NCBI GenBank assembly: GCA_015179025.1
Contig: WHUX01000002.1
Span: forward strand, 372,001 to 436,000
Length of the DNA: 64,000 bases
Direction: 5' to 3'
Source of the DNA: Terfezia claveryi
Taxonomy: Eukaryota > Ascomycota > Pezizomycetes > Pezizales > Pezizaceae
Part shown: one piece after another, positions 1-64,000 of the stretch
How the letters are laid out: each line of letters starts with the position of its first letter
Numbering within the stretch: the stretch's first letter is position 1
Program-made: the position numbers and the translations under genes
Notes under the pieces: model-generated
Seen by the model: only the letters and a program-made list of their open reading frames with translations
The model's database searches: none
What the model was told of the DNA's origin: nothing

Positions 1-1898
1 AAAGTAAGCTATCGGAATTTTCAGATGACACGAAAGCAGCGACTGAGGAGCTTGCATGATCGCCGCACTAATCAGTAGTACGTCTCTATGCATACCGTCC
101 TCCTTACTTCGGATCCAATCTAGGGATCAGAACAACCAGGCCTCTAAAACGGCTGACACGCCACCTTTAATATACCAGTGGTATTTATAGCAACTCGTTT
201 GTTTCAAGTTCCATTCTTTCCTTTTTTCACCTCACGGTGCTCTTCTCGCGTTATCGGCTTTAACTTATGCATTCTTTTTTCCATCTTTCCTGAATAACCT
301 TATTGCAGATTTAACGATGGTATCACGAGGAAGTTTCTAGGTAGTCGATCATGAGCGTATGAACTATCACATTTCGCAATTCATATCTCGGTCTCTAAGC
401 ATGTGGTCGACTCCTATTTTTCTCTATTCTAGCTGAAGACCTGATATGGACATATCCACGGGGTGGAAAAAGAAAAACGAGATATCATTGTATCATCATG
501 CTTCCAATCTATCCAATGAGGAAAAGTGTTTAAGCAAGACTCAGGAACCTCAGGGGTCCCGGTGCCATGAGGAAATATCTTGCCCCTTGAATGCTGCTGC
601 TTTGGTTACCCAAGATGGCCTTGTATCCCAAGAGCAAAGTATATTAGTATATTGACAATGTATTTCATACCGCGATACCCACAAATTTTCATGGAGTTGA
701 ATAATACCCTGACTTTCAAGGCTTACCCTTGGCACTAGTTCAGAGGTCCTTTTTGAGTTTTATGTATCGTCCTGCACGATTATTGAAACCAAAGTTTCTG
801 GAGAATAACATGAGTTTAAGGATTCAAATTGGATACGATCTTGGGGGGAATATACAGACAGGGGGTGGAATAAAGCCAGCGGCACCCATAATCTTGTTGA
901 CCATCACGATAACAGTCACACCAAAGTTAAGCTACTCTGTGTATATTTACTGGAGTCAGGTTGCACTGTTTTGCGCGCGGATCCGGGATTTCTTACACGT
1001 GTAGCTACCACTGATCTCGTGCCCTGTCGTCTCTGAATTCGTATATTGATAATACTCCGTACTTGGACAGATTTAACAGCAGGGGCGGCTGAAGGTGCGA
1101 ATACACTAATGCAGGTACCAAGCAATGCAGCGTTCGAACGTGTGAGCCAACCCAAACTGAACCAACCTGTCCTTGTACGTTCAGCAGAGACATGTTTACC
1201 GTACTTACCAATGTACGCCGCGAACCGGGCATGGGCGAGACATGATCACGACCCAGCAGCAATGGAAGTGCCATGGTGCAGGAGATGTGGTCCTCGAACA
1301 TGCCTGCACTAAACCCTGCCTAACCCCAGGTCGCTCCTGCAAGCCCCTAGGGCAAGTGAAGACCTGACCGAGTGCCCGGGGGAGGGAAGAGAAATGCTTG
1401 TATGTAGGTAGAGTACACAGGCACAGCAACACAGGAAAAGCATCCAACCTTGCTCGGACGCGATTTTGCATTAGCAAAGATCTCCTGCATCGCTGCAGGC
1501 CAACGGATGGTAGGTATATGGTTCTCCCCTCCCCTCTCATCTCCTTGTCCACTACATACAGGGCAACTTACTGGCTGCAACCTGCGACCTCCGTTCAGTT
1601 CTTTTCTTTTCTGCCTCTTTATCACCTTGTCCCGTTCGGACTCATCTAGGCTTCTACGCTTACATACGCCTGCATTCTTTCTAGCCATCTTATTTTCAGG
1701 GCATGGTTTTGTGTTGATACAAATACCTACTGCCGTATCTTCGACCAATCTAGCCTCAAACCCTGGGCTAGACCCCTTGACCCTCATTTTCCTTCTCAGC
1801 AATTCTTCTCGCCCCCGTGTTCGAATGACGCCAGCAAGCACCAGCCAGTGAAAACTCAACTTCAACAAACACTAAAATCGTTCAAAACAACTGTCATC
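1..1898. other. Intergenic region and leader of the DENN gene
   Basis: I recognise no gene here. The open frames on both strands are short or lack any family signature, including a 173-codon minus-strand frame at 1347-1868. The stretch from about 1540 to 1850 is pyrimidine-rich, as fungal promoters and 5' leaders often are, and lies directly upstream of the start codon at 1899. Confidence 0.5.
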
Positions 1899-4800
1899 AT
1901 GGACAAAGCCGCACAGAATCTACCTCCTTTGGCCGAGTACTTTTGGATTGCTGGGATTGACTCGATATCCTATGGAGAGCACATGCCCCCGGAACCACCG
2001 CGGATGGGGTTCGCACCCTCCGAGGGACTAATTGAAGCGGCGGAGCCTGATGAATCAGAGAATCCTTTCCAACGAAGGAGTAATGACACATTACAGGCTG
2101 GGAGCAGGTCCGCTTCTCCGAGCAGGCTGACACCGTCACCCAACGCCACACCGACTGATGAGGGGAGGCTCTCGGTGGCCTCACAAAGCTTTGGGGGATC
2201 ATTGGGGAAGCTACGGAGCAGTAATAGCAGCACGAGCACACTGGCGAATAGTATGAAGGCGGGGATGTCGGATGCTGATTTTGATAAGGCATTGTTCAAA
2301 TTTGCTGCAGAGAGGGAAAGCTTCTTGGAGGACCTGTCTTTCAGCGCGGGCACCATTGTGAACAGCAAGCCAGTGATTCATCCAAGGGCGCAGAAGGTTA
2401 TCAACGATGATGCCAATATTCAGAAGGCGCCATCTCTTCGCAGGAGAATATCTCTTCGAGATCTAAGTTCTATGAGGAGAGCTCCTTCCGTGGTTAACCG
2501 AGCAGGTAACTCACTTGACACCAGAATATGCGTTCCCTTGTTACTGACACTGCATGTACAGCATCGATTAGGACTTCTAGGAGAATGTCTAATTACAACT
2601 CGGTCATACCTGTTCCTCAGCCCCTCAATCCTTCACCTAAAATGCACCCACTGAAACGGAAATTCGAGCCAGTTCTTCTAGACCGCTACCCTCCTAGAGC
2701 GATCGTGGATGAAGTCAAGAAGAGAGGGCCATTTCCGGACTATGTACCTATGTAAGGCAGGCCCGCCTTGTGTTGGAGATATATACTGATACGCTGTATA
2801 GGTTCGCTTTCCCTAATGATGTAAATATTGTTTCTTCAGATGAGCGGCCTAGATCAACATGGCATGGTTTCACGATGACGGGTGGTGATAATTCTCAGCT
2901 TCATGCAATTTGCGTAATCATATGGATACCCCTTAACCCTAAAGCAGCGGAAGATCTGGAACGGCGATGTGAGGAATGGAGAAGGGATAATATGACAAAC
3001 GAGGAGAGAGAGCTGGCCAGTAGTTTAGGAGAGAGGCTTGCCCTTGAGCGAGCAAAGCTTTCTCGTTTACTCGCAAGACTGCCCACAGTGGCAGCACAGT
3101 TGCGTGATCAGCTGGACGATGAGATTGTGGAAACAGAGGAAAGGATATCCTTGATGGCTGATTTGTTGCGTCCTGTTCGACATGGTGCAGCATCAAAAAT
3201 TGAGGGCTTGACGGACGGGGAAACGGGTTTATGGATACCACGAGCGTTTGGAATTTTGGGCAAAGATGCATCTTTGACGAGTTTCTGGAAGGAATGGTTG
3301 AAAGCTATTGTTGTGCCTATGATGAATGGAGCCATACAAAGAGTACCGCCGTCTTCACCAAATGTTGGGATATGGCAACCGCTAGAGAAATACGTCGTCA
3401 ATCTCTGTGCAGAAGCACCAGCCCCTGATGGCTCTAAGACACAGGTTGAGGTAGCTCTTCGTGAGCTTAGGCTATACGCACGAAAGGAGGCCGTCAATGA
3501 ACTACCAGGCAGCAGAAATGTTAGCATTCTCACCTCACATCATTTGTTCATCATGTTAACTTCTCTTTAGAACGATTTATGGGCTTTATTCAGGTCCATG
3601 TCTCTTCAAAATGTAGTAACGATGTTTGAGGTATGGGCTATACCCTCTCTACTTCGTCTTTCCGTTGACTAATTGAGGACTACAGTTTGCATTATCCGAG
3701 TCTCGTATCATTCTTCTCTCCTCACACACGGCAATGTTACATTGTGCTTCTCGGGCGCTTGTTAGCCTGCTGTACCCATTTACTTGGTCTGGCATTTTCA
3801 TCCCAGTATTACCAGCGAGGCTGCTCTCCGCTATAGAAGCGCCATGCCCTTACATTGTAGGGATAGAAAGACGTTATGATAAGATTGAGTTGCCCGAGGA
3901 AGATTTCGTGTTGGTTGATCTAGATTCAGACTCGATCCTTTCTTCAAATCCTCCTACCTTGCTTCCAAGGGCACAAAGGCGGAAGTTGGTATCTCTTTTA
4001 CAACTAGCTGCGGGCCACCATAACCGCTATGGAGTACCTGTAGGACCTCCGCAATATGTTGTTGAGGCTTTTCCCAATGACTCTATGGTCTCGGAGAACT
4101 CGGCGATATATTCTGCCATTCCACCTGTGAGCACACTCGCAAAATTGGTCAATCTTACATCCACATCCTTCGGTGGTGCCGGTGCATCAGATTTTGCCCC
4201 CAGGCCTCTCGTCTTCAACGGCTTTACACACTCTAGAAATCAGGCTCGAACGTATGAAAGGCCCACTACCAGTGGCACAATTAGGGGAGGTTCACCACCT
4301 TCCCCAAAGTCACCCAGCACTTGTGGATACCCGCAAACAACCAGCTCGTCTATTCCTCGACAAGACTCTGGATTTACCCTGACAGCAACTTTGAGAGGGA
4401 AGCGTTCCGGCAATCTGGACTCATCTGCAAATTCGAGGCGTAGCTCTTCTGTAAGTGCACGCTTCCCCTTTAGGAATACTACTCGCGGTGATCACTTACT
4501 CTATGGATATAAGTTCGGATTTGAGAGAGCACCAGCCTTGCGGAGGCCTAGTATACCACTCTCTGGTCATTCGCCATCTCCTTCGACTTCGTCCCTGACG
4601 GACTCAAAGTCAATTTTCAATCAATACCCGCCATCTGTGTACTCCCCTTCGACCCTGGCCGCCTCAACAATTATGCCAAATATGCTCATGCAGCCAGTAA
4701 GAAATACCGACACCACGCGATGGGTAGAAGGCCATTGTATGATTTGGAAGCAGCACGACATAGGCTCTGTTTGCTCTATCTGCGAAGAGAAATCCGACGA

Positions 4801-5664
4801 AGGGATATATACTTGCTCAAGTGCGTATTATAGTATTCCATTACCAAATAATATTCTGACATGCATCTCAGACTGTAGTGTGGCATCACATATGCGATGC
4901 TCACCAGCCGTTTGTCTCCCATGCCCAGTATCCTTTTACCCGGATCAAATTAGAGCGGCCTTTGTTAGGTGCTTCGCAAGTCTCTTGTATACGTACAGGC
5001 GGTTTCTCATGCCTGCAACTGGTGATGGGAAAAAGGCCGGGAAGCTATATAAGTTTAATATGGGAGGCTTCTTGAAGAGTATGCCGCACGAGTGTGCAGA
5101 CTATGTGAAGACCTTGGAACAAACACAGGGTATGTGCTTTGCTTAAAGAACCTTTTCAGGCGAATCTGACCGTCACCCAGCTTTCAGCGAATTTATCCAT
5201 GAGAGAGAGTCTAAAAAGGCCACAGACCCTCAATTGAAGCTCTTTGACGAGATCATTCTATCAAAAAAGAACCGCGGGAAGACTTCTTTCTTCTCTTCCA
5301 AACAATGTGAGTAGATGCAAGGCACAGAAAATTCAAGGGCTATAGAAACTAATAGACTCTAGCTACGAATTTCCTCTGCGACACAAGTGAGCACCTATGG
5401 CGGACATCAACAGCGATTACACCGTCAACCAGCCCAACAAAATTGTTGAATGAACACAACCTACCCCAAAACAGAGGTATGGCTGATTAATACTGTCCGT
5501 TATGTGCTTGTCTAACGTTTGTAGTCCCTGCAAAACTCGATCCCCTGCTACTCCGAGAGCCTCGTGTCAATCAGGGTGTTCCCAAAATCACCCCGACGAA
5601 GCCCCAGCGCAAGCCTACGCCTACCAACATTCCTACCATTACGAAACAGCATGTTGATAAATGA
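1899..5664 (+). CDS. DENN-domain protein with embedded C1 zinc finger (Rab GEF-like)
   Basis: DENN proteins act as guanine-nucleotide exchange factors for Rab GTPases in membrane traffic. Spliced exons are 1899-2505, 2562-2751, 2802-3519, 3571-3630, 3686-4820, 4872-5129, 5181-5306, 5363-5476 and 5525-5664, giving exactly 1115 aa. The N-terminal uDENN part contains YVPMFAFPNDVN across the exon 2/3 junction. The central DENN core contains FALSESRIILLSS and the run through PFTWSGIFIPVLP. A cysteine/histidine-rich C1-type finger (HCMIW, CSIC, CSNC, HMRC) follows near residues 870-920, then a dDENN-like helical tail with FNEF-type helices. The ATG at 1899 has a better context (TCATCATGG) than the frame opening at 1848. 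The middle is Ser/Pro-rich and probably disordered. The Rab substrate cannot be told from sequence. Confidence 0.9.
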
Positions 5665-7265
5665 GTTCATCGTTATAACTATAAGCTGCGCTTGCCTTCT
5701 TATTTCAACTCCCTCACACCCCATTCACTGAAAGGCGTCCGGTCTGTTTTTTTTTAATTCAATATCTCTCGCTCGCCCCTTTTTTTGTCAGATTTCTGTT
5801 CAGTCTTGCGTTATACATCTCCACGTGTTTTTGTCTTGTCTATCTGTTGTTGTCTTTTCTGACTTCTTCATCTCAGTATAATTTTTTCTTCTCAGTGTCA
5901 ATTGTGAATGTTAAACATCCGCCTTCCGATTCACCCTATTTCCTCCTTCCCACTTCCTCCGAAATTGAGGGCTTTAATATATGATACTCTTTCGTTTTTA
6001 CTTTTAAATTTCACATTCCTACCCAACTCCCCCGGCGGAGCATTTTGCCACACTGTGTGTGGCGACCGAGAAGAAGGTATTTTGGATTCTATCATTGGGA
6101 CAAGAAATACAGAAGTATGTTTGTATGAGTATGTTTGAGCGAGCATCTTGTGCTAGTGGAGTGGGGGTTTTGAACTTGCATACACCGAGTCACATTTGGA
6201 GTTGATTTTGTTTCTGGAAGCCGTGGGAGACGTATTCGATGAACAAATATTATAATTTCAAGGAGAAAGCAGAGGAGTGCGTTTGTTGTTTGGGCCTTCT
6301 TGAATAGCCGGCATGTTTTTTTGGTTTCAAGTTATAATTTTATTGTTGCTTGTTGTGGTTGTACTTTTGTATTGTTCTTGCGGTTGATATACCTGCATAA
6401 ATTTTTTTGTTTACTTCATGATAGATCTCTTCAGTACTAGCCCTGTCGGACTATTGTATATATACCATAATTTGTCTCGTACACTGAAGCTTATAAACAC
6501 TCCATCTTGGGCGTCGCGAAACTCCTAGGTGACATACGGATGGGCAACGATTTCTGATTTACTCTTGCATGAAGTCACCAATTTACAGTGTTTGGAAACT
6601 GTATTCCAAGGATTTGAAACACGATCCTGATAGACATCTCCAATAGGTTATGCACATTGGTCACCCACATTGGTCACCCACTGCTTCATATAACCAGACT
6701 ACCCACTATACATCACTACTTCCTTCCACTACGGTACTCGACATCAGATCCAGCTATGGGCAATTTTAGGGAGGTATAGAGGCTTCCCATTACTAGAGTT
6801 CTTAAGTTCAACTTCCTAAAGAGTACCGAGATATCACCTCTAAAAATCTTCTTACCCCACTGATTGAGGTTCAAAGGTAACGATCTGAGGGTAACCGAGT
6901 AAATTCTATGTAGAGCACTCCGTATTATAACGGCCAGGGTCCCCGACCCGCCAAGCCCGTGATCTTCTCGCGGCTTGCCGATGCTGGCAGCACCGTACAC
7001 AAAAGAAATTAATGTTTCTTAAGGTAATGAATGAGCCATGAGCCACCGTTATAAACCTCCGAACGGCATTCTTCATCTCGACCAATTTTGAATTTTTGTG
7101 TCCCAAAACCTTCACCTGTGTGGCTGACCATATACGAAACAGAGCTCAGAAGCAACAGTCACAGGAACCATCATCACGGAGGCTCTTGACGTACACCTAT
7201 TATAGCTAACGCGGAAACAAAAAGTAAAGGAAACGGCCTTCACATTGCACAGCTCCCACTTAGCC
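5665..7265. other. Intergenic, no gene recognised
   Basis: The first 500 bases are T-rich 3' flank of the DENN gene. The rest has only short frames without family signatures. A 13-bp direct repeat (CACATTGGTCACC) sits at about 6653-6677. One copy of the dispersed AACCAGACT motif lies at 6702-6710. Confidence 0.5.
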
Positions 7266-9577
7266 ATGACCGACAGAGCCTCTACTCCTATGACCGCCCC
7301 AATACCCACTACACCTCACCGAATGGTACGCTTTCAACTTGACGACACAGCAGATTGGCGACGAGATCCGAGCATTGATATCGAGGGTGATCGATCATGG
7401 GTCGAACAGGAGGATTTTATGTTCTCAGATGATGAATTTGATGAGGGGGATCTTGGTGTCTCTGGAAGCGAGGGTGGACGGTCGAGAGCTCCATTATTGA
7501 CGGATAGAGATGCCCCAGCGGTTAGAATGTCCATGGATTTGGAGGGTACGAATGGGGAAGGGTTACCGGAGGGTGGAAGGCCGAAGAGTGGGTTGGGCAT
7601 GGCGTTCTTTAATATGAGTTAGTAGGATGGAAACCTATCCGGGTGTGGAGGTTGTAAATATTGAGTGTTTGGAGGAGGCTAGCTGACAGGGTGGTTTGGT
7701 TGTACATCCGTAGGCAATAGCATTATTGGAGCAGGAATAATAGGTGCGCATGCTTGACTGAAGCTCTAGGATCCTGAAGGAAATCTAACCTCTCTGGCTA
7801 GGACAACCGTACGCATTCAAACAGGCTGGCCTGGGAATGGGAGTGTTCTTACTAGTTACCCTGACGATCGTCGTACGCATAACCTTCTAATTAATAAAAG
7901 ACTTGAATTTTTGCTAATTTCTGGGACGTTCCTAACTCAAAATGAAGGTCAACTGGACAATTAATCTAATTGTAATAAATTCCAAGCTTAGTGGAGCTAA
8001 CTCCTTCCAATCCACTGTGAGCGCATGTTTTGGAAGGCCAGGCCTCATAGCTATATCTGTCAGTTGCCGAAACCCCTCCACTGCCCTTGAAATAGCCCAT
8101 CGCCAGCTGCCAACTACATCTCACATAGGGTTAAGCTTACACCATCTCCAGGTCGCACAATGGGCATTGTAAGCTTTCAAGCACACTCAATCACCATTAT
8201 AAAGACATACCCTAAGCTCATACTAGCCCAACCCCCCGAAATCAGCGCATTTGGGGGGATGATTGCCTTTTGTATCATCATAGGGGATTCGATACCGCAC
8301 GTTATGGCAGCAATGTTCCCCAGGATAGAAGATATACCAGTATTGAGTTTATTGACGAACAGGAGAGCGGTGATTGTGTTTGCGACGGTGGGAATAAGTT
8401 ATCCACTGAGTTTATATAGGGATATTGCAAAGGTGAGCTTCCACGGAAGAAAGGGGATGAAGTGGAGCTGATTGGGATTAAAATAGTTAGCGAAAGCTAG
8501 TGCATTTGCGCTACTCAGTATGCTGGTGATTATTTTAACTGTGTTGACTCAGGGCCCGTTGGTTAAGGCAGAGTATAAGGGGAAGATGAGTACACCATTG
8601 TGGACCATTAACGGAGGTATCTTTCAGGCGATTGGAGTGATTTCCTTTGGTATTACCAGGCAGCCCACTCTTTCCATGTTCTGCCCCTAAACTGGAATTT
8701 GCTAACGTGAGAACCACTAAAATATCAGCTTTCGTCTGCCGTATGTTACCTCTCCTGTATTCCATACTGGCATCAGTCTAACTTCCAGAAGACCACAACA
8801 GCCTCCTCATATATGGTTCCCTCCGGAAACCTACCCTGGACCGTTTTGCTACGGTAACAAATTATTCTACCGGTATTTCACTGATTGCATGTCTCGCCAT
8901 GGCACTCGGTGGCTTCCTAACTTTCAAAGACAAGACGGAGGGAAATGTTCTCAACAATTTCCCTGCCAATAATATAATGGTTAATATTGCACGATTGTAC
9001 GTTTCTCGCCCTTAGTTTGAGTACTCTCTTTATGTGTGCCCTCCCTATTCCTCACATCCCCTATTTTTACCCTGATAAACTGTTACCCTCCACTTGCAAC
9101 CCTGACTTTAAATCCTACAACCATACCCTGAACCCCCAAAACGTTTTGTTGAACTTTCCCTAATCACCTAGCTAACCTCCTCACCCTCACAGATGCTTTG
9201 GCCTCAACATGCTCACCACGCTCCCCCTAGAAGCTTTCGTCTGCCGCGAAGTAATGGAAACCTATTACTATCCCACTTCGCCCTTCTCCATCCACCGCCA
9301 CATCATCTTCACCACCGCTCTTGTCTTCGCTGCAATGTTTCTCTCTCTCATCACATGTGATCTCGGAGCAGTATTTGAGCTCATTGGGGCTACCAGTGCC
9401 TGTGCGTTGGCGTATATTTTGCCGCCGTTATGCTATATCAAGATGGCGAAGAGGAGCTGGAAGACAGTACCAGCAATGGTTACGGTGGGCTTTGGGACGA
9501 TTGTGATGGTTATTAGTTTGGTGCAAGCGGTAGTGAAGATTGTTGTGGGAGGTGGAGAGCAGAAATTGTGTAATTAG
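7266..9577 (+). CDS. Vacuolar amino-acid transporter, AVT/SLC38 family
   Basis: This is a multi-spanning amino-acid/auxin permease-family protein, probably vacuolar. Ten exons (7266-7617, 7714-7743, 7802-7872, 7948-8058, 8152-8168, 8246-8432, 8487-8649, 8729-8740, 8789-8996, 9193-9577) sum to exactly 511 aa. An acidic soluble N-terminus of about 115 residues is followed by the family hallmark NSIIGAGIIGQPYAFKQAG in the first membrane segment. Later segments carry AFGGMIAFCIIIGDSIPHV, IAKLAKASAFALLSML and FVCQDHNSLLIYGSL, all typical of the Avt5/6/7 branch. Exon 8 is only 12 nt and exon 5 only 17 nt. The ATG at 7266 is the first in frame; the TTG at 7245 upstream is unlikely. Substrate and transport direction cannot be assigned. 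Confidence 0.9.
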
Positions 9578-10309
9578 GAGCTTGGTTTCTGGGTGGACAG
9601 GGCGTGGGAAAGGGCTGAGGATATCAAGGGGGAAACAGTAATGTATGATACATGTGGGAGGGGAAGCGGCGAGAAAGGTTCTCATTTGAGAAGATATCCA
9701 TGCAATGGGTGCAGCGGGTTTTCAATATGCTTGAGAGCTGCAGAAGGTGCCATCTAGATTGAAGGTTTGTTCTCATAAATATCTTCTCGAGCGGGTTATC
9801 GACTCTTCAGGTCTGCAATGTTATACACATATATAATCTATCAGGATCCTAATAGGGGATTACCATCTACATGCTAAAATTCATCTCGAAAACGGGTGAG
9901 CCGAGAACAATGATAATAACATTCGTCTTTTACTCATATCACTCCCTTCGGGCGCAAACCCCATACAACTTAATGTACATACCCCCTTGCACTTCCAAAG
10001 AAATAATCCAGGCCTGACAAAGTATGAAGCCAGCTTTACCCACCCTGCTGAGCATGCCCCCTTAGCGTCTCCACCCTCGCGGCTACTAGGTTGTGACTTG
10101 CGAGTCTAAATAAAATTCTAGACACACGTTATCAAGAGACTTTGAGCATACTTATATATATAGCAAGTGAGCTTTGGTTAAAGCAAATATGCTGTGTCTG
10201 CTTTATTTGGTAATATCTAGAGCATTGCGCGTGGGTTGCATTGGTTCAGGGTAATTAGGATTTTAGTTCCCGGACTTTGACTTTGCGTAGAGCGTTCGTA
10301 AGTGTAATT
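9578..10309. other. Intergenic, AT-rich
   Basis: I see no gene. The region holds the transporter's 3' flank and AT-rich sequence with short TA runs near 10145-10160. One TCAGGGTAA copy lies at 10246-10254. Confidence 0.45.
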
Positions 10310-11088
10310 ATGAGCCAAAACGGCCTTATACAGGTACCCATTTATTCCTCAAAATCATCACCGCATAGCAAGATGTACTCTGTGAGCGGGATTGCAGTCG
10401 CCATTCCTGGGCACCTGTTCCACCAAGACCAATTCGAGCTGGATGATGAGGATATAGATATCATCAGCAAAAATAAGGTCACTGGACGTGCGTTTCTAAA
10501 TTTGATAAGAGGTGGGCTCTTGAGAAATCTTTCGAGTTATATCATATGGCTCGGCAGACACAATTGTGGGACTTGTTAAGACCTTACAAGGTAAACTTCA
10601 GTTTCCATTTATTGAGGCAATACAAATATTTCCAACCTAAACGACCCTCAGCATAGCCAGTGATAAATCTCCAATGCACGTTTATATTCACGCAATGTCA
10701 GTTTCGAGGTGACCCAGGATGAGATTTCGTTACACTTCATGAAGTCAGGAAGGTATTCATGTTTCCCGAAGGAGCCAAAGACTCTGACATTAACCTCGAA
10801 CTTCAGGATAGAAGAGATCCACGGAGACTGAATTGCAGAATGGTAGCCAAAACCAGGAGCATCACGATTGCCGTAAGCACGAGGAAACGGCCATTTTCAT
10901 CGTGGACATTCAACGATGTTAAGGCCCAACTTGGGATACATGCAGGCTCCTACAGTGACCTCCCTAAAGCGAAGCTCCCTATGGCAGACGTCGATATGTC
11001 GACGACGCAGATTAAGGATACTATTGGAGAAATAATTAAGACGATTAGCATTTGCCCGGCAATATCATCAGGCACAGAGAGAAGCTGA
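10310..11088 (+). pseudogene. Decayed gene with SAM-like domain motif
   Basis: An ATG at 10310 opens a frame with FELDDEDIDIISKNKVTGRA, which resembles the N-terminal SAM-like domain of many lineage-expanded fungal proteins. In those proteins the domain normally ends with a YG...GPA..I..LVK.L pattern. Here that end (SYGSADTIVGLVKTLQG, about 10535-10590) is in a different frame, so a frameshift interrupts the domain. A possible intron follows (10591-10650), and a third frame at about 10759-11088 looks coding (SWTFNDVKAQLGIHAGSYSD). No catalytic domain is visible. I read it as a broken member of an expanded family. A badly spliced intact gene is the alternative. Confidence 0.35.
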
Positions 11089-12685
11089 TAGCTCATAGTA
11101 TACAAGATAACCTGAAGCAGACAACATCAATATTACAGTGGAAAATTAAGCTTATTTATGCAAAAGGAAGTCACGGGAACCTGGGGTGGATTATGCGGTT
11201 GAGTATGTGAGAAATATTTGTTGTGGAGGCATATTTCGAATCAGAAGGTTGCTCAATGTGTAATACAGCTTGACTCAGTATGGAAGGTGAACTTGTTAAT
11301 AAGCGCAGGCTCGAAGGAAAATACTGTATTGCAGGAAATGCCCTCTCTGAGTCAGACCTTTACGGCATTGTCACATCGGGAGACCTATGGGTGTTTCTGC
11401 TTTTGGTTTCTGGAGAGAAGAAGCAACAGGGCACTTTTCCGAGTATGACATTTCGTATAGTGCTCCCGTTCACACTATCTTTTTGAAAACCGGTGCCCTA
11501 TTTGGGCTTTCTCAGCTGCTTCGCGAGTATATTATACTACAGTAGCTGGAATTTTGCAACCTAATATGGCAGACCAGGGGTCTCCATCTCCAGTTTCTGC
11601 GGTAGTGGTTTTCTTTTTGTATACACTGTAGAGTGTTGAGGGTAATATTAGCGTGTCGCCCACCTTCCAGCGCTCTCTCAGTCCCAACACGAATCCAATG
11701 TTTATCACGGACCGTGATTAGCATAACCTTTGCCAGAACTTCCTAAACACCGGTCTCGTAAGAGAGACTAAAAGAGTGATTGGTATATATAATGGAATGT
11801 ACGGGAAGCTTGATTAAAGATGTTTGGGGAAGCTTTAATTTGGGATATTTGTCCTACATATATGCATATGGGGGTTATTGGAGATTGAAAATAGCGACAT
11901 GGACACCTCTTTTGGAGTATCTCATGTTATTAACTGGAAACTTATATCTTAAAAAGAGGATTATATTATCTGGGTGAACATATTTGTGCATAATAAATCC
12001 TCCAAGTCTTGAGAGCTGTCTATGCGGCTAATACATACTGCTGTACTGACGGGTACTTGCCTTACCCAGTGATTTCTAGAGGTGGGATTAATAATTTAGC
12101 AACTTAGTTTCTTGTTAACTTTCTTGTTAAGTTACCATGGCAACCCGATATCTGCCGATGTTACCGTAGCAACCAATTATTGGTAAATAAAAATAGCTGC
12201 ACACTTAGGGTTATGTCCCTATTCTTGAAAGTACCTAGTTATCAGAACACGTCCAATGGCTCCTCAGGATCAAGCTCTTCTTCACACTTCACAATTCACC
12301 CATATACAAGCTCTTATTTTGAGCGCTGCCTCAAGCAATTGAACACCAACCCCGAGTGGTGCGACACCAACCCTAAGTAGCAGAACTGGTGGCAGAGCCG
12401 CTCAACCTAGTCTCCGCTGCTGCCGCTGCCGCCGCTGCCATATGGCACTTAACATTGACATAACATCAGAGCTTGCAAAACCTTCTTTTTTTTTTTCCGG
12501 CAAACTTTTGGCCTATTTCTGCTTAGTAACGATAGCGATAACAAGAAAATCCCTCTAATATCCATTTGGGTTTCTCGCAAGCTATGACGAAATTGCGATC
12601 GGTTATATATGTTCACTAGCCACATAACGGGGGAAAAGAACAGGAGGAACTTTCGTGAGAGCTCGATAGCGATAACACAATAAAA
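11089..12685. other. AT-rich intergenic stretch
   Basis: Only short frames without recognisable domains occur here. Composition is AT-rich, and a small CTGCCGCTG-type triplet run sits near 12415-12440. A decayed repeat region is possible but not demonstrable. Confidence 0.4.
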
Positions 12686-13959
12686 ATGGCGGATATTGAA
12701 GTCCAAGACGAAGCCGCACCTTTAACCCTAAAAACACCGGGCCTCTTTGTTCATGGGACGTTAAGTTACCCCAAGAGCATATCGAAAGAAATGCCCATTG
12801 TGGTTATGATACACGGGTTCCCAGAATCGTACGTATGGCAATGTATGGGCGAATGTGAATCATGACGAATTTAATTTTGCTGACACATTGGTCTCACTGG
12901 AAGGTCTGAAATGTAAGTCTTACCCCCCAAGTTACGGAGTAGAAAAGGTCTGTTGCTAAAATCTGGCTGTAGGTGGAAATATGTATATTTACCTACTGGT
13001 TTCTCGTTTACCTCAGTTCTGTATTAACAAGCGAGACCAACAGGTGCTAGACCGGTTTCCCCCAAATATTCCTGTATATGTACCGGATGTAGGATCCTCA
13101 ATATCTCTGGCGAATCTTATATAGGAAAAAGTGTTAACTGTTTCTCAAGATTCCGGGATACGGTAGATCCACGTTGAAAGTTACCAAGGACGCCTACTCC
13201 AAACGAGAAGTTGGTAATGTCATCCTTGATGCTCTCAAACAGATGCTGGGCAACTATCCTGGGATCCTGTCTGAAGGTATCCGGCAAAAAATCGTTCTTG
13301 TAGGCCATGACCGAGGGGCTCGGATATCACACAGACTCGCCGTCGACAACTGCCACCCTCACTTCGAGATCATAGGAGCAGCTCTTCTAGACATCGTTCC
13401 TACGCTGGTGCAATTCAGAGCTTTTGCAAACCCTTCGCAAGCTACAATTTACTACCACTGGAGCTTTCTCGCTGCACCCAAACCTATCCCGGAGGACACG
13501 ATAGATGCAATTGGAGGTGGAAACTGGATAGAGAGCGGATTTGGATCGTGGAGGTGCACTTGGGAGGAGGCACAGAAGCGGATGGAGGCTAATGTACCAA
13601 TTTACCAAAAATATTTCAACAATCGGGCAACAATTGAGGCTGTTTGTGCTGATTACAGGGGAGGGGCAACAGTGGATTTCACGGAACAGGTTAAGGATCA
13701 AGAGGAGGGAAGGAAGCTTAAGGTACCAACATTGGTAATCTATGCAGAAGATTTCATTGGTAGCCGCTTTGACTTTTGGGATATTTGGAAAGAATGGGTG
13801 GAAGATGAGAAGCTTTTGCAGTTGAGGAGCATTGGGAACGGGGTGGTGCATTTTTTACCTGAAGAGGACCCAGACACTGTGACTGAATTGATATTGGGAT
13901 GGCTCCGGGATGTATTGAAGATTAGGGTCCCAGAGTGCGCGTGCTTGAAATCTCTATGA
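12686..13959 (+). CDS. Alpha/beta-hydrolase, epoxide hydrolase / haloacetate dehalogenase-like
   Basis: Enzymes of this fold hydrolyse epoxides or carbon-halogen bonds using an aspartate nucleophile. The oxyanion-hole motif HGFPES is in exon 1 (12686-12828). IPGYGRST starts the last exon (13150-13959). The nucleophile elbow VGHDRGARI supplies the Asp. A second acid is likely in the YAEDFIGSRFD stretch, and the base is His in GNGVVHFLPEEDPD. A 13-nt exon at 12891-12903 encoding SSHWK is needed to join HGFPES to VLDRFPPNIPVYVPD (13044-13088), and this model gives 336 aa in frame. That microexon is preceded by TG rather than AG, so either a rare acceptor is used or the splice site is mutated and the gene damaged. 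The substrate is unknown. Confidence 0.75.
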
Positions 13960-14034
13960 GGTAAGAGGCATATATTGCTCTTAATTTTTCTTTGCCATAG
14001 TATACCTATAAGCGAGTAGCAATGTTAGTTATGA

Positions 14035-14880
14035 CTAAAGGCCGCCAAATGGAAGAGGGATTGCGGACAAGAAGATGCTCTCTTTGGAACACTCTTCAAA
14101 TCCTTGGAAGTCCTTGATTTGCGTCACATTTAGCCTTTTGTTTATGGCCTTCATGAATCGTATATCTGCCCGGCGCCTCTTCTTGTAGCAAAATAAGACA
14201 AGGGTGTCCTTTTCAACGAGTTCCACTCTGACTCATGAAACTCGGTGTTAGAATTTTTCCCTTCACCGTTGAACTAACTTGCTTGGTACTCACAAGGTCT
14301 GTTCCAGCAAAGGAAACGCGGGCTCGAAATATACGCAATCTGCGGCTAATATTATGTCGATTGGAGCTCTCGCGATGGAAGCTGGTATGGGTTCACCCCA
14401 ATTCAGTAGGCCCACTTTGACTTTGTTGGTCAATTCGTTCAACTCAGTATTCCGCTTCATCAGCTCCATCATTGGCTTCTGGTCTGTGATCCAGAGTTTC
14501 ATATCACCGGCATCCCTGAACTTTGAAGCCATTGCTAGGCTGGATTCTTCGTCAGAAAGCCCGACACAGCTCAAGTCCTCCCCGAAGGAGACAGAATACT
14601 ACCCAACGAGGCCCCCTCCAGCCCCCAGCTCCACAATTCTTTTTCCCTTGAGCTTCTCACTGTCATAATTCCGTAATACGTATTTCGCTAACGTAGAACC
14701 TGCTTGCCATATCATCCCACCACAACCCCTTTCAAGGTCTTCATGGAGCTTGAGGGGTGGAAAGAGGAGGCCATCGAAATCGGTTTCGGTGATGCAGGCT
14801 TCTAGGCGCGCAGAATTTGGGATAAGGTCTTCAGAAAAGGGTTCGACTTCTGAGTCGCTGGAGTCGTTGAAGATATTCAT
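14035..14880 (-). CDS. Protein-lysine N-methyltransferase, Efm6/METTL21-like
   Basis: Seven-beta-strand methyltransferases of this family methylate lysines, in yeast Efm6 on translation elongation factor eEF1A, using S-adenosylmethionine. Exon 1 starts at 14880 with an acidic N-terminus and ends in the SAM-binding motif VELGAGGGLVG. The reading then jumps an intron of about 70 nt containing an in-frame TAG to LAMASKFRDAGDMKLWITDQ, where the Asp near ITDQ is the usual ribose ligand. The later motif ILAADCVYFEPAFPLL matches the catalytic post-II region of METTL21-type enzymes. A last exon (KDTLVLFCYKKRRRADIRF) completes the fold. It shares a divergent promoter of about 140 bp with the acetyltransferase at 15021. 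Assignment to Efm6 rather than another family member is inference. Confidence 0.8.
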
Positions 14881-15020
14881 GTTGGCTGGATTGATGTCCT
14901 TAGAAGTTTTGTTGCGAATTGTGTGAGAGGTTGTGGGGAAATAATTAATATTGGAGTGGCTAAGTCTTAAGTTAGCCAGCCACATGGTATTCTAAGTATT
15001 TTGGTGCACCATCAACAGCT

Positions 15021-15530
15021 ATGGGAAATCACAGCAATGAGGCGGACTTCGATCTCATCAAATTGATGTACGCAAAAGTGCCATCGAGAACGGCAGAATC
15101 CGCATCCCTCCTGGACGCTGTAAAACGAACCGAAAAGCAGACGTTCCCGACTCGAGAGGCCTTCCAGTTCGACTCCGAACTTGCAAAACGCACGACGAAC
15201 CTTTACTGCGCCTACTTGCACACAGTCGCGTCGATACCACGGTATCAGTTATGTGGATATGTCGTTTATTTGAGAACGAAGGCACTGACGAGGATACACA
15301 AGGTATGCGTGGTGGAGTCAATACGAGGGAATGGGGTGGGAAGGTTTATGGTGGCGAAAGTCATCGAGGAATTGAGAAGGAGTGGAGCTGGCGAGGTGGA
15401 TTTGTGGGTTGACGAGGGAAGGGAGCCGGCAAGAGGATTGTATAAGGCTTGTGGTTTCAAGGAGATGGAGGCTGTGGAAAACTATTATGGGAAAGGAAGG
15501 ACGGGGATTAGGATGAGACTTGAACTCTGA
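15021..15530 (+). CDS. GNAT-family N-acetyltransferase
   Basis: A single-exon 169-aa protein transferring acetyl from acetyl-CoA to an unknown amine. The acetyl-CoA-binding motif A is visible as CVVESIRGNGVGRFMVAKVI, with RGNGVG filling the R/Q-x-x-G-x-G/A loop. Motif B-like GLYKACGFKEMEAVENYY follows, the Tyr in the C-terminal half being a common general acid. The length matches a stand-alone GNAT domain. It is transcribed away from the methyltransferase at 14035-14880. The RimI/ArdA-like general form does not allow a substrate call. Confidence 0.85.
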   Translation: MGNHSNEADFDLIKLMYAKVPSRTAESASLLDAVKRTEKQTFPTREAFQFDSELAKRTTNLYCAYLHTVASIPRYQLCGYVVYLRTKALTRIHKVCVVESIRGNGVGRFMVAKVIEELRRSGAGEVDLWVDEGREPARGLYKACGFKEMEAVENYYGKGRTGIRMRLEL

Positions 15531-18117
15531 AGATCCTTAGGGAAACATTGCACTTGAACCTTTATTTAGAATGTATGTTACCTGGAATTTCATTTCGTCG
15601 CCAGCTTGCATAAGGCACCCTCCTTACAACCATCTACACAACTCAACCCCTCAGTATCTCGATTCGGGGCATTTACTCTGCGGGTGGTCATAGCTGGATC
15701 CCGCTCAAGATGTCTACTGACGGCACGCTGAGTATAGGGAGGGGAACTTCTTTAATATGCATTGACTTTGGCCTTTGCAGTCGTACTCCTCGGTGTTTAC
15801 CTCTACCCTCTTTCTGATACTCTGTACAAGTACCTTCTCGTTGCAATTTTCTGTGGAAGAAATAAACCATCATATCTCTTTTGAAATTCTTCTGAGTGGA
15901 AACCTGTTACTAAGTAACCATTTATTTAGTATTTTCGCTGACAACGGCTTGCATTTCTGGTTATCTCTTCACAATTTCCGTAGGTTGCTCCTATTTTCTA
16001 GTTCTTCAACTTCACATTCTCAGAATTTACATTTGCATCAGATGGTTTACCCTTGCAATATCGCCTAGAAGATGGCTTCAGATTGATAAAGGGCCTGAGA
16101 TTATCATTGGGCTTCCAGTATGGGAGACGTGGAAGCTCCATGTGACAGACAACACATGGCATCTAAAGCATGATGTGAAGCTTTTCCTTCGCCAAAGATA
16201 CTTTTATGGACCGGGCAAGATCAAACGATGCTTACAATACATCATTGCCATTGTGGATACGCTTTCACCACAAAAGAATACACTTTTCAGACAAGGCCTC
16301 TTTAGCTGCAAGACATACCTCATAGACCCAGTGGCTTTGAGGTTCATTGATTTGAATGCTTCTGAGGTGGTGGTGAATCACCATTTGCGGTGGCAGACTG
16401 GGTCGGCTGAATGTGACGATAGGGATGGTGCTGTTCAGAGATAAATGGGAAGTTGCAGACCAGCACTGAGTAACATGTACCACCGCCTAGTGATGGTGGC
16501 CACTGTAGAACTATAGGGACAGCAGGACTCCTTTGGTAGTGGGTCATCCGGCGACGATTTCAGTTTTGCACGTACCCTTCAGTACAAGGACGGACAACAT
16601 TAACTCAGGGTAAGTGCAAGGTCTTGCTTTCAAGACTATAGATATGAATAGTAGGCTGCTGGCAAGTGAAATCAACATCATAATAAGTTGTTTAAGTAAG
16701 GTTTTCTTGGCAGCTAACTCGAACATCTAGACTAAGGTATTGATTTTCAATTTCGCAACATTAAGCATTTTGATTTGGACCGTGATGTAAATCGACAAAG
16801 ACTAGATTGGTGCACGTGCTCTACCACAGAAAGGTTTTGACCAGCTGTACCGGTAGTTATGGCAGATGGCATGTCCAGATGAACAGCCAAACACAATCTG
16901 GCACAAATATTAGAATGGTTGAATTATTAGTACTATGGAACCTGACTAGATGGCAACCAGGCTAACTAGATGGAAGGGTCCTCGAAGTACTGTGTCCTCC
17001 AATGTAACAAGACTACAGTCTGGTTCCTCCAATGCTATAGAACTGTAGCTGGTTGGCACAAGCCCCTCATAGAACAGTAGTTAAAGTTAACCCTGCAAGA
17101 AGTTCCTAGCCGTGGCCAAGCTTGTGCCTCCGCTACATAAGTAACCTACTATGTAGGTACCATACGTAGCTACTTAACGTTGATGTTGCATACAGTTACC
17201 TTTTATGGTATGTAATAATACATAACTTGTAATCGTGGCCAGCATAATATGCATTACGGGCGCGGCAAAGGTTTCTCCGCTGTGCTGGCCAAAGGCATCC
17301 TTCCTGCCCTTACAGCTAGCAATGTCGGCAGCGGAACTAGGGAAGGTTCCTATAATTACCTGCAATACAAATCGCCCAATAGGCACTGCAGGAATTCAAA
17401 CATGCCATAGGAAATTATATGTATAGTGTTACTTCAAGACGGTCACGTTACGGGTGTTCTCTCCTGGAGCTTAGCACACCTCTTTCCTTTGGGCCTAAGT
17501 ACAGTTTACATCTCAGCTTGCTGGTGCTAAGCGCAACTTAGTGTGTAACACAATTCACTTAGTGCAGTGATTGCCCTCTAAGTATCTTTTCTTTTAACCA
17601 CTGGGACCTCCTTAAGCAAGTTGAACATATATATCTCGAGGTACAGCCCTTACAGTTGCCTGCAGTTGTTGCCCTGTCTTGTCTTTGCTTCTGCTGTGCC
17701 CCTCCGCACTCCCCCGCCTGTTACCACTGCAACCACTCAGCACCAGCACGCGACAAGCAAAGTTCCTTCGCCCCTCTGCTGCGGACTGCTTGCACTCTTT
17801 CTTCGTTCCCCCCCCCCCCCCCAATTTCGCCTAGAAAATCCAAAACTATCCCCCACACCTCCCTCACTGCTCATCCTAAGGCTCTCTTCTCATCTCCGGG
17901 TTTCCATATTCTACAGATCTATCAAGTACCTCTGAAGTTATCGGCACGGTATTGCCCACCTCCACACTAACCATATTAGTCCGTTCCTGTTTCCCACCTC
18001 GATTGCAAAAGCTTTACATCCGATAGATTATCGAAGCAGCCACTCCTGGACCACACAGAAAGCTCCCGTCTGCTACTTCGTCAAATCTTACGGTTTCGAC
18101 GTTTGATTCAAGCAGTT
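15531..18117. other. Long intergenic stretch with degenerate repeats
   Basis: I found no supportable gene over 2.6 kb. The longest plus-strand frames (16142-16444, 17621-17970) lack domains. Between 16920 and 17075 there are imperfect duplications (CCTCCAATG...CTGTAG, ACTAGATGG) and copies of the dispersed AGTCTGGTT / CTGGTTGGCACAAGCCCCTC motif. A 15-C homopolymer lies at 17808-17822. The stretch from 17640 to 18117 is pyrimidine-rich and is probably the promoter and leader of the PP2C gene. Confidence 0.5.
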
Positions 18118-19877
18118 ATGGGTCAGACACTCTCTGAGCCAGTGGTTGACAAGGTGGGTAAACCCGACCTTTTTCCTCCCTACCCTGAGCCTATAGTTAG
18201 GAACCACAAGAAAATTTAATTCCTTCATTAGAAGGTTCACCCTTGCTGTACATAATAAATCTTTACTGACAGGCCGAGCTTCCTAATAACAGGAGTCTGC
18301 ATCTGGTGCCGATGATAGGCTTTTCTGGGGACTTTCTTCCATGCAGGGATGGCGCATAAGTATGGAGGACGCTCATGCTGCCATACTTGATCTACAGGAA
18401 GACGAGTCGAAAAAAACTCCCCAAGAGGAGAGGGTCAGCTTCTTCGGTGTATATGATGGGCATGGGGGAGAACGAGTAGCATCGTTCAGCGGGAAGAACG
18501 TACACAAGATTGTGGCTAGCCAACCCTCTTTCAAGGCAAAGAATTATGCCCAGGCATTGAAAGATGGATTCCTGGCTACCGACAGGGCCATTCTTCAAGG
18601 TATTTGTCATCAGTGGGAGCACTAAAAGTAACAGGAAGTGGGGACTGACAAGATTGAACAGACAAGAGCTATAGGGATGAGCTTTCAGGCTGCACCGCTA
18701 CGGTGTCACTAGTGACGAACTCAAAGATCTATGTGGTATGCTTCATGCATTAGCTCCTGGGCTCTATTTTTTTTGACTCGAATGCGGTGGAGATACTGAC
18801 TAGTACATTAGGCAAATTCAGGAGATTCAAGAACCGTCCTTGGTATTAAAGGCCGTGCTAAACCACTGTCTCACGACCACAAGCCACAAAATGAAGGTGA
18901 GGCATCAGTTCTTTGATCATTGTGGTATGTTTAGAAACCTAATGTGCCATCTATTAGCCGAGAAGGCGAGAATCGTTGCGGCGGGTGGTTTCGTGGATTT
19001 TGGCCGGGTGAACGGCAATCTTGCATTGTCCAGGGCCATTGGGGATTTCGAGTTCAAAAAGAATGCGGAGCTCCCACCAGAGAAGCAAATCGTGACTGCA
19101 TTTCCAGACGTGAGCGAGCATGATATTACCGCCGATGATGAGTTTCTTGTCCTTGCTTGTGATGGTTAGCTCTATTCAGTGTCCAACCTATTTCTCCGCT
19201 TGCTAACGCGGTATCAGGTATTTGGGATTGTGAGCCTTCTCAAAGTGTTATCGAATTTGTTCGACGAGGTATTGCGGCACACCAACCACTCGACAAGATC
19301 TGCGAGAATATGATGAACAAATGTATCTCAAATGGTTCCGATACTGGAGGTGTCGGCTGCGACAACATGACTATGATCGTTGTTGGTCTACTTCAGGGCA
19401 AGACTCAGGAAGAGTGGTATAATATGATTTCGAAACGAGTTGCAGACGGCGATGGACCATGCGCTCCACCGGAGTACGGCAAGTTTAACTATGTGTGATT
19501 GTATGAATATCACAGGGCTGCAAGCTTACTTTCCTTTACCTCCAGCCGAAATGAGAAACCTGGGATGGCCGGTACACTATGACTCGAGTCCCGATGAGTT
19601 CGACAGCCATACTTTTATTAAGAAGGGGGATTCCACGCGAACCACACGAGGCAGTGGAAGGATAATTGTTTTGGGCGATGGTACGGAGGTTTTGTCGGAC
19701 ACTGAGGATGCCGAGATGTTTGATGATGAAGGTAAAGATGAGGAAGAACTAGAGAAGAAAAAATCTCCAGGATCTAAGGTAAAGGATGACGAGAAGAAGA
19801 TTGACCCACCAAAGTGCGCTGAAGCGGCGAGCAACGGAAATCCTGAGGTGGTTATTCCTGATCAAAACTCCTGTTAG
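18118..19877 (+). CDS. Protein phosphatase 2C, Ptc2/Ptc3-like
   Basis: A metal-dependent Ser/Thr phosphatase; yeast orthologues act in stress MAPK and DNA-checkpoint switch-off. It begins [12 protein letters not shown], the conserved possibly myristoylated start of Ptc2/3. All metal ligands are present: [32 protein letters not shown] and [10 protein letters not shown]. Exons 18118-18153, 18293-18599, 18662-18735, 18812-18896, 18958-19164, 19218-19478 and 19546-19877 give exactly 433 aa. The last intron (19479-19545) has a GC donor (G|GCAAGT) with a normal AG acceptor; only this joint yields the family sequence [20 protein letters not shown]. The tail includes [23 protein letters not shown], as in other fungal Ptc2 proteins, then a charged end. 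Confidence 0.92.
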
Positions 19878-20618
19878 TTGCGGGTATATTTTCGTTGGTT
19901 AGCTGGAAGCACCAGTTAAGGGGGGTTTCATATCTTCATGTATCGCTGTGACAAATTACCATTCATAAGAGGCAGGAAGAGGATATTGGCCGAGAGCTGA
20001 AGATTTCCAATAATGCCGATTTACTACTGCTATGGGACAGCTGAAGGCGCTTTTAGTTCTTCTGTGTCTGAGACGAAGAAATGATTGTACTACACGATTG
20101 AAGGAGTCACCCTTGTGGCCCGACGTTTTTACCGAATGATTTCATTGATCTCTTTTGTCTAGCTTTTTATCGATGATTGTGTCTTTCGGGTCAATTCAGT
20201 TTTATTCTTTTTGTTCTAGTTCCCTTTTTCCTCACTATTAAGAGTATTGAATATGACCTCAATTACATGAATGCACAAAAAAGTCAATTTTCTGAAAAGC
20301 TAGTTTGAGTATTCCATTGAGTAAGGGGATCAATAATACAGCTAGATATGTATCACGTGAGGGTGGCACGTTTCCATCTTGATGTTTACAGTGCTCCAGA
20401 CTTCCCGCGTATCAATTTGTAACTGCGGGAAGAACCGTAGTGCCGAGATTAAAGACTCGATGTACCCAGCAGTGTGATAGCATACCGGTAGTTCTCAACT
20501 TAATTTCATGTGACTGTTAGTCGCCCCACGAAGTGGCCAGTTCTAAGTACTCAAATGAACTATCTATATTCATGCATGGAGGTCTAGAGATCTAGGCATC
20601 AAACCAATGTAACCACCT
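19878..20618. other. Intergenic between convergent genes
   Basis: This is 3' flank of PP2C and of the TatD gene, which end toward each other. T-rich sequence near 20140-20240 is consistent with transcript ends. No gene is seen. Confidence 0.5.
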
Positions 20619-22088
20619 TCAATCCTGAACCTTCTCTCCAAGTGCAAACAGTTTGATACTATTCCTCCACGCCCTATAACACAAAGTCGTCAGCCAGGCA
20701 AAAAACCATACTTCAGGGTAACCATAAAAAACTAGCGTCATAATGGAACGAACGACTTACGCCTCACAGACCTCCTCCACTGTCACACCTTTGACCGCGG
20801 CGACAACCCAGGCTACATGTGATATTGCCACGGGCTCATTCCTCCCACTAACCCTTGCGCCCTTCTCCCATTTTTCTTTTTTCTTGGCTTTAGGAAGCTC
20901 CGGTACTGGGCCTCCGAGAGTAGTTGCCGCGGAGGCATCTTTCATTAATTTTGTGAGAAGCTTTGCCGAAGCGTGCGAGGGGCGAATTTCACACCATGGT
21001 CCATCAGTTTCAAGCATGAGTCTATCCAGGGGGATTTCTTTCACGACGTCGAGGTTCTCGTCGGTTTTTAACGAGCAGCCATTAATACCGATGTACAATC
21101 CCGCAGCAAGCAGCTCTTTCATTTCATCTAGTGTGCCGGTGAAGGAGTGGACTAGTCCGCCGGGGAGGTGCGGGAGGCACGGGGCGAGGAGGTCAAAGAA
21201 GTCTTTTGATGCGGCGCGGGAGTGTAGGAAGAGAGGGAGGTTGAGGCGGCGTGAGAGGTCGAGTTGTAAGCGGAAATACTTGAGTTGCGGGTCTTTGGGG
21301 CAGAGCATGAGGCGATCGTAGTCAAGGCCGATCTCGCCGAAGGCGGTGACGAGGCCCTTTTCTTTGGCAGAGAGGGCGAGTTGTTCTAGTTCGGCCAGAT
21401 AGGCATCTGGACCGCCTGGGTACGTGTCAAATTGGTGCGCAGAGCACGGGTGCACGCCGACGGTGGCGTAGATGATGCCCGCTGAAGAGGAAGAGGCGTT
21501 AGTGGTGGGTGTTCAGGGTAAGGAGCTGGGGGGAAGGATGCGGAAAAGTGAACAAACGGTATTTCTCTGCTAACTTAACTGCTTCACGGCTCTCGTGGAG
21601 GTCGCTCCCCGTCACCATGAGCTTTGTACAGCCTGTGTCGAGAGCCCGATGGACTACGTCTGGAAGATCGGCTTCGTGGTGCTAAGCTTGTACATCCCTC
21701 GAGGAGGGGTTGAGGAGGGAAAGTAGTTAGCTTTCCCACTTCATGAAGGCTGCACGGGCAAAGACGTAGGTAGAGTGTACCTTCTTCCCATGATATACCC
21801 CCCGGTACATTTTATCCGTCAAATTCACCCCAATATCCACATATCTCGGTACATATCCAGGCCCTAATCCCGCCGTCTCCAAATGCGTAGCCGGTGAAAG
21901 AGCGGACGAAGCTGTAGTCGTTGTTGCGCCGGAAGGCGTTTGCGATGGAGGACTTGAAGCCATAGAGAAGGTTCCAGTAATTCTGACGGTAACAATCCCA
22001 GTTGAAACACAGAGCTTCCTAAGTGACGCCGATGACAACTTAAATACTGGACAAATGGGCCTCGATGCCAGTTGACGCCAGAGATTCA
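20619..22088 (-). CDS. TatD-family metal-dependent DNase
   Basis: TatD proteins are two-metal TIM-barrel nucleases with 3'-5' exonuclease activity. The first exon contains YVDIGVNLTDKMYRGVYHGKK, where the usual TatD HxH metal motif is replaced by D-x-G-x-N. Downstream are HHEADLPDVVHRALDTGC, IYATVGVHPCSA, AFGEIGLDYDR, LPLFLHSRAA, GLVHSFTGT and LMLETDGPWCEIRPSH, the classic TatD series ending in the metal-ligand Asp of ETDGPW. A small last exon ends WRNSIKLFALGEKVQD. The ATG at 22088 adds an Arg/Ser/Leu-rich, acid-free presequence (MNLWRQLASRPICPVFK) that looks mitochondrial. A second Met (MASSPPSQ) could start a cytosolic or nuclear form. Four exons. Confidence 0.88.
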
Positions 22089-22564
22089 TGGTATCGAATC
22101 TCAAATACGAAGACTAGATTCATACATAGGCCTATACTGAAATCGTACTATACATACTATACCGTTCGTGTCTAGGACCACAATAAAGGGTACCTATATG
22201 CTTATCTGATCCATAGACCTGTTGTTGGGAGAGGGGGGGGAGGTGTGAGAGGCACAAATGTGGTGCCCTGCACAGAATGAAGAATCAGATAGGGCGGCCT
22301 GATGCATCTGTGCATCTTACTTGCATATGCGCGACGGATAGAATCTGAATATCCCACACTCTGGGTTGCAACAAATCACTAGATTTCACTTCTGCATCGA
22401 TCATGAGGGTAACAAGATACTTTATTTGGAGCTACTCTACCTGGTATCCTGATATCTAGATTTACCATCTACTAAATCGGCAGAACGTCACCCAAAGATG
22501 ATCATGAGAAACACAATGAAACAAGAAAACTATAATGCAAAACGGCTTTTCCCACAACTCAAAC
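22089..22564. other. Intergenic
   Basis: The region lies between the TatD start and the aconitase stop. It contains an 8-G run near 22233 and nothing recognisable as a gene. Confidence 0.45.
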
Positions 22565-25246
22565 TTACAGTCGCTGCGCGGCCATCTTCGACAAGAGATT
22601 CAACGCCGATCCCGCCATAATAAACCCGGCCTGGTCCTTGCTTATAGTATGCCTCACCGGAATTTCATGCTGCCTTCCATCCTTCTTGGTAACCCTGACC
22701 TTAACCTCACCCTCACCTCCAGCCTTGAGCATATCCAACAACCCAATGGTATCAACACTATCACACGACCCAATCAACTCATAATCATTCTCATTAACAA
22801 GAGTCAACGGAACCATTCCCTGCTTCTTCAAATTCGTCTCGTGGATACGCGCAAAAGATTTCGCAAGAATGATTCTGCCTCCGAGGTACCTTGGCTGGAG
22901 AGCGGCATGCTCACGGGCAGACCCCTCACCGTAGTTGTGCTCTGCGACAACGAGCCACTCTTGCCCTGCGCTCTGCCACTTGCGGGCTAATTCTGGAATG
23001 CCAGAAACGCTACCGTCAGTGTCGTAGGCCTTGTTGACCTCGCCAGTTTCGCCGTTCACGGCGGTGATGAGAGTATTATTGGAAATGTTGTTGAGGTGGC
23101 CCTTGTATTTGAGCCAAGCTCCGGCAGCAGAGATAGTATCTGTTGTGCACTTACCCTTGACCTTGTATAGCACCTTGAGACCCTTGAGCTCACGGTTTCC
23201 GAAGGGGGTGAATGGCTCAAGGAGAGCCAAACGGTCAGAAGTGGGTGAAACGACAACCTCAGCCTCAGGAGAAGGCGTGGCGTCTACTGGGTAGAAGTCA
23301 GGGTTACCCTCCGTGAAGCCCCGAGATGGAAGCTCCGGTCCAGCTGGAGGACTGAATTTGAAAGCCTCTCCAGATGGGGTAGTGATAGTGTCGCGCATAG
23401 GATTGAAGGTCATGTCTCCAGAGTAGATAAAAGCAGTAACAATCTCTGGGCTAGTGAGGAAGTTCATAGTGCCTGGGTTGCCGTCGTTTCTACCCCTAAA
23501 GTTACGGTTGTAACTCGTGAAGATAGCATTGTTTTCACCCTTGGGGACATTATCGGTCCGCTTCCATTGGCCGATACATGGACCACAGGCGTTGGCCAAA
23601 ACAGTTCCACCGGCTTCCTGGAACTCCCTCAAGGTCTGGTCTCGCTCCAAAGTTGCCCTAATCTGTTCGGAACCGGGAGTAATGAAGAAGTCCACCTTGG
23701 GTTTCAGTCCCACAGCCTTTGCCTGTTTCACAAGGCTCTCGACACGAGACATGTCCTGGTAACTAGAGTTTGTACAGGAACCGATGAGGCCAGCACTGAG
23801 CCCAGTAGGCCAGTTATTTTCGGCCACTGCCTCCTTGAACTTGGAGAGAGGGGTGGAGAGATCGGGTGTGAATGGTCCATTTATGTGTGGCTCGAGGGTT
23901 GACAAGTCAATAGTAATGATTTCGTCGTAGTTAGCAGACTTGTCGGGTCGGAGGAAACCGTTCTCTGCGTTCACTTTTAATGCTGCCTTTGCGATTGGTG
24001 ATCGGCGGGTAGAGTCCAAGTATGACACCATAGACTCAGTGAAGGGGAAAAGAGAAGTAGTCGCACCAACCTCACTGTTATGACCTTAGTCTTTGGGTGG
24101 CTCTGAGTATGGGGCTCTTGGAAACTTACGCTCCCATGTTACAGATTGTGGCCATCCCAGTGGCGCTCAAGGACTTTATACCAGGCCCAAAGTACTCGAT
24201 AATGTAACCAGTACCTCCCTAATCACCTTTTTAGAATGATATATTTATAGAATTTCGTGTAATAGCAAGAAACCAACGTACCCTGACGGTCAATTTTCCT
24301 GTGAGTGCTAGGATAACATCCTTTGGAGATGCCCATCCGCTGAGCTGTCCCTCTAGCTTAACACCCAAAATTTTTGGGGCCTACTAAACATTAGCATTGT
24401 GTTACATATCGTTGGGTTGATGGGTCATTACCCTCAATTCCCAGGGTGCATCTACAAGAGCGTCAACGGCGTCGGCACCTCCAACACCAATTGCAATAGC
24501 GCCTAGTCCACCACCGTTTGGTGTATCTGTAGCATAATGTTAGTGGATAATACATGTACCGCTTCCAATCTCAGAACGTACGGGAGTCAGTCCCAAGCAT
24601 CATCAGTCCCGGAGCCGCATAGTTCTCGAGTACGACTTGGTGAATAATTCCAGATCCTGGTGCCCAGAATTGAATGCCATACTTTTTCGCAGCAGACTCC
24701 AAGAAATCAAAGACCTCTTTGTTTCCCTTGATACTGCCAATCAAATCTTCGTCTGCACCCTTTTCACCCACAATCATATGGTCGCAGTGAATCGAAGCAG
24801 GTACACTCGTGTTGGGCAAATTGCAGGTCATGAATTGTAACAAAGCCATTTGCGCACTAGCATCCTGCATCGCAACTCGGTCGACCTTAAGTTTGAGGTA
24901 TGCATCTCCCCTAATTTTTCCGTTTCGTCCACCAAGACTTTCCTCGGCGTTGTCTAAGTGGGAGTAGAGAATTTTTTCGGCGAGAGTAAGCCCTGTGCCA
25001 TTGCCCAATATCCGACGCACTTCAAAGAGGTTCTTGACGAGCTTCTGGTAGGGCGGGGTTCGATTGGCAACGTCTGGATGCGGCGACGGAATCTCTGTTG
25101 CTGTCGCGAGTCCGCGTACAGGCGAGCTTCTCAGTACCTGTTGACTCAAGTTTTTAGGTCACATGTCCACAATAAGACCAAGGATATAAGCGTACAGTGA
25201 ATCTTTGGGTGAATGCGCCCAACCGCAAAGCTTTGGAGGAAATCAT
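22565..25246 (-). CDS. Aconitate hydratase family, mitochondrial
   Basis: Aconitases isomerise citrate to isocitrate with a [4Fe-4S] cluster; fungal paralogues also act on homoaconitate in lysine synthesis. The first exon, starting at 25246, gives a basic transit peptide ([16 protein letters not shown], then [10 protein letters not shown]). The core shows [43 protein letters not shown] across an intron, and [16 protein letters not shown]. The cluster cysteines are in [14 protein letters not shown] and [10 protein letters not shown]. The C-terminal swivel domain contains [22 protein letters not shown]. The N-terminal wording ([30 protein letters not shown]) looks to me closer to the second fungal aconitase (AcoB/Aco2 type) than to the main TCA enzyme, but that is a judgement from memory. 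The ACO family call itself is firm. Confidence 0.93.
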
Positions 25247-26354
25247 CGCCCTCAATTATGGTGTTTGGGTAGTGAGGAGGACTCGAAGCGTTTCGTACCG
25301 CACCACCAGCTGAAGCTAGCGGATGCAGGTAGGAAATCAGGTGAACCAATGGATAACGCAGAATTACGACAAGATCCATGGTTATCTTCACGTGGTGCTG
25401 GACTATAACTGCCCAAATCTCTGCTATTCGTATTACCCTCAACCTCAGCTACCATCAGTTATTATCCAGGAGCTTCCTGTCTGAGTGAGCTGGAGTGAAC
25501 GTCCCGCCCCGTATCACTTCTGCAGAGTGAGAAAGCTGGGGTCTATTGCTGGTTGTGGGTCAATTGAGTTGTCTTCAGGATCTAAGTATGTACCAATATA
25601 CCTACCCACAAATTTCATGTTTGAGCGAACAAATGCTGTGTTTATTGTGAGTTAAGGCCGAATACGGTGTTCACTATTGCCATCCACAGTGTCTGCCTTA
25701 ATCTGAAACGATAAAGAGCAGGGGAGAGGAGGAAAGATAAGCCAGGCCTTGGACAATGGGGACTTGAAGACTGTGAGATATATGATGCATGGAGAAATAG
25801 GGAGTCTCGAGACTGAAGAGAGGATGGTCAGTCCAGGGCCTGCGTAGCCTGTACTCAACCGTTGATACCTTCAGAAGTTGATTCTACACATATGCTGGCT
25901 GCTTGATCCGCATCTAGCTACAGTCCCCCAATTATGCCCGCAATGCTTCATGCCGAGCCGAAGGCATGATTTCATATCCTAATCAATCACCGTCCCACTG
26001 TCCCAATGTCCCAACGTCCCTTTGAGAAGAACCTTTCCTCTGGGTAGTCTGGTTGCACGACCCTCCTCCTGTGTCCTCTGGGTTACCAATCTACACCAAC
26101 GTAACGAAATCATATATCACCAATCCTCAACGAAGGAGAAAGTCTCGTGAAGGAGGATCTTGCTCCTCTCCGAGATATTAAACCTTCAATCTGGCCTTCA
26201 AAGCCATTTACTGCTTCTCACACTCCTTGCCTCAATCTCAATAAACAACAGCATACATTCGTTTGACCTTCGCCATACATTTGCCAACTTAGATTCCTAC
26301 AACGGTACCTCCCAACTGATCACATCATTCAAGCCACCGCCATCACCTCCCAAG
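25247..26354. other. Bidirectional promoter region
   Basis: Aconitase and the SKYA-repeat gene are transcribed away from this 1.1-kb interval. A cytosine-rich series CCCACTGTCCCAATGTCCCA lies near 25994. AGTCTGGTT occurs at 26046-26054. The last 200 bases are C/A/T-rich leader. No gene is seen. Confidence 0.5.
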
Positions 26355-28782
26355 ATGGTCCAACACACCAAACAGAATACCAGGAACCTGGCAGCCCAGT
26401 GTCTAGACCTTGGAAATTATGACGCAGCTGCTATGCTGGTATATCCTTCTTCGCTTCATTGAGCAAACAAGCTTAGTACCTTGCACAGGAGACACAAGCT
26501 AACAATTCGAAGGCTGACCTTGGCCCTCAACGTCTGAAAGATTTGCCTTTGAAAGGGCGTGTGGTGTATCAGACTGAGACGATACCAAAGCAACCTGGAC
26601 CCCAGAGCGAGGTCATAACTAAATGGAACCGTAAGGCTATCTTGAAAGATACTCCCAAAGCAACGAAGACTAATTATGAACAGAATACGTCGAAAAGGAA
26701 GCGGAAGAATTGGGAAAGAAGGGAGTAGACTGTGTCGAAGAGGATGGACTTGGATTAGGTGGCTCACACCGTAAGGGGCCAAATTATCGCCCTATGCCGA
26801 ATTGCATAGATTCAGGAATAGGCCCAAAGCTGCCTGGGCCGGCTCGGTTTAGAGCTGGTGCCAGGGGAACAACCTCAGGCGCCCGAAGGCGATCTCCATC
26901 GCCATCCATGCGAGACGGCTTTCTAGGTCCAAAACCTAAAAATCCCACCTTTGAGACACGGCCTTTCCGTGGACAGCTGGTCACTCGGCATGTAAATACA
27001 AAGTAAATATCCTCACTGTTACCCTGATGTGTTAGATGCTCACAACTATGATTTAGGTGCCTTGCTGGTTTTGGGGAAGCAAGCGGTACTGCAGCTTCTT
27101 CAGCTGCAGCTCGCCAACCAGAACCCACTGTAACCACTGGTATGGCCACTAGTAAATGGAATACTGGACTATTTGTTTCTTCATCCTCTCCATGTAGGTC
27201 TTGTAAATGTACTGGACATCCTTGAATCATCTTCACTGACTGGCTGGTAGTGGACTCCAAAGTAACCACTTCGGCAACTGACACAACGAATACAAACTCA
27301 AGAATATCCAAGCTTGTTTTAGAAGTCTCAAATGTTGCTCAGACTACGAGCAAGGTAGCTGATGTCACTGCGAGCACGATGTTATCTCCCTCTCAATTGC
27401 AAGGCTCTACTGCCTCCCCAAATCTATCTAGGTCAACCTCAAGAGCAAGCTCGATTTTTGGTCCTCCAGCGAGCCCTCAGGCAAAACCAAGGTGGCTAAA
27501 AAGTGCAGCTGCGTCTATAAAATCCTCTCGATCCAGAGACACCATAAGGCTGGTCTCAGAAGCTTCCAAAAACCACTGGAATCTAGCGCCTCTGGTGCTT
27601 CAACCTGCTGAGATATCCAATGGAGTTACAAAACATGAGGCTAAGTCAAGCCCTTTGACCACTGTTGTCACCACTGATGAGGCAAAACCTCAAAAACCTC
27701 AGATTGCGTCTACTTCACTGCAAGTTTCCTTATTTGCTGAGCAGAAGCCGGAGCTAGAGCCTGCTGGACAAGCCTCTGCCACATTTGCATTGAAAAACTC
27801 GAACGCCTCTACGTTAATTGATATTCCTTCTGGACAAAAGCTCGGTGCACCCTCAGGTACTCAACCTATTACCAAGCAGAACGCAGTCCCTAATTTGCCC
27901 GGCTGCAAAAATACTAACCTGGCTCCGTCCGGGCTCTCTGTACGCAAAGGTGCCAGCCCGATACCCTCTGGATTATCCGATAGCAAGTACGCCAAACCAC
28001 AGGTACCTGGTTTGTCTGCAAGCAAATATGCCGGCCCGGCACCCTCTGGATTATCTACTAGCAGGTACGCCACACCACAATTACCTGGTTTGTCTCCAAG
28101 CAAATACGCCACCCCAGTTACGCCAGGAATATCTACCAGTAGGTACGCTACTAATGGTATTGATAACACACGGAGCACTGTACATGGCGCACCGGCATCT
28201 CCAGGGCTGGCAGGGAGCAAATATTCCTATGTGGCATCACCACGGATTGCTAGCTCCGGTGCTTTATCCGGCCTTGCAAGTAGTAAATATGCTCCTTATC
28301 AGCTTCGAGCAGCAGCAAGTAAGGAAATGATGAAACCACAAAACCCAGCTACTCACATCAAAACTCCAGCAGTGTCTACGAAGGAGGAAGAAGTGATCGA
28401 AGTTATAGGGATGAAGGGGGGAATCAAGGAGATTGCGGATACCAAGAATGCGAAGGAAAATGAGCCAGTGATCAAGACTGAGAAGGGAGCCACAACCCTT
28501 GAGAATGATGTTGCTGTTCAAGTGCCTATGCCAGCATCTCAGCGACTTCTAGACAGCATAGCCGCTAGGTACAAATTTGCGAGCCCGAAACAGGTCAGCG
28601 GACTGGCCAGAAGATACGGGACAATGATTGTAGCGAGCAAAGATTCTCCAACGAAATCTATTGCACCTCAGGAGCGCGAGATCGACGATGCGACACGAGC
28701 ATTCCAGGCTTTATTCATCTCACGTGGCCGGCGGGTTCTCAGGCAGCCCCAATTGTCTGTATCCCACAACATGGCTTCATGA
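26355..28782 (+). CDS. Unrecognised repetitive protein with SKYA motifs
   Basis: I do not recognise this protein. Exons 26355-26438, 26489-26630, 26684-27002, 27057-27193 and 27251-28782 splice in frame to 737 aa. The N-terminus (NLAAQCLDLGNYDAAAML) is helical. A basic Pro/Arg/Ser section follows (FRAGARGTTSGARRRSPSPS). The C-terminal 500 residues are low-complexity and contain about eight degenerate units of some 15-16 residues built on G-L-S-x-S-K/R-Y-A-x-P, for example VPGLSASKYAGP and LPGLSPSKYATP. Related motifs occur outside the array (TSKWNTG, GLASSKYA, IAARYKFA). It is probably intrinsically disordered, with repeated short linear motifs that could bind a partner many times. No catalytic domain, signal peptide or membrane segment is seen. 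Confidence 0.75.
27930..28300 (+). repeat. Degenerate tandem repeats of about 48 nt coding SKYA units
   Basis: Inside the previous gene, units reading GLSxSKYAxPxxP recur at roughly 48-nt spacing, with synonymous and conservative changes (SKYA/SRYA, PGLS/PGIS/SGLS). The protein pattern is better kept than the DNA, which suggests selection on the motif. Confidence 0.7.
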
Positions 28783-29411
28783 GCCTCTCACGGTTAGGGT
28801 TCTCACAACGTATAACTACGTGATGTGGGGATCAATGCCCCCAGAAAGTGTTGCAGCCAGACTACTTTCCGTAGTCTGGTTGGCACCTCCGAAAGGCTCA
28901 CCCCACCTCAATTATTGCTAAATCTACAGCCTATGATTTTCTTTTTTTTTTCCGTCCTCTATTTCTTTTCAATAGTAGCTCTTTGTCATAATTTGAAAGG
29001 ACATATTCACACGGCGGAAATTCTCGGTGTTCTGTCTTTGCATTTAAGTCTAAACATGTTCTTTTACATAGATTGCATATTGATCTAGCAGGCGTATTGC
29101 ATTCTATAACGAGGTATTGTGCCATGGAAACACTTACCCTGACTCTAATTCGTGAGAGATTTCTAGCCCACCATGTGAATCTTATATTAGGTCACAGTAA
29201 CCAGTCAGACGAGTGCAAGTCTACTATATCGTCATTTGATAATCGTTGGGGTGAATCATACTAATGGCACTTCCTAGAGCTTAAACCATATTTTATACCA
29301 TCTACACACAATATATATGTATGTGGCGGTATGTGCTACCTGCGTGAGGCATTTGGTGCCCGCGAGCGGCCCAGAACATATATGCTTCAGGTACAATAGT
29401 ATTAAATAACT
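28783..29411. other. Intergenic with a perfect hairpin
   Basis: No gene is recognised. A 9-bp perfect hairpin (CCAGACTAC / GTAGTCTGG, 5-nt loop) lies at 28857-28879 within a dispersed-repeat copy. TTACCCTGA is at 29134-29142. Confidence 0.5.
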
Positions 29412-30433
29412 CTAAAGCAAAAAGGGTATCGCAGCTTTTCTATCCTTTGGCAATTTCTTCCCGAATTTCTCCTGGTACCACCTCTTTCCCTGTAGCGCTC
29501 TTGGAAGCATAGTCGAGATTTCATTGGTGACAAAAAGTAGCGCTGGTAGACAATCTATCCCCCCTGCAGCAAGTGTAAATCCGGCCCATTCTACCCATTC
29601 ACACAAATACTATATCCAATATCAAGTCAGCTTGGTCATAGATGGTACAATATTGGGGATAAAGGTTGACATACATGTGGGAATAAAACATACTCAAATA
29701 ATCCCCCCCTAGGAATCAAATATACCCTTCCAGTGACAGTCCTAACATCATCTGAGATCTTATCAATTGAATTTTTTTCCTTCTTGTCTTTATTTGAGAT
29801 TTTATTACTTTTTCTGCGAATACCTCGGAGAATTCTCTCATGGTAGAGGTTCCCATAGAAGCCCACTGCCCAGACTCCTGCACCTAAGAGGAATGTACTT
29901 GTTGAAGAGGTTACCCTTCCATATCCCCCCAACCAACCCCCAATTAATACTGGATTGACAAAGTTAAACCCTATCCCTAACAACCAGATTAGGAGATGCA
30001 TAGGCGACATTGTATTGTTTAATAGTGGCCCGATCAGTGCGCGATTGGAGTAGTGGATTAAGTACATTGCTATTAAGAGGATATTTTGGAGGGGAAGGCT
30101 TGTGTGGGAGTCTTGGGTGGAAACTAGGAGGGAGGTGGTGAGGAGCAAGACGGGGGAGAGGAGTTCCATGGTGATCCAGGCGAGGCGGCCGGGGATATTG
30201 AAGAGGGAGTTTGGGAGGGAGGTTTTGCCAGTGGGGTAGAAGGGTGTGAGAAGCTGGATTATCCCAATCTAGGACGAGTTAGTAAGGTTTGAATAGAATT
30301 GGGGAAAGGGAAAGGGCGAGCAGATACGTACGATGGGGAACCATTTCCAGTAGGTGAGGAGGAGGTCGTAGTTCTCCCTTGTGATGGGGAGGAAACCGGG
30401 GATATGGGGGATTTGGCTGAGGAGGGAGTCCAT
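29412..30433 (-). CDS. 3-oxo-5-alpha-steroid 4-dehydrogenase (SRD5A) family membrane protein
   Basis: These membrane enzymes reduce steroid, polyprenol or enoyl double bonds with NADPH. The first exon starts at 30433 (MDSLLSQIPHIPGFLPITRE), then IGIIQLLTPFYPTGK follows an intron. Hydrophobic segments include LLSPVLLLTTSLLV, ILLIAMYLIHYSNRALIGP and LLIWLLGIGFNFVNPVLIG. The conserved C-terminal domain shows VYLIPRGGLFEYVLFPH joined across an intron to YLCEWVEWAGFTL, then WYQEKFGKKLPKDRKAAIPFLL at the end, the standard SRD5A terminus. The HYSNRALI stretch matches the family's H-x-x-x-R. Whether the substrate is a steroid, as in DET2/SRD5A1-like members, is not known. It shares a promoter of about 285 bp with the Pof1-like gene. 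Confidence 0.85.
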
Positions 30434-30660
30434 TATTGGGACGGGTGGATTATTCGATAATTACCTACAGGTATAATATAACCCGTATATACTCAAGTAT
30501 GTTGTCACTCTTTATGATAACATCTAAATGCTTATCTATTCCCACATTCAGACACACTTGTTTAGGTTCTAGTCCTTCGAGTGACCCCTGTTCGTACCCA
30601 AAAGCTCCTAACAAAGTCGACTATGCTCGCATGATCTGCCAATGTCACAGTGGTCTACAT

Positions 30661-30712
30661 AAGGATATCGAAGTTTCCGAAGTTGGAAGGATATCGAAGT
30701 TTCCGAAGTTGG
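30661..30712 (+). repeat. Perfect 26-bp tandem duplication
   Basis: Two identical 26-bp units (beginning AAGGATATCGAAGTTTCC) stand head to tail and end 6 bases before the ATG at 30719, in the likely 5' leader or core promoter of the Pof1-like gene. Confidence 0.9.
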
Positions 30713-30718
30713 AAGGAA

Positions 30719-31820
30719 ATGGCTTCAAATGGATCGAATTGGGCTGAAGCTGCCAAATATTTACGCGCTGTGGTGGACAGGTTCCAAACCACAGAAGGCA
30801 TAGAGTATGAGGTTGTGGGGAAGATAGAGGGACAAGAGCAGCCCAGTGGGAATATGCTGGTATTGGATTCGAGGTGAGTGCGAGTGCTCGGGGAATTCTT
30901 GAATGTTATATATATTCCCAATGTGTTACGCTATTCATGGATATTCCGCATATATATAGACTTACAAGGGATTTCTATCAGCTTTAATCCGCCGACGAGG
31001 GGACATATGAGCATGATCATCTCGGCCCTGCGGACGCCTACCACAGATGAGTATACACCCAACTCCCAATGCACACGGTACAGCCGCATCCTCCTGCTCC
31101 TGGCTGTCCAGAATGCAGACAAAAGTGCGTGTATTAGCTACCGCGCGCCATTACTAAGGCTAATGCACATATGCCTCCTTAGCTCCCCAACCAGCCTCCT
31201 TTGGCGACCGCCTGGCAATGATGCTCCTATTTGCCGAAGATATTCATAGTGCAGCTCGTGACACTGGTCTTAGCATCCTCCCAGTCGAAGTTGGGGTCAT
31301 CAAGCACGCCCGATTCCTAGACAAAGCTATTACTTTACGTAAAGTGTATCCAGAGGGGGCGGAAATGGTCTTTCTCACAGGATTCGACACGTTGATAAGG
31401 TTCTTCGATCCGAAATACTACGGTGGGACCTTGGCACCCCTTGCTCCGTTTTTTGAGAAGGGGAATAGTATACAATGTTGTCTCAGGCCGATGGAAGGAG
31501 GGAGTGGAGAGTGGAAGTGGGAACAGGAGATGTTTTTGGAGGAGATCAAGGGAGGGAAGAGGGAGAGGGATGGATGTCCGCGGGAGTGGGGGAGGAGGGT
31601 GCAGATGATGGTGAGCCTTGATACGAATGCGGATGGGAGCCGTTAAGTGCTAACTACTGGGTTGGTTTAGGACCATGGACTGGTAGTACCGGTTAGCTCC
31701 ACGCTGGTGAGGGAGGCACTTATCAATGAAGATGAGGGAGTGTTGAAAAATATGTTAACTGAGGGAGTGAGGAAGTGGATTTTGCAGAGGGGAGTGTATA
31801 GGGATCGGAAACCATTGTAG
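30719..31820 (+). CDS. Nicotinamide mononucleotide adenylyltransferase-like (Pof1 type)
   Basis: A Rossmann-fold nucleotidyltransferase; yeast Pof1 is an NMN adenylyltransferase/ATPase-related protein. Exons 30719-30873, 30982-31124, 31183-31610 and 31671-31820 give exactly 291 aa. The adenylyltransferase signature SFNPPTRGHMSMI appears only after splicing at 30982, with GH the catalytic H-x-G-H-type end. The second signature, VSSTLVREAL near the C-terminus, matches the ISSTxxR motif that binds ATP phosphates. Between them lie DRLAMMLLFAED and FLTGFDTLIRFFDPKYY, where TGFDTLIR is typical of the group. It is head to head with the SRD5A-like gene. Confidence 0.85.
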
Positions 31821-32325
31821 GATAGGAAAATATATAGTTTATCAGAATGTGTATAGCCTGATTGAATGTCGTTGGCACAGCTTCTTGGTGAAATCTCGGT
31901 GTAGAACTGTTTATGAATCTTACTTAGAGAACTGGTAATGGGAACATCCCTAGCTTGTCCTGTTCTTGGTTTTCCTTTGTCTATCTCGAGAGGGACGTGG
32001 CGTCTTGATATCTTTTTGTTCTTTCGTGAGTTCAATATGCACAGGGTCTACCATGCAAGAGTCATTGTTTCCCGTTGGCAATTGCGATTAAAAGCTCACG
32101 CTATCTGTGATCGTGTATCGGTAAGTAGGTTAGGTATTGCTCCCTAGTAATAGAAGACAACTAAGACTTACACCCTGGGTAGAATGTCAGGCCATTACCC
32201 TGAGCTGTACCACGTGTGGCTATGCTTGGCAATGACGTCCCCTCATGAAACACGGACGGCCGTCGATCTTGGGGCACCCTTGACTATATGACATTATCAA
32301 TCCCACCATCTGAACAAATAATAGC
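31821..32325. other. Intergenic, promoter of PalA
   Basis: No gene is seen. TTACCCTGA lies at 32195-32203, about 120 bp upstream of the PalA start. The PacC-type core GCCARG is not obvious in the proximal 150 bp. Confidence 0.45.
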
Positions 32326-35213
32326 ATGGCTGCGTAAGTCCCCCCACCAGCTCCCCCATACATAGCTGAGCTAACATACCTGCAGGAACATCTTCGATAT
32401 CCCCTTCCGGAGATCGACCCCTCTCTCCCTCTCCATAGCTATAAAAACCTATATTAGCTCAAAATATGAGCAGCATCCGGATATGTTCAAAAACGATCTG
32501 GAAGCAATTGAAAGGCTGAGGACGGATGCAATCAATGTGGTTGAGCCGCATGTTAGTGGGCTGCTCAAGCTGGGGAAGTATGCAGCGCAGTTGAGGTGGA
32601 TTATGGGGAAGTTTCCGATTGATGTATGTAGGTACATGTGGGAGTTAGGGTGGGGATTCGAAGTTGGTGCTAACGGTGGGGTGAGATAGATCGGGGCGGA
32701 TTTTACGTGGTATATGGCGTTGGGTTATAATACACAAAGTCCAGGTTGTTCCCTACACCTCCTATGTAATAAAGGAATATGAAGTGGATCGACTAGATGC
32801 TAATATGACCAGTTACACAAAATAACCTACAATTCGAATGGGCAAACGTCCTCTACAACCTTGCCTCCCTCTACTCCAAACTCGCCTGCTCTTGTTCCCG
32901 AATCACTACAGAGGGCCTCAAAACTGCCTATAACTACTTCGCCTGCGCAGCCGGCGTGATAAAATACCTAAAAGAAGAGGTAATACCCGAGTTGCGATCC
33001 TCCCCACCAGAGGACCTGGACACCATGACCCTTGAGGCCCTCGAGCAGTTAATGCTTGCTCAAGCACAGGAGTGTTTTTGGCAAAAAGCAGTATTGGATG
33101 GGAATCGAGATGCAATTATTGCTCGGCTTGCGGAGCAGGTGGGAGAATTTTATAAGGCAGCGGAGGAATTTGGGGTGAAGAGTAATGCGATTTCAGGGGA
33201 GTGGATACATAGGATCTCGGCGAAACGGTATCATATGGCTGCTGCTGCGCAATATAGGGCAGCCTGCGATTGTCTCGAGAGATCGAAATATGGGGAGGAG
33301 ATTGCCAGGTTGGAAGCTGCTCTGGCACATGTGAAGAATGCGGTAGTAGAGGGGAAGTACTTGACGAAGGCCTACCTGGCGGATCTTACCGGATTTCAGT
33401 CCAAGTTGGTGGAGAACTTAAAAAGGGCGAATAAAGATAATGATATGATATATTTATGTAAGTTACGATTCCGTAAGGCATCGCTTATATTGATTAAGTA
33501 TGTTCTAGCTCCGGTACCGCCCGCATCTGCACTACTGCCTATACAAAAAGCCACCATGGCCAAATCCGCCGTCCCCAAAGAAATCACCGAAGCGCAAACA
33601 AATCTAACTGAAACCGGCTCCTACGGAGCCCCACTGTTTGCCAAACTTGTCCCTTTTGCTGTCCATCTCGCAGCCTCTATATATGCCGAGAAACGGGACA
33701 AGCTCGTCGAAAACGAACTCATCGGTGAATTCGAAGCACTCACAACAAAACTCCACGACGTACTTCAATCCCTCAACTTACCCGGCTCTTTACAAGCACT
33801 AGAAAAGTCCTTAGGCCTCCCCGCGGGCGTGGTCACGCATGCAGAGGAGGTCAGGTCACAGGACGGTCTTGCTCGTATCCACCGGTCGATTGACGATATT
33901 GCAAAGCTGAAAGCGAATAATGTGGCTATGTACCAGGAGGCAGTGGAGATGCTTTCCTCGGAAGAAACCGCTGACCGATTGCTACGGGAGAAACATGGCA
34001 CTGCTAGATGGACACGACCTGTATTCCGGGCCGCGGCTCCCCAGTTATATGAAGAGCTAGAAGAGTATGCTGGGTACATGAAGAGCGCAGAGCAATCTGA
34101 TAATCTCGTTAGGGAGAAAGTAAAACAACATGAGGCTGTTTTGCGGGTACTAGGGTCAGATTTAAGCGAAGTAGAGGCATTTGTTCCAAACACACAGCGG
34201 GTGAAGATGACGCCGAAGATGGAGAGGGAAGTAGCAAGGTTGAGGAATTGTTTGAACGAGGTTAGTAGGCTGGAGAGCAGGCGGAGGAGGACGATTGAGG
34301 CTGTGAGGGAGAAAGCGAGGACGGACGATATCACAACCGATATCCTCCAAGAAACAGCACATCTTGAACAAACCTCGCCCCACACCAAGATCGAACCATT
34401 CCATTTTGAAACTCTCTTTGAAACTCGCCTGACGACGCGGTACTCCTCCGAACGAACCCTTCTACAAAATGAGTCTCTGGAACAGTCACAACTCGAATCT
34501 CGTTTGAGGGAATCAAATACCGCGTTTCTCGCTTACCGGAAGACAGATACAGCAACAAAGGAACGTGAAGCAGCGCTACAAGCGCTCGAGAGTGGATATT
34601 TCAAGTATCGGGAGATTGTACAGAATTTAGATACGGGGAGGAAATTCTATAATGACCTTGCGAAGCTACTTGGGCAGTGGAGGGAAAGGGTGAAAGGGCG
34701 GTGTTTGGAGAGAATGGGTGAGGCGAGAGTATTGGAGGGGGATTTAGTTGCTGGCGTGGGAAATATGAAAATTAGTGGTGGTGGTGGTGGTGGTGGTGGT
34801 GGTGGTGGTGGTATTGGGGGGGGAATGAGAAGGTCCCAAAGAGAACATCGATAGATGTAGAGGCTGCGTTGAAGACATTACAGCCTGCGCATGTCCAGGA
34901 ATCCCCCTCGGCGGCGAGACAGATGAGGAGTGGTGAAAGACGCAGTGTGCAACATCCGGTTTCTCTTCCAGCTGTAGAGCCACAGCAAGTAGTAGCTCAG
35001 GCGCCCCCGACACCGCCGCCGACGGTGAGGCCGATTGCTTTGAATGGGCCACCGAGTACACCGTTACCTGCACCGAAGCCAACAAGGGTAGTCCCACCGC
35101 CGAAGGTTCCTAGCCCGATGCCGGGATTGTGGACGGGAAGTGGGATGACACCTTTACGGTTTGCCGGGGAGTCACCGGAGGTGAGTAGAAAGACGCCGCA
35201 AGCGAAGCGATAG
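32326..35213 (+). CDS. palA: PalA/Rim20, pH-signalling BRO1-domain protein (frameshifted)
   Basis: PalA binds ESCRT-III and the transcription factor PacC in ambient-pH signalling. An 8-nt first exon (32326-32333) joins 32386 to give MAANIFDIPFRRSTPLSLS, the family start. BRO1-domain motifs continue: KYEQHPDMFKNDL, GKFPIDIGADFTWYMALGYNTQSP and NVLYNLASLYSKLA. A coiled V-domain follows (PKMEREVARLRNCLNEVSRLES). A GGT-repeat Gly tract at 34777-34812 leads into a G8 run at 34815-34822. The frame then stops at 34854, while the family-like Pro-rich tail ending PMPGLWTGSGMTPLRFAG continues in another frame to 35213. One missing G in the run would explain this: either a sequencing/assembly error or a true truncation. 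Confidence 0.88.
34777..34822 (+). repeat. GGT trinucleotide repeat and G8 run in palA
   Basis: About twelve GGT units followed by ATT and eight G residues. The run sits exactly where the palA frame is lost, so its length is the likely source of the frameshift. Confidence 0.85.
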
Positions 35214-37344
35214 AGCTGGGTTGATTGTAATAGTTGTTTTGTCCGTGTGGAGGTGCTGTTTCCAGTGTAATTTACCCAAATTTTAGCACATTTCTGACCT
35301 AGCCTTGATCTTAAGAAATGAACACCAATACTGAAATAAACGAATAAATTCCTCTCATTTCTCCTTCTGCATAAACAAATTAAGACCTTAACAGCTTATC
35401 CAAGACACTCCGAGTAATTCACGTACCATCACTATATATGTTCCGAGCCTTCTCGTAGCAACGGTGGCCTGCCGTGGCTAAACTAGAAAGGTTTCCACAA
35501 TCATTTTCCTCAGATGAAGTGCGTTTGGTATGAGTGCATTTGAGATTGTTTTTAATATAGCTACATCATTAAGTGTAGTTAGCTATGCATGTACAGCTGA
35601 CTGCAATACACCTTGTGACTGGTAGTTGGATGTATACCTCTGTCCATTGGCAATGTGAGATGTGCATCAAGTTGACGCATTTCAGAAGAATGCTGTAAAG
35701 CCTTTATCTAGGATACAGATCTTGCAAAATGCCATATTTGCATAGAGGTTGATGGCGTTCCGGCTGTGACTTTGCAATCATATCGACAGTAAAAGCGATT
35801 GTTTATCAGTTTTGCTCACTTGCAATCCCAACACTAACAAGATCACAAATTTCTGGATTTGCCATCTTTCCACGCACAAGAATGCCATGAATTTGATTTC
35901 GATGGGCATCAACCCGATCACGAAGATGATGAATATCATGGCAGAGCAGATAGTAATATCTCTAAGCCAGATCTAGAGGTATTTTGTGCATCGAGCTCAA
36001 GCTGCTCCCAATCCATGGTTTCAAAAAGCTTTAAACCCATTTTACGCATATTGGTGAATAAGAATGGAGGTACGTTTTGATAACTTGGAGTTCGCTATGT
36101 ATATTTTTTTTCTGGTACTGCAGAGCTACATTCGCTCTTCTATCCCTCTTTTAAATATAGGCCCCCGTGCATATCCCATTCAAATGTGATGGGCCTCATC
36201 GAGTTCACAGTTTAAGTTTACCGGGCTGATATGATATTCTATTTCTACCGACCGGGTGGTAATCATCATCCTAAAGCATGCCTGCCAACGGCAGGCCAGA
36301 ACATATATAGCTCGTTGTCATGCCAATAAGAGTCGTTACCCTCAACTCCCCACCCATCACAATAGGCTCTCGCTACCAGGCAAACTTCTCTCGTGAAACT
36401 CAACGACCTCTATATGATTTCCTTACTACCGCATTAAAAATAACGCAGCCGGTGTGGTGCAATTGGTAGCACGCCCAACTGTCAATAAACTCCGACAGGA
36501 CCTGCGGGCCTCGCATCGGTGTATATATATATATTTTTTTTCTGGTAATTTTTATGTGAAACTGTTATGCAAGTGAATTGGTGGTCTATGCAAGTAGTTT
36601 GATTTATGCAAGGAAAGCTGGATCTTTGAATCACGAGAAGAGAGAGTTGGGTTATTTTATCCTTGGTTCTTTTGAAGTTTTCTCGACTATTGTTGGGATA
36701 GAGATTCTGTTTGCAAGCTGAAAATTTGATGAGACGGCCCCGTTCCTCACCTTTAAAAGGCTCGGTACTCTCACGGAACGACGAGTTGCCTCAACGCCCT
36801 GCCTACGGAGCCAAAGAGATCATATAACAGAAATACCCCTTCCTCTTCCCTTCCCGGCCCTCCCCTTGTCCCCCCTCCATACCTCATACCAGATCTATGT
36901 TGGAAAAGAAAGTTTCCACCAGATCCAACTGTATACTCCTCCCCGCTTCATTCACCCTCTTCAACCACTTCTTCCGCTTATCCATCTCCTCCCAGGGAAA
37001 ATTTGAACTAGATGTATGGCAAGGTCAATTCAATTCAGTTTCACTAAGAGGAACTCAGCCCAGCTCTGTTTGTTTTTTCCAGCTCGATTGTTTTTTACTT
37101 TTACCATTAACCTGCTATTAAAAGCTATGAAAGTGTGTTCAGTTCAAAGGGTGATTTGGTGCATTGTGGCCAGTACCAGCGGAGTTCTAGATACTGTACC
37201 TACCGTCAGAGTCTGAACATTGTTCCACCACACGTAGCATGCAACAGCGCCGGTGCAGAAAGTAAAGCAACTTCGCTTCCATCTCGCATGACTGTCAACT
37301 TTTCGTCAGGCTCCAGCACGGCGGCCAGCGCTCAACGAAAAGAA
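35214..37344. other. Long intergenic stretch
   Basis: No protein gene is supported. Frames at 35859-36080 and 36897-37347 have no recognisable domain. A tRNA-like sequence is at 36448-36521. Short shared tracts (CCAGAACATATAT near 29370 and 36298; ATATTTTTTTTCTGGTA near 36100 and 36530) hint at old repeats. Confidence 0.45.
36448..36521 (+). tRNA. tRNA-like sequence, probably a pseudo-tRNA
   Basis: The 74-nt span has a 7-bp acceptor stem (GCCGGTG with CATCGGT, two wobble pairs), a D arm (GTGC, loop AATTGGTA, GCAC) and a 7-nt loop CTGTCAA that would present anticodon GTC (Asp). The 3' side of the anticodon stem and the T arm do not pair, and no GGTTCRA box is present. I read it as a decayed tRNA, not a working gene. 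Confidence 0.3.
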
Positions 37345-37347
37345 TGA

Positions 37348-37537
37348 AGGATCGCGGCACCTGGAGGCAGTGTAATACCAGGGCCACTGTGGATCGGACT
37401 GTAGGTAAAACCCAGGGAGCCCAATCCGATTGACAAAAATAAGATTAATCAACAAACGTCTCACATGGAGACATTTCAGAGATTAAACTGAAAAGAACAG
37501 ATACTACACTTGATCTAAGCCAAAAGGCAAAGAGAGT
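37348..37537 (-). ncRNA. U2 spliceosomal snRNA
   Basis: U2 pairs with the intron branch site in the spliceosome. On the minus strand the sequence opens CTCTCTTTGCCTTTTGGC, then TTAGATCAAGTGTAGTATCT, which contains the branch-site-recognition element GUGUAGUA (37503-37510), then TTCTTTTCAGTTTAATCTCT, the stem IIa region. An Sm-protein site AUUUUUG lies at 37434-37440. Two 3' stem-loops follow (TCGGA...TCCGA and CCTGG...CCAGG). A length of about 190 nt fits fungal U2. A TATATAA box on the same strand lies about 35 bp upstream (near 37571-37577). The 5' end is placed by homology within a few bases; the 3' end is approximate. Confidence 0.92.
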
Positions 37538-37569
37538 AACGAGAGAAGAGGGGTGTGGGGGAAGAGGGG

Positions 37570-37578
37570 TTTATATAG
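37570..37578 (-). promoter_or_regulatory. TATA box of U2 snRNA
   Basis: CTATATAAA on the minus strand lies about 35 bp upstream of the inferred U2 5' end, the expected spacing for a core promoter. Its function is inferred from position. Confidence 0.55.
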
Positions 37579-37961
37579 CTCTGGCTGCGTCTTGCCAAGG
37601 ATTGCCTGAGCGCCGCACCTTATCCCAAACCAGCCCACACTCAAGGTGGCAACCAGACTAGTGGCGACCCCACATGACACATATAAGTAGGTACATATAC
37701 CTACTAGGGGTTGCCACTTCTTAATTCAAGAAAAAAAATAGTGTGTGAATTATGCCTTGGCAACGCCACTGCCAGCGCTGATTGGCTGCCTTCGCAATTG
37801 CAATTCATAATTCCTCCAGAATTCGTAATGCTACTCTCGAGTGGCATGACGAGGTAGGAATTATGAATTCTGAATTATCCTAGCTTACAAAGCACAACAA
37901 CCGTAGGTGATCGCATCAACTACACAACCAACGAAGCCGACAAAACCTACGAATCCTAGAA

Positions 37962-38159
37962 ATGGCCGAGCGACAACGAATGTGGCAAAAAGAAGAGCTA
38001 GAGGCACTTGTGGGGTGGATGGAAGAGAATAAAGAGAGCTTAAGAGGGAAACAAGCAGTATCGATGTCTAGATATCCACTCATATCGATTCCAAAGATCT
38101 TGAAGGAGTTTAGGAAGTATAGGATTGACTTGTGTAAAGCCATAGATAAGTTGTTCTAG
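37962..38159 (+). CDS. Small Myb/SANT-like frame inside the TIR element
   Basis: A 65-codon frame (MAERQRMWQKEELEALVGWM...) carries the W-x-x-E-E-L-x-A-L-V-x-W-M-E-E-N-K-E-x-L-R-G-K pattern. I associate this with Myb/SANT-like or related helical DNA-binding segments of fungal transposon-linked proteins. Only about the first half of such a domain remains before a stop. It could be a remnant or a small expressed DNA-binding peptide. Confidence 0.4.
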   Translation: MAERQRMWQKEELEALVGWMEENKESLRGKQAVSMSRYPLISIPKILKEFRKYRIDLCKAIDKLF

Positions 38160-38286
38160 ATTAATCAGCTGAAGTAGTTGTCGCATAAGTCTCATAAGGT
38201 GTGTAAGCTCCCACTCTCTTTTGCTTAACCGTGGCATACTGCAATGAAGTTGTATTTGTTAGATTTTGCAATTCTAATAGTATTAT

Positions 38287-38306
38287 GGGGTTGCCACTTC
38301 TTAATT
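38287..38306 (+). repeat. Internal copy of the element's terminal repeat
   Basis: GGGGTTGCCACTTCTTAATT, identical to the first 20 bases of the element's left end and in the same orientation. It suggests a nested or rearranged second copy. Confidence 0.85.
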
Positions 38307-38639
38307 GCATCCTAGCTACATTCGGCATGATGTTGGCGTCGCCAAGGCCACTATTTATACACTATTTTTTTTCTTGAATTAAGAAGTGGCAACCCCTACT
38401 ACTGTACTCATGAAGCAACGCATGTACCGTCGATCACTCTTCGTGTTTATATATATCTGCTGACTCCGGAAGGGTCTCAAGCAGAACACGCTAATAATTT
38501 TACTATCTTATAAAGGAAAAGCAGCAGCATAGATATCTAGCTGTTTTAGAATGCAGAAAAGGGGCTCGTCATGACGAGGCATACCATATCACCGCTATAC
38601 AATATCACCGCTATACAATATCACCGTCAACAAATCAAA

Positions 38640-38903
38640 ATGTCTACTGAAGCCATGATGCCAATCTCTGCTGATGCTCTCCACTACCGCACTATATTGT
38701 TCGAGCTCAGCAAACCAGTTACAATACCCCCCCAAATATTTGACGAGATATGGCCATATGTGGATTCGGTTTATTCAAAGCTTCAGCAAGAGCTGCTGCA
38801 AGCTTATGGTACAGTACGTGTTCAGAAATATGAGTGCAGACTTCGAAAAAGCAGGAAGTCAAGCGTAGCTCAAGTTGCGGATACCGATGGTAAGGTTTAT
38901 TAA
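38640..38903 (+). CDS. MULE-element frame A, N-terminal part of a zinc-finger-like protein
   Basis: An 87-aa frame whose ATG is the last part of the left inverted repeat, so the arm also supplies its promoter and leader. It reads MSTEAMMPISADALHYRTIL and ends near KYECRLRKSRKSS, providing a first cysteine. It overlaps frame B by 17 nt. See frame B for the domain argument. Expression is not shown. Confidence 0.45.
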   Translation: MSTEAMMPISADALHYRTILFELSKPVTIPPQIFDEIWPYVDSVYSKLQQELLQAYGTVRVQKYECRLRKSRKSSVAQVADTDGKVY

Positions 38904-39204
38904 ACGCCGGCAAAGCAGTATTCGAAATGCCAACCTTTGCAATGTCCGAATAAAGGTCTTGCATCTAGTGGATGGCACAGCTGTTACCATTGAGCGCTTA
39001 GATGAACATACCCATACTCATGATATTGAGGAGAGCTTCCAGATAAAAAAACCAAGTATATTAGTAGGATATATCAAGTCTGAAGCAGCCAAAAATTACT
39101 CTGCTTCTCAGATTTACCATGTTATCCATAGTGCTGGTGGTACACATGAAGGCGCTGAGCGGCTGAAAGAGCTTGGTGGCTCATCTTTGAAAACGTTTGT
39201 ATGA
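38887..39204 (+). CDS. MULE-element frame B, WRKY/FLYWCH-like DNA-binding segment
   Basis: A 105-aa frame, +1 relative to frame A. It contains NLCNVRIKVLHL...LDEHTHTHD followed by KPSILVGYIKSEAAKNYSAS, which resembles the N-terminal C-x-C-x-H-x-H DNA-binding region and the following helical linker of Mutator-like transposases. Together with the Cys of frame A the four ligand candidates (C, C, H, H) are present. The catalytic DDE core that should follow is absent. I found no intron joining the frames, so a frameshift (mutation or programmed) separates them. The MULE relationship is inference from pattern. Confidence 0.5.
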   Translation: MVRFIKRRQSSIRNANLCNVRIKVLHLVDGTAVTIERLDEHTHTHDIEESFQIKKPSILVGYIKSEAAKNYSASQIYHVIHSAGGTHEGAERLKELGGSSLKTFV

Positions 39205-39438
39205 CTCTTCATTAATGAGGTATAATATAGCTAATGAATTCGTTATATAGAAAAGATATGACATTTTGATTTGTTGACGGTGATATTGTATAGCGGTGAT
39301 ATTGTATAGCGGTGATATGGTATGCCTCGTCATGACGAGCCCCTTTTCTGCATTCTAAAACAGCTAGATATCTATGCTGCTGCTTTTCCTTTATAAGATA
39401 GTAAAATTATTAGCGTGTTCTGCTTGAGACCCTTCCCT

Positions 39439-39556
39439 GACTCCTTGTCTGTATCTGAATCATAACTCTAGTATAAGTCAAAATTCGAGTCAAGAACGCT
39501 AAACTAGTAACGCCCCTACCACAAAAAGGAAAGAGCAAAGATACAGACAAGGAGTC
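39439..39556. repeat. 118-bp inverted-repeat (MITE-like) hairpin
   Basis: GACTCCTTGTCTGTATCT at 39439-39456 is the exact reverse complement of 39539-39556, an 18-bp perfect arm around an 82-bp spacer. The right target duplication of the Mutator-like element overlaps the left arm, so that element inserted at the edge of this older hairpin. Confidence 0.8.
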
Positions 39557-40034
39557 TTATTCACCAATTTTCCCGGTACTTGACTTTCAAGCAATTCGGT
39601 CAAGCAATTCATATGCTTGAATACATACATATCACTCTTGATCTTTGTTCATTGTGAAGTCTTCTTAACTGAACCTATTTGATTCACGCTGCCAGATAGA
39701 CCAACCTAGTCTGGTCACAAGCCCCTCGTCGAGAGAGTCCAACTTTCAATAGTTTGAACCCAGAAACTGCTAAGCCCGACTGACAGGCTACCTAACTGAG
39801 AATGGTTAACTGTATCAGATGCAATGTCAGGGTAACGGAAACTTAAAGTGCAACTAGATTGAGTCTACTATTTCGCTTAAAGCCTAGAGACACTTATTGG
39901 GACAAATAGAAAGCACGCACACCATTAACTCAAGCCCCAACTGACCACAATGCCTCAATCACGATGATATATCCTCCCAATGTCTCTCAGACGCAAACAA
40001 ATCCAGATTCCCTACACTTTTCAGCCTCTAACTT
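39557..40034. other. Intergenic, 3' flank of the methionyl-tRNA synthetase gene
   Basis: No gene. A dispersed-repeat copy (AGTCTGGTCACAAGCCCCTC) lies near 39706, and TCAGGGTAA at 39827-39835. Confidence 0.5.
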
Positions 40035-42681
40035 CTAGTTAGCAGGGGTAACAAGGGCATCCGCCGGAGAAGCCGCCGGAGGAGCTGCCGAAGCAGCCTG
40101 TTTCTTCTTCTTATCTTTGCCCTTTTTCTTCTCCGGTGCAGCCTCTACAACCTCCTGCTTACCACCATACTTTGCCTTCCACTCCTCCGCCCTCTTCTCA
40201 TCAATCCTACTGAAGAGATAAGCAGCCTTTCCAACAACGTGTCCGGGCAATAAATCTGCATCCCATCCTTCTCCAGCATCTGGAATCTTCCTCAATGGAG
40301 CATTTAGCTGTTCCACTATCGAGTGGGCAGTTGCTGGCATATATGGATATGTAAGAGCGGAAATGAGGTAGATCAAGTTGAGGGCAGTACCAACGACAGC
40401 AGCACAGGTTTCAGGGCTGTTGGCAAAGAGGGTGTTGTCGAGCTTGTTCTCTTGCAAGAATTGGTTTCCACGGGACGAGATAAGCATGAGCTTCTCCAAA
40501 CCAGCACGTAGACGAACATTTTCCAATTCGTCAATATACTCGCCCAAGAGCCTGTTAAGGTCCTCCTTGAATGCTTGGTGTGTGGCCTGGACCTCGGGGG
40601 AGGCCTTGGTATAGTCTGGGATGATGCCAGAGTACTTTGCATTCACGAATTTAATGACACGGTTGACAAAGTTACCAAGATTGGCAAGCAACTCGCTATT
40701 GTTCTTGGTCACAAACTCTTTCCACACAAACTGGGTATCACCAGTCTCAGGGCGGGAAGAGAGGAGGTAATAACGCCAAACCGATGGAGGAATGCCAGTA
40801 TCCCTAGCATTGTCACCAAAGACACCGACTCCACGGGACTTGCTAAATTTCCCGTACTCGTACTGAAGGTACTCCGTAGTGCTAATATGGTGTAGTTTCG
40901 TCCAAGGGTCGTTTGTCCCTAGCTGGGATCCTGGAAAGATGACGGTGTGGAAAGGAACGTTGTCCTTCCCCATGAATTGATACAACTTGACATTGTCAGG
41001 ATTGTTCCACCATTGCCGCCATTCTTTGGTGTAGTTCGCTGTGATAGAAACGTAACCAATACAGGCGTCGAACCATACGTATAAAACCTTCTTCTCATAG
41101 TCTGGAAGTGGCACAGAAACACCCCACTTGAGATCACGAGTGATACAACGCGGCTTAAGACCATCTTTGAGCCACGATTCGGTTATAATCCTACCGTTAC
41201 GTGACCAGCCTCCCTCTTCAGAAGATTTTTTGGACCACTCCTCAATCCTGGGCTGCAACTTGTCGAGCTGGAGGAAGATGTGCCTGGAGTCTCTTGGAAC
41301 AGGAGAATGTCCGTCGATCTTACATCTTGGGTTAATCAAGTCGAAGGGGTCGAGGAGGCCACCACACTTGTCACACTGGTCCCCTCGAGCATCCTCATAC
41401 TGACACTTGGGGCAAGTACCCTCGACGAACCTGTCTGCTAAGAAACCGTCGTGCTTCTCGCAATATAACTGGGTCATGGAATTCTCAGCCAGATAGCCGT
41501 TTTGGTACAACTTTGTAAAGATAGATTGGGCAATCTCAGTCTGAGCTGGAGTCGTTGTACGGCCGAAGTGATCGAAATCAATGTCAAACCACTTATAAAT
41601 ATCTCGGTGAAGAACGTGGTACTTGTCACAAAGCTCTTGTGGGGTACATTTCTCCTCGAGAGCTTTGGTCTCCGTGGCAGTTCCATATTCATCAGTACCA
41701 CAAATATAGAGGGTGTTGGTATTTCGGGCTTTGTTGTATCGGGAGAAGACATCCGCACTCAAAACACTACCAATGATATTCCCCAAGTGTGGCACATTAT
41801 TGACATATGGCAATGCTGATGTAATGAGAACATTTTTCTGTCCGGGCTTGGGCAAACTATAGTTACAGTCAGCAAAATTCATATCAGAGCGCTTCCCACC
41901 GCGTCTGGGACTTACATATCCTGGCCGAGCTTTGGGATGAGCATCTTAGCCCCATCTCTCACCAATTGCACAAACGCCTGCTCTGGCTTTCCCTGGGCGG
42001 GAGTTGGCTCAAGTGGCAATTCGCTTGTTTGTGCCGCAGCCTGTTCAACTCCCTGTTTTCCCCATTGAGTGCATAATGTCCTGAGGAACCAGCTCTTAAG
42101 GCTTGGGTAAAGCGAAAGCAGATCTGGTGAGGCCTTCTCAGTTATATCGTATAGTGTAGAGAACAAGACAACTTCTGCGGGGCTAGTAGCAGTTTCATGG
42201 AAACCAGCCTTGGAAATAAGGTTCTCAACAAGACCAAAAATATAGTCTGCTGGTTTTCCAGCTTGTATTGATGGAGAGAGGATGGATTCTTCCCACTCAA
42301 TCAATGCGAGTTCTTTCAAGTCGGTAGCTGTTCCTCCAAGTACAGAAAAATATCTACAAACCTCAACCATCAGTCATTAAATTTGGTAATGAATGAGGAA
42401 ACTACACTTACCTGACAATGGCATTTGCGTCTATCAACGACTTGTGTTCCTTTGGTAGTTCTAATGTGACAGTCTCTCCCTCTCCCGCAACTGAAAGAGT
42501 CACATTCTTGAATTAGTGGAAACCCTTTGCACCAAATCTTCCGGAGGCATATCCAACCTTTCGAATAGTGCACTGGTACATTGTAGAGAGTTGCTGCAAT
42601 GCAGACCTTCAACGCCTTTGCAAAAGTCTCCGAAGTTCGGGGCGCAATAGAAGGAATGTTGAGTTTCAAAGTAGTAGCCAT
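40035..42681 (-). CDS. Methionyl-tRNA synthetase, cytosolic
   Basis: Class I synthetase charging initiator and elongator tRNA-Met. Exons are 42681-42558, 42490-42412, 42353 to about 41917, and about 41858-40035. A GST-C-like N-terminal domain (YFSVLGGTATDLKELALIEW) as in yeast Mes1 precedes the catalytic core LPKPGQKNVLITSALPYVNN, where the HIGH motif is HLGN. Zinc knuckles are CEKH and CPKC...CDKC. KWGVSVPLPDYEKKVLYVWF and the KMSKS equivalent KFSKS are present. The C-terminus is a Lys-rich, Ala-rich tail (KKKGKDKKKKQAAS) that may aid tRNA binding or tether a cofactor as Arc1 does in yeast. No mitochondrial presequence is seen, which supports the cytosolic form. Confidence 0.94.
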
Positions 42682-42958
42682 ATCTCTGCTGAAGATATAT
42701 TATTGAGCAGCAGAAGTAATGACGACGAGATAAGCGAAATAAGATGTGCTTCTTGTCTGGGCCCTTGTTGTTTCGGAATAATGAGGAGACTAGGGAATAG
42801 TGGGGGAAGTTCTGGAGGGAGGGTCTGAGTCACCAAACAAATTCGCCTCCCGCTGTTTCTTATCGTACCACCCACCTCCCGCCAACAATTTAGCAATTTA
42901 TATTCCACGGTATTTTAGCAACCTTAAAATTTTACTAGTTGGCATTGTGGTAACAATA

Positions 42959-43523
42959 ATGGAAACGGTTAGCGATATTTTCGACCCTTTGCTGTCCCTC
43001 GAAGAACGGTATGCATTAACCCCAACTTTCATCACCTCATTTCTTATTGCCTTATCGTTAACCATAGAATATCACCAGTTACTATGATCAGGGTTACAAT
43101 GAAGGGCTCCGCGATGGCGAAAGAGCAGGTCTGATTGAAGGACGTCTATTTGGTTTAGAGAAAGGATTCGATAACTTCATCGAACTGGGACGACTACAAG
43201 GCCGGGTCTCTGTCTGGAAAGCGCGAATACCACCGTCTGGCGCGGATGCAGCCCATGTGCCAACAGCGCCCATCACCAACCCAAGGTTAATAAAGCAAAT
43301 TCATGTATTAGAGAATATCATATCCTCGCTTCCGACTGCGAATGATGAGGAAAGTGTGGAAGAAGTAGAGGACAGTTTGAGGCGTGGAAAAGCAAGGATG
43401 AAGATTGTTTCCAGCATGATTAGGGAGAAGGAACCGAGTGGCAATGGAAATGCTGCTAAGTGTAATGGAAGTGGAGAGCCGAGCATTGAGGAAGGGAATT
43501 TCAACAAAAACGTGCGGAGGTGA
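42959..43523 (+). CDS. Lto1-like protein (Fe-S adaptor, ORAOV1/Yae1 family)
   Basis: Lto1 with Yae1 recruits the cytosolic Fe-S targeting machinery to Rli1/ABCE1. Exons 42959-43008 and 43079-43523 give 164 aa. The family repeat of spaced glycines is clear: YDQGYNEGLRDGERAGLIEG, then RLFGLEKGFDNFIELGRLQG. The long C-terminal extension (MIREKEPSGNGNAAK...) is low-complexity. The yeast protein ends in a conserved Trp needed for CIA-complex recognition; this one ends NKNVRR, so that signal is missing or supplied by the partner. It lies divergently from the methionyl-tRNA synthetase gene with 277 bp between starts. Confidence 0.82.
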
Positions 43524-44123
43524 AAGCAATCAAAGGCTTATTGGAGAGAAGTGCCCGGTAGGTCGCGAGAATTCGCGAATGGCTCCAAGCATAGCCCTTG
43601 TGTACCAGTATGGTCTTATGGCTGTGTGTATGACGCTGGTATATGATACCTAAGGTATGACATTCTAACCAGGCCAATAGAATCTCATTTACTGCATTGG
43701 TCGGCAGCTGTTTTGTTACAGCATAGTCAAACCCCTCTATCTCTCTTATTGTATCAAACCAAACGTGCAATCCAGACCCCATCGCGTGTTCTGGTGCGAG
43801 TCTAATGAAACAGTGGCCCCTATGCAATAAGGTAGGTTCCACTGCACCTTATTAACGCAGAACGCTGAATGCTCTCCTCGATCGCCTATGGCCTGTCGAC
43901 TCAAAGGAACTCATTGGGTTTATTCAGTCTGGTTGTACTACCCCTCGGCGGTTTACTGTAGCCGGGATTTAGGCCCCTCTAGTTCCATGAGAAAAGATTG
44001 CCATAGGAGACTAGGGATTTCAAGTAAAATCAACAGTCCATTATTATGTCGTGCACAACCCAAGCATAACAAAAAAATTAACCCCAACTGCAGCGCCGAG
44101 AGGGAAACCCTCGTGCAGAACGT
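43524..44123. other. Intergenic between convergent Lto1 and Chl4 genes
   Basis: 3' flanks only; short frames without domains. No gene recognised. Confidence 0.5.
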
Positions 44124-45707
44124 TCAATACCATCTATCAGCCCTCTTCAAGACGCTGCGGTCCTTCACCACAGCCACATTGACTCCGTCTTCTCCTGTCA
44201 TCCAACTGGGCATGGATAGTCCATCAATTAGTCCCACCTCCACCATCTTTCTTATTCCTGCGAATACATGGACTCCCTCAAACGTAACCGTCACCGTTGG
44301 CCTGAACGACCGGTTCCCATCTTCAGCCCCTCCTTCACCGCTCAATACCGGCATTTTATCCTGGATGGTTACCTCCAGCTTCTCTATGCCCCTCCCATCC
44401 CCATCTATGCCACTAGTTCCAAACCTGCCCCCGGCTATCTTACGCCGCTTAGACCTTGCTCGCTCGGCTTCTGCCATCGTGTCTTCTGACTCCTTATCTT
44501 TTCCCTCATTCCCCCCGTTCATGACATCAAAGCCAGTGTCTAAAGGCGAATTGTCGATCTTGTCATCCGCATATAAACTCCACGCTCCGAGAGCATGCGA
44601 GCTTCTTGTGGAGCTTCTCATGTGAACCATTGTTGAGAGGGATTTTGCCGTAAGAGATGTGGATTTTAGCTCGAAGCGCTGGCCCGGGCGAGACATGGCA
44701 GGTGCTAGAGACTATGAATCTGGTGTCAGTGCCCTTCGAGGTTTCGTGGGGTGTGTCCCCTTACGTCAAGAAGTATCGCCCTCAAGGGGTCCTTAACCCC
44801 TGTGTTCCAGAAAATGAAGGGCGTATTCTCAGGAAATGCACAGAAAATTACTCTTTTAGAAGGGGGCAGTTCCGCATAGGCCTGAGCATTACCGGCCGAT
44901 TCGTGTAATTGGATGCGTATTATGACGAGTGATAACTCGGTGTATTTGAATGTGTGGCAATGCTGAATCCTATATCAGCTTGCTCTCCCATGCAGAAAAA
45001 GAGGGAGAGTTAGATAGCAGAACCAACACTTCTGATCATTGGTTTTATTATCGTCTGGAGATTATAGACGAAGGAAGACGCCTGGAATCTCGGAAGAGCT
45101 GCACATATTCAAGTGATAAGCAGATACAAGCTTAGATACCAATGAAACGTTACATCTTACCAGCTTCTGAATCGGCCAAGCCTTGCAGTAATAGTCGCCC
45201 TGCTGTCCATTTGTGCACTATAGCGTTGTCGGCGATGCCTTCGCACCTCCAACCATGAGCATAAACTGATATAATCGAGCTCTTGCAATCACTCACATCG
45301 GCACTCTAGTTGAGCAATCTGCCATAGGTTCAGACCTTGATTCTGCGATACAGAGTACCCATCAGCATCCAATCGCAGAGGGCAGCAGAGCAAAGGCCTA
45401 CCCAGTCCCGTTCCACAATCCGCTCTATGACAGCCTTCCTTGATACCGAACTTGCAGCCTTCATCTTTTCATAGACGCCCTTTAGGTCCTCCACACTCTG
45501 TTCCCCCGCACGGTCTTCATCGTCGTCATCAAGGCCCTCTGGCGGAGGATGAGGAGCGCCAAGCTGGGGATTGTCGAGCCAGTCGATAGCTATTTCGCAG
45601 AGTGTGTTTTTAGACGGCTTCAGGAGCAGCTTCTGTATATTGGATGAGTGCGGAATAAGTTGTGCATCGGACAGCGATCCATCGTTCGCATCGCCCTGCT
45701 TCGGCAT
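44124..45707 (-). CDS. Kinetochore protein Chl4/Mis15 (CENP-N)
   Basis: CENP-N homologues belong to the inner-kinetochore CCAN and bind the CENP-A nucleosome and CENP-L/Iml3. Six exons start at 45707. Exon 1 (45402-45707) reads SSNIQKLLLKPSKNTLCEIA...IDWLDNPQ and SSVSRKAVIERIVERDW. Short exons add NQGLNLWQIAQLECR (45297-45342) and FYAHGWRC...VHKWTAGRL (45161-45265). Next come ALPRFQASSFVYNL, then YTELSLVIIRIQLHESAGNA and RVIFCAFPENTPFIFWN. The last exon has SRPGQRFELKSTSLTAKSLS and the conserved C-terminus TFEGVHVFAGIRKMVE...MPSWMTGEDGVNVAVVKD. Without splicing the two end exons look like separate small genes. The start is uncertain, as no ATG lies upstream in frame. Confidence 0.85.
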
Positions 45708-45895
45708 CAGATACAACTTGTTGGGAGACGCGATTGTTTTGTCGTCGTTGAATCTTGCCTCGATCCTTGGCGCGTCGGAGCAGTTCGGCGCATCCGCGTC
45801 AGTGTAACCAGACTACTGTAGCGCCTAATTGCGTCAAGCAGACCCTTACAGATCTCGATCTAGATAGGTGCTCGTTCATCCTCTATGCTTGCATT

Positions 45896-47464
45896 ATGAC
45901 TTATGCTTTAGACATCTATTTTCCAACGGTAATTCGTAGCGAGCCTGGCATCTCTCTAGAACTTGCTTCCTCCCTTAATCTCGAGTTGCCAGACGATGTT
46001 CCTGCAGAGACATGGAAGGAGTTGACTATTATTAGAGGGAGCGGGCTAAGTGTGCTCTTCCATACTCTTCTGCAATGTTTCTCCAGCCATTAACACACCA
46101 TCCGTCTTAGGTCAGAATGAAACTCACCTGGAACGGTTATGACATCCGGAACGACAGGTTTATGGAACTATTCGGTCGGGTTATATCAAAATCTAAAGTA
46201 CTCCAGCCTTCTAAGCCAAATGTTACCAGGGCCCACATGTTTCACACTGACCATAGTCTCATACTTATAATTAGCTATGGGATCAATTACTGTTTTCTGT
46301 CTCTCTCGAGCTCCCAGGCACGCCTGATACCCAAGATGATATTATTCGTATTCCTCCGAAGAAAATGTTGCCATATGGTGTGGGATGAGCTGATTGGATC
46401 CGTTGTCAGTGAAGCTCGCTCGAACGGATATTAATAATGCTGCTTGGTCACCATCAGCTGTCGAGAGCCGGATTGCAGTGCATCTCCCCACTGCTTGCCT
46501 GTCTAGGCTTAGATTAACTGCTTTCTTTGGTTCTTTATCTAGACCTATACTCGAGACTCGCTTGGAGACGGCTGGGGCTTTCGAGACCCATCTACCTAGA
46601 CTTTTAGAGGGGAACCTGCATTTGGGTTGGGGACGCCCTCCAGAAAGGTTTAATGGTACTCAATCAGAAAGAAACGACCATACTCTGCTTGATTTTCTAT
46701 CCCTGCTAGACTCCGCATTTTCGTCTCTGCTGATACAAAGTTTGGTACTTGCCGCTCCTTGCATTTTTTCCCCCGGATATCTAGAGGTACGGTTCCAAGT
46801 ATTCTTCGGTCGGGATTTCGCTGGTTGCATGAATGCCCATTACTGACAACCTTAAATCAAAGTCACTTTGGCATTCTGCAAAACAAATTTCTTCTATTTC
46901 TGAAACCTTTAACCACGTCCAGAAGACCACCACGAGCATGGATTTGAAGGAAAAGATATTAAGCCTGGTACTTCCTTACACCTTCTATTCAAGGAATTCC
47001 ATACTAACGATTTTGAGACTTCCAACGATAACCGGGGAGTGGAATCAGCCCTATGGAGGCTTGCCAAGAGCAGAGTTTGCCGGAAGGATCAATTTGACAG
47101 CCTCTTGAGCTTGGGCAGAGGAGCGGAGGAAATCCTGCGCGCCATTACGCAATCTTTTGATTTATCCAGGTGCCCGGAACAAGAGAATTCGAAAGAAATA
47201 AAGGAAAAGGATGATCTGTACCAGACCCAAGAAAAATCGCGGTCATCCCACTATGGAAATGTTGATTTTCACGAGATGATTCTGGGGCAGGAAGGACCCG
47301 GTACACCGGCTGATGACATGCTCGATTTTTCGCAACACGACCTTTTGTGGTTACAGGGCCCGGGAGATATCTTTGAAGTTTGCCCAGTGAGTGCGGGCAT
47401 CTGTCACCAGCCAACACTGCTAGAATGTGATGAAGAAATACTAGAGGAAGAGATGCTATTGTAG
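45896..47464 (+). CDS. Unrecognised spliced gene beside Chl4
   Basis: I do not recognise the product. A workable model starts at the ATG at 45896 (MTYALDIYFPTVIRSEPGIS). It splices near 46052-46110 to VRMKLTWNGYDIRNDRFMEL, near 46197-46274 to LWDQLLFSVSLELPG, and at about 46378-46411 to VKLARTDINNAAWSPS. A further intron near 46785-46936 leads to HGFEGKDIKPGTSLHLLF and VESALWRLAKSRVCRKDQFD. It ends at the stop 47462-47464 with an acidic tail (ECDEEILEEEMLL). The first and last exons are better supported than the middle joints; the intron at 46378 is only about 33 nt. It is head to head with the CENP-N gene, sharing a promoter of about 190 bp. No domain, signal peptide or membrane segment is seen. 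Confidence 0.5.
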
Positions 47465-47981
47465 TGAAGGAAGTACATATCAACTATCTAAAGCTACCTA
47501 CAGTTCGAAGGAGAGCCTGCCGCCTAAAAAGTGCAAGGGAGTGGTACTAGAATAGAGGCTATTAGCTGGCCCGAGACTAGTCGGCGGGACGAGGCGCCGT
47601 GAATAGAGCTGAATAGAATAATTTGTGTAGTGCTGACAATGCGGGTGTTTGACCCGGATGTAGACAAAGGCAAGATTTCAATTTGATATATACCGTACAT
47701 ATGTACATAGGTATGTAGTGAAATACTGAATCAATATTTCATTAAGACAAGCTGGAACGTGCTTACTATGCTAACTTAGTGCATATGTGTTGCCGCTAAA
47801 GTTGTTACACTTCTGACGACACCTCAGAACCTCACACATTGTCCCAATTCCTCATTAATCCTCAATACAACCTGATAGGCATCTTGAGGGCGGTCAGAGT
47901 TACTGACCTCTTCAGTCCGTCCCTTTCTTCGGTTTTCCTGTTTTCTTTCCGTCTGTATTGTTAGAACCATTCATTCCCAAT
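47465..47981. other. Intergenic, promoter of Kex1
   Basis: No gene; 3' flank of the unknown gene, then upstream sequence of Kex1 with no motif I can assign. Confidence 0.45.
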
Positions 47982-50041
47982 ATGCGTTTCGCGGCTTTGC
48001 TCGCCACGGCAAGCTTCATCGGCTTAGCATTTGCTGGGACGCCAGCGGCCGCAGGTGCTTCACCTAGAGAGGGTGGCCAGACAGCGGGTGATTTCTTTGT
48101 GAGATCACTCCCGGGCCAGCCCGATGGCCCATTTCCTAAGATGCATGCTGGGTATGTTACGATTGTGGTTGCTTTATTTAAAAGGTTAATTACAGTTACT
48201 GACAAGGTCCGCTTAAATTTAGGCACATCGAGGTCGACTCTGAGCACAATGGAAATTTATTTTTTTGGCATATCAACAACAAACATATTGCGGAGAAGGA
48301 GCGAACTGTGATATGGCTGAATGGAGGCCCGGGTTGTTCGTCTATGGATGGGGCGTTGATGGAGGTTGGGCCGTACAGGATAACGGAAGATCAAAAATTG
48401 GTTGAGAATAAAGGGAGCTGGCATGAATTCGCGAATTTGCTGTTTGTGGATCAACCGGTTGGGACGGGGTTCAGTTTCGTAGATGGCAATGCTTACTTAC
48501 ATGAGCTTCCTGAGGTGAGCTTTTGAGGGGCAGTTGATTTGGCTGTGACATGCTAACAAAATATAGATGGCTGATCACTTCGTTCGGTTCTTGACGATAT
48601 TTTTCAAAATATTTCCAGAGTATGAAACAGACGATGTAAATTTAGACCAGTATACTTCCAATTGTTTAACGAAGCTGACTTCTGTTCCTAGATTTACATA
48701 TCTGGAGAATCCTATGCAGGGCAGCACATCCCCTATATTGCCCAGGCCATTATTGACCGTAATGCTCTTCCCTCGTCAAAGATCAAGTGGAACATCAAAG
48801 GCCTTCTCATCGGAAACGGGTGGGTAGATCCTCTTCCGCAGTATGAGTCTTACGTTACATATGCCTACAAGCACGACATGGCCAAGAAAGGGTCGGCCCT
48901 CGGTAACAAGTTGGATTCTCTTGTGACCCAGTGCAAGACCCTTATCGAAAACGACGGAGTTCACGTCGACGTACCAGAGTGCGAGAAGATCCTCCAGACT
49001 ATTCTTGAGGATACCAAGCGCACTAAGGATGGAAAAGATGTCTGCTGGAACATGTACGATATCCGTCTCGAAGATACCTTTCCCTCTTGTGGAATGAGTT
49101 GGCCACCAGATCTCACGCAAATGATACCCTACCTCCGTCGGAAGGACGTCGTCACTGCACTGAACGTCAGCCCTGACAAGAAGCCCGGTTGGACGGAATG
49201 TGCTGGATCCGTCAGCTCCTCATTCCGTGCAAAGAACTCCGTACCCGCAATAACCCTCCTCCCAAAGCTCCTCGAAAACATGCCCATCATTCTCTTCTCC
49301 GGAGACCAGGATTTAATCTGTAACCACATCGGCACCGAAGAACTGATCCACAACATGGAATGGTCTGGTGGGAAAGGCTTCGAAACTAGCCCCGGTGTCT
49401 GGGCCCCCCGCCACGACTGGGTATTTGAAGGCGAAGCCGCAGGAATTTACCAAAGCGCTCGAAATCTCACCTACGTTCTCTTCTACAATGCTTCACATAT
49501 GGTACCATTTGACTTCCCCCGCCGTACACGAGACATGCTCGACCGTTTCCTCGGAGTCGATATCGGCGAGATTGGAGGCTCCCCAACAGACTCACGTATT
49601 GGGGGAGAAAAAGTCCCAGAGACATCTGTTGGAGGAACACCAAATTCCACTCTTCACGAGCAAACTGAGAAGGAGAAACTCGACAAGGCGAGGTGGGAGG
49701 CGTACTACCACTCTGGGTGGATTGCGTTGATATTTGTGGCTACGGCGGCAGTGATTTGGGGAACTGTGATTTGTTGCGCGAGAAAGAGGAGGGCGGGGGC
49801 GATGAAATATGGGAGGCTTAATGGTGCAGGGAAGAGGAAAGGAAAGGAAAGGAGGATGGAAGAGGCAGAGTTCGATGATAATGAGTTGGAGGATTTGACA
49901 GTGGAAACGCCGATGTTTAATAGGCTGAGGGATGCGGAGATGGAGGAAGATCGGTATAGTGGGGGTGGGGCTTCGAGTGATGAGGAGGGAGGGAGTATCC
50001 CGAGATATACAGAAAAGGGCAAATCCAACGGGGACACATAG
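47982..50041 (+). CDS. KEX1: Kex1-like serine carboxypeptidase, Golgi membrane
   Basis: Kex1 removes C-terminal Lys/Arg from secreted precursors such as pheromones in the late Golgi. Exons 47982-48151, 48223-48514, 48567-48635 and 48692-50041 total 626 aa. A signal peptide ([19 protein letters not shown]) is followed by the oxyanion-hole motif [17 protein letters not shown]. The catalytic Ser is in [15 protein letters not shown], the Asp in [13 protein letters not shown] and the His in [11 protein letters not shown] single transmembrane segment ([20 protein letters not shown]) near residue 535 is followed by an acidic cytosolic tail, as Kex1 needs for Golgi retention. Potential N-glycosylation sites include NLTY and NAS. 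Confidence 0.93.
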
Positions 50042-50422
50042 CAGGAGAAATCGAGGTTACCCGACTCTTGCTTGGCCTGCATAAGTAGTGTTTCTCGTCG
50101 ATCTAATTATACATTTTACTATTCTTGTAGGTTGGATATGTATGTTTGGATGGGTTTTAGAAATATGGCGAGCTGTGGCGCATGCATTTCTTTTCCCGGG
50201 GTTCTTTTTATATTATTATTATTATTTTGAATATCCTTTGCACAAGGGGTGTAGAACGTAAATCACTACTACCTATATACCGCGGCGTGGCGTGGAGGAA
50301 GGAGGGGAATGGAATTAAATAAAACAAAGGGTTCATACTCAATACCGTGCAACTCTCCTGTGCTTATTCAAAATACATACCCACCCCACCTTAATAAACG
50401 GACTTACCCTGAACCTACCCAC
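50042..50422. other. Intergenic between convergent genes
   Basis: 3' flanks of Kex1 and the thioesterase. An (ATT)n run lies near 50211-50226, and TTACCCTGA at 50404-50412. Confidence 0.5.
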
Positions 50423-52079
50423 TCACTCCGTAACCCTCTCCATCGTCCCATCATCCATTCCCCCCATCACCGACCTCTGCTGCTCCGCCCTCCTCCTCGC
50501 ATCAATATAATTCATAAATTCCTCATATGTCACCGGCATGACCTCTAACCCCTCTTTCTCAATCCAGAAGGTATAATTAAACACCCCCGTCTCAGTCTCT
50601 GCTCCTCCCTCTACATCCCTCACTCGACTCTCGACCCTAACCTGGATCCTCGTTCCTCCCCTCTCCCCTCCGGCTGGTTCTGCGTACGCGACTGCCGCAC
50701 TGAGGTATAGCACGGCTCCTACGGGGACCGGAGCAAGGAAGGTACTTGGGTCTAAGGAGACGAACGTTGGCCGTGACCTCGTAGAGGCAGAGGCGCAGCA
50801 AAATGCGAGCTCGAAGGTGTTTTTCATGAGGTATCCCCCGAAAACCATAAACGAGTGGCGGTTGCGGTATTGCGGCTGCATGATGGCGGTGGAGTGGATG
50901 GTGGTGGGGGGCATGTAGATAAGGGAGGAAGGGGGAGGGTTGGTGTGTGGGTTGTAGAGAGAATTACGTAGCCAGAGGGAGTGGATGAGGTCGGACTCGG
51001 CGTCGTTAGGGGTGGATTTTGTGAGGGCGGTGGAGGCGAGGGCGGCTTTAGTTTTTTTGTAGGCTGAGGGGTTAGTGGGGTCGTGTGGAGACGGGGAGGG
51101 GAAATAGAGAACCTTCACCGCGAGCGAATATTCGTTTTTCTTCCTCTATTTCGACGATAAGTGGGCTTATTGGCGTAGCCCTTCGCAACCACACCCGCAC
51201 AAAGCATCAGTTCACAAGCCCTAGGTACCCAGAGGAGGAAGGAACGTACTTCTTGCTAACAGGATCCAGCGCCACCATCGTAAATGCACACGTCAACAAC
51301 AGCGGTTTCTCCCCTTGCGTCAACTCACCCATCTTCCTCACCTCGATTGAGATCTCCATACTCGATTTCCCCACATACGAGACGAAGCCAGAGAGTTTCA
51401 GGTCGCAGAAGTGGCTGAGGGGGGAGATGATTGAGATTCTGTCGACGGCTGCGGTGACGACTGTGGGGCCAGGGCCGGTGTGCTAACCATACCATTTACT
51501 CTCAGCTGGGGGAGATGGGACCAGGGGAGCCAGAGGGTGAGGGGATACTTTGTAGGATATCACCCCAGCTAAGGCGTCTAAGTCCTGGAATAAGGTCCCC
51601 ATGCGTAATTGCCCGCTGGCATTTACGTATGTGTCTACGAGCCATTTGTCTTTGGATAAAGGTAGAATCTAAATTCAAATACCCTCAGCATTGAGTCTCC
51701 TCACCGTGATAATTTGCCCCCAGTCTACCTGCTCTCACCCGCTCTCAATTTTCCCCAAGGGGGAACTAACAATTTCGAAGTACGACTCTTTCATTCTCTT
51801 CGGTTTTATTTCCACTACAGCTGGTCCCCCCGGCGTTTGCGCTGGCGCATTACCGGTGGAAGCGACGGCGGCGAGGGCTTCATCCCGTTCTCGAAGCGCT
51901 TGAAGCCATGGTTTTTGGTGTTTCATGGACATGAGGTCTTTGTAGACGCCCTCGTAGTGCAGGGGGGGTTGCAAGCTGAATTGGCGGGTAGGGCGTTGGA
52001 GTAACATCGAGGATTGGGGTTTGGAGAGTAGAGTGCCGGTGCGGGTGAGTGTCCGCGAGATGGGAGTGCGCAGCATCAT
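50423..52079 (-). CDS. Acyl-CoA thioesterase, ACOT9-like, mitochondrial
   Basis: Hotdog-fold enzyme hydrolysing acyl-CoA to free fatty acid and CoA. The first exon (start 52079 or 52076) encodes MMLRTPISRTLTRTGTLL and more Arg/Ser-rich sequence typical of a mitochondrial presequence, then MKESYFEIVSSPLG. Middle exons on the minus strand of about 51240-51600 show LKLSGFVSYVGKSSMEISIE and PLLLTCAFTMVALDPVSKKY, the first hotdog. The last exon (ending 50423) has QPQYRNRHSFMVFGGYLMKN, the second hotdog acyl-CoA site where HSFMVFGGYLM matches the family's H-x-x-x-x-FGG. The two-hotdog layout fits ACOT9. Middle exon limits were not all fixed. Confidence 0.83.
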
Positions 52080-52698
52080 TGGTCGGTGAGTATGGGGATG
52101 AGTATCAATCGACTAGACGCAGGGAGGAGGGAGAGTGTGGGAATCCGTATGAGGAAAAGCAGGCTGGTATTCAAAGGGCTGTTGAAGTACTGCTGTGGTG
52201 GGTTAAACATCAAGATCTGACAGGGAGTAAGTCTATGCAGCTGGGGCTGGCAAATATATGTAGGTAATTGAGATATCTCGGGGATGGGATCTCGAGAATG
52301 GGATAGCTGCCCGCACCCTACAGCTAATCCTCGGAGGAAAGAATTGGACCAGCTCCAGCGAGGAGGAGTCCTCACCCCCGAGGAACAGTACTATCCTCCA
52401 AAGGTGCTCTCCACCATGAAAGGGGGAGGGATTAAAGCAGCACTCACACCGAAGCTCGCGAAAGGAGTGGGAGGCCCTTGTGAGAGAAGCTGCTGGAGAT
52501 TAACCAGCAGAGCGTGAACTCAAGATAGTGACTGACTGAGCTTTGTATCCGAACGGAGCTGTATTTATGGTGTCGCTTTCGGTGCTGGCGGTACGTTACC
52601 TGATGCAACTCTTGGCTGCACAGAACCTACGATACCTAACCCAACCCACCACCCCCTTTGAGCTTGCACTCGCTCCACCCTCGCCCGCCCAAACAACC
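52080..52698. other. Intergenic or 5' region
   Basis: Divergent region between the thioesterase and the gene at 52699. A frame at 52284-52517 lacks recognisable features. Confidence 0.4.
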
Positions 52699-53474
52699 AT
52701 GGCTGGCCGCCAATTCCGGGGCCCCCCTGCCCTATTCCACACTCCCCCTTCTCCCTCCACCGGGTCCTCAACCACCAACCATCCCCCAAGCACCTCCCAG
52801 CCCCCCCTCCCACCGCCGCTCACTACCCCGCCAACAATCCCACCCCCTCACACACCCAGCTCTGGCTCTCCTCTTCGCACAAACTCAACCAACTCGAGTC
52901 CGCGCACACCCTTACCGCCGACGAATCCTCCGTCTTCGGCCCCGCCCACGCAAAAGCCCTTGAGGACCTCCGCACCGCACAGATCCAGCTCGCACAGGCG
53001 TGGATGAGGAGTGAATGCGAGGATCGGGACCTGCTTGATGGGGAGCATGCCGAGCTCGCGAAACGGTCATTTGGCCGCGATGGGGATTTAGAAGGTCGCA
53101 ATGGTAGTGGTGGGGGTGGGGGTGCTGGAGGAGCAGAGGATGTTGTGGGCAAGGATGCGGCTGGGAGTGAACGTGGAGGAGAGCTGCCTATACCCGGAAT
53201 TGCGGCGAATGCGGCGATACATGGATTGGGTGGGTTCGGAGAAACAAGTGTAGGGAGTGGATCTTTACCGGGAGATGGGGAGATGGAGAGGGATATGTTG
53301 CTTGCGAGGAGAAGGAGGGAATTGAATGATGAGCATTTCAATAGGGTCAGTTTGAGCGTTATGGATGTGATACAAAAATTGGAGCACGTAGCTGAGGAGA
53401 TGGGAGTGGTGGAGTCGGAGAGTAGGGATATCTGGGGGGAGAGTGAGATGTCGGAAGGGAGCTCCATGAAGTAA
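52699..53474 (+). CDS. Unrecognised protein, Pro-rich head and helical tail, apparent frameshift
   Basis: An ATG in strong context (ACCATGG) at 52699 opens a Pro/Ser/Thr-rich frame (MAGRQFRGPPALFHTPPSPS). The clearly coding downstream part (QLWLSSSHKLNQLESAHTLT, then ALEDLRTAQIQLAQAWMRSE) is in a second frame to the stop at 53472-53474. The switch falls in the Pro-coding C7 run at 52801-52807; one more C would join them. A Gly-rich linker (GSGGGGGAGGAED) and a C-terminal helical part (MERDMLLARRRRELNDEHFN, VMDVIQKLEHVAEEMG) follow, suggesting a coiled-coil complex subunit. I do not know the family. An unusual intron is the alternative to a homopolymer error. Confidence 0.55.
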
Positions 53475-53846
53475 TATTCCGGGGATTTCGGTTCATGCTG
53501 CGGGGCCTTTATTTCTATACAGGCGTTTAAGTTACATCCCTTCACATAAATGGGCCTCAAATAACAGTTTTGATTTGTTTTCGCAAAAGAGAAATTCCCA
53601 ATCGCAATCGATAAATATACGTAAATACAGTGGTCAATGTGCCATGTATCATATTCCGTACATCCAACTCAACCTATATGAAAAAAAAGAACCACTAGAA
53701 AAGAAGCAAGATAACACCCGAAAGCCGGACCGGTGCATTTTAATTTTATTTTCGTGAACCAGCCGTAACCAACCCAAATTCAAGCAGCCGATAGATGGAA
53801 GAAATGAATTAAAATGAAGAAAAGAGGCAGGAGAGAAATAGGTCAA
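53475..53846. other. Intergenic between convergent genes
   Basis: 3' flanks, AT-rich; nothing recognised. Confidence 0.5.
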
Positions 53847-54641
53847 TTATGACCTTGGCTTCTCCTTCTTCTCCTTCCAGAGACTGTGCACCGTAGATGT
53901 TAGTTGAATGCCGAAGATCTGTATTGACGATGACAGTGTGAGGAACGTACGCAGAAAGGCCGACACCAGAAACCTTCACGACCTTGAAACGTACACCAGG
54001 AATATCTCCCTTGGCTTTGCCCTTTCGACCGAAACCGGCGAGGAGGACTTCGTCGTTCTCATCCACGAAGTTCAAGCAACCATCGTTGGGGACTTTAATA
54101 GCGCAAGTCAGCTAACTGATCTGACAGAGCAAGTAATTCCGCTTCATATTGTTTGTCCCCCACATCCACATTCCACTCCCCTGAAAATCCAACTCTCTCT
54201 TAAATCTCAATTCATCTAAACCTTCTCCCCCACCATCAAAAGAAAACTGGCAATCTGCAATAAGATGATGTTGGGTGACCCACCGAAAGCAGTGACCTTC
54301 TTTCCGTTCTTGATCAACTGAACCCTGACACACTTTCTGATGGCAGAATTTGGCTGTTTGGCTTCGACACCGACCTTCTCCAGCACAATTCCCTTGGCGT
54401 GGGAAGAACCTCCAAAGGGAGAAGACTTGAAAGCAGTTCCGAGAAGCCTCTTCTTGAATCCATCATCGGCCCATCGATTATCACGCCTGTGATTCCTGAG
54501 CTTTCGGGCGGCGTTAAGCCCTCTCGGCTTTCCTCTGCAGATTCCCAATGTCCCAAATCAGTATATTGAATCCCTCTTTGAACTATCCCATCCACCCACT
54601 TCGTTATTTCGGTGTGTAAGACGAAATACGCACTTTCCCAT
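53847..54641 (-). CDS. RPS23: 40S ribosomal protein uS12 (Rps23)
   Basis: uS12 lines the decoding centre of the small ribosomal subunit. Exons 54634-54641, 54284-54534, 53951-54092 and 53847-53883 total exactly 145 aa, the family length. Exon 1 is only 8 nt (ATG GGA AA), joining to [20 protein letters not shown]. Invariant stretches include [20 protein letters not shown] and [20 protein letters not shown]. The decoding-loop [20 protein letters not shown] spans intron 2. The end is [13 protein letters not shown]. The prolyl-hydroxylation site Pro of VPNDG is present. Intron 2 is about 190 nt, long for this window; I saw no convincing snoRNA boxes in it. Confidence 0.97.
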
Positions 54642-55047
54642 TTTGAATTATTTGACAGTGGTTGGTGGAATTGGTGGTGGTTGGTGTACTTGAAATTCTC
54701 GTCGGTCGTTGTGCGTCGGTGATGCAACGATAATTCCTTGTGTATAGTTCCAAACATGGTGTGGTGTGGCGACAAATTAACAGTCCTCAGCTTGGCGTTA
54801 GGTTTAGGGTTAAGCCCTAGAGGATATTTGTAAAGCGGCTATTCTGGTGATACTGCAGATTTAGGACAATTTGTATCGAATGCCGCATACATGTTTGTAT
54901 TCTCGGGCAGACTTGATAACTCAAACTTATCGTCTATCTTACAGTATACATAACATTGTAAACTAAAGTCAATGATCCCCTTCACATAATAATTTTTTGC
55001 CATACGCCTCCATTCCAATGCTATTACAAGGTATCGCAGAGGTTCGT
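54642..55047. other. Intergenic, promoter of uS12
   Basis: Contains TTAGGGTTAAGCCCTAGAG near 54800, with a CCCTAA-related telobox-like element (TAGGGTT) often found upstream of ribosomal-protein genes. No gene is seen. Confidence 0.5.
54801..54816 (-). promoter_or_regulatory. Telobox-like element upstream of uS12
   Basis: GGTTTAGGGTTAAGCCC includes TTAGGGTT, a motif known upstream of ribosomal-protein genes in fungi and plants. It lies about 160 bp upstream of the uS12 start. Assignment is by motif and position only. Confidence 0.4.
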
Positions 55048-57096
55048 TTACAGCTTGAATGCATTGCTCGTAGAGAACCCCTTCTTTTCCTTCACCTCCT
55101 TCCCATGCACATCTGTCTTGCCCCCACGTTTGCCAATCACCTTGACGCCTCCCTTCCTTAACGTGTCCATGACATCCTTCTTCGACCCCTCCTTTGCCTT
55201 TCCACCATGCGTCTGGCCCTCCACAGCACTCTTCTTCCTTTGCTTCTCCTTATTTTGTTTCCTCCGCTTCTGCTTCTCTTCAGAAGTCATCTCCGCAACA
55301 GACACGGGCGCCCCGCTCTTGCCAACAATTTCCTTCACACCTGAAACCTTTGGAGCCTCCTTCTTATCCTTGATGGGGTTGTACACTTCCTGAGGCGCAA
55401 GCATAGAGGCATCTGCAGCAGCTGCTCCACCGCCACCCACTGTAGGCTGAGCTTCTTCCATAGCAATCGCAGGAGCATCTGAAACAATGGAGATGGACGG
55501 TTTTGGTGGCTTTGGTGTGTAGTGCCATGAGCTCAAAGAATCGAGTTTCTTCGTCACATCAGCGAACATAAGTGAAATCTCTTCATACTCTTTCTGTAGC
55601 TTCTCGTCCTTTGGATTAGGATGTCCAACAGGATCCACAGACTGCAAAAGATCCTTCTCATATGCCTCCGCTAAACTCGCCTGGGGTTTAGAGTCATCCA
55701 ATTCCATCCTTCCTCTCCTAAGGCCGGACGAAACATCCGTAGGCCTTCGCTTCTGAAGCTCATCAAACTCCCCGGCCAAAATACGCCGCTTGATCATATC
55801 CTCAATTGTTTCCGTGACCTCCTGAGTGATGACAGGGACTGGTTTACCAATCCTCTCAAAGTCCAAATCTTCCTCCAAAAGGGAGTTGAGAGGGCGCTGG
55901 GTGGCCCTTGCCTCACCCGCCAAGGTCCACTTCTTCTTCGAGACATTCTCAAGTTCCAGCTTTCGTATTTGCTCGCTTAAAGCCAACTGGCGCCGTTCGT
56001 ATGCAGATTTGCGGTTCGCTGGGTCCCCCTGGTGGCCTTCAGACTCCCCCTCCGAGAATGCGTCATCAAAAAGGTCTCTATTAGCCCTAGCCATGTCAGA
56101 TTCGACCCGAGCCAGCTCCTGCTCCTCATCTTCTGCAGACCTCTTGGGGACTTCATTTTTCCATGAATTTTTGTCCAATTGGGTTTTCGATAGCCGCTTC
56201 TTAGGTGGAGGGGCATAAAAATCCGTATACATGATTTCATTCGCATTGTCGTTCTCATCGAGGTCCTCGTCAAAGTCGTCCTCCTCGCCGTCGCCTTCGT
56301 CATCAACGCCATCGCCCTTGCGTGCAGTAATCAGGTTCTTGTCGGGGTCTGCATTGTAGTCAATTTCATCGTCGGAATCATTGACATCGCCATTTAAATC
56401 CATCTGCTCGAACATTTCACTCTGCCGGTTGAAGTGGTCAATTGAGAAAAATCCGTCGTTAAGCCCATGAACGTCTTCTACAAAAGTTTGCGTAGGTTCT
56501 TCGTCTTCTTCGCTGTCATCATCCTTTTCAAGCGCTTCTAAGCCCTCCAGATCGTCGTCTTGGAACTTGATATCTTCAGCATCTTCACTGCTCATCTCCC
56601 CGCCTAAATCCCCATCTTCACTATCCACTTCCTCGCCATCCAGTTCAGGATCATCTCCTGACTTCCCTTCCCCGTCCTCCACATCTTCTAAGTCAGAGTA
56701 CACCTCCTTCCCAGATAGTGCTTCTTCATCCGAGTCGAATTGTGCCGCCTTCCTCTTTTTGCCATTTGTCACTAGTGCAGGAACAGCTTCTGCAGTAGTG
56801 GCATTTTTCAATGCTTTAGACGCTCCTATTGATCCTTCCACCTCTCCAACCAACAACCGCACCTGCTCCCAAACCTGCTCAATATCGAATCCTTCAAGGT
56901 AAATCTGATCAAGGAATAAAGTATCTCTGCTACTGCCACGCCGACGACCATTCTTTGAAGTTGCTACAGAGGCCGCAAGAGGGTCCAAGAATTGCTTTGC
57001 AACAAGGAGTGATGCTGCATGGAGAGTTGAGGTGGACTGAACAAAATCATGTGGAGAGTTTGATAATGCGGCTGTCAGTGCATTAAGAGAAGCCAT
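55048..57096 (-). CDS. MPP10: U3 small nucleolar RNP protein Mpp10
   Basis: Mpp10 is a scaffold of the SSU processome needed for 18S rRNA cleavages. A single exon; starting at the ATG at 57096 it gives 682 aa (the open frame extends to 57162 only through a GTG). The N-terminal helical part (MASLNALTAALSNSPHDFVQ) fits the family. Long acidic blocks occur in the first half (DDDSEEDEEPTQTFVEDVHG). Family core motifs are LNDGFFSIDHFNRQSEMFEQ, YTDFYAPPPKK, SAYERRQLALSEQIRKLELE and KKWTLAGEARATQRPLNSLL, then DLDFERIGKPVPVITQEVTE. The C-terminus is Lys-rich (EEKQKRRKQNKEKQRKK), typical for nucleolar targeting. Confidence 0.93.
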   Translation of the reverse strand: MASLNALTAALSNSPHDFVQSTSTLHAASLLVAKQFLDPLAASVATSKNGRRRGSSRDTLFLDQIYLEGFDIEQVWEQVRLLVGEVEGSIGASKALKNATTAEAVPALVTNGKKRKAAQFDSDEEALSGKEVYSDLEDVEDGEGKSGDDPELDGEEVDSEDGDLGGEMSSEDAEDIKFQDDDLEGLEALEKDDDSEEDEEPTQTFVEDVHGLNDGFFSIDHFNRQSEMFEQMDLNGDVNDSDDEIDYNADPDKNLITARKGDGVDDEGDGEEDDFDEDLDENDNANEIMYTDFYAPPPKKRLSKTQLDKNSWKNEVPKRSAEDEEQELARVESDMARANRDLFDDAFSEGESEGHQGDPANRKSAYERRQLALSEQIRKLELENVSKKKWTLAGEARATQRPLNSLLEEDLDFERIGKPVPVITQEVTETIEDMIKRRILAGEFDELQKRRPTDVSSGLRRGRMELDDSKPQASLAEAYEKDLLQSVDPVGHPNPKDEKLQKEYEEISLMFADVTKKLDSLSSWHYTPKPPKPSISIVSDAPAIAMEEAQPTVGGGGAAAADASMLAPQEVYNPIKDKKEAPKVSGVKEIVGKSGAPVSVAEMTSEEKQKRRKQNKEKQRKKSAVEGQTHGGKAKEGSKKDVMDTLRKGGVKVIGKRGGKTDVHGKEVKEKKGFSTSNAFKL

Positions 57097-60000
57097 TTCC
57101 GGCACTGCGAAGGAATTGCCCGAAAGTGTTGACGATGAGTATGAAGCCAGCGATTCGACCACATGATGTCGGCCAACCAGACTAATGTCGGCCGGTCGTG
57201 AAAAATTGTTGGATTTGGACTAGCCCGCCAAGAGTTAAAAATCTTGGCATCATTCCATCAGCCTCTTCGACTAGGTTTATTTTCTTATTCATTTGCTCCA
57301 CGGGCAACTATTATTATTGTCTCAACAGCAGGATGATAGGTTCTCGAGGCTTATCGTTACGACGCTGGATGCACGTCAACATACATAGTAGTGCACCTAC
57401 ATACTTGTACATATACTCCATACATACATACTTCTCAATGGCTACTCAACGGCGAATAGATTGCAAGCTTGATTGACATCATCTACTGAGGATTGGGCTG
57501 CTCAGCTCAGTCCCCCACCTTATTATCATACATCATAGGATTGTGTCTCCCACCGCTGGGCATTCGTGCACTGATCACGATCGGCTGCAGATATTATTTC
57601 TAGGAATCGATGGACTACAAGAATTAATTGAGCACGCAATATGCATACCTATGTAACAGATAGTTAATACATCCTGTGGTATTTAAGTACGCAGTTTGTC
57701 GGCATCCCCATCGAGACTAGGCCAGTGCTCCATGAATAACCCTGTGAGCCCAAGGCTACGTTCGCAGAGGCGTTCAGTTCCAGGCGGGAGTGCGAACATT
57801 CGAATGTGGAATCCTAGTTCTCATACCTGAATCTTTCAAATAGATTCATACCCCCCACACTTTGACAGGAGACCTAAAACCCTAGTCTGGTTGGCACAGG
57901 CTAAAACCCTAGAGACATGCGGGTTAACAGGCATCTTGCAGTCTAGACTAGTTACACCCTGTCATTCAGACGTCGGGAGCTAATCTAGCGCGCTTCCAGG
58001 AAAGGAAATCCGACGAGCGACAGATTTCAGAGCCAACCAGACTAAACAAATTAACATGATGGTAAAAATCGATGTCCTCCTCTCTTAATCGGGAGTCAAT
58101 TCTCGACGTAAGGTGTTAGTCTGGTTGGCACAAGCCTCTCGTAGAGAGTAAAGTGTGCTCTTTTAAGTAATACCAATTGCGCACTCGGATTTTTTTGCAT
58201 TGCCTTGATATAAAGATACCCCATGACGTTATTCAGCGATATTTTATCGCAAGTGCTTATTTTGATCACATTATTGCAGACACAGTGAAGAAGTGCTCGC
58301 TACTTGAGGAACAGGGAACATCCTCCCGGGATCTTCAGAAATCTTATACCCCACTATTTCAGCATTGCATGGAAGTGCCCATTCGAGATATACCGGTACT
58401 TTAAGGTATATATACCCGCAAATAGGTTAAGGGCAGAATGCCACCCCCTTAGATTGTTTTGTTTACAAGCCCATTTTGCCTGTAGTTACCGTCTAGCTAA
58501 CGTTACTACCGGTACTTCCACCAGTTCCAAAGCTAAATTAGTGCATATATAAGTCTACATACTTTTAAGTACTGAGTACTTAACGAGCAAACATAAACAC
58601 CCGTTCTTATCAACCTCGAATTTACGCTGAGATATTTTGAGCGTGTAAAACATGCAACAGCTTAGCTTGTAGGGCACCCGAGGGTTTGGTTATGTACTTA
58701 TGCAAATTTCCCATTGTTTTTTTTCATATGGCGTTTTCTGCACTCGTGTGCCACCAGAGAAAGCGACAAGGATCGGGCTGAAACAATTATGGCCACTTGC
58801 ACTTTACAACTGCGTTAGCGTTTTGTTCTGGCTAACAGGAGGACTGCTGGGCAATATAGCATTAGAAGCAACATATGAGGTACGGGACCTGGAGAATGCC
58901 CTCGAATGAGGAGAGTACAGTTCAGTTAGATTTCATAAACTCCGCTGACCCTTGTCCTGTGCTCCGCGTACTTACTTCTTGTGGTGTAACCGCTAGCGCT
59001 AAGCGCCATCGCTCAAAATCTGGTTCCCTTCCTATCGCAGGGCACTAGCATCAGATACATGCACCTTGACTGCACCTTTGACTGCACCCTGACTATAGAA
59101 GAAAAGTAAAACCCACCGTGGATGGATTGACTTGCAAATCAAAGATGCCCTTATCTCTCTCGATCGCGGCCAGTCCTCTATAGGTCAATTCCAGGCGCAT
59201 ACAACCACTCATGTGGCGGGAGCCCGCATTGCCTCCCAGATACCAGTGAACGGTCATCGCGGAAACTTTCTCACCTCCAAGTCGGTAACCTCCCGCAATT
59301 TAACCTCAACTTCTCGAAAGTAATAACAACAGCGATATCCCAGAGCCCCCTTCCCGGGCAAGCCCACTTCCATACTAAGTATTTACCCTTAGTAGCCATA
59401 GGCCTACTCTACCCTACCCATCCGGCTCACTATCCAGCACATTCTTTAAAGCACCCTTCTTCAACAAATTGCAAACCCATCCAAATAATTCCCGTCTGCC
59501 GCAGTTGCGACTCTCACAACCGACGAGCAACAAAAGCGGTGATACTCCTTAGGACACCCGTCTCCTTAGGACACCCGGCCCGTACCTATCCACCCTATCC
59601 ATCCTCCCAATCCTCCCAATCCTCCCAATCCTCCCAATCCTCCCAATCCTCCCATTTCGCATAGCCTGGCAGCACATATCACAGGCCTGAGACTGCTTCA
59701 GTCACCTAGTGCGGAAGGAACTGATAGCTACACTAAGTTCTTGGTCGCCTACTCCATACTGATATTATACGGACCCCTTCCCCCGCTGGATCCATCGCTT
59801 CTTCACTCCCAGCCCTAACTCCAAATTCCTCACAGCACCGAGTAAGGTAAATCAAATCACTACTCGCTGCAATATTATTATCAGTTTTGCTCTTTACTTG
59901 AAGTGTTGAATCCCCATCGCTGTTCTCGTGCCACCTCGCCCGGCCTCATCAGTCGAAAAATATTTGCAGTACCACCAGCAGAATCGGGTTCTTATTGAAA

Positions 60001-60388
60001 GGTGTGGTGTCTTACGGCGTGAGATCCTTGCGCGGTGATCAGCACGTCCCAAGCTTATCGCACTTATTACTCTGCATACTGTATGATATGCGAAGTATTT
60101 AACGGCAGCATCCACTTCATCCGAGCTGCCGCATTATCTCATACAACGAACCTCTCGTATCACACGATATATCTCTGTCTCAATACTATAGCTCGTCACA
60201 ATCCAAGAGCAAATCCATTACTGCCATTGATCTGTACGGTTTCCATCTCACGAGCAACCTTCCTCATTTGACGTTTACGGCTCCATCAGGACAAGTACAA
60301 CTGCAGCCTGCGCGGATTATTATATCTACAACAGCAAAAGTAACATTTATACTATTGCACTGCGCTGTGATCTTAATCTTATTGGGAC
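57097..60388. other. Gene-poor 3.3-kb region with dispersed repeats
   Basis: No protein gene is supportable; frames at 58177-58552, 58700-58909 and 59132-59323 have no recognisable features. Four copies of the AGTCTGGTT motif cluster here (57175, 57884, 58035, 58118). A TCCTTAGGACACCCG direct repeat lies near 59547-59576, and a 9-bp tandem array at 59602-59654. The last part is the promoter of the SPX/VTC gene. Confidence 0.5.
59602..59654 (+). repeat. Nine-bp tandem array (TCCTCCCAA), about six copies
   Basis: Five perfect TCCTCCCAA units plus a partial sixth stand head to tail. This is a simple minisatellite with no coding context. Confidence 0.9.
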
Positions 60389-63155
60389 ATGAAGTACGGC
60401 GAAGCACTGCCCCAACGATCTGTCCTCGAATGGCGCGCATGTGAGTCTTCACCTTGTTGAAGCATTTCAGGGAACCAAACTGACATTGGCACAACATGGC
60501 CAGTCAATCTTGATTACAACGAGATATGTAATCTGATAAAAAAGCATACTATTGGAAGGATTCCTGTATCGAATCCAAACTCAAAGACTGAATTTGACGA
60601 TGAGCTATTCAATGTTCTACTAGAACAGCTAGAGAGGGTAAGTATTTGCTAAACCCACCGGTACATTTTGCTAATCAATTGCCGCTGCAGATTGAGCTTT
60701 TCGTTAAAAGCAAGGCGGGTGAGATAGATAGACGCATAGGTAACATTGCACAGGAGCACAGGATATAAACCGCTACTGACCTTACTATAGCACAATGTCA
60801 GAAAGCTATCGCTATGCTTTACGAAAAAGACAAAAGCAACACCTTATCTTCAAAGCGCTTGGCACGCTACGTCAAAGCTGAAGCTGAAGTAGAAAGGTAT
60901 GTGGACCCAAAATGGCATTGTTATAGCTTTGTAGTTGATTCGTATCTCGTAGGGCTTTGTACGAAACTCAAAATCTCTCCCGTTTCACGAAGGCCCAGTA
61001 CACAGGGTTCAAGAAACTACTGAAGAAATACAAAAAATGGACTGGTTCGACTTGCGTGGTTGACCGATTTACTTTAATTTTAGAGCCGGCAACAACTTTT
61101 CACAGCCGTGACTTCGAGGGAAATGTTCTCGTGCTGTCGGAACTATTAACAGCTGTGAGGGCAAAATATAACGAACTAATAGACGCCTCTCAGAATCGTA
61201 AAAGTGTCCAAATCTCACCGAATACCCAAATGACGGGCGCAGCATTGTCTAATTTATTACCAGAGGGACACTGTCTTCGAACACATGCAGATATCGATAT
61301 GGCTCTTGGCACTAATTCACCTGAAAACCCTTCTTTCACAAGTGGGAAAGGAGGGAAAGCGGTTTACTGGGTTCACAGTGACCATCTTGTCGAGATACAA
61401 GTGCTGCTGTTGAAGTATCTCAACCTTCAGTCTTCCACACCTATCCCTACTTTACCGCCTACGCCAGCCCAATCAAGGAGACCATCTACCACTGGACTCA
61501 ACTCTTTAACTTGGGCATCGGAGAAGGTGGAGAGTGTTGGGGCAGTGATCCTTGACAATCTCCCAAAATTTGCCCAAGCTCAGAGCTCAAAAACGATCGA
61601 GCAAGCTTCTGAAATGGGCCCTGCAGCCAAAATCAGGTGGTGTGGAAATGATAAAGATGCCGATGCATCCATTATAGTGTCCCCAACGACAGATATAGGG
61701 GATTTGGTCGATAGCGAAGAAAATGGACATTATACCCTGCGATTGAAGCGCAAACACGTTGAGAAGCTCATCAACATCACTGCTCCCCTCATCTACAAAG
61801 AATACGCTTCGAGTGTCAAGAGGATCCGCCAATGGTTTGAGGATCATCCTACTGTAGCTCCTTTAGCGAAGATCTTGGCTAGAAGGACGCGGTTCGTCTC
61901 TGGGTATAAAATTTGGGCAACGTTGGATCGCGATATCAAAATGTTTCGTCTCGGGGAGGATTGGGAAGGATGCATTTCTGACCCCAGTCGAGAGGAGACA
62001 GGAGTGCCTACTGTATTCCCGCACGCAGTACTCGAGGTACGATGGGAGGGCCATGAGGTTCCCGCTGTCGTGCAAGAATTAAACAAGTCACATCTTGTAA
62101 GTACTTTCTCATACTCTTTTGATCCGCCTCAGTGCTAACAAAGAATTACTTTATATCAAGGTTGAAGCCGTACCCGGATTTTCACTTGATGTCCATGCCG
62201 TGGCAGTTTTGCATGAACCGAAGGAGATGGCAACGCCATTTTGGGTAAGTAGATGACTGACCTAGTAATATATACGGTAGCTTACTAGTTGAGTTAGCTA
62301 CCCGCCCTCTCGAGGGATATCAGAAAGACTCCCCCAAGGCCCTTACGACATAGTAGACAGCCCTCATCTATCACGATACCACATGCATCCTCTGGCCCCT
62401 CAGTGACCTCCACAGCGGCGTTCGACTACACGGACGCTGAGCTAGATTCCTCTGGAACACTTGTCACACCACCAAATGAATATACAGATAACCAGAGTAT
62501 CGGGAAGAAGAAGTCATTGAGTTGGAGAAATCAGAGAAAACCACCGCACAGTATTGAGCATTCCTGGCTTGGAGGTGAGCGCTATTGGTCTGAGTTTAAT
62601 GACGAGAATGATGATGAGCCGTACACCATACTTATCCATCCACAGCCTGCGGATAGTGAGCCAACAGGTTGCTTGGGTAAATTTTCGGAAGATTTAAAGA
62701 GATTCTTTAATTTCCACGAGGAAACCGGCCCAAATGAAAGGACATCATTGCTAGCTCCTGACTTCTCAGATGATGATGTTGAAGCTGCCCATGGTGAAGC
62801 ATGGCGCTATGCTACCTTCGCTTCTCAGCAGGAGCAACTCAGAGAGAGGAGGCTATTCAGGGGTTATTGTCTCTTTTTTGCCGCCTCTATATTGATTCTT
62901 ACAGCAGCAGGGGCTTGGGCTTTTACCCATTCACCCAAGAAGCGGGAGGGACAAAACATGAATACCAGTGTCACGGAGACACTTGCTGTATTTGGGGCCG
63001 CAGTGCTTGCTGGATATGCGGTCAGTTTATTTATCGCGAGGAAGTCGCAAGTTAGCATGTTCCACAAGTCAATTGTCCTGGGATTATTCTGCTTGATATG
63101 TTTGGTGGGTTCTTTGATCTTGTCAATTGTTTACAACAATTGGCTTCGGCCCTAG
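60389..63155 (+). CDS. SPX-VTC domain membrane protein (Vtc5-like)
   Basis: VTC proteins form or regulate the vacuolar polyphosphate polymerase; SPX domains sense inositol pyrophosphates. Exons 60389-60440, 60504-60637, 60691-60739, 60791-60896, 60953-62096, 62161-62244 and 62298-63155 give exactly 808 aa. The SPX domain starts MKYGEALPQRSVLEWRAFNL and continues to KAQYTGFKKLLKKYKKWTGS with the basic KxxKK phosphate-binding cluster. A divergent VTC-like domain covers about residues 300-550 (HYTLRLKRKHVEKLINITAP, VFPHAVLEVRWEG). Three C-terminal hydrophobic segments follow (YCLFFAASILILTAAGAWAF; TLAVFGAAVLAGYAVSLFIA; IVLGLFCLICLVGSLILSIV). The polymerase Lys of Vtc4 is not obvious. The layout fits yeast Vtc5, a regulatory subunit; that orthology is inference. 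Confidence 0.85.
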
Positions 63156-64000
63156 ATCCGTGCATGTTTGGAGATGGGTGCTCTGGGAAAACGGGTTGTC
63201 TTGATGTTTTTGGTTTTTTGTTGTGATAGGCTTTACCCTCAACTCAGGGTCTTAGAAGGAATTGGTGCATCAACATGAGGGCTATGGAGTGGGATTGTGT
63301 TTATTTTATTTCTCTTTCTCTTTTTTCGTTATCACTTTCAGTCGCTTTCAATGTTTCTCTGCTTTTTCTTTGTTCATGGCAATCTATGTTTCTTTTTTCC
63401 GATTCTCCGTTTTCGACAGGAGGATGGTGACTATCCTTCACAGCTACTAACTGACAGCTTCGGCAACAGGAGCATGAGGAGCAAATCAGAGTTTTGTATG
63501 GCAAAAGCGATGGCGGTATGATAAAACCCAATCACATCTGCCCTCCTCACAACGTTTCTCGACTTCACATTTCTTTCCATACTTCATTTTCACATATTAT
63601 ACTACCCATGGGTCGTTTACGTATGGTGTGTTATGCTTTCTTCTCAGTTGACAAATTTTCATTTCCAGTCCATGGACACAGGGGGATGCATGCTTGCTTC
63701 ATCGTGGTTTTTTCTTTTTCTTCATAAATGGGTATTGCTGATTCGATCTACTCAATCGAGGGGGAATATGGGATATGGGCATGGATACAGATAGTCATTG
63801 CTTAGGAGAATGGTATTAGGACGCAACGGATTGGGGGGGATGGTAATTCAGTGTGTTTTTTTTTTTTCTGACAGACTGTGAGGGGTGGCTCTGCCCAGTC
63901 TGTGAGAGTGAAAGTCAGAATTTTGAATCAGACCAATGCCGATGGGGTCTTGCTCCACACATCATACCACATAGCCTACGAAGTGTTGTGCCAACCAGAG
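63156..64000. other. Intergenic at window end
   Basis: 3' flank with T-rich sequence; no gene. The window ends in GTGCCAACCAGAG, a variant of the dispersed AACCAGACT family, so a further copy may run past the edge. Confidence 0.5.

What the first reader, a model, noticed from the sequence alone, without database searches (positions are those of the whole stretch)
38460..39444. Young Mutator-like element that carries only a DNA-binding module
Seen: 177-bp arms identical base for base, a perfect 8-bp duplication, and inside only about 105-190 codons resembling the DNA-binding end of a MULE transposase, with no DDE core. The start codon lies inside the arm. A TIR-bounded unit that encodes just the arm-binding domain could act as a mobile trans-repressor or competitor of the full transposase, as P-element and Ac-type repressors do, rather than a passive MITE. 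Arm identity shows it moved recently, so an autonomous partner should exist in the genome.
Basis: partly seen in the sequence, partly recalled or inferred. Interest (0 to 1): 0.78.

Follow-up and report, generated by a model that had tools for sequence, protein, structure and literature searches.

The report
Two-left-ended truffle jumping gene
A desert truffle carries a young, short jumping element that kept the DNA-binding start of a larger jumping gene and replaced that gene's right end with a mirror copy of its left end; most copies have lost the protein, so it looks more like a stowaway of the larger gene than a guardian against it.

Summary
Window 38468-39436 is a 969-bp element with 177-bp identical arms and a perfect 8-bp duplication. 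The host genome matches the desert truffle Terfezia claveryi. The predicted partner exists: 2.6-kb Mutator-like elements (MULEs) with the same ends, 8-bp duplications and a DDE-type transposase. The short element is the left 792 bp of such a MULE closed by an inverted copy of its own first 177 bp, so both ends are transposase-side ("double-left") ends. All copies found share one junction: one founding event, then at least nine insertions. The founder could encode a two-exon, DNA-binding-only protein (weak WRKY-like fold match), its stop supplied by the inverted arm. The repressor reading is weak: 1 of 9 insertions keeps the frame; the window copy has an extra base; six carry a frame-shifting 32-bp deletion, and that form kept moving; substitutions fit neutrality (3 of 10 silent). 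Best reading: a recently mobile, trans-mobilised MULE derivative, new mainly in its double-left architecture. That resembles maize Mu killer, so RNA silencing by a mobile element is the boldest reading not excluded. Transcription, small RNAs and binding are untested.

The parts
38460..38467 (.). 8-bp target-site duplication, left copy (CTGACTCC)
38468..39436 (+). whole short element, 969 bp, drawn in the direction of the transposase exon
38468..38644 (+). left arm, 177 bp: the original MULE left end
38565..38578 (.). 14-bp perfect palindrome CTCGTCATGACGAG closing the ~111-bp core terminal repeat; found with up to 2 mismatches in 41 of the 47 loci then held, diverged subfamilies included (a binding-site role is inference)
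38580..38627 (+). three 16-bp subterminal repeats (TATACAATATCACCGC type), left-end specific in the 2.6-kb relatives
38640..39194 (+). exon 1 of the MULE transposase gene (N-terminal module); ATG 38640-38642 lies in the arm; frame broken in this copy by an extra T at 38896
39195..39250 (+). 56-nt intron 1 (GTTTGT...TATATAG), kept whole; supported by annotated gene models of three short copies, not by transcripts
39251..39269 (+). start of exon 2 (39251-39259) running across the junction into the inverted arm, where TGA 39267-39269 ends the frame (...KT-KDMTF stop)
39259..39260 (.). founder junction: left-derived DNA meets the inverted copy of the left 177 bp; no mismatch in any of the 12 genome matches although 3 were allowed
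39260..39436 (-). right arm: inverted copy of the left end (with its 16-bp repeats and ATG), not the MULE's own right end
39277..39324 (-). the three 16-bp repeats again, in the right arm
39326..39339 (.). palindrome CTCGTCATGACGAG, right arm
39437..39444 (.). 8-bp target-site duplication, right copy

Best explanation
It is a young non-autonomous MULE of Terfezia claveryi. An aberrant repair or template-switch event (inferred) joined the left 792 bp of a 2.6-kb MULE to an inverted copy of that MULE's first 177 bp, giving a unit with two transposase-side ends (shown). Transposase made in trans by 2.6-kb relatives then moved it at least nine times (the insertions are shown, the trans supply is inferred). 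Its exon is mostly passive cargo (inferred from frame loss). Two identical left ends, each with the palindrome and the 16-bp repeats, may make it a good substrate (inferred, untested).
For: Arms and duplication. Collinear with the 2.6-kb copies at C22, C567 and C51, which have 8-bp duplications. Those three have ends matching over only 130-137 bp at 94-97%, with 16-bp repeats at the left end alone. One junction in 12 of 12 pattern matches. Six of 8 flank-distinct complete copies have perfect 8-bp duplications; a seventh, nested in another copy, has its duplication in inverted form inside a compound whose outer duplication is intact. Short copies separate from the rest with 0.973 support, and L010 is 97.9% identical to L018 over exon 1 plus intron. 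DDE/ZSWIM-type transposase in the partner. Passive cargo: 1 of 9 insertions in frame; 3 of 10 changes silent against 0.25-0.28 expected.
Against: The best full-length match to L010 is only 97.9%, so the exact donor is not shown, and no copy of this subfamily with a wholly intact transposase was identified: C567 is frame-shifted in exon 1, C51 has stops, and C22 ends its last exon 55 codons before C567 does. More diverged copies (C260, C368; 79% and 75% identical over the last exon) have open last exons and could be the source. One locus (C223, with a second contig C527 of the same flanks) has no target duplication. Copy counts by similarity are lower bounds.
Confidence: 0.85

Rival explanations
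1. Protein repressor: short copies express a DNA-binding-only product that occupies the ends or promoter of the full MULE, as KP does for the P element.
For: The founder frame was self-contained: start in the left arm, intact intron, stop in the right arm. One copy (C268, P0002, 186 aa) is still open. The module has conserved C66, C100, H125 and H127 and a WRKY-like predicted fold. KP-type repressors are described as interrupted transposase with the DNA-binding domain kept (PMC12393704 passages). The 32-bp deletion form still has a frame through the zinc ligands from another ATG (38674).
Against: 8 of 9 insertions have lost the main frame by three separate lesions (T insertion, C>T stop, 32-bp deletion); the deletion form moved most; no sign of selection on the exon (only 10 changes, so weak power). 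Expression and binding not tested.
Confidence: 0.1
2. RNA silencer: with transposase-side (presumed promoter-side) ends at both sides facing inward, each copy may be transcribed from both ends, giving sense and antisense exon 1 and hairpins of the arms that direct silencing of the full MULE, as Mu killer does in maize.
For: Both arms derive from the transposase-adjacent end, as stated for Mu killer (PMC3440606 passages). The folded strand pairs the arms fully, -497 kcal/mol, z -35 against 20 shuffles. It needs no open frame, so frame loss does not count against it. MULE long repeats are reported to hold promoters (PMC3310237 passages).
Against: No RNA data. Mu killer's inverted duplication is about 1.3 kb of gene; here it is 177 bp, nearly all untranslated. 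Any long-armed element folds this way. The decay of full-length copies is explained by C-to-T mutation. A promoter in these arms is not shown.
Confidence: 0.12
3. The short form spread because it is under the length at which this fungus recognises repeats for C-to-T mutation (RIP-like), while 2.6-kb copies are destroyed. This can hold together with the best explanation.
For: Against L018, several full-length copies differ mostly by C>T/G>A, chiefly at CpA and CpG (L023 78 of 98, L020 53 of 58, L022 142 of 168, L024 47 of 56); three short copies tested do not (9 of 16, 10 of 19, 10 of 19).
Against: Short copies are also the youngest, so age alone may explain it; one 2.6-kb copy (L019) shows only a mild bias (25 of 42). 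L018 was the reference and changes were not polarised. No length threshold was tested in this species.
Confidence: 0.2

Closest known systems
Mutator-like elements (MULEs) and their internally deleted non-autonomous derivatives
   Same: Long terminal repeats, target duplication, MULE/ZSWIM-type transposase in the full-length partner, derivative presumably moved in trans
   Different: Right end replaced by an inverted copy of the left end; 8-bp duplication, where the plant study seen required 9-11 bp
Mu killer of maize (internally deleted, partly duplicated MuDR)
   Same: Both terminal repeats come from the transposase-adjacent end and face each other (PMC3440606 passages)
   Different: Mu killer is one locus with ~1.3 kb of inverted gene duplication and shown silencing; this is a mobile family with 177-bp arms and no function shown
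KP-type P-element repressors of Drosophila
   Same: Catalytic core gone, DNA-binding domain left, spreads as a derivative (PMC12393704 passages)
   Different: Frame kept in only 1 of 9 insertions; different superfamily; repression untested
Galileo elements of Drosophila with extended terminal repeats
   Same: Internal sequence recruited into terminal repeats; template switching in repair given as a cause of defective copies (PMC4168063 passages)
   Different: P superfamily; there the recruited piece is the end of the transposase frame, here it is the upstream and start-codon side
Tm1 Mutator/Foldback family of root-knot nematodes
   Same: MULE with a FLYWCH-type N-terminus and MITE-like relatives (PMC3169594 passages)
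   Different: Composite repeats of varying length, 9-bp duplications, no double-left structure in the passages seen

Membership tests
MULE superfamily (non-autonomous member) | long terminal inverted repeats | tested here: met
   177 bp at 100%
MULE superfamily (non-autonomous member) | target-site duplication of about 8-11 bp | tested here: met
   8 bp at 6 of 8 flank-distinct complete short copies, the window's included, and at three 2.6-kb relatives. Shorter than the 9-11 bp used in the plant study; that 8 bp is accepted for MULEs is recalled
MULE superfamily (non-autonomous member) | relative with the same ends encoding a MULE-type DDE transposase | tested here: met
   C22 and C567 copies. 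Pfam MULE E 3.1e-4, ZSWIM1-3 RNaseH-like E 1.2e-5, ZSWIM1-3 helical E 5.5e-4; all below the curated cut-offs
KP-type repressor | transposase interrupted | tested here: met
   no core in the unit
KP-type repressor | DNA-binding domain encoded intact | tested here: not met
   broken in the window copy; open in 1 of 9 insertions, C268
KP-type repressor | product expressed and represses the full element | not testable with these tools
   no transcript or assay data
Mu killer-like silencer | both terminal repeats from the transposase-adjacent end | tested here: met
Mu killer-like silencer | large inverted duplication of the transposase gene (~1.3 kb) | tested here: not met
   inverted part is 177 bp, of which 5 bp are coding from ATG 38640
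Mu killer-like silencer | small RNAs and silencing in trans | not testable with these tools
   no RNA data held
WRKY-GCM1 / FLYWCH-type zinc finger (the module) | C-C-H-x-H metal ligands | tested here: met
   C66, C100, H125 at 90% or more, H127 invariant in 48 aligned relatives, chosen by me from 109 hits; that these bind zinc is inference
WRKY-GCM1 / FLYWCH-type zinc finger (the module) | fold | tested here: inconclusive
WRKY-GCM1 / FLYWCH-type zinc finger (the module) | sequence profile match | tested here: not met
   no Pfam family for either window frame or for the open product P0002; among 48 relatives one weak FAR1 match, E 0.26

The most novel reading that the evidence does not exclude
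A mobile, self-spreading version of Mu killer: a MULE derivative that carries two promoter-side ends facing each other, so that every new insertion is a fresh source of double-stranded RNA against its own autonomous parent, with no need for an intact protein.
Probability: 0.12. Interest if true: 0.78.

Novelty: new variant of a known kind. Interest (0 to 1): 0.42.

Why it matters
Deletion derivatives of transposons are common, but a young family in which both ends come from the transposase side gives a clean natural test of two questions: whether end symmetry makes a derivative a better substrate, and whether such a derivative silences its parent by RNA. It also warns that gene models such as BGX38DRAFT_1325934 (the window copy) are transposon fragments and not truffle genes.

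Tried and rejected
Plain internal deletion with the original right end: rejected, because the right ends of the three closest 2.6-kb copies part from their left ends after 130-137 bp and lack the 16-bp repeats, while the short right arm matches the left arm to 177 bp.

Chance inverted repeat or assembly fold-back: rejected, since ten complete copies exist with differing flanks and most have duplications. Two pairs of contigs share flanks (C527/C223 100% over 2194 bp; C46/C437 99.7% over 3083 bp) and were counted once each; that they are second alleles is inference.

Profile test of the module with Pfam: no match for the window frames, none for the open product P0002. A sequence search of solved structures with the 48-row alignment gave one chance-level hit. 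FLYWCH and GCM1 chains were not among the structure rows shown; that does not exclude them.

A 32-nt or 11-nt intron after the codons KTF was considered from the frames and dropped for the 56-nt intron used by the annotated models; homologues reading ...LKRQDIVNLKRG agree.

Allelic empty site for the window copy: the right-flank search (40 of 125 candidates scored) and the left-flank search (7 of 7) gave, beside the window itself, only partial matches to other repeats. Other ~1-kb relatives at C24 and C135 have interiors without a match to the 2.6-kb MULE and ~111-bp arms, so they are not double-left copies of this exon. The fusion signature (...KDMTF) was seen in 3 of 109 protein hits, all T. 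claveryi; the DNA of other species was not searched.

Literature searches listed no paper on such an element in Terfezia. They cover open-licence papers only, most rows were seen as listings, and one search listed 10 of 748 papers, so this does not show absence from print. Passages were seen of PMC4168063, PMC3440606, PMC3169594, PMC12393704, PMC4352252 and PMC3310237; no paper was read whole.

Full report
What was checked. The unit at 38468-39436 has 177-bp arms that are perfect inverted complements and is bounded by CTGACTCC on both sides, 38460-38467 and 39437-39444.

Which organism. The annotated protein P0002 (Terfezia claveryi, BGX38DRAFT_1269591) lies on a contig of 414,519 bases, the length of contig C268 of the host genome; P0011 (774,299) and P0004 (1,049,214) match C784 and C112 in the same way. 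The window lies on C112, so the host is taken to be Terfezia claveryi, a desert truffle. P0004 (BGX38DRAFT_1325934), which carries the window copy's own extra codon (...VIHSAGG...), is the annotated model of the window copy.

Copies. A search with the arm gave 45 matches, with 40 of 114 candidates scored; a search with the interior gave 45 matches, 40 of 65 candidates scored. A pattern across the internal junction gave 12 matches, none with a mismatch although three were allowed, and 0 in the reversed control. They fall in ten complete short copies of 933-969 bp and in one further copy that is split in two and present on two contigs (C46, C437). Two contig pairs share flanks, so there are 8 flank-distinct complete copies and, with the split copy, 9 insertion events. 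Six of the 8 have a perfect 8-bp duplication. The seventh sits in a compound at C46:164538-166411: one copy landed in another, and the stretch from its left end to the host copy's right end was then inverted (inferred from the order of the pieces). The inner duplication CAGATTTA is present in inverted form and the outer one, ATCATATC, is intact. The eighth (C223/C527) has none.

The parent. Copies of 2604-2638 bp at C22, C567 and C51 have the same ends and 8-bp duplications. Exons of the C22 copy match ZSWIM1-3 RNaseH-like (E 1.2e-5), ZSWIM1-3 helical (5.5e-4) and MULE (3.1e-4), all under the curated cut-offs but adjacent and consistent. The last-exon region has 57 matches genome-wide. No copy of this subfamily with a wholly intact transposase was identified: C567 is frame-shifted in exon 1, C51 has stops, and C22 has an open exon 1, exon 2 and a last exon that ends 55 codons before that of C567. 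More diverged copies at C260 and C368 have open last exons of 361 and 365 codons.

How the short form is built. Bases 1-792 of the short element are collinear with the left part of the MULE; the remaining 177 are the inverted first 177 bases. In C22, C567 and C51 left and right ends match over 130-137 bp at 94-97%, then part; the 16-bp repeats are at the left end only (8, 5 and 5 units with up to two mismatches). In the short form both ends have three. The core repeat ends in a 14-bp palindrome, CTCGTCATGACGAG, found with up to two mismatches in 41 of 47 loci, among them both ends of the elements at C24 and C135 whose interiors are unrelated. The junction shows no clear shared bases between the two joined sequences (by eye).

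Is the frame kept. Only the C268 copy is open from ATG to stop, with a 9-bp in-frame loss. The window copy has a T insertion at 38896; the annotated model avoids it with an intron that removes C100 (P0004). The copy at C46:286970 has a C>T stop. Six insertions, the split copy included, carry a 32-bp deletion that shifts the frame. An alternative ATG (38674) would still give these a frame through the zinc ligands, so a rare product is not excluded. Ten substitutions among the complete copies are 6 missense, 1 nonsense and 3 silent; chance expects 25-28% silent. The sample is small.

Lineage. Copies at C792, C679 and C223/C527 share H160N and one change in the right arm. A mutated, frame-shifted copy therefore went on moving. 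This is the main evidence that mobility comes in trans.

Other forces. Several full-length copies show strong C-to-T bias at CpA and CpG relative to L018; the three short copies tested do not (L018 was the reference, direction not polarised). This looks like a RIP-type process. Short copies are younger, so length and age cannot be told apart here.

Recurrent core loss. Among the 109 protein hits are several that join the N-terminal module directly to the C-terminal tail at different points, in Tirmania nivea, T. claveryi and metagenomes (for example P0037, P0046, P0047, P0060, P0079, P0100, P0105). The query was the module, so this is a biased sample.

Verdict. The element is real, young and a MULE derivative with an existing larger partner. 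The protein-repressor reading is not supported as a selected function. The double-left structure is the interesting part, and its closest parallel is Mu killer, described as having both terminal repeats from the mudrA-adjacent end (PMC3440606 passages).

Noticed in passing
window 37702-38401: Another non-autonomous element, about 700 bp with 49-bp arms at 94% (TACTAGGGGTTGCC...), 97% identical relatives at C479 and C168 (L056, L057), with a short frame (37962-38159) whose only Pfam match is at chance level.
   Followed up: partly
window 39439-39579: A ~141-bp MITE with 18-bp inverted ends, in many copies (40 of 125 candidates scored); the short MULE's target duplication overlaps its left edge, so one element sits in the end of another.
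   Followed up: partly
L011 639-2512 (C46:164538-166411) and L016: Nested insertion followed by an inversion between arms of two short copies; inner duplication is inverted, outer one intact.
   Followed up: yes
L050 1487-1612 (C68): Two left ends in direct tandem (70-bp spacing), like the tandem-repeat MULEs described in plants (PMC3310237).
   Followed up: no
L023, L020, L022, L024 and other 2.6-kb relatives: Strong C>T/G>A bias at CpA and CpG, a RIP-like mark in a Pezizomycete.
   Followed up: partly
L026 (C390) and L029 (C445): A separate 1.48-kb derivative that lost the catalytic core and joins the N-terminal part to the C-terminal tail; two loci with 8-bp duplications.
   Followed up: partly
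L048 (C24) and L049 (C135): About 1.03-kb elements with ~111-bp MULE arms and unrelated interiors.
   Followed up: partly
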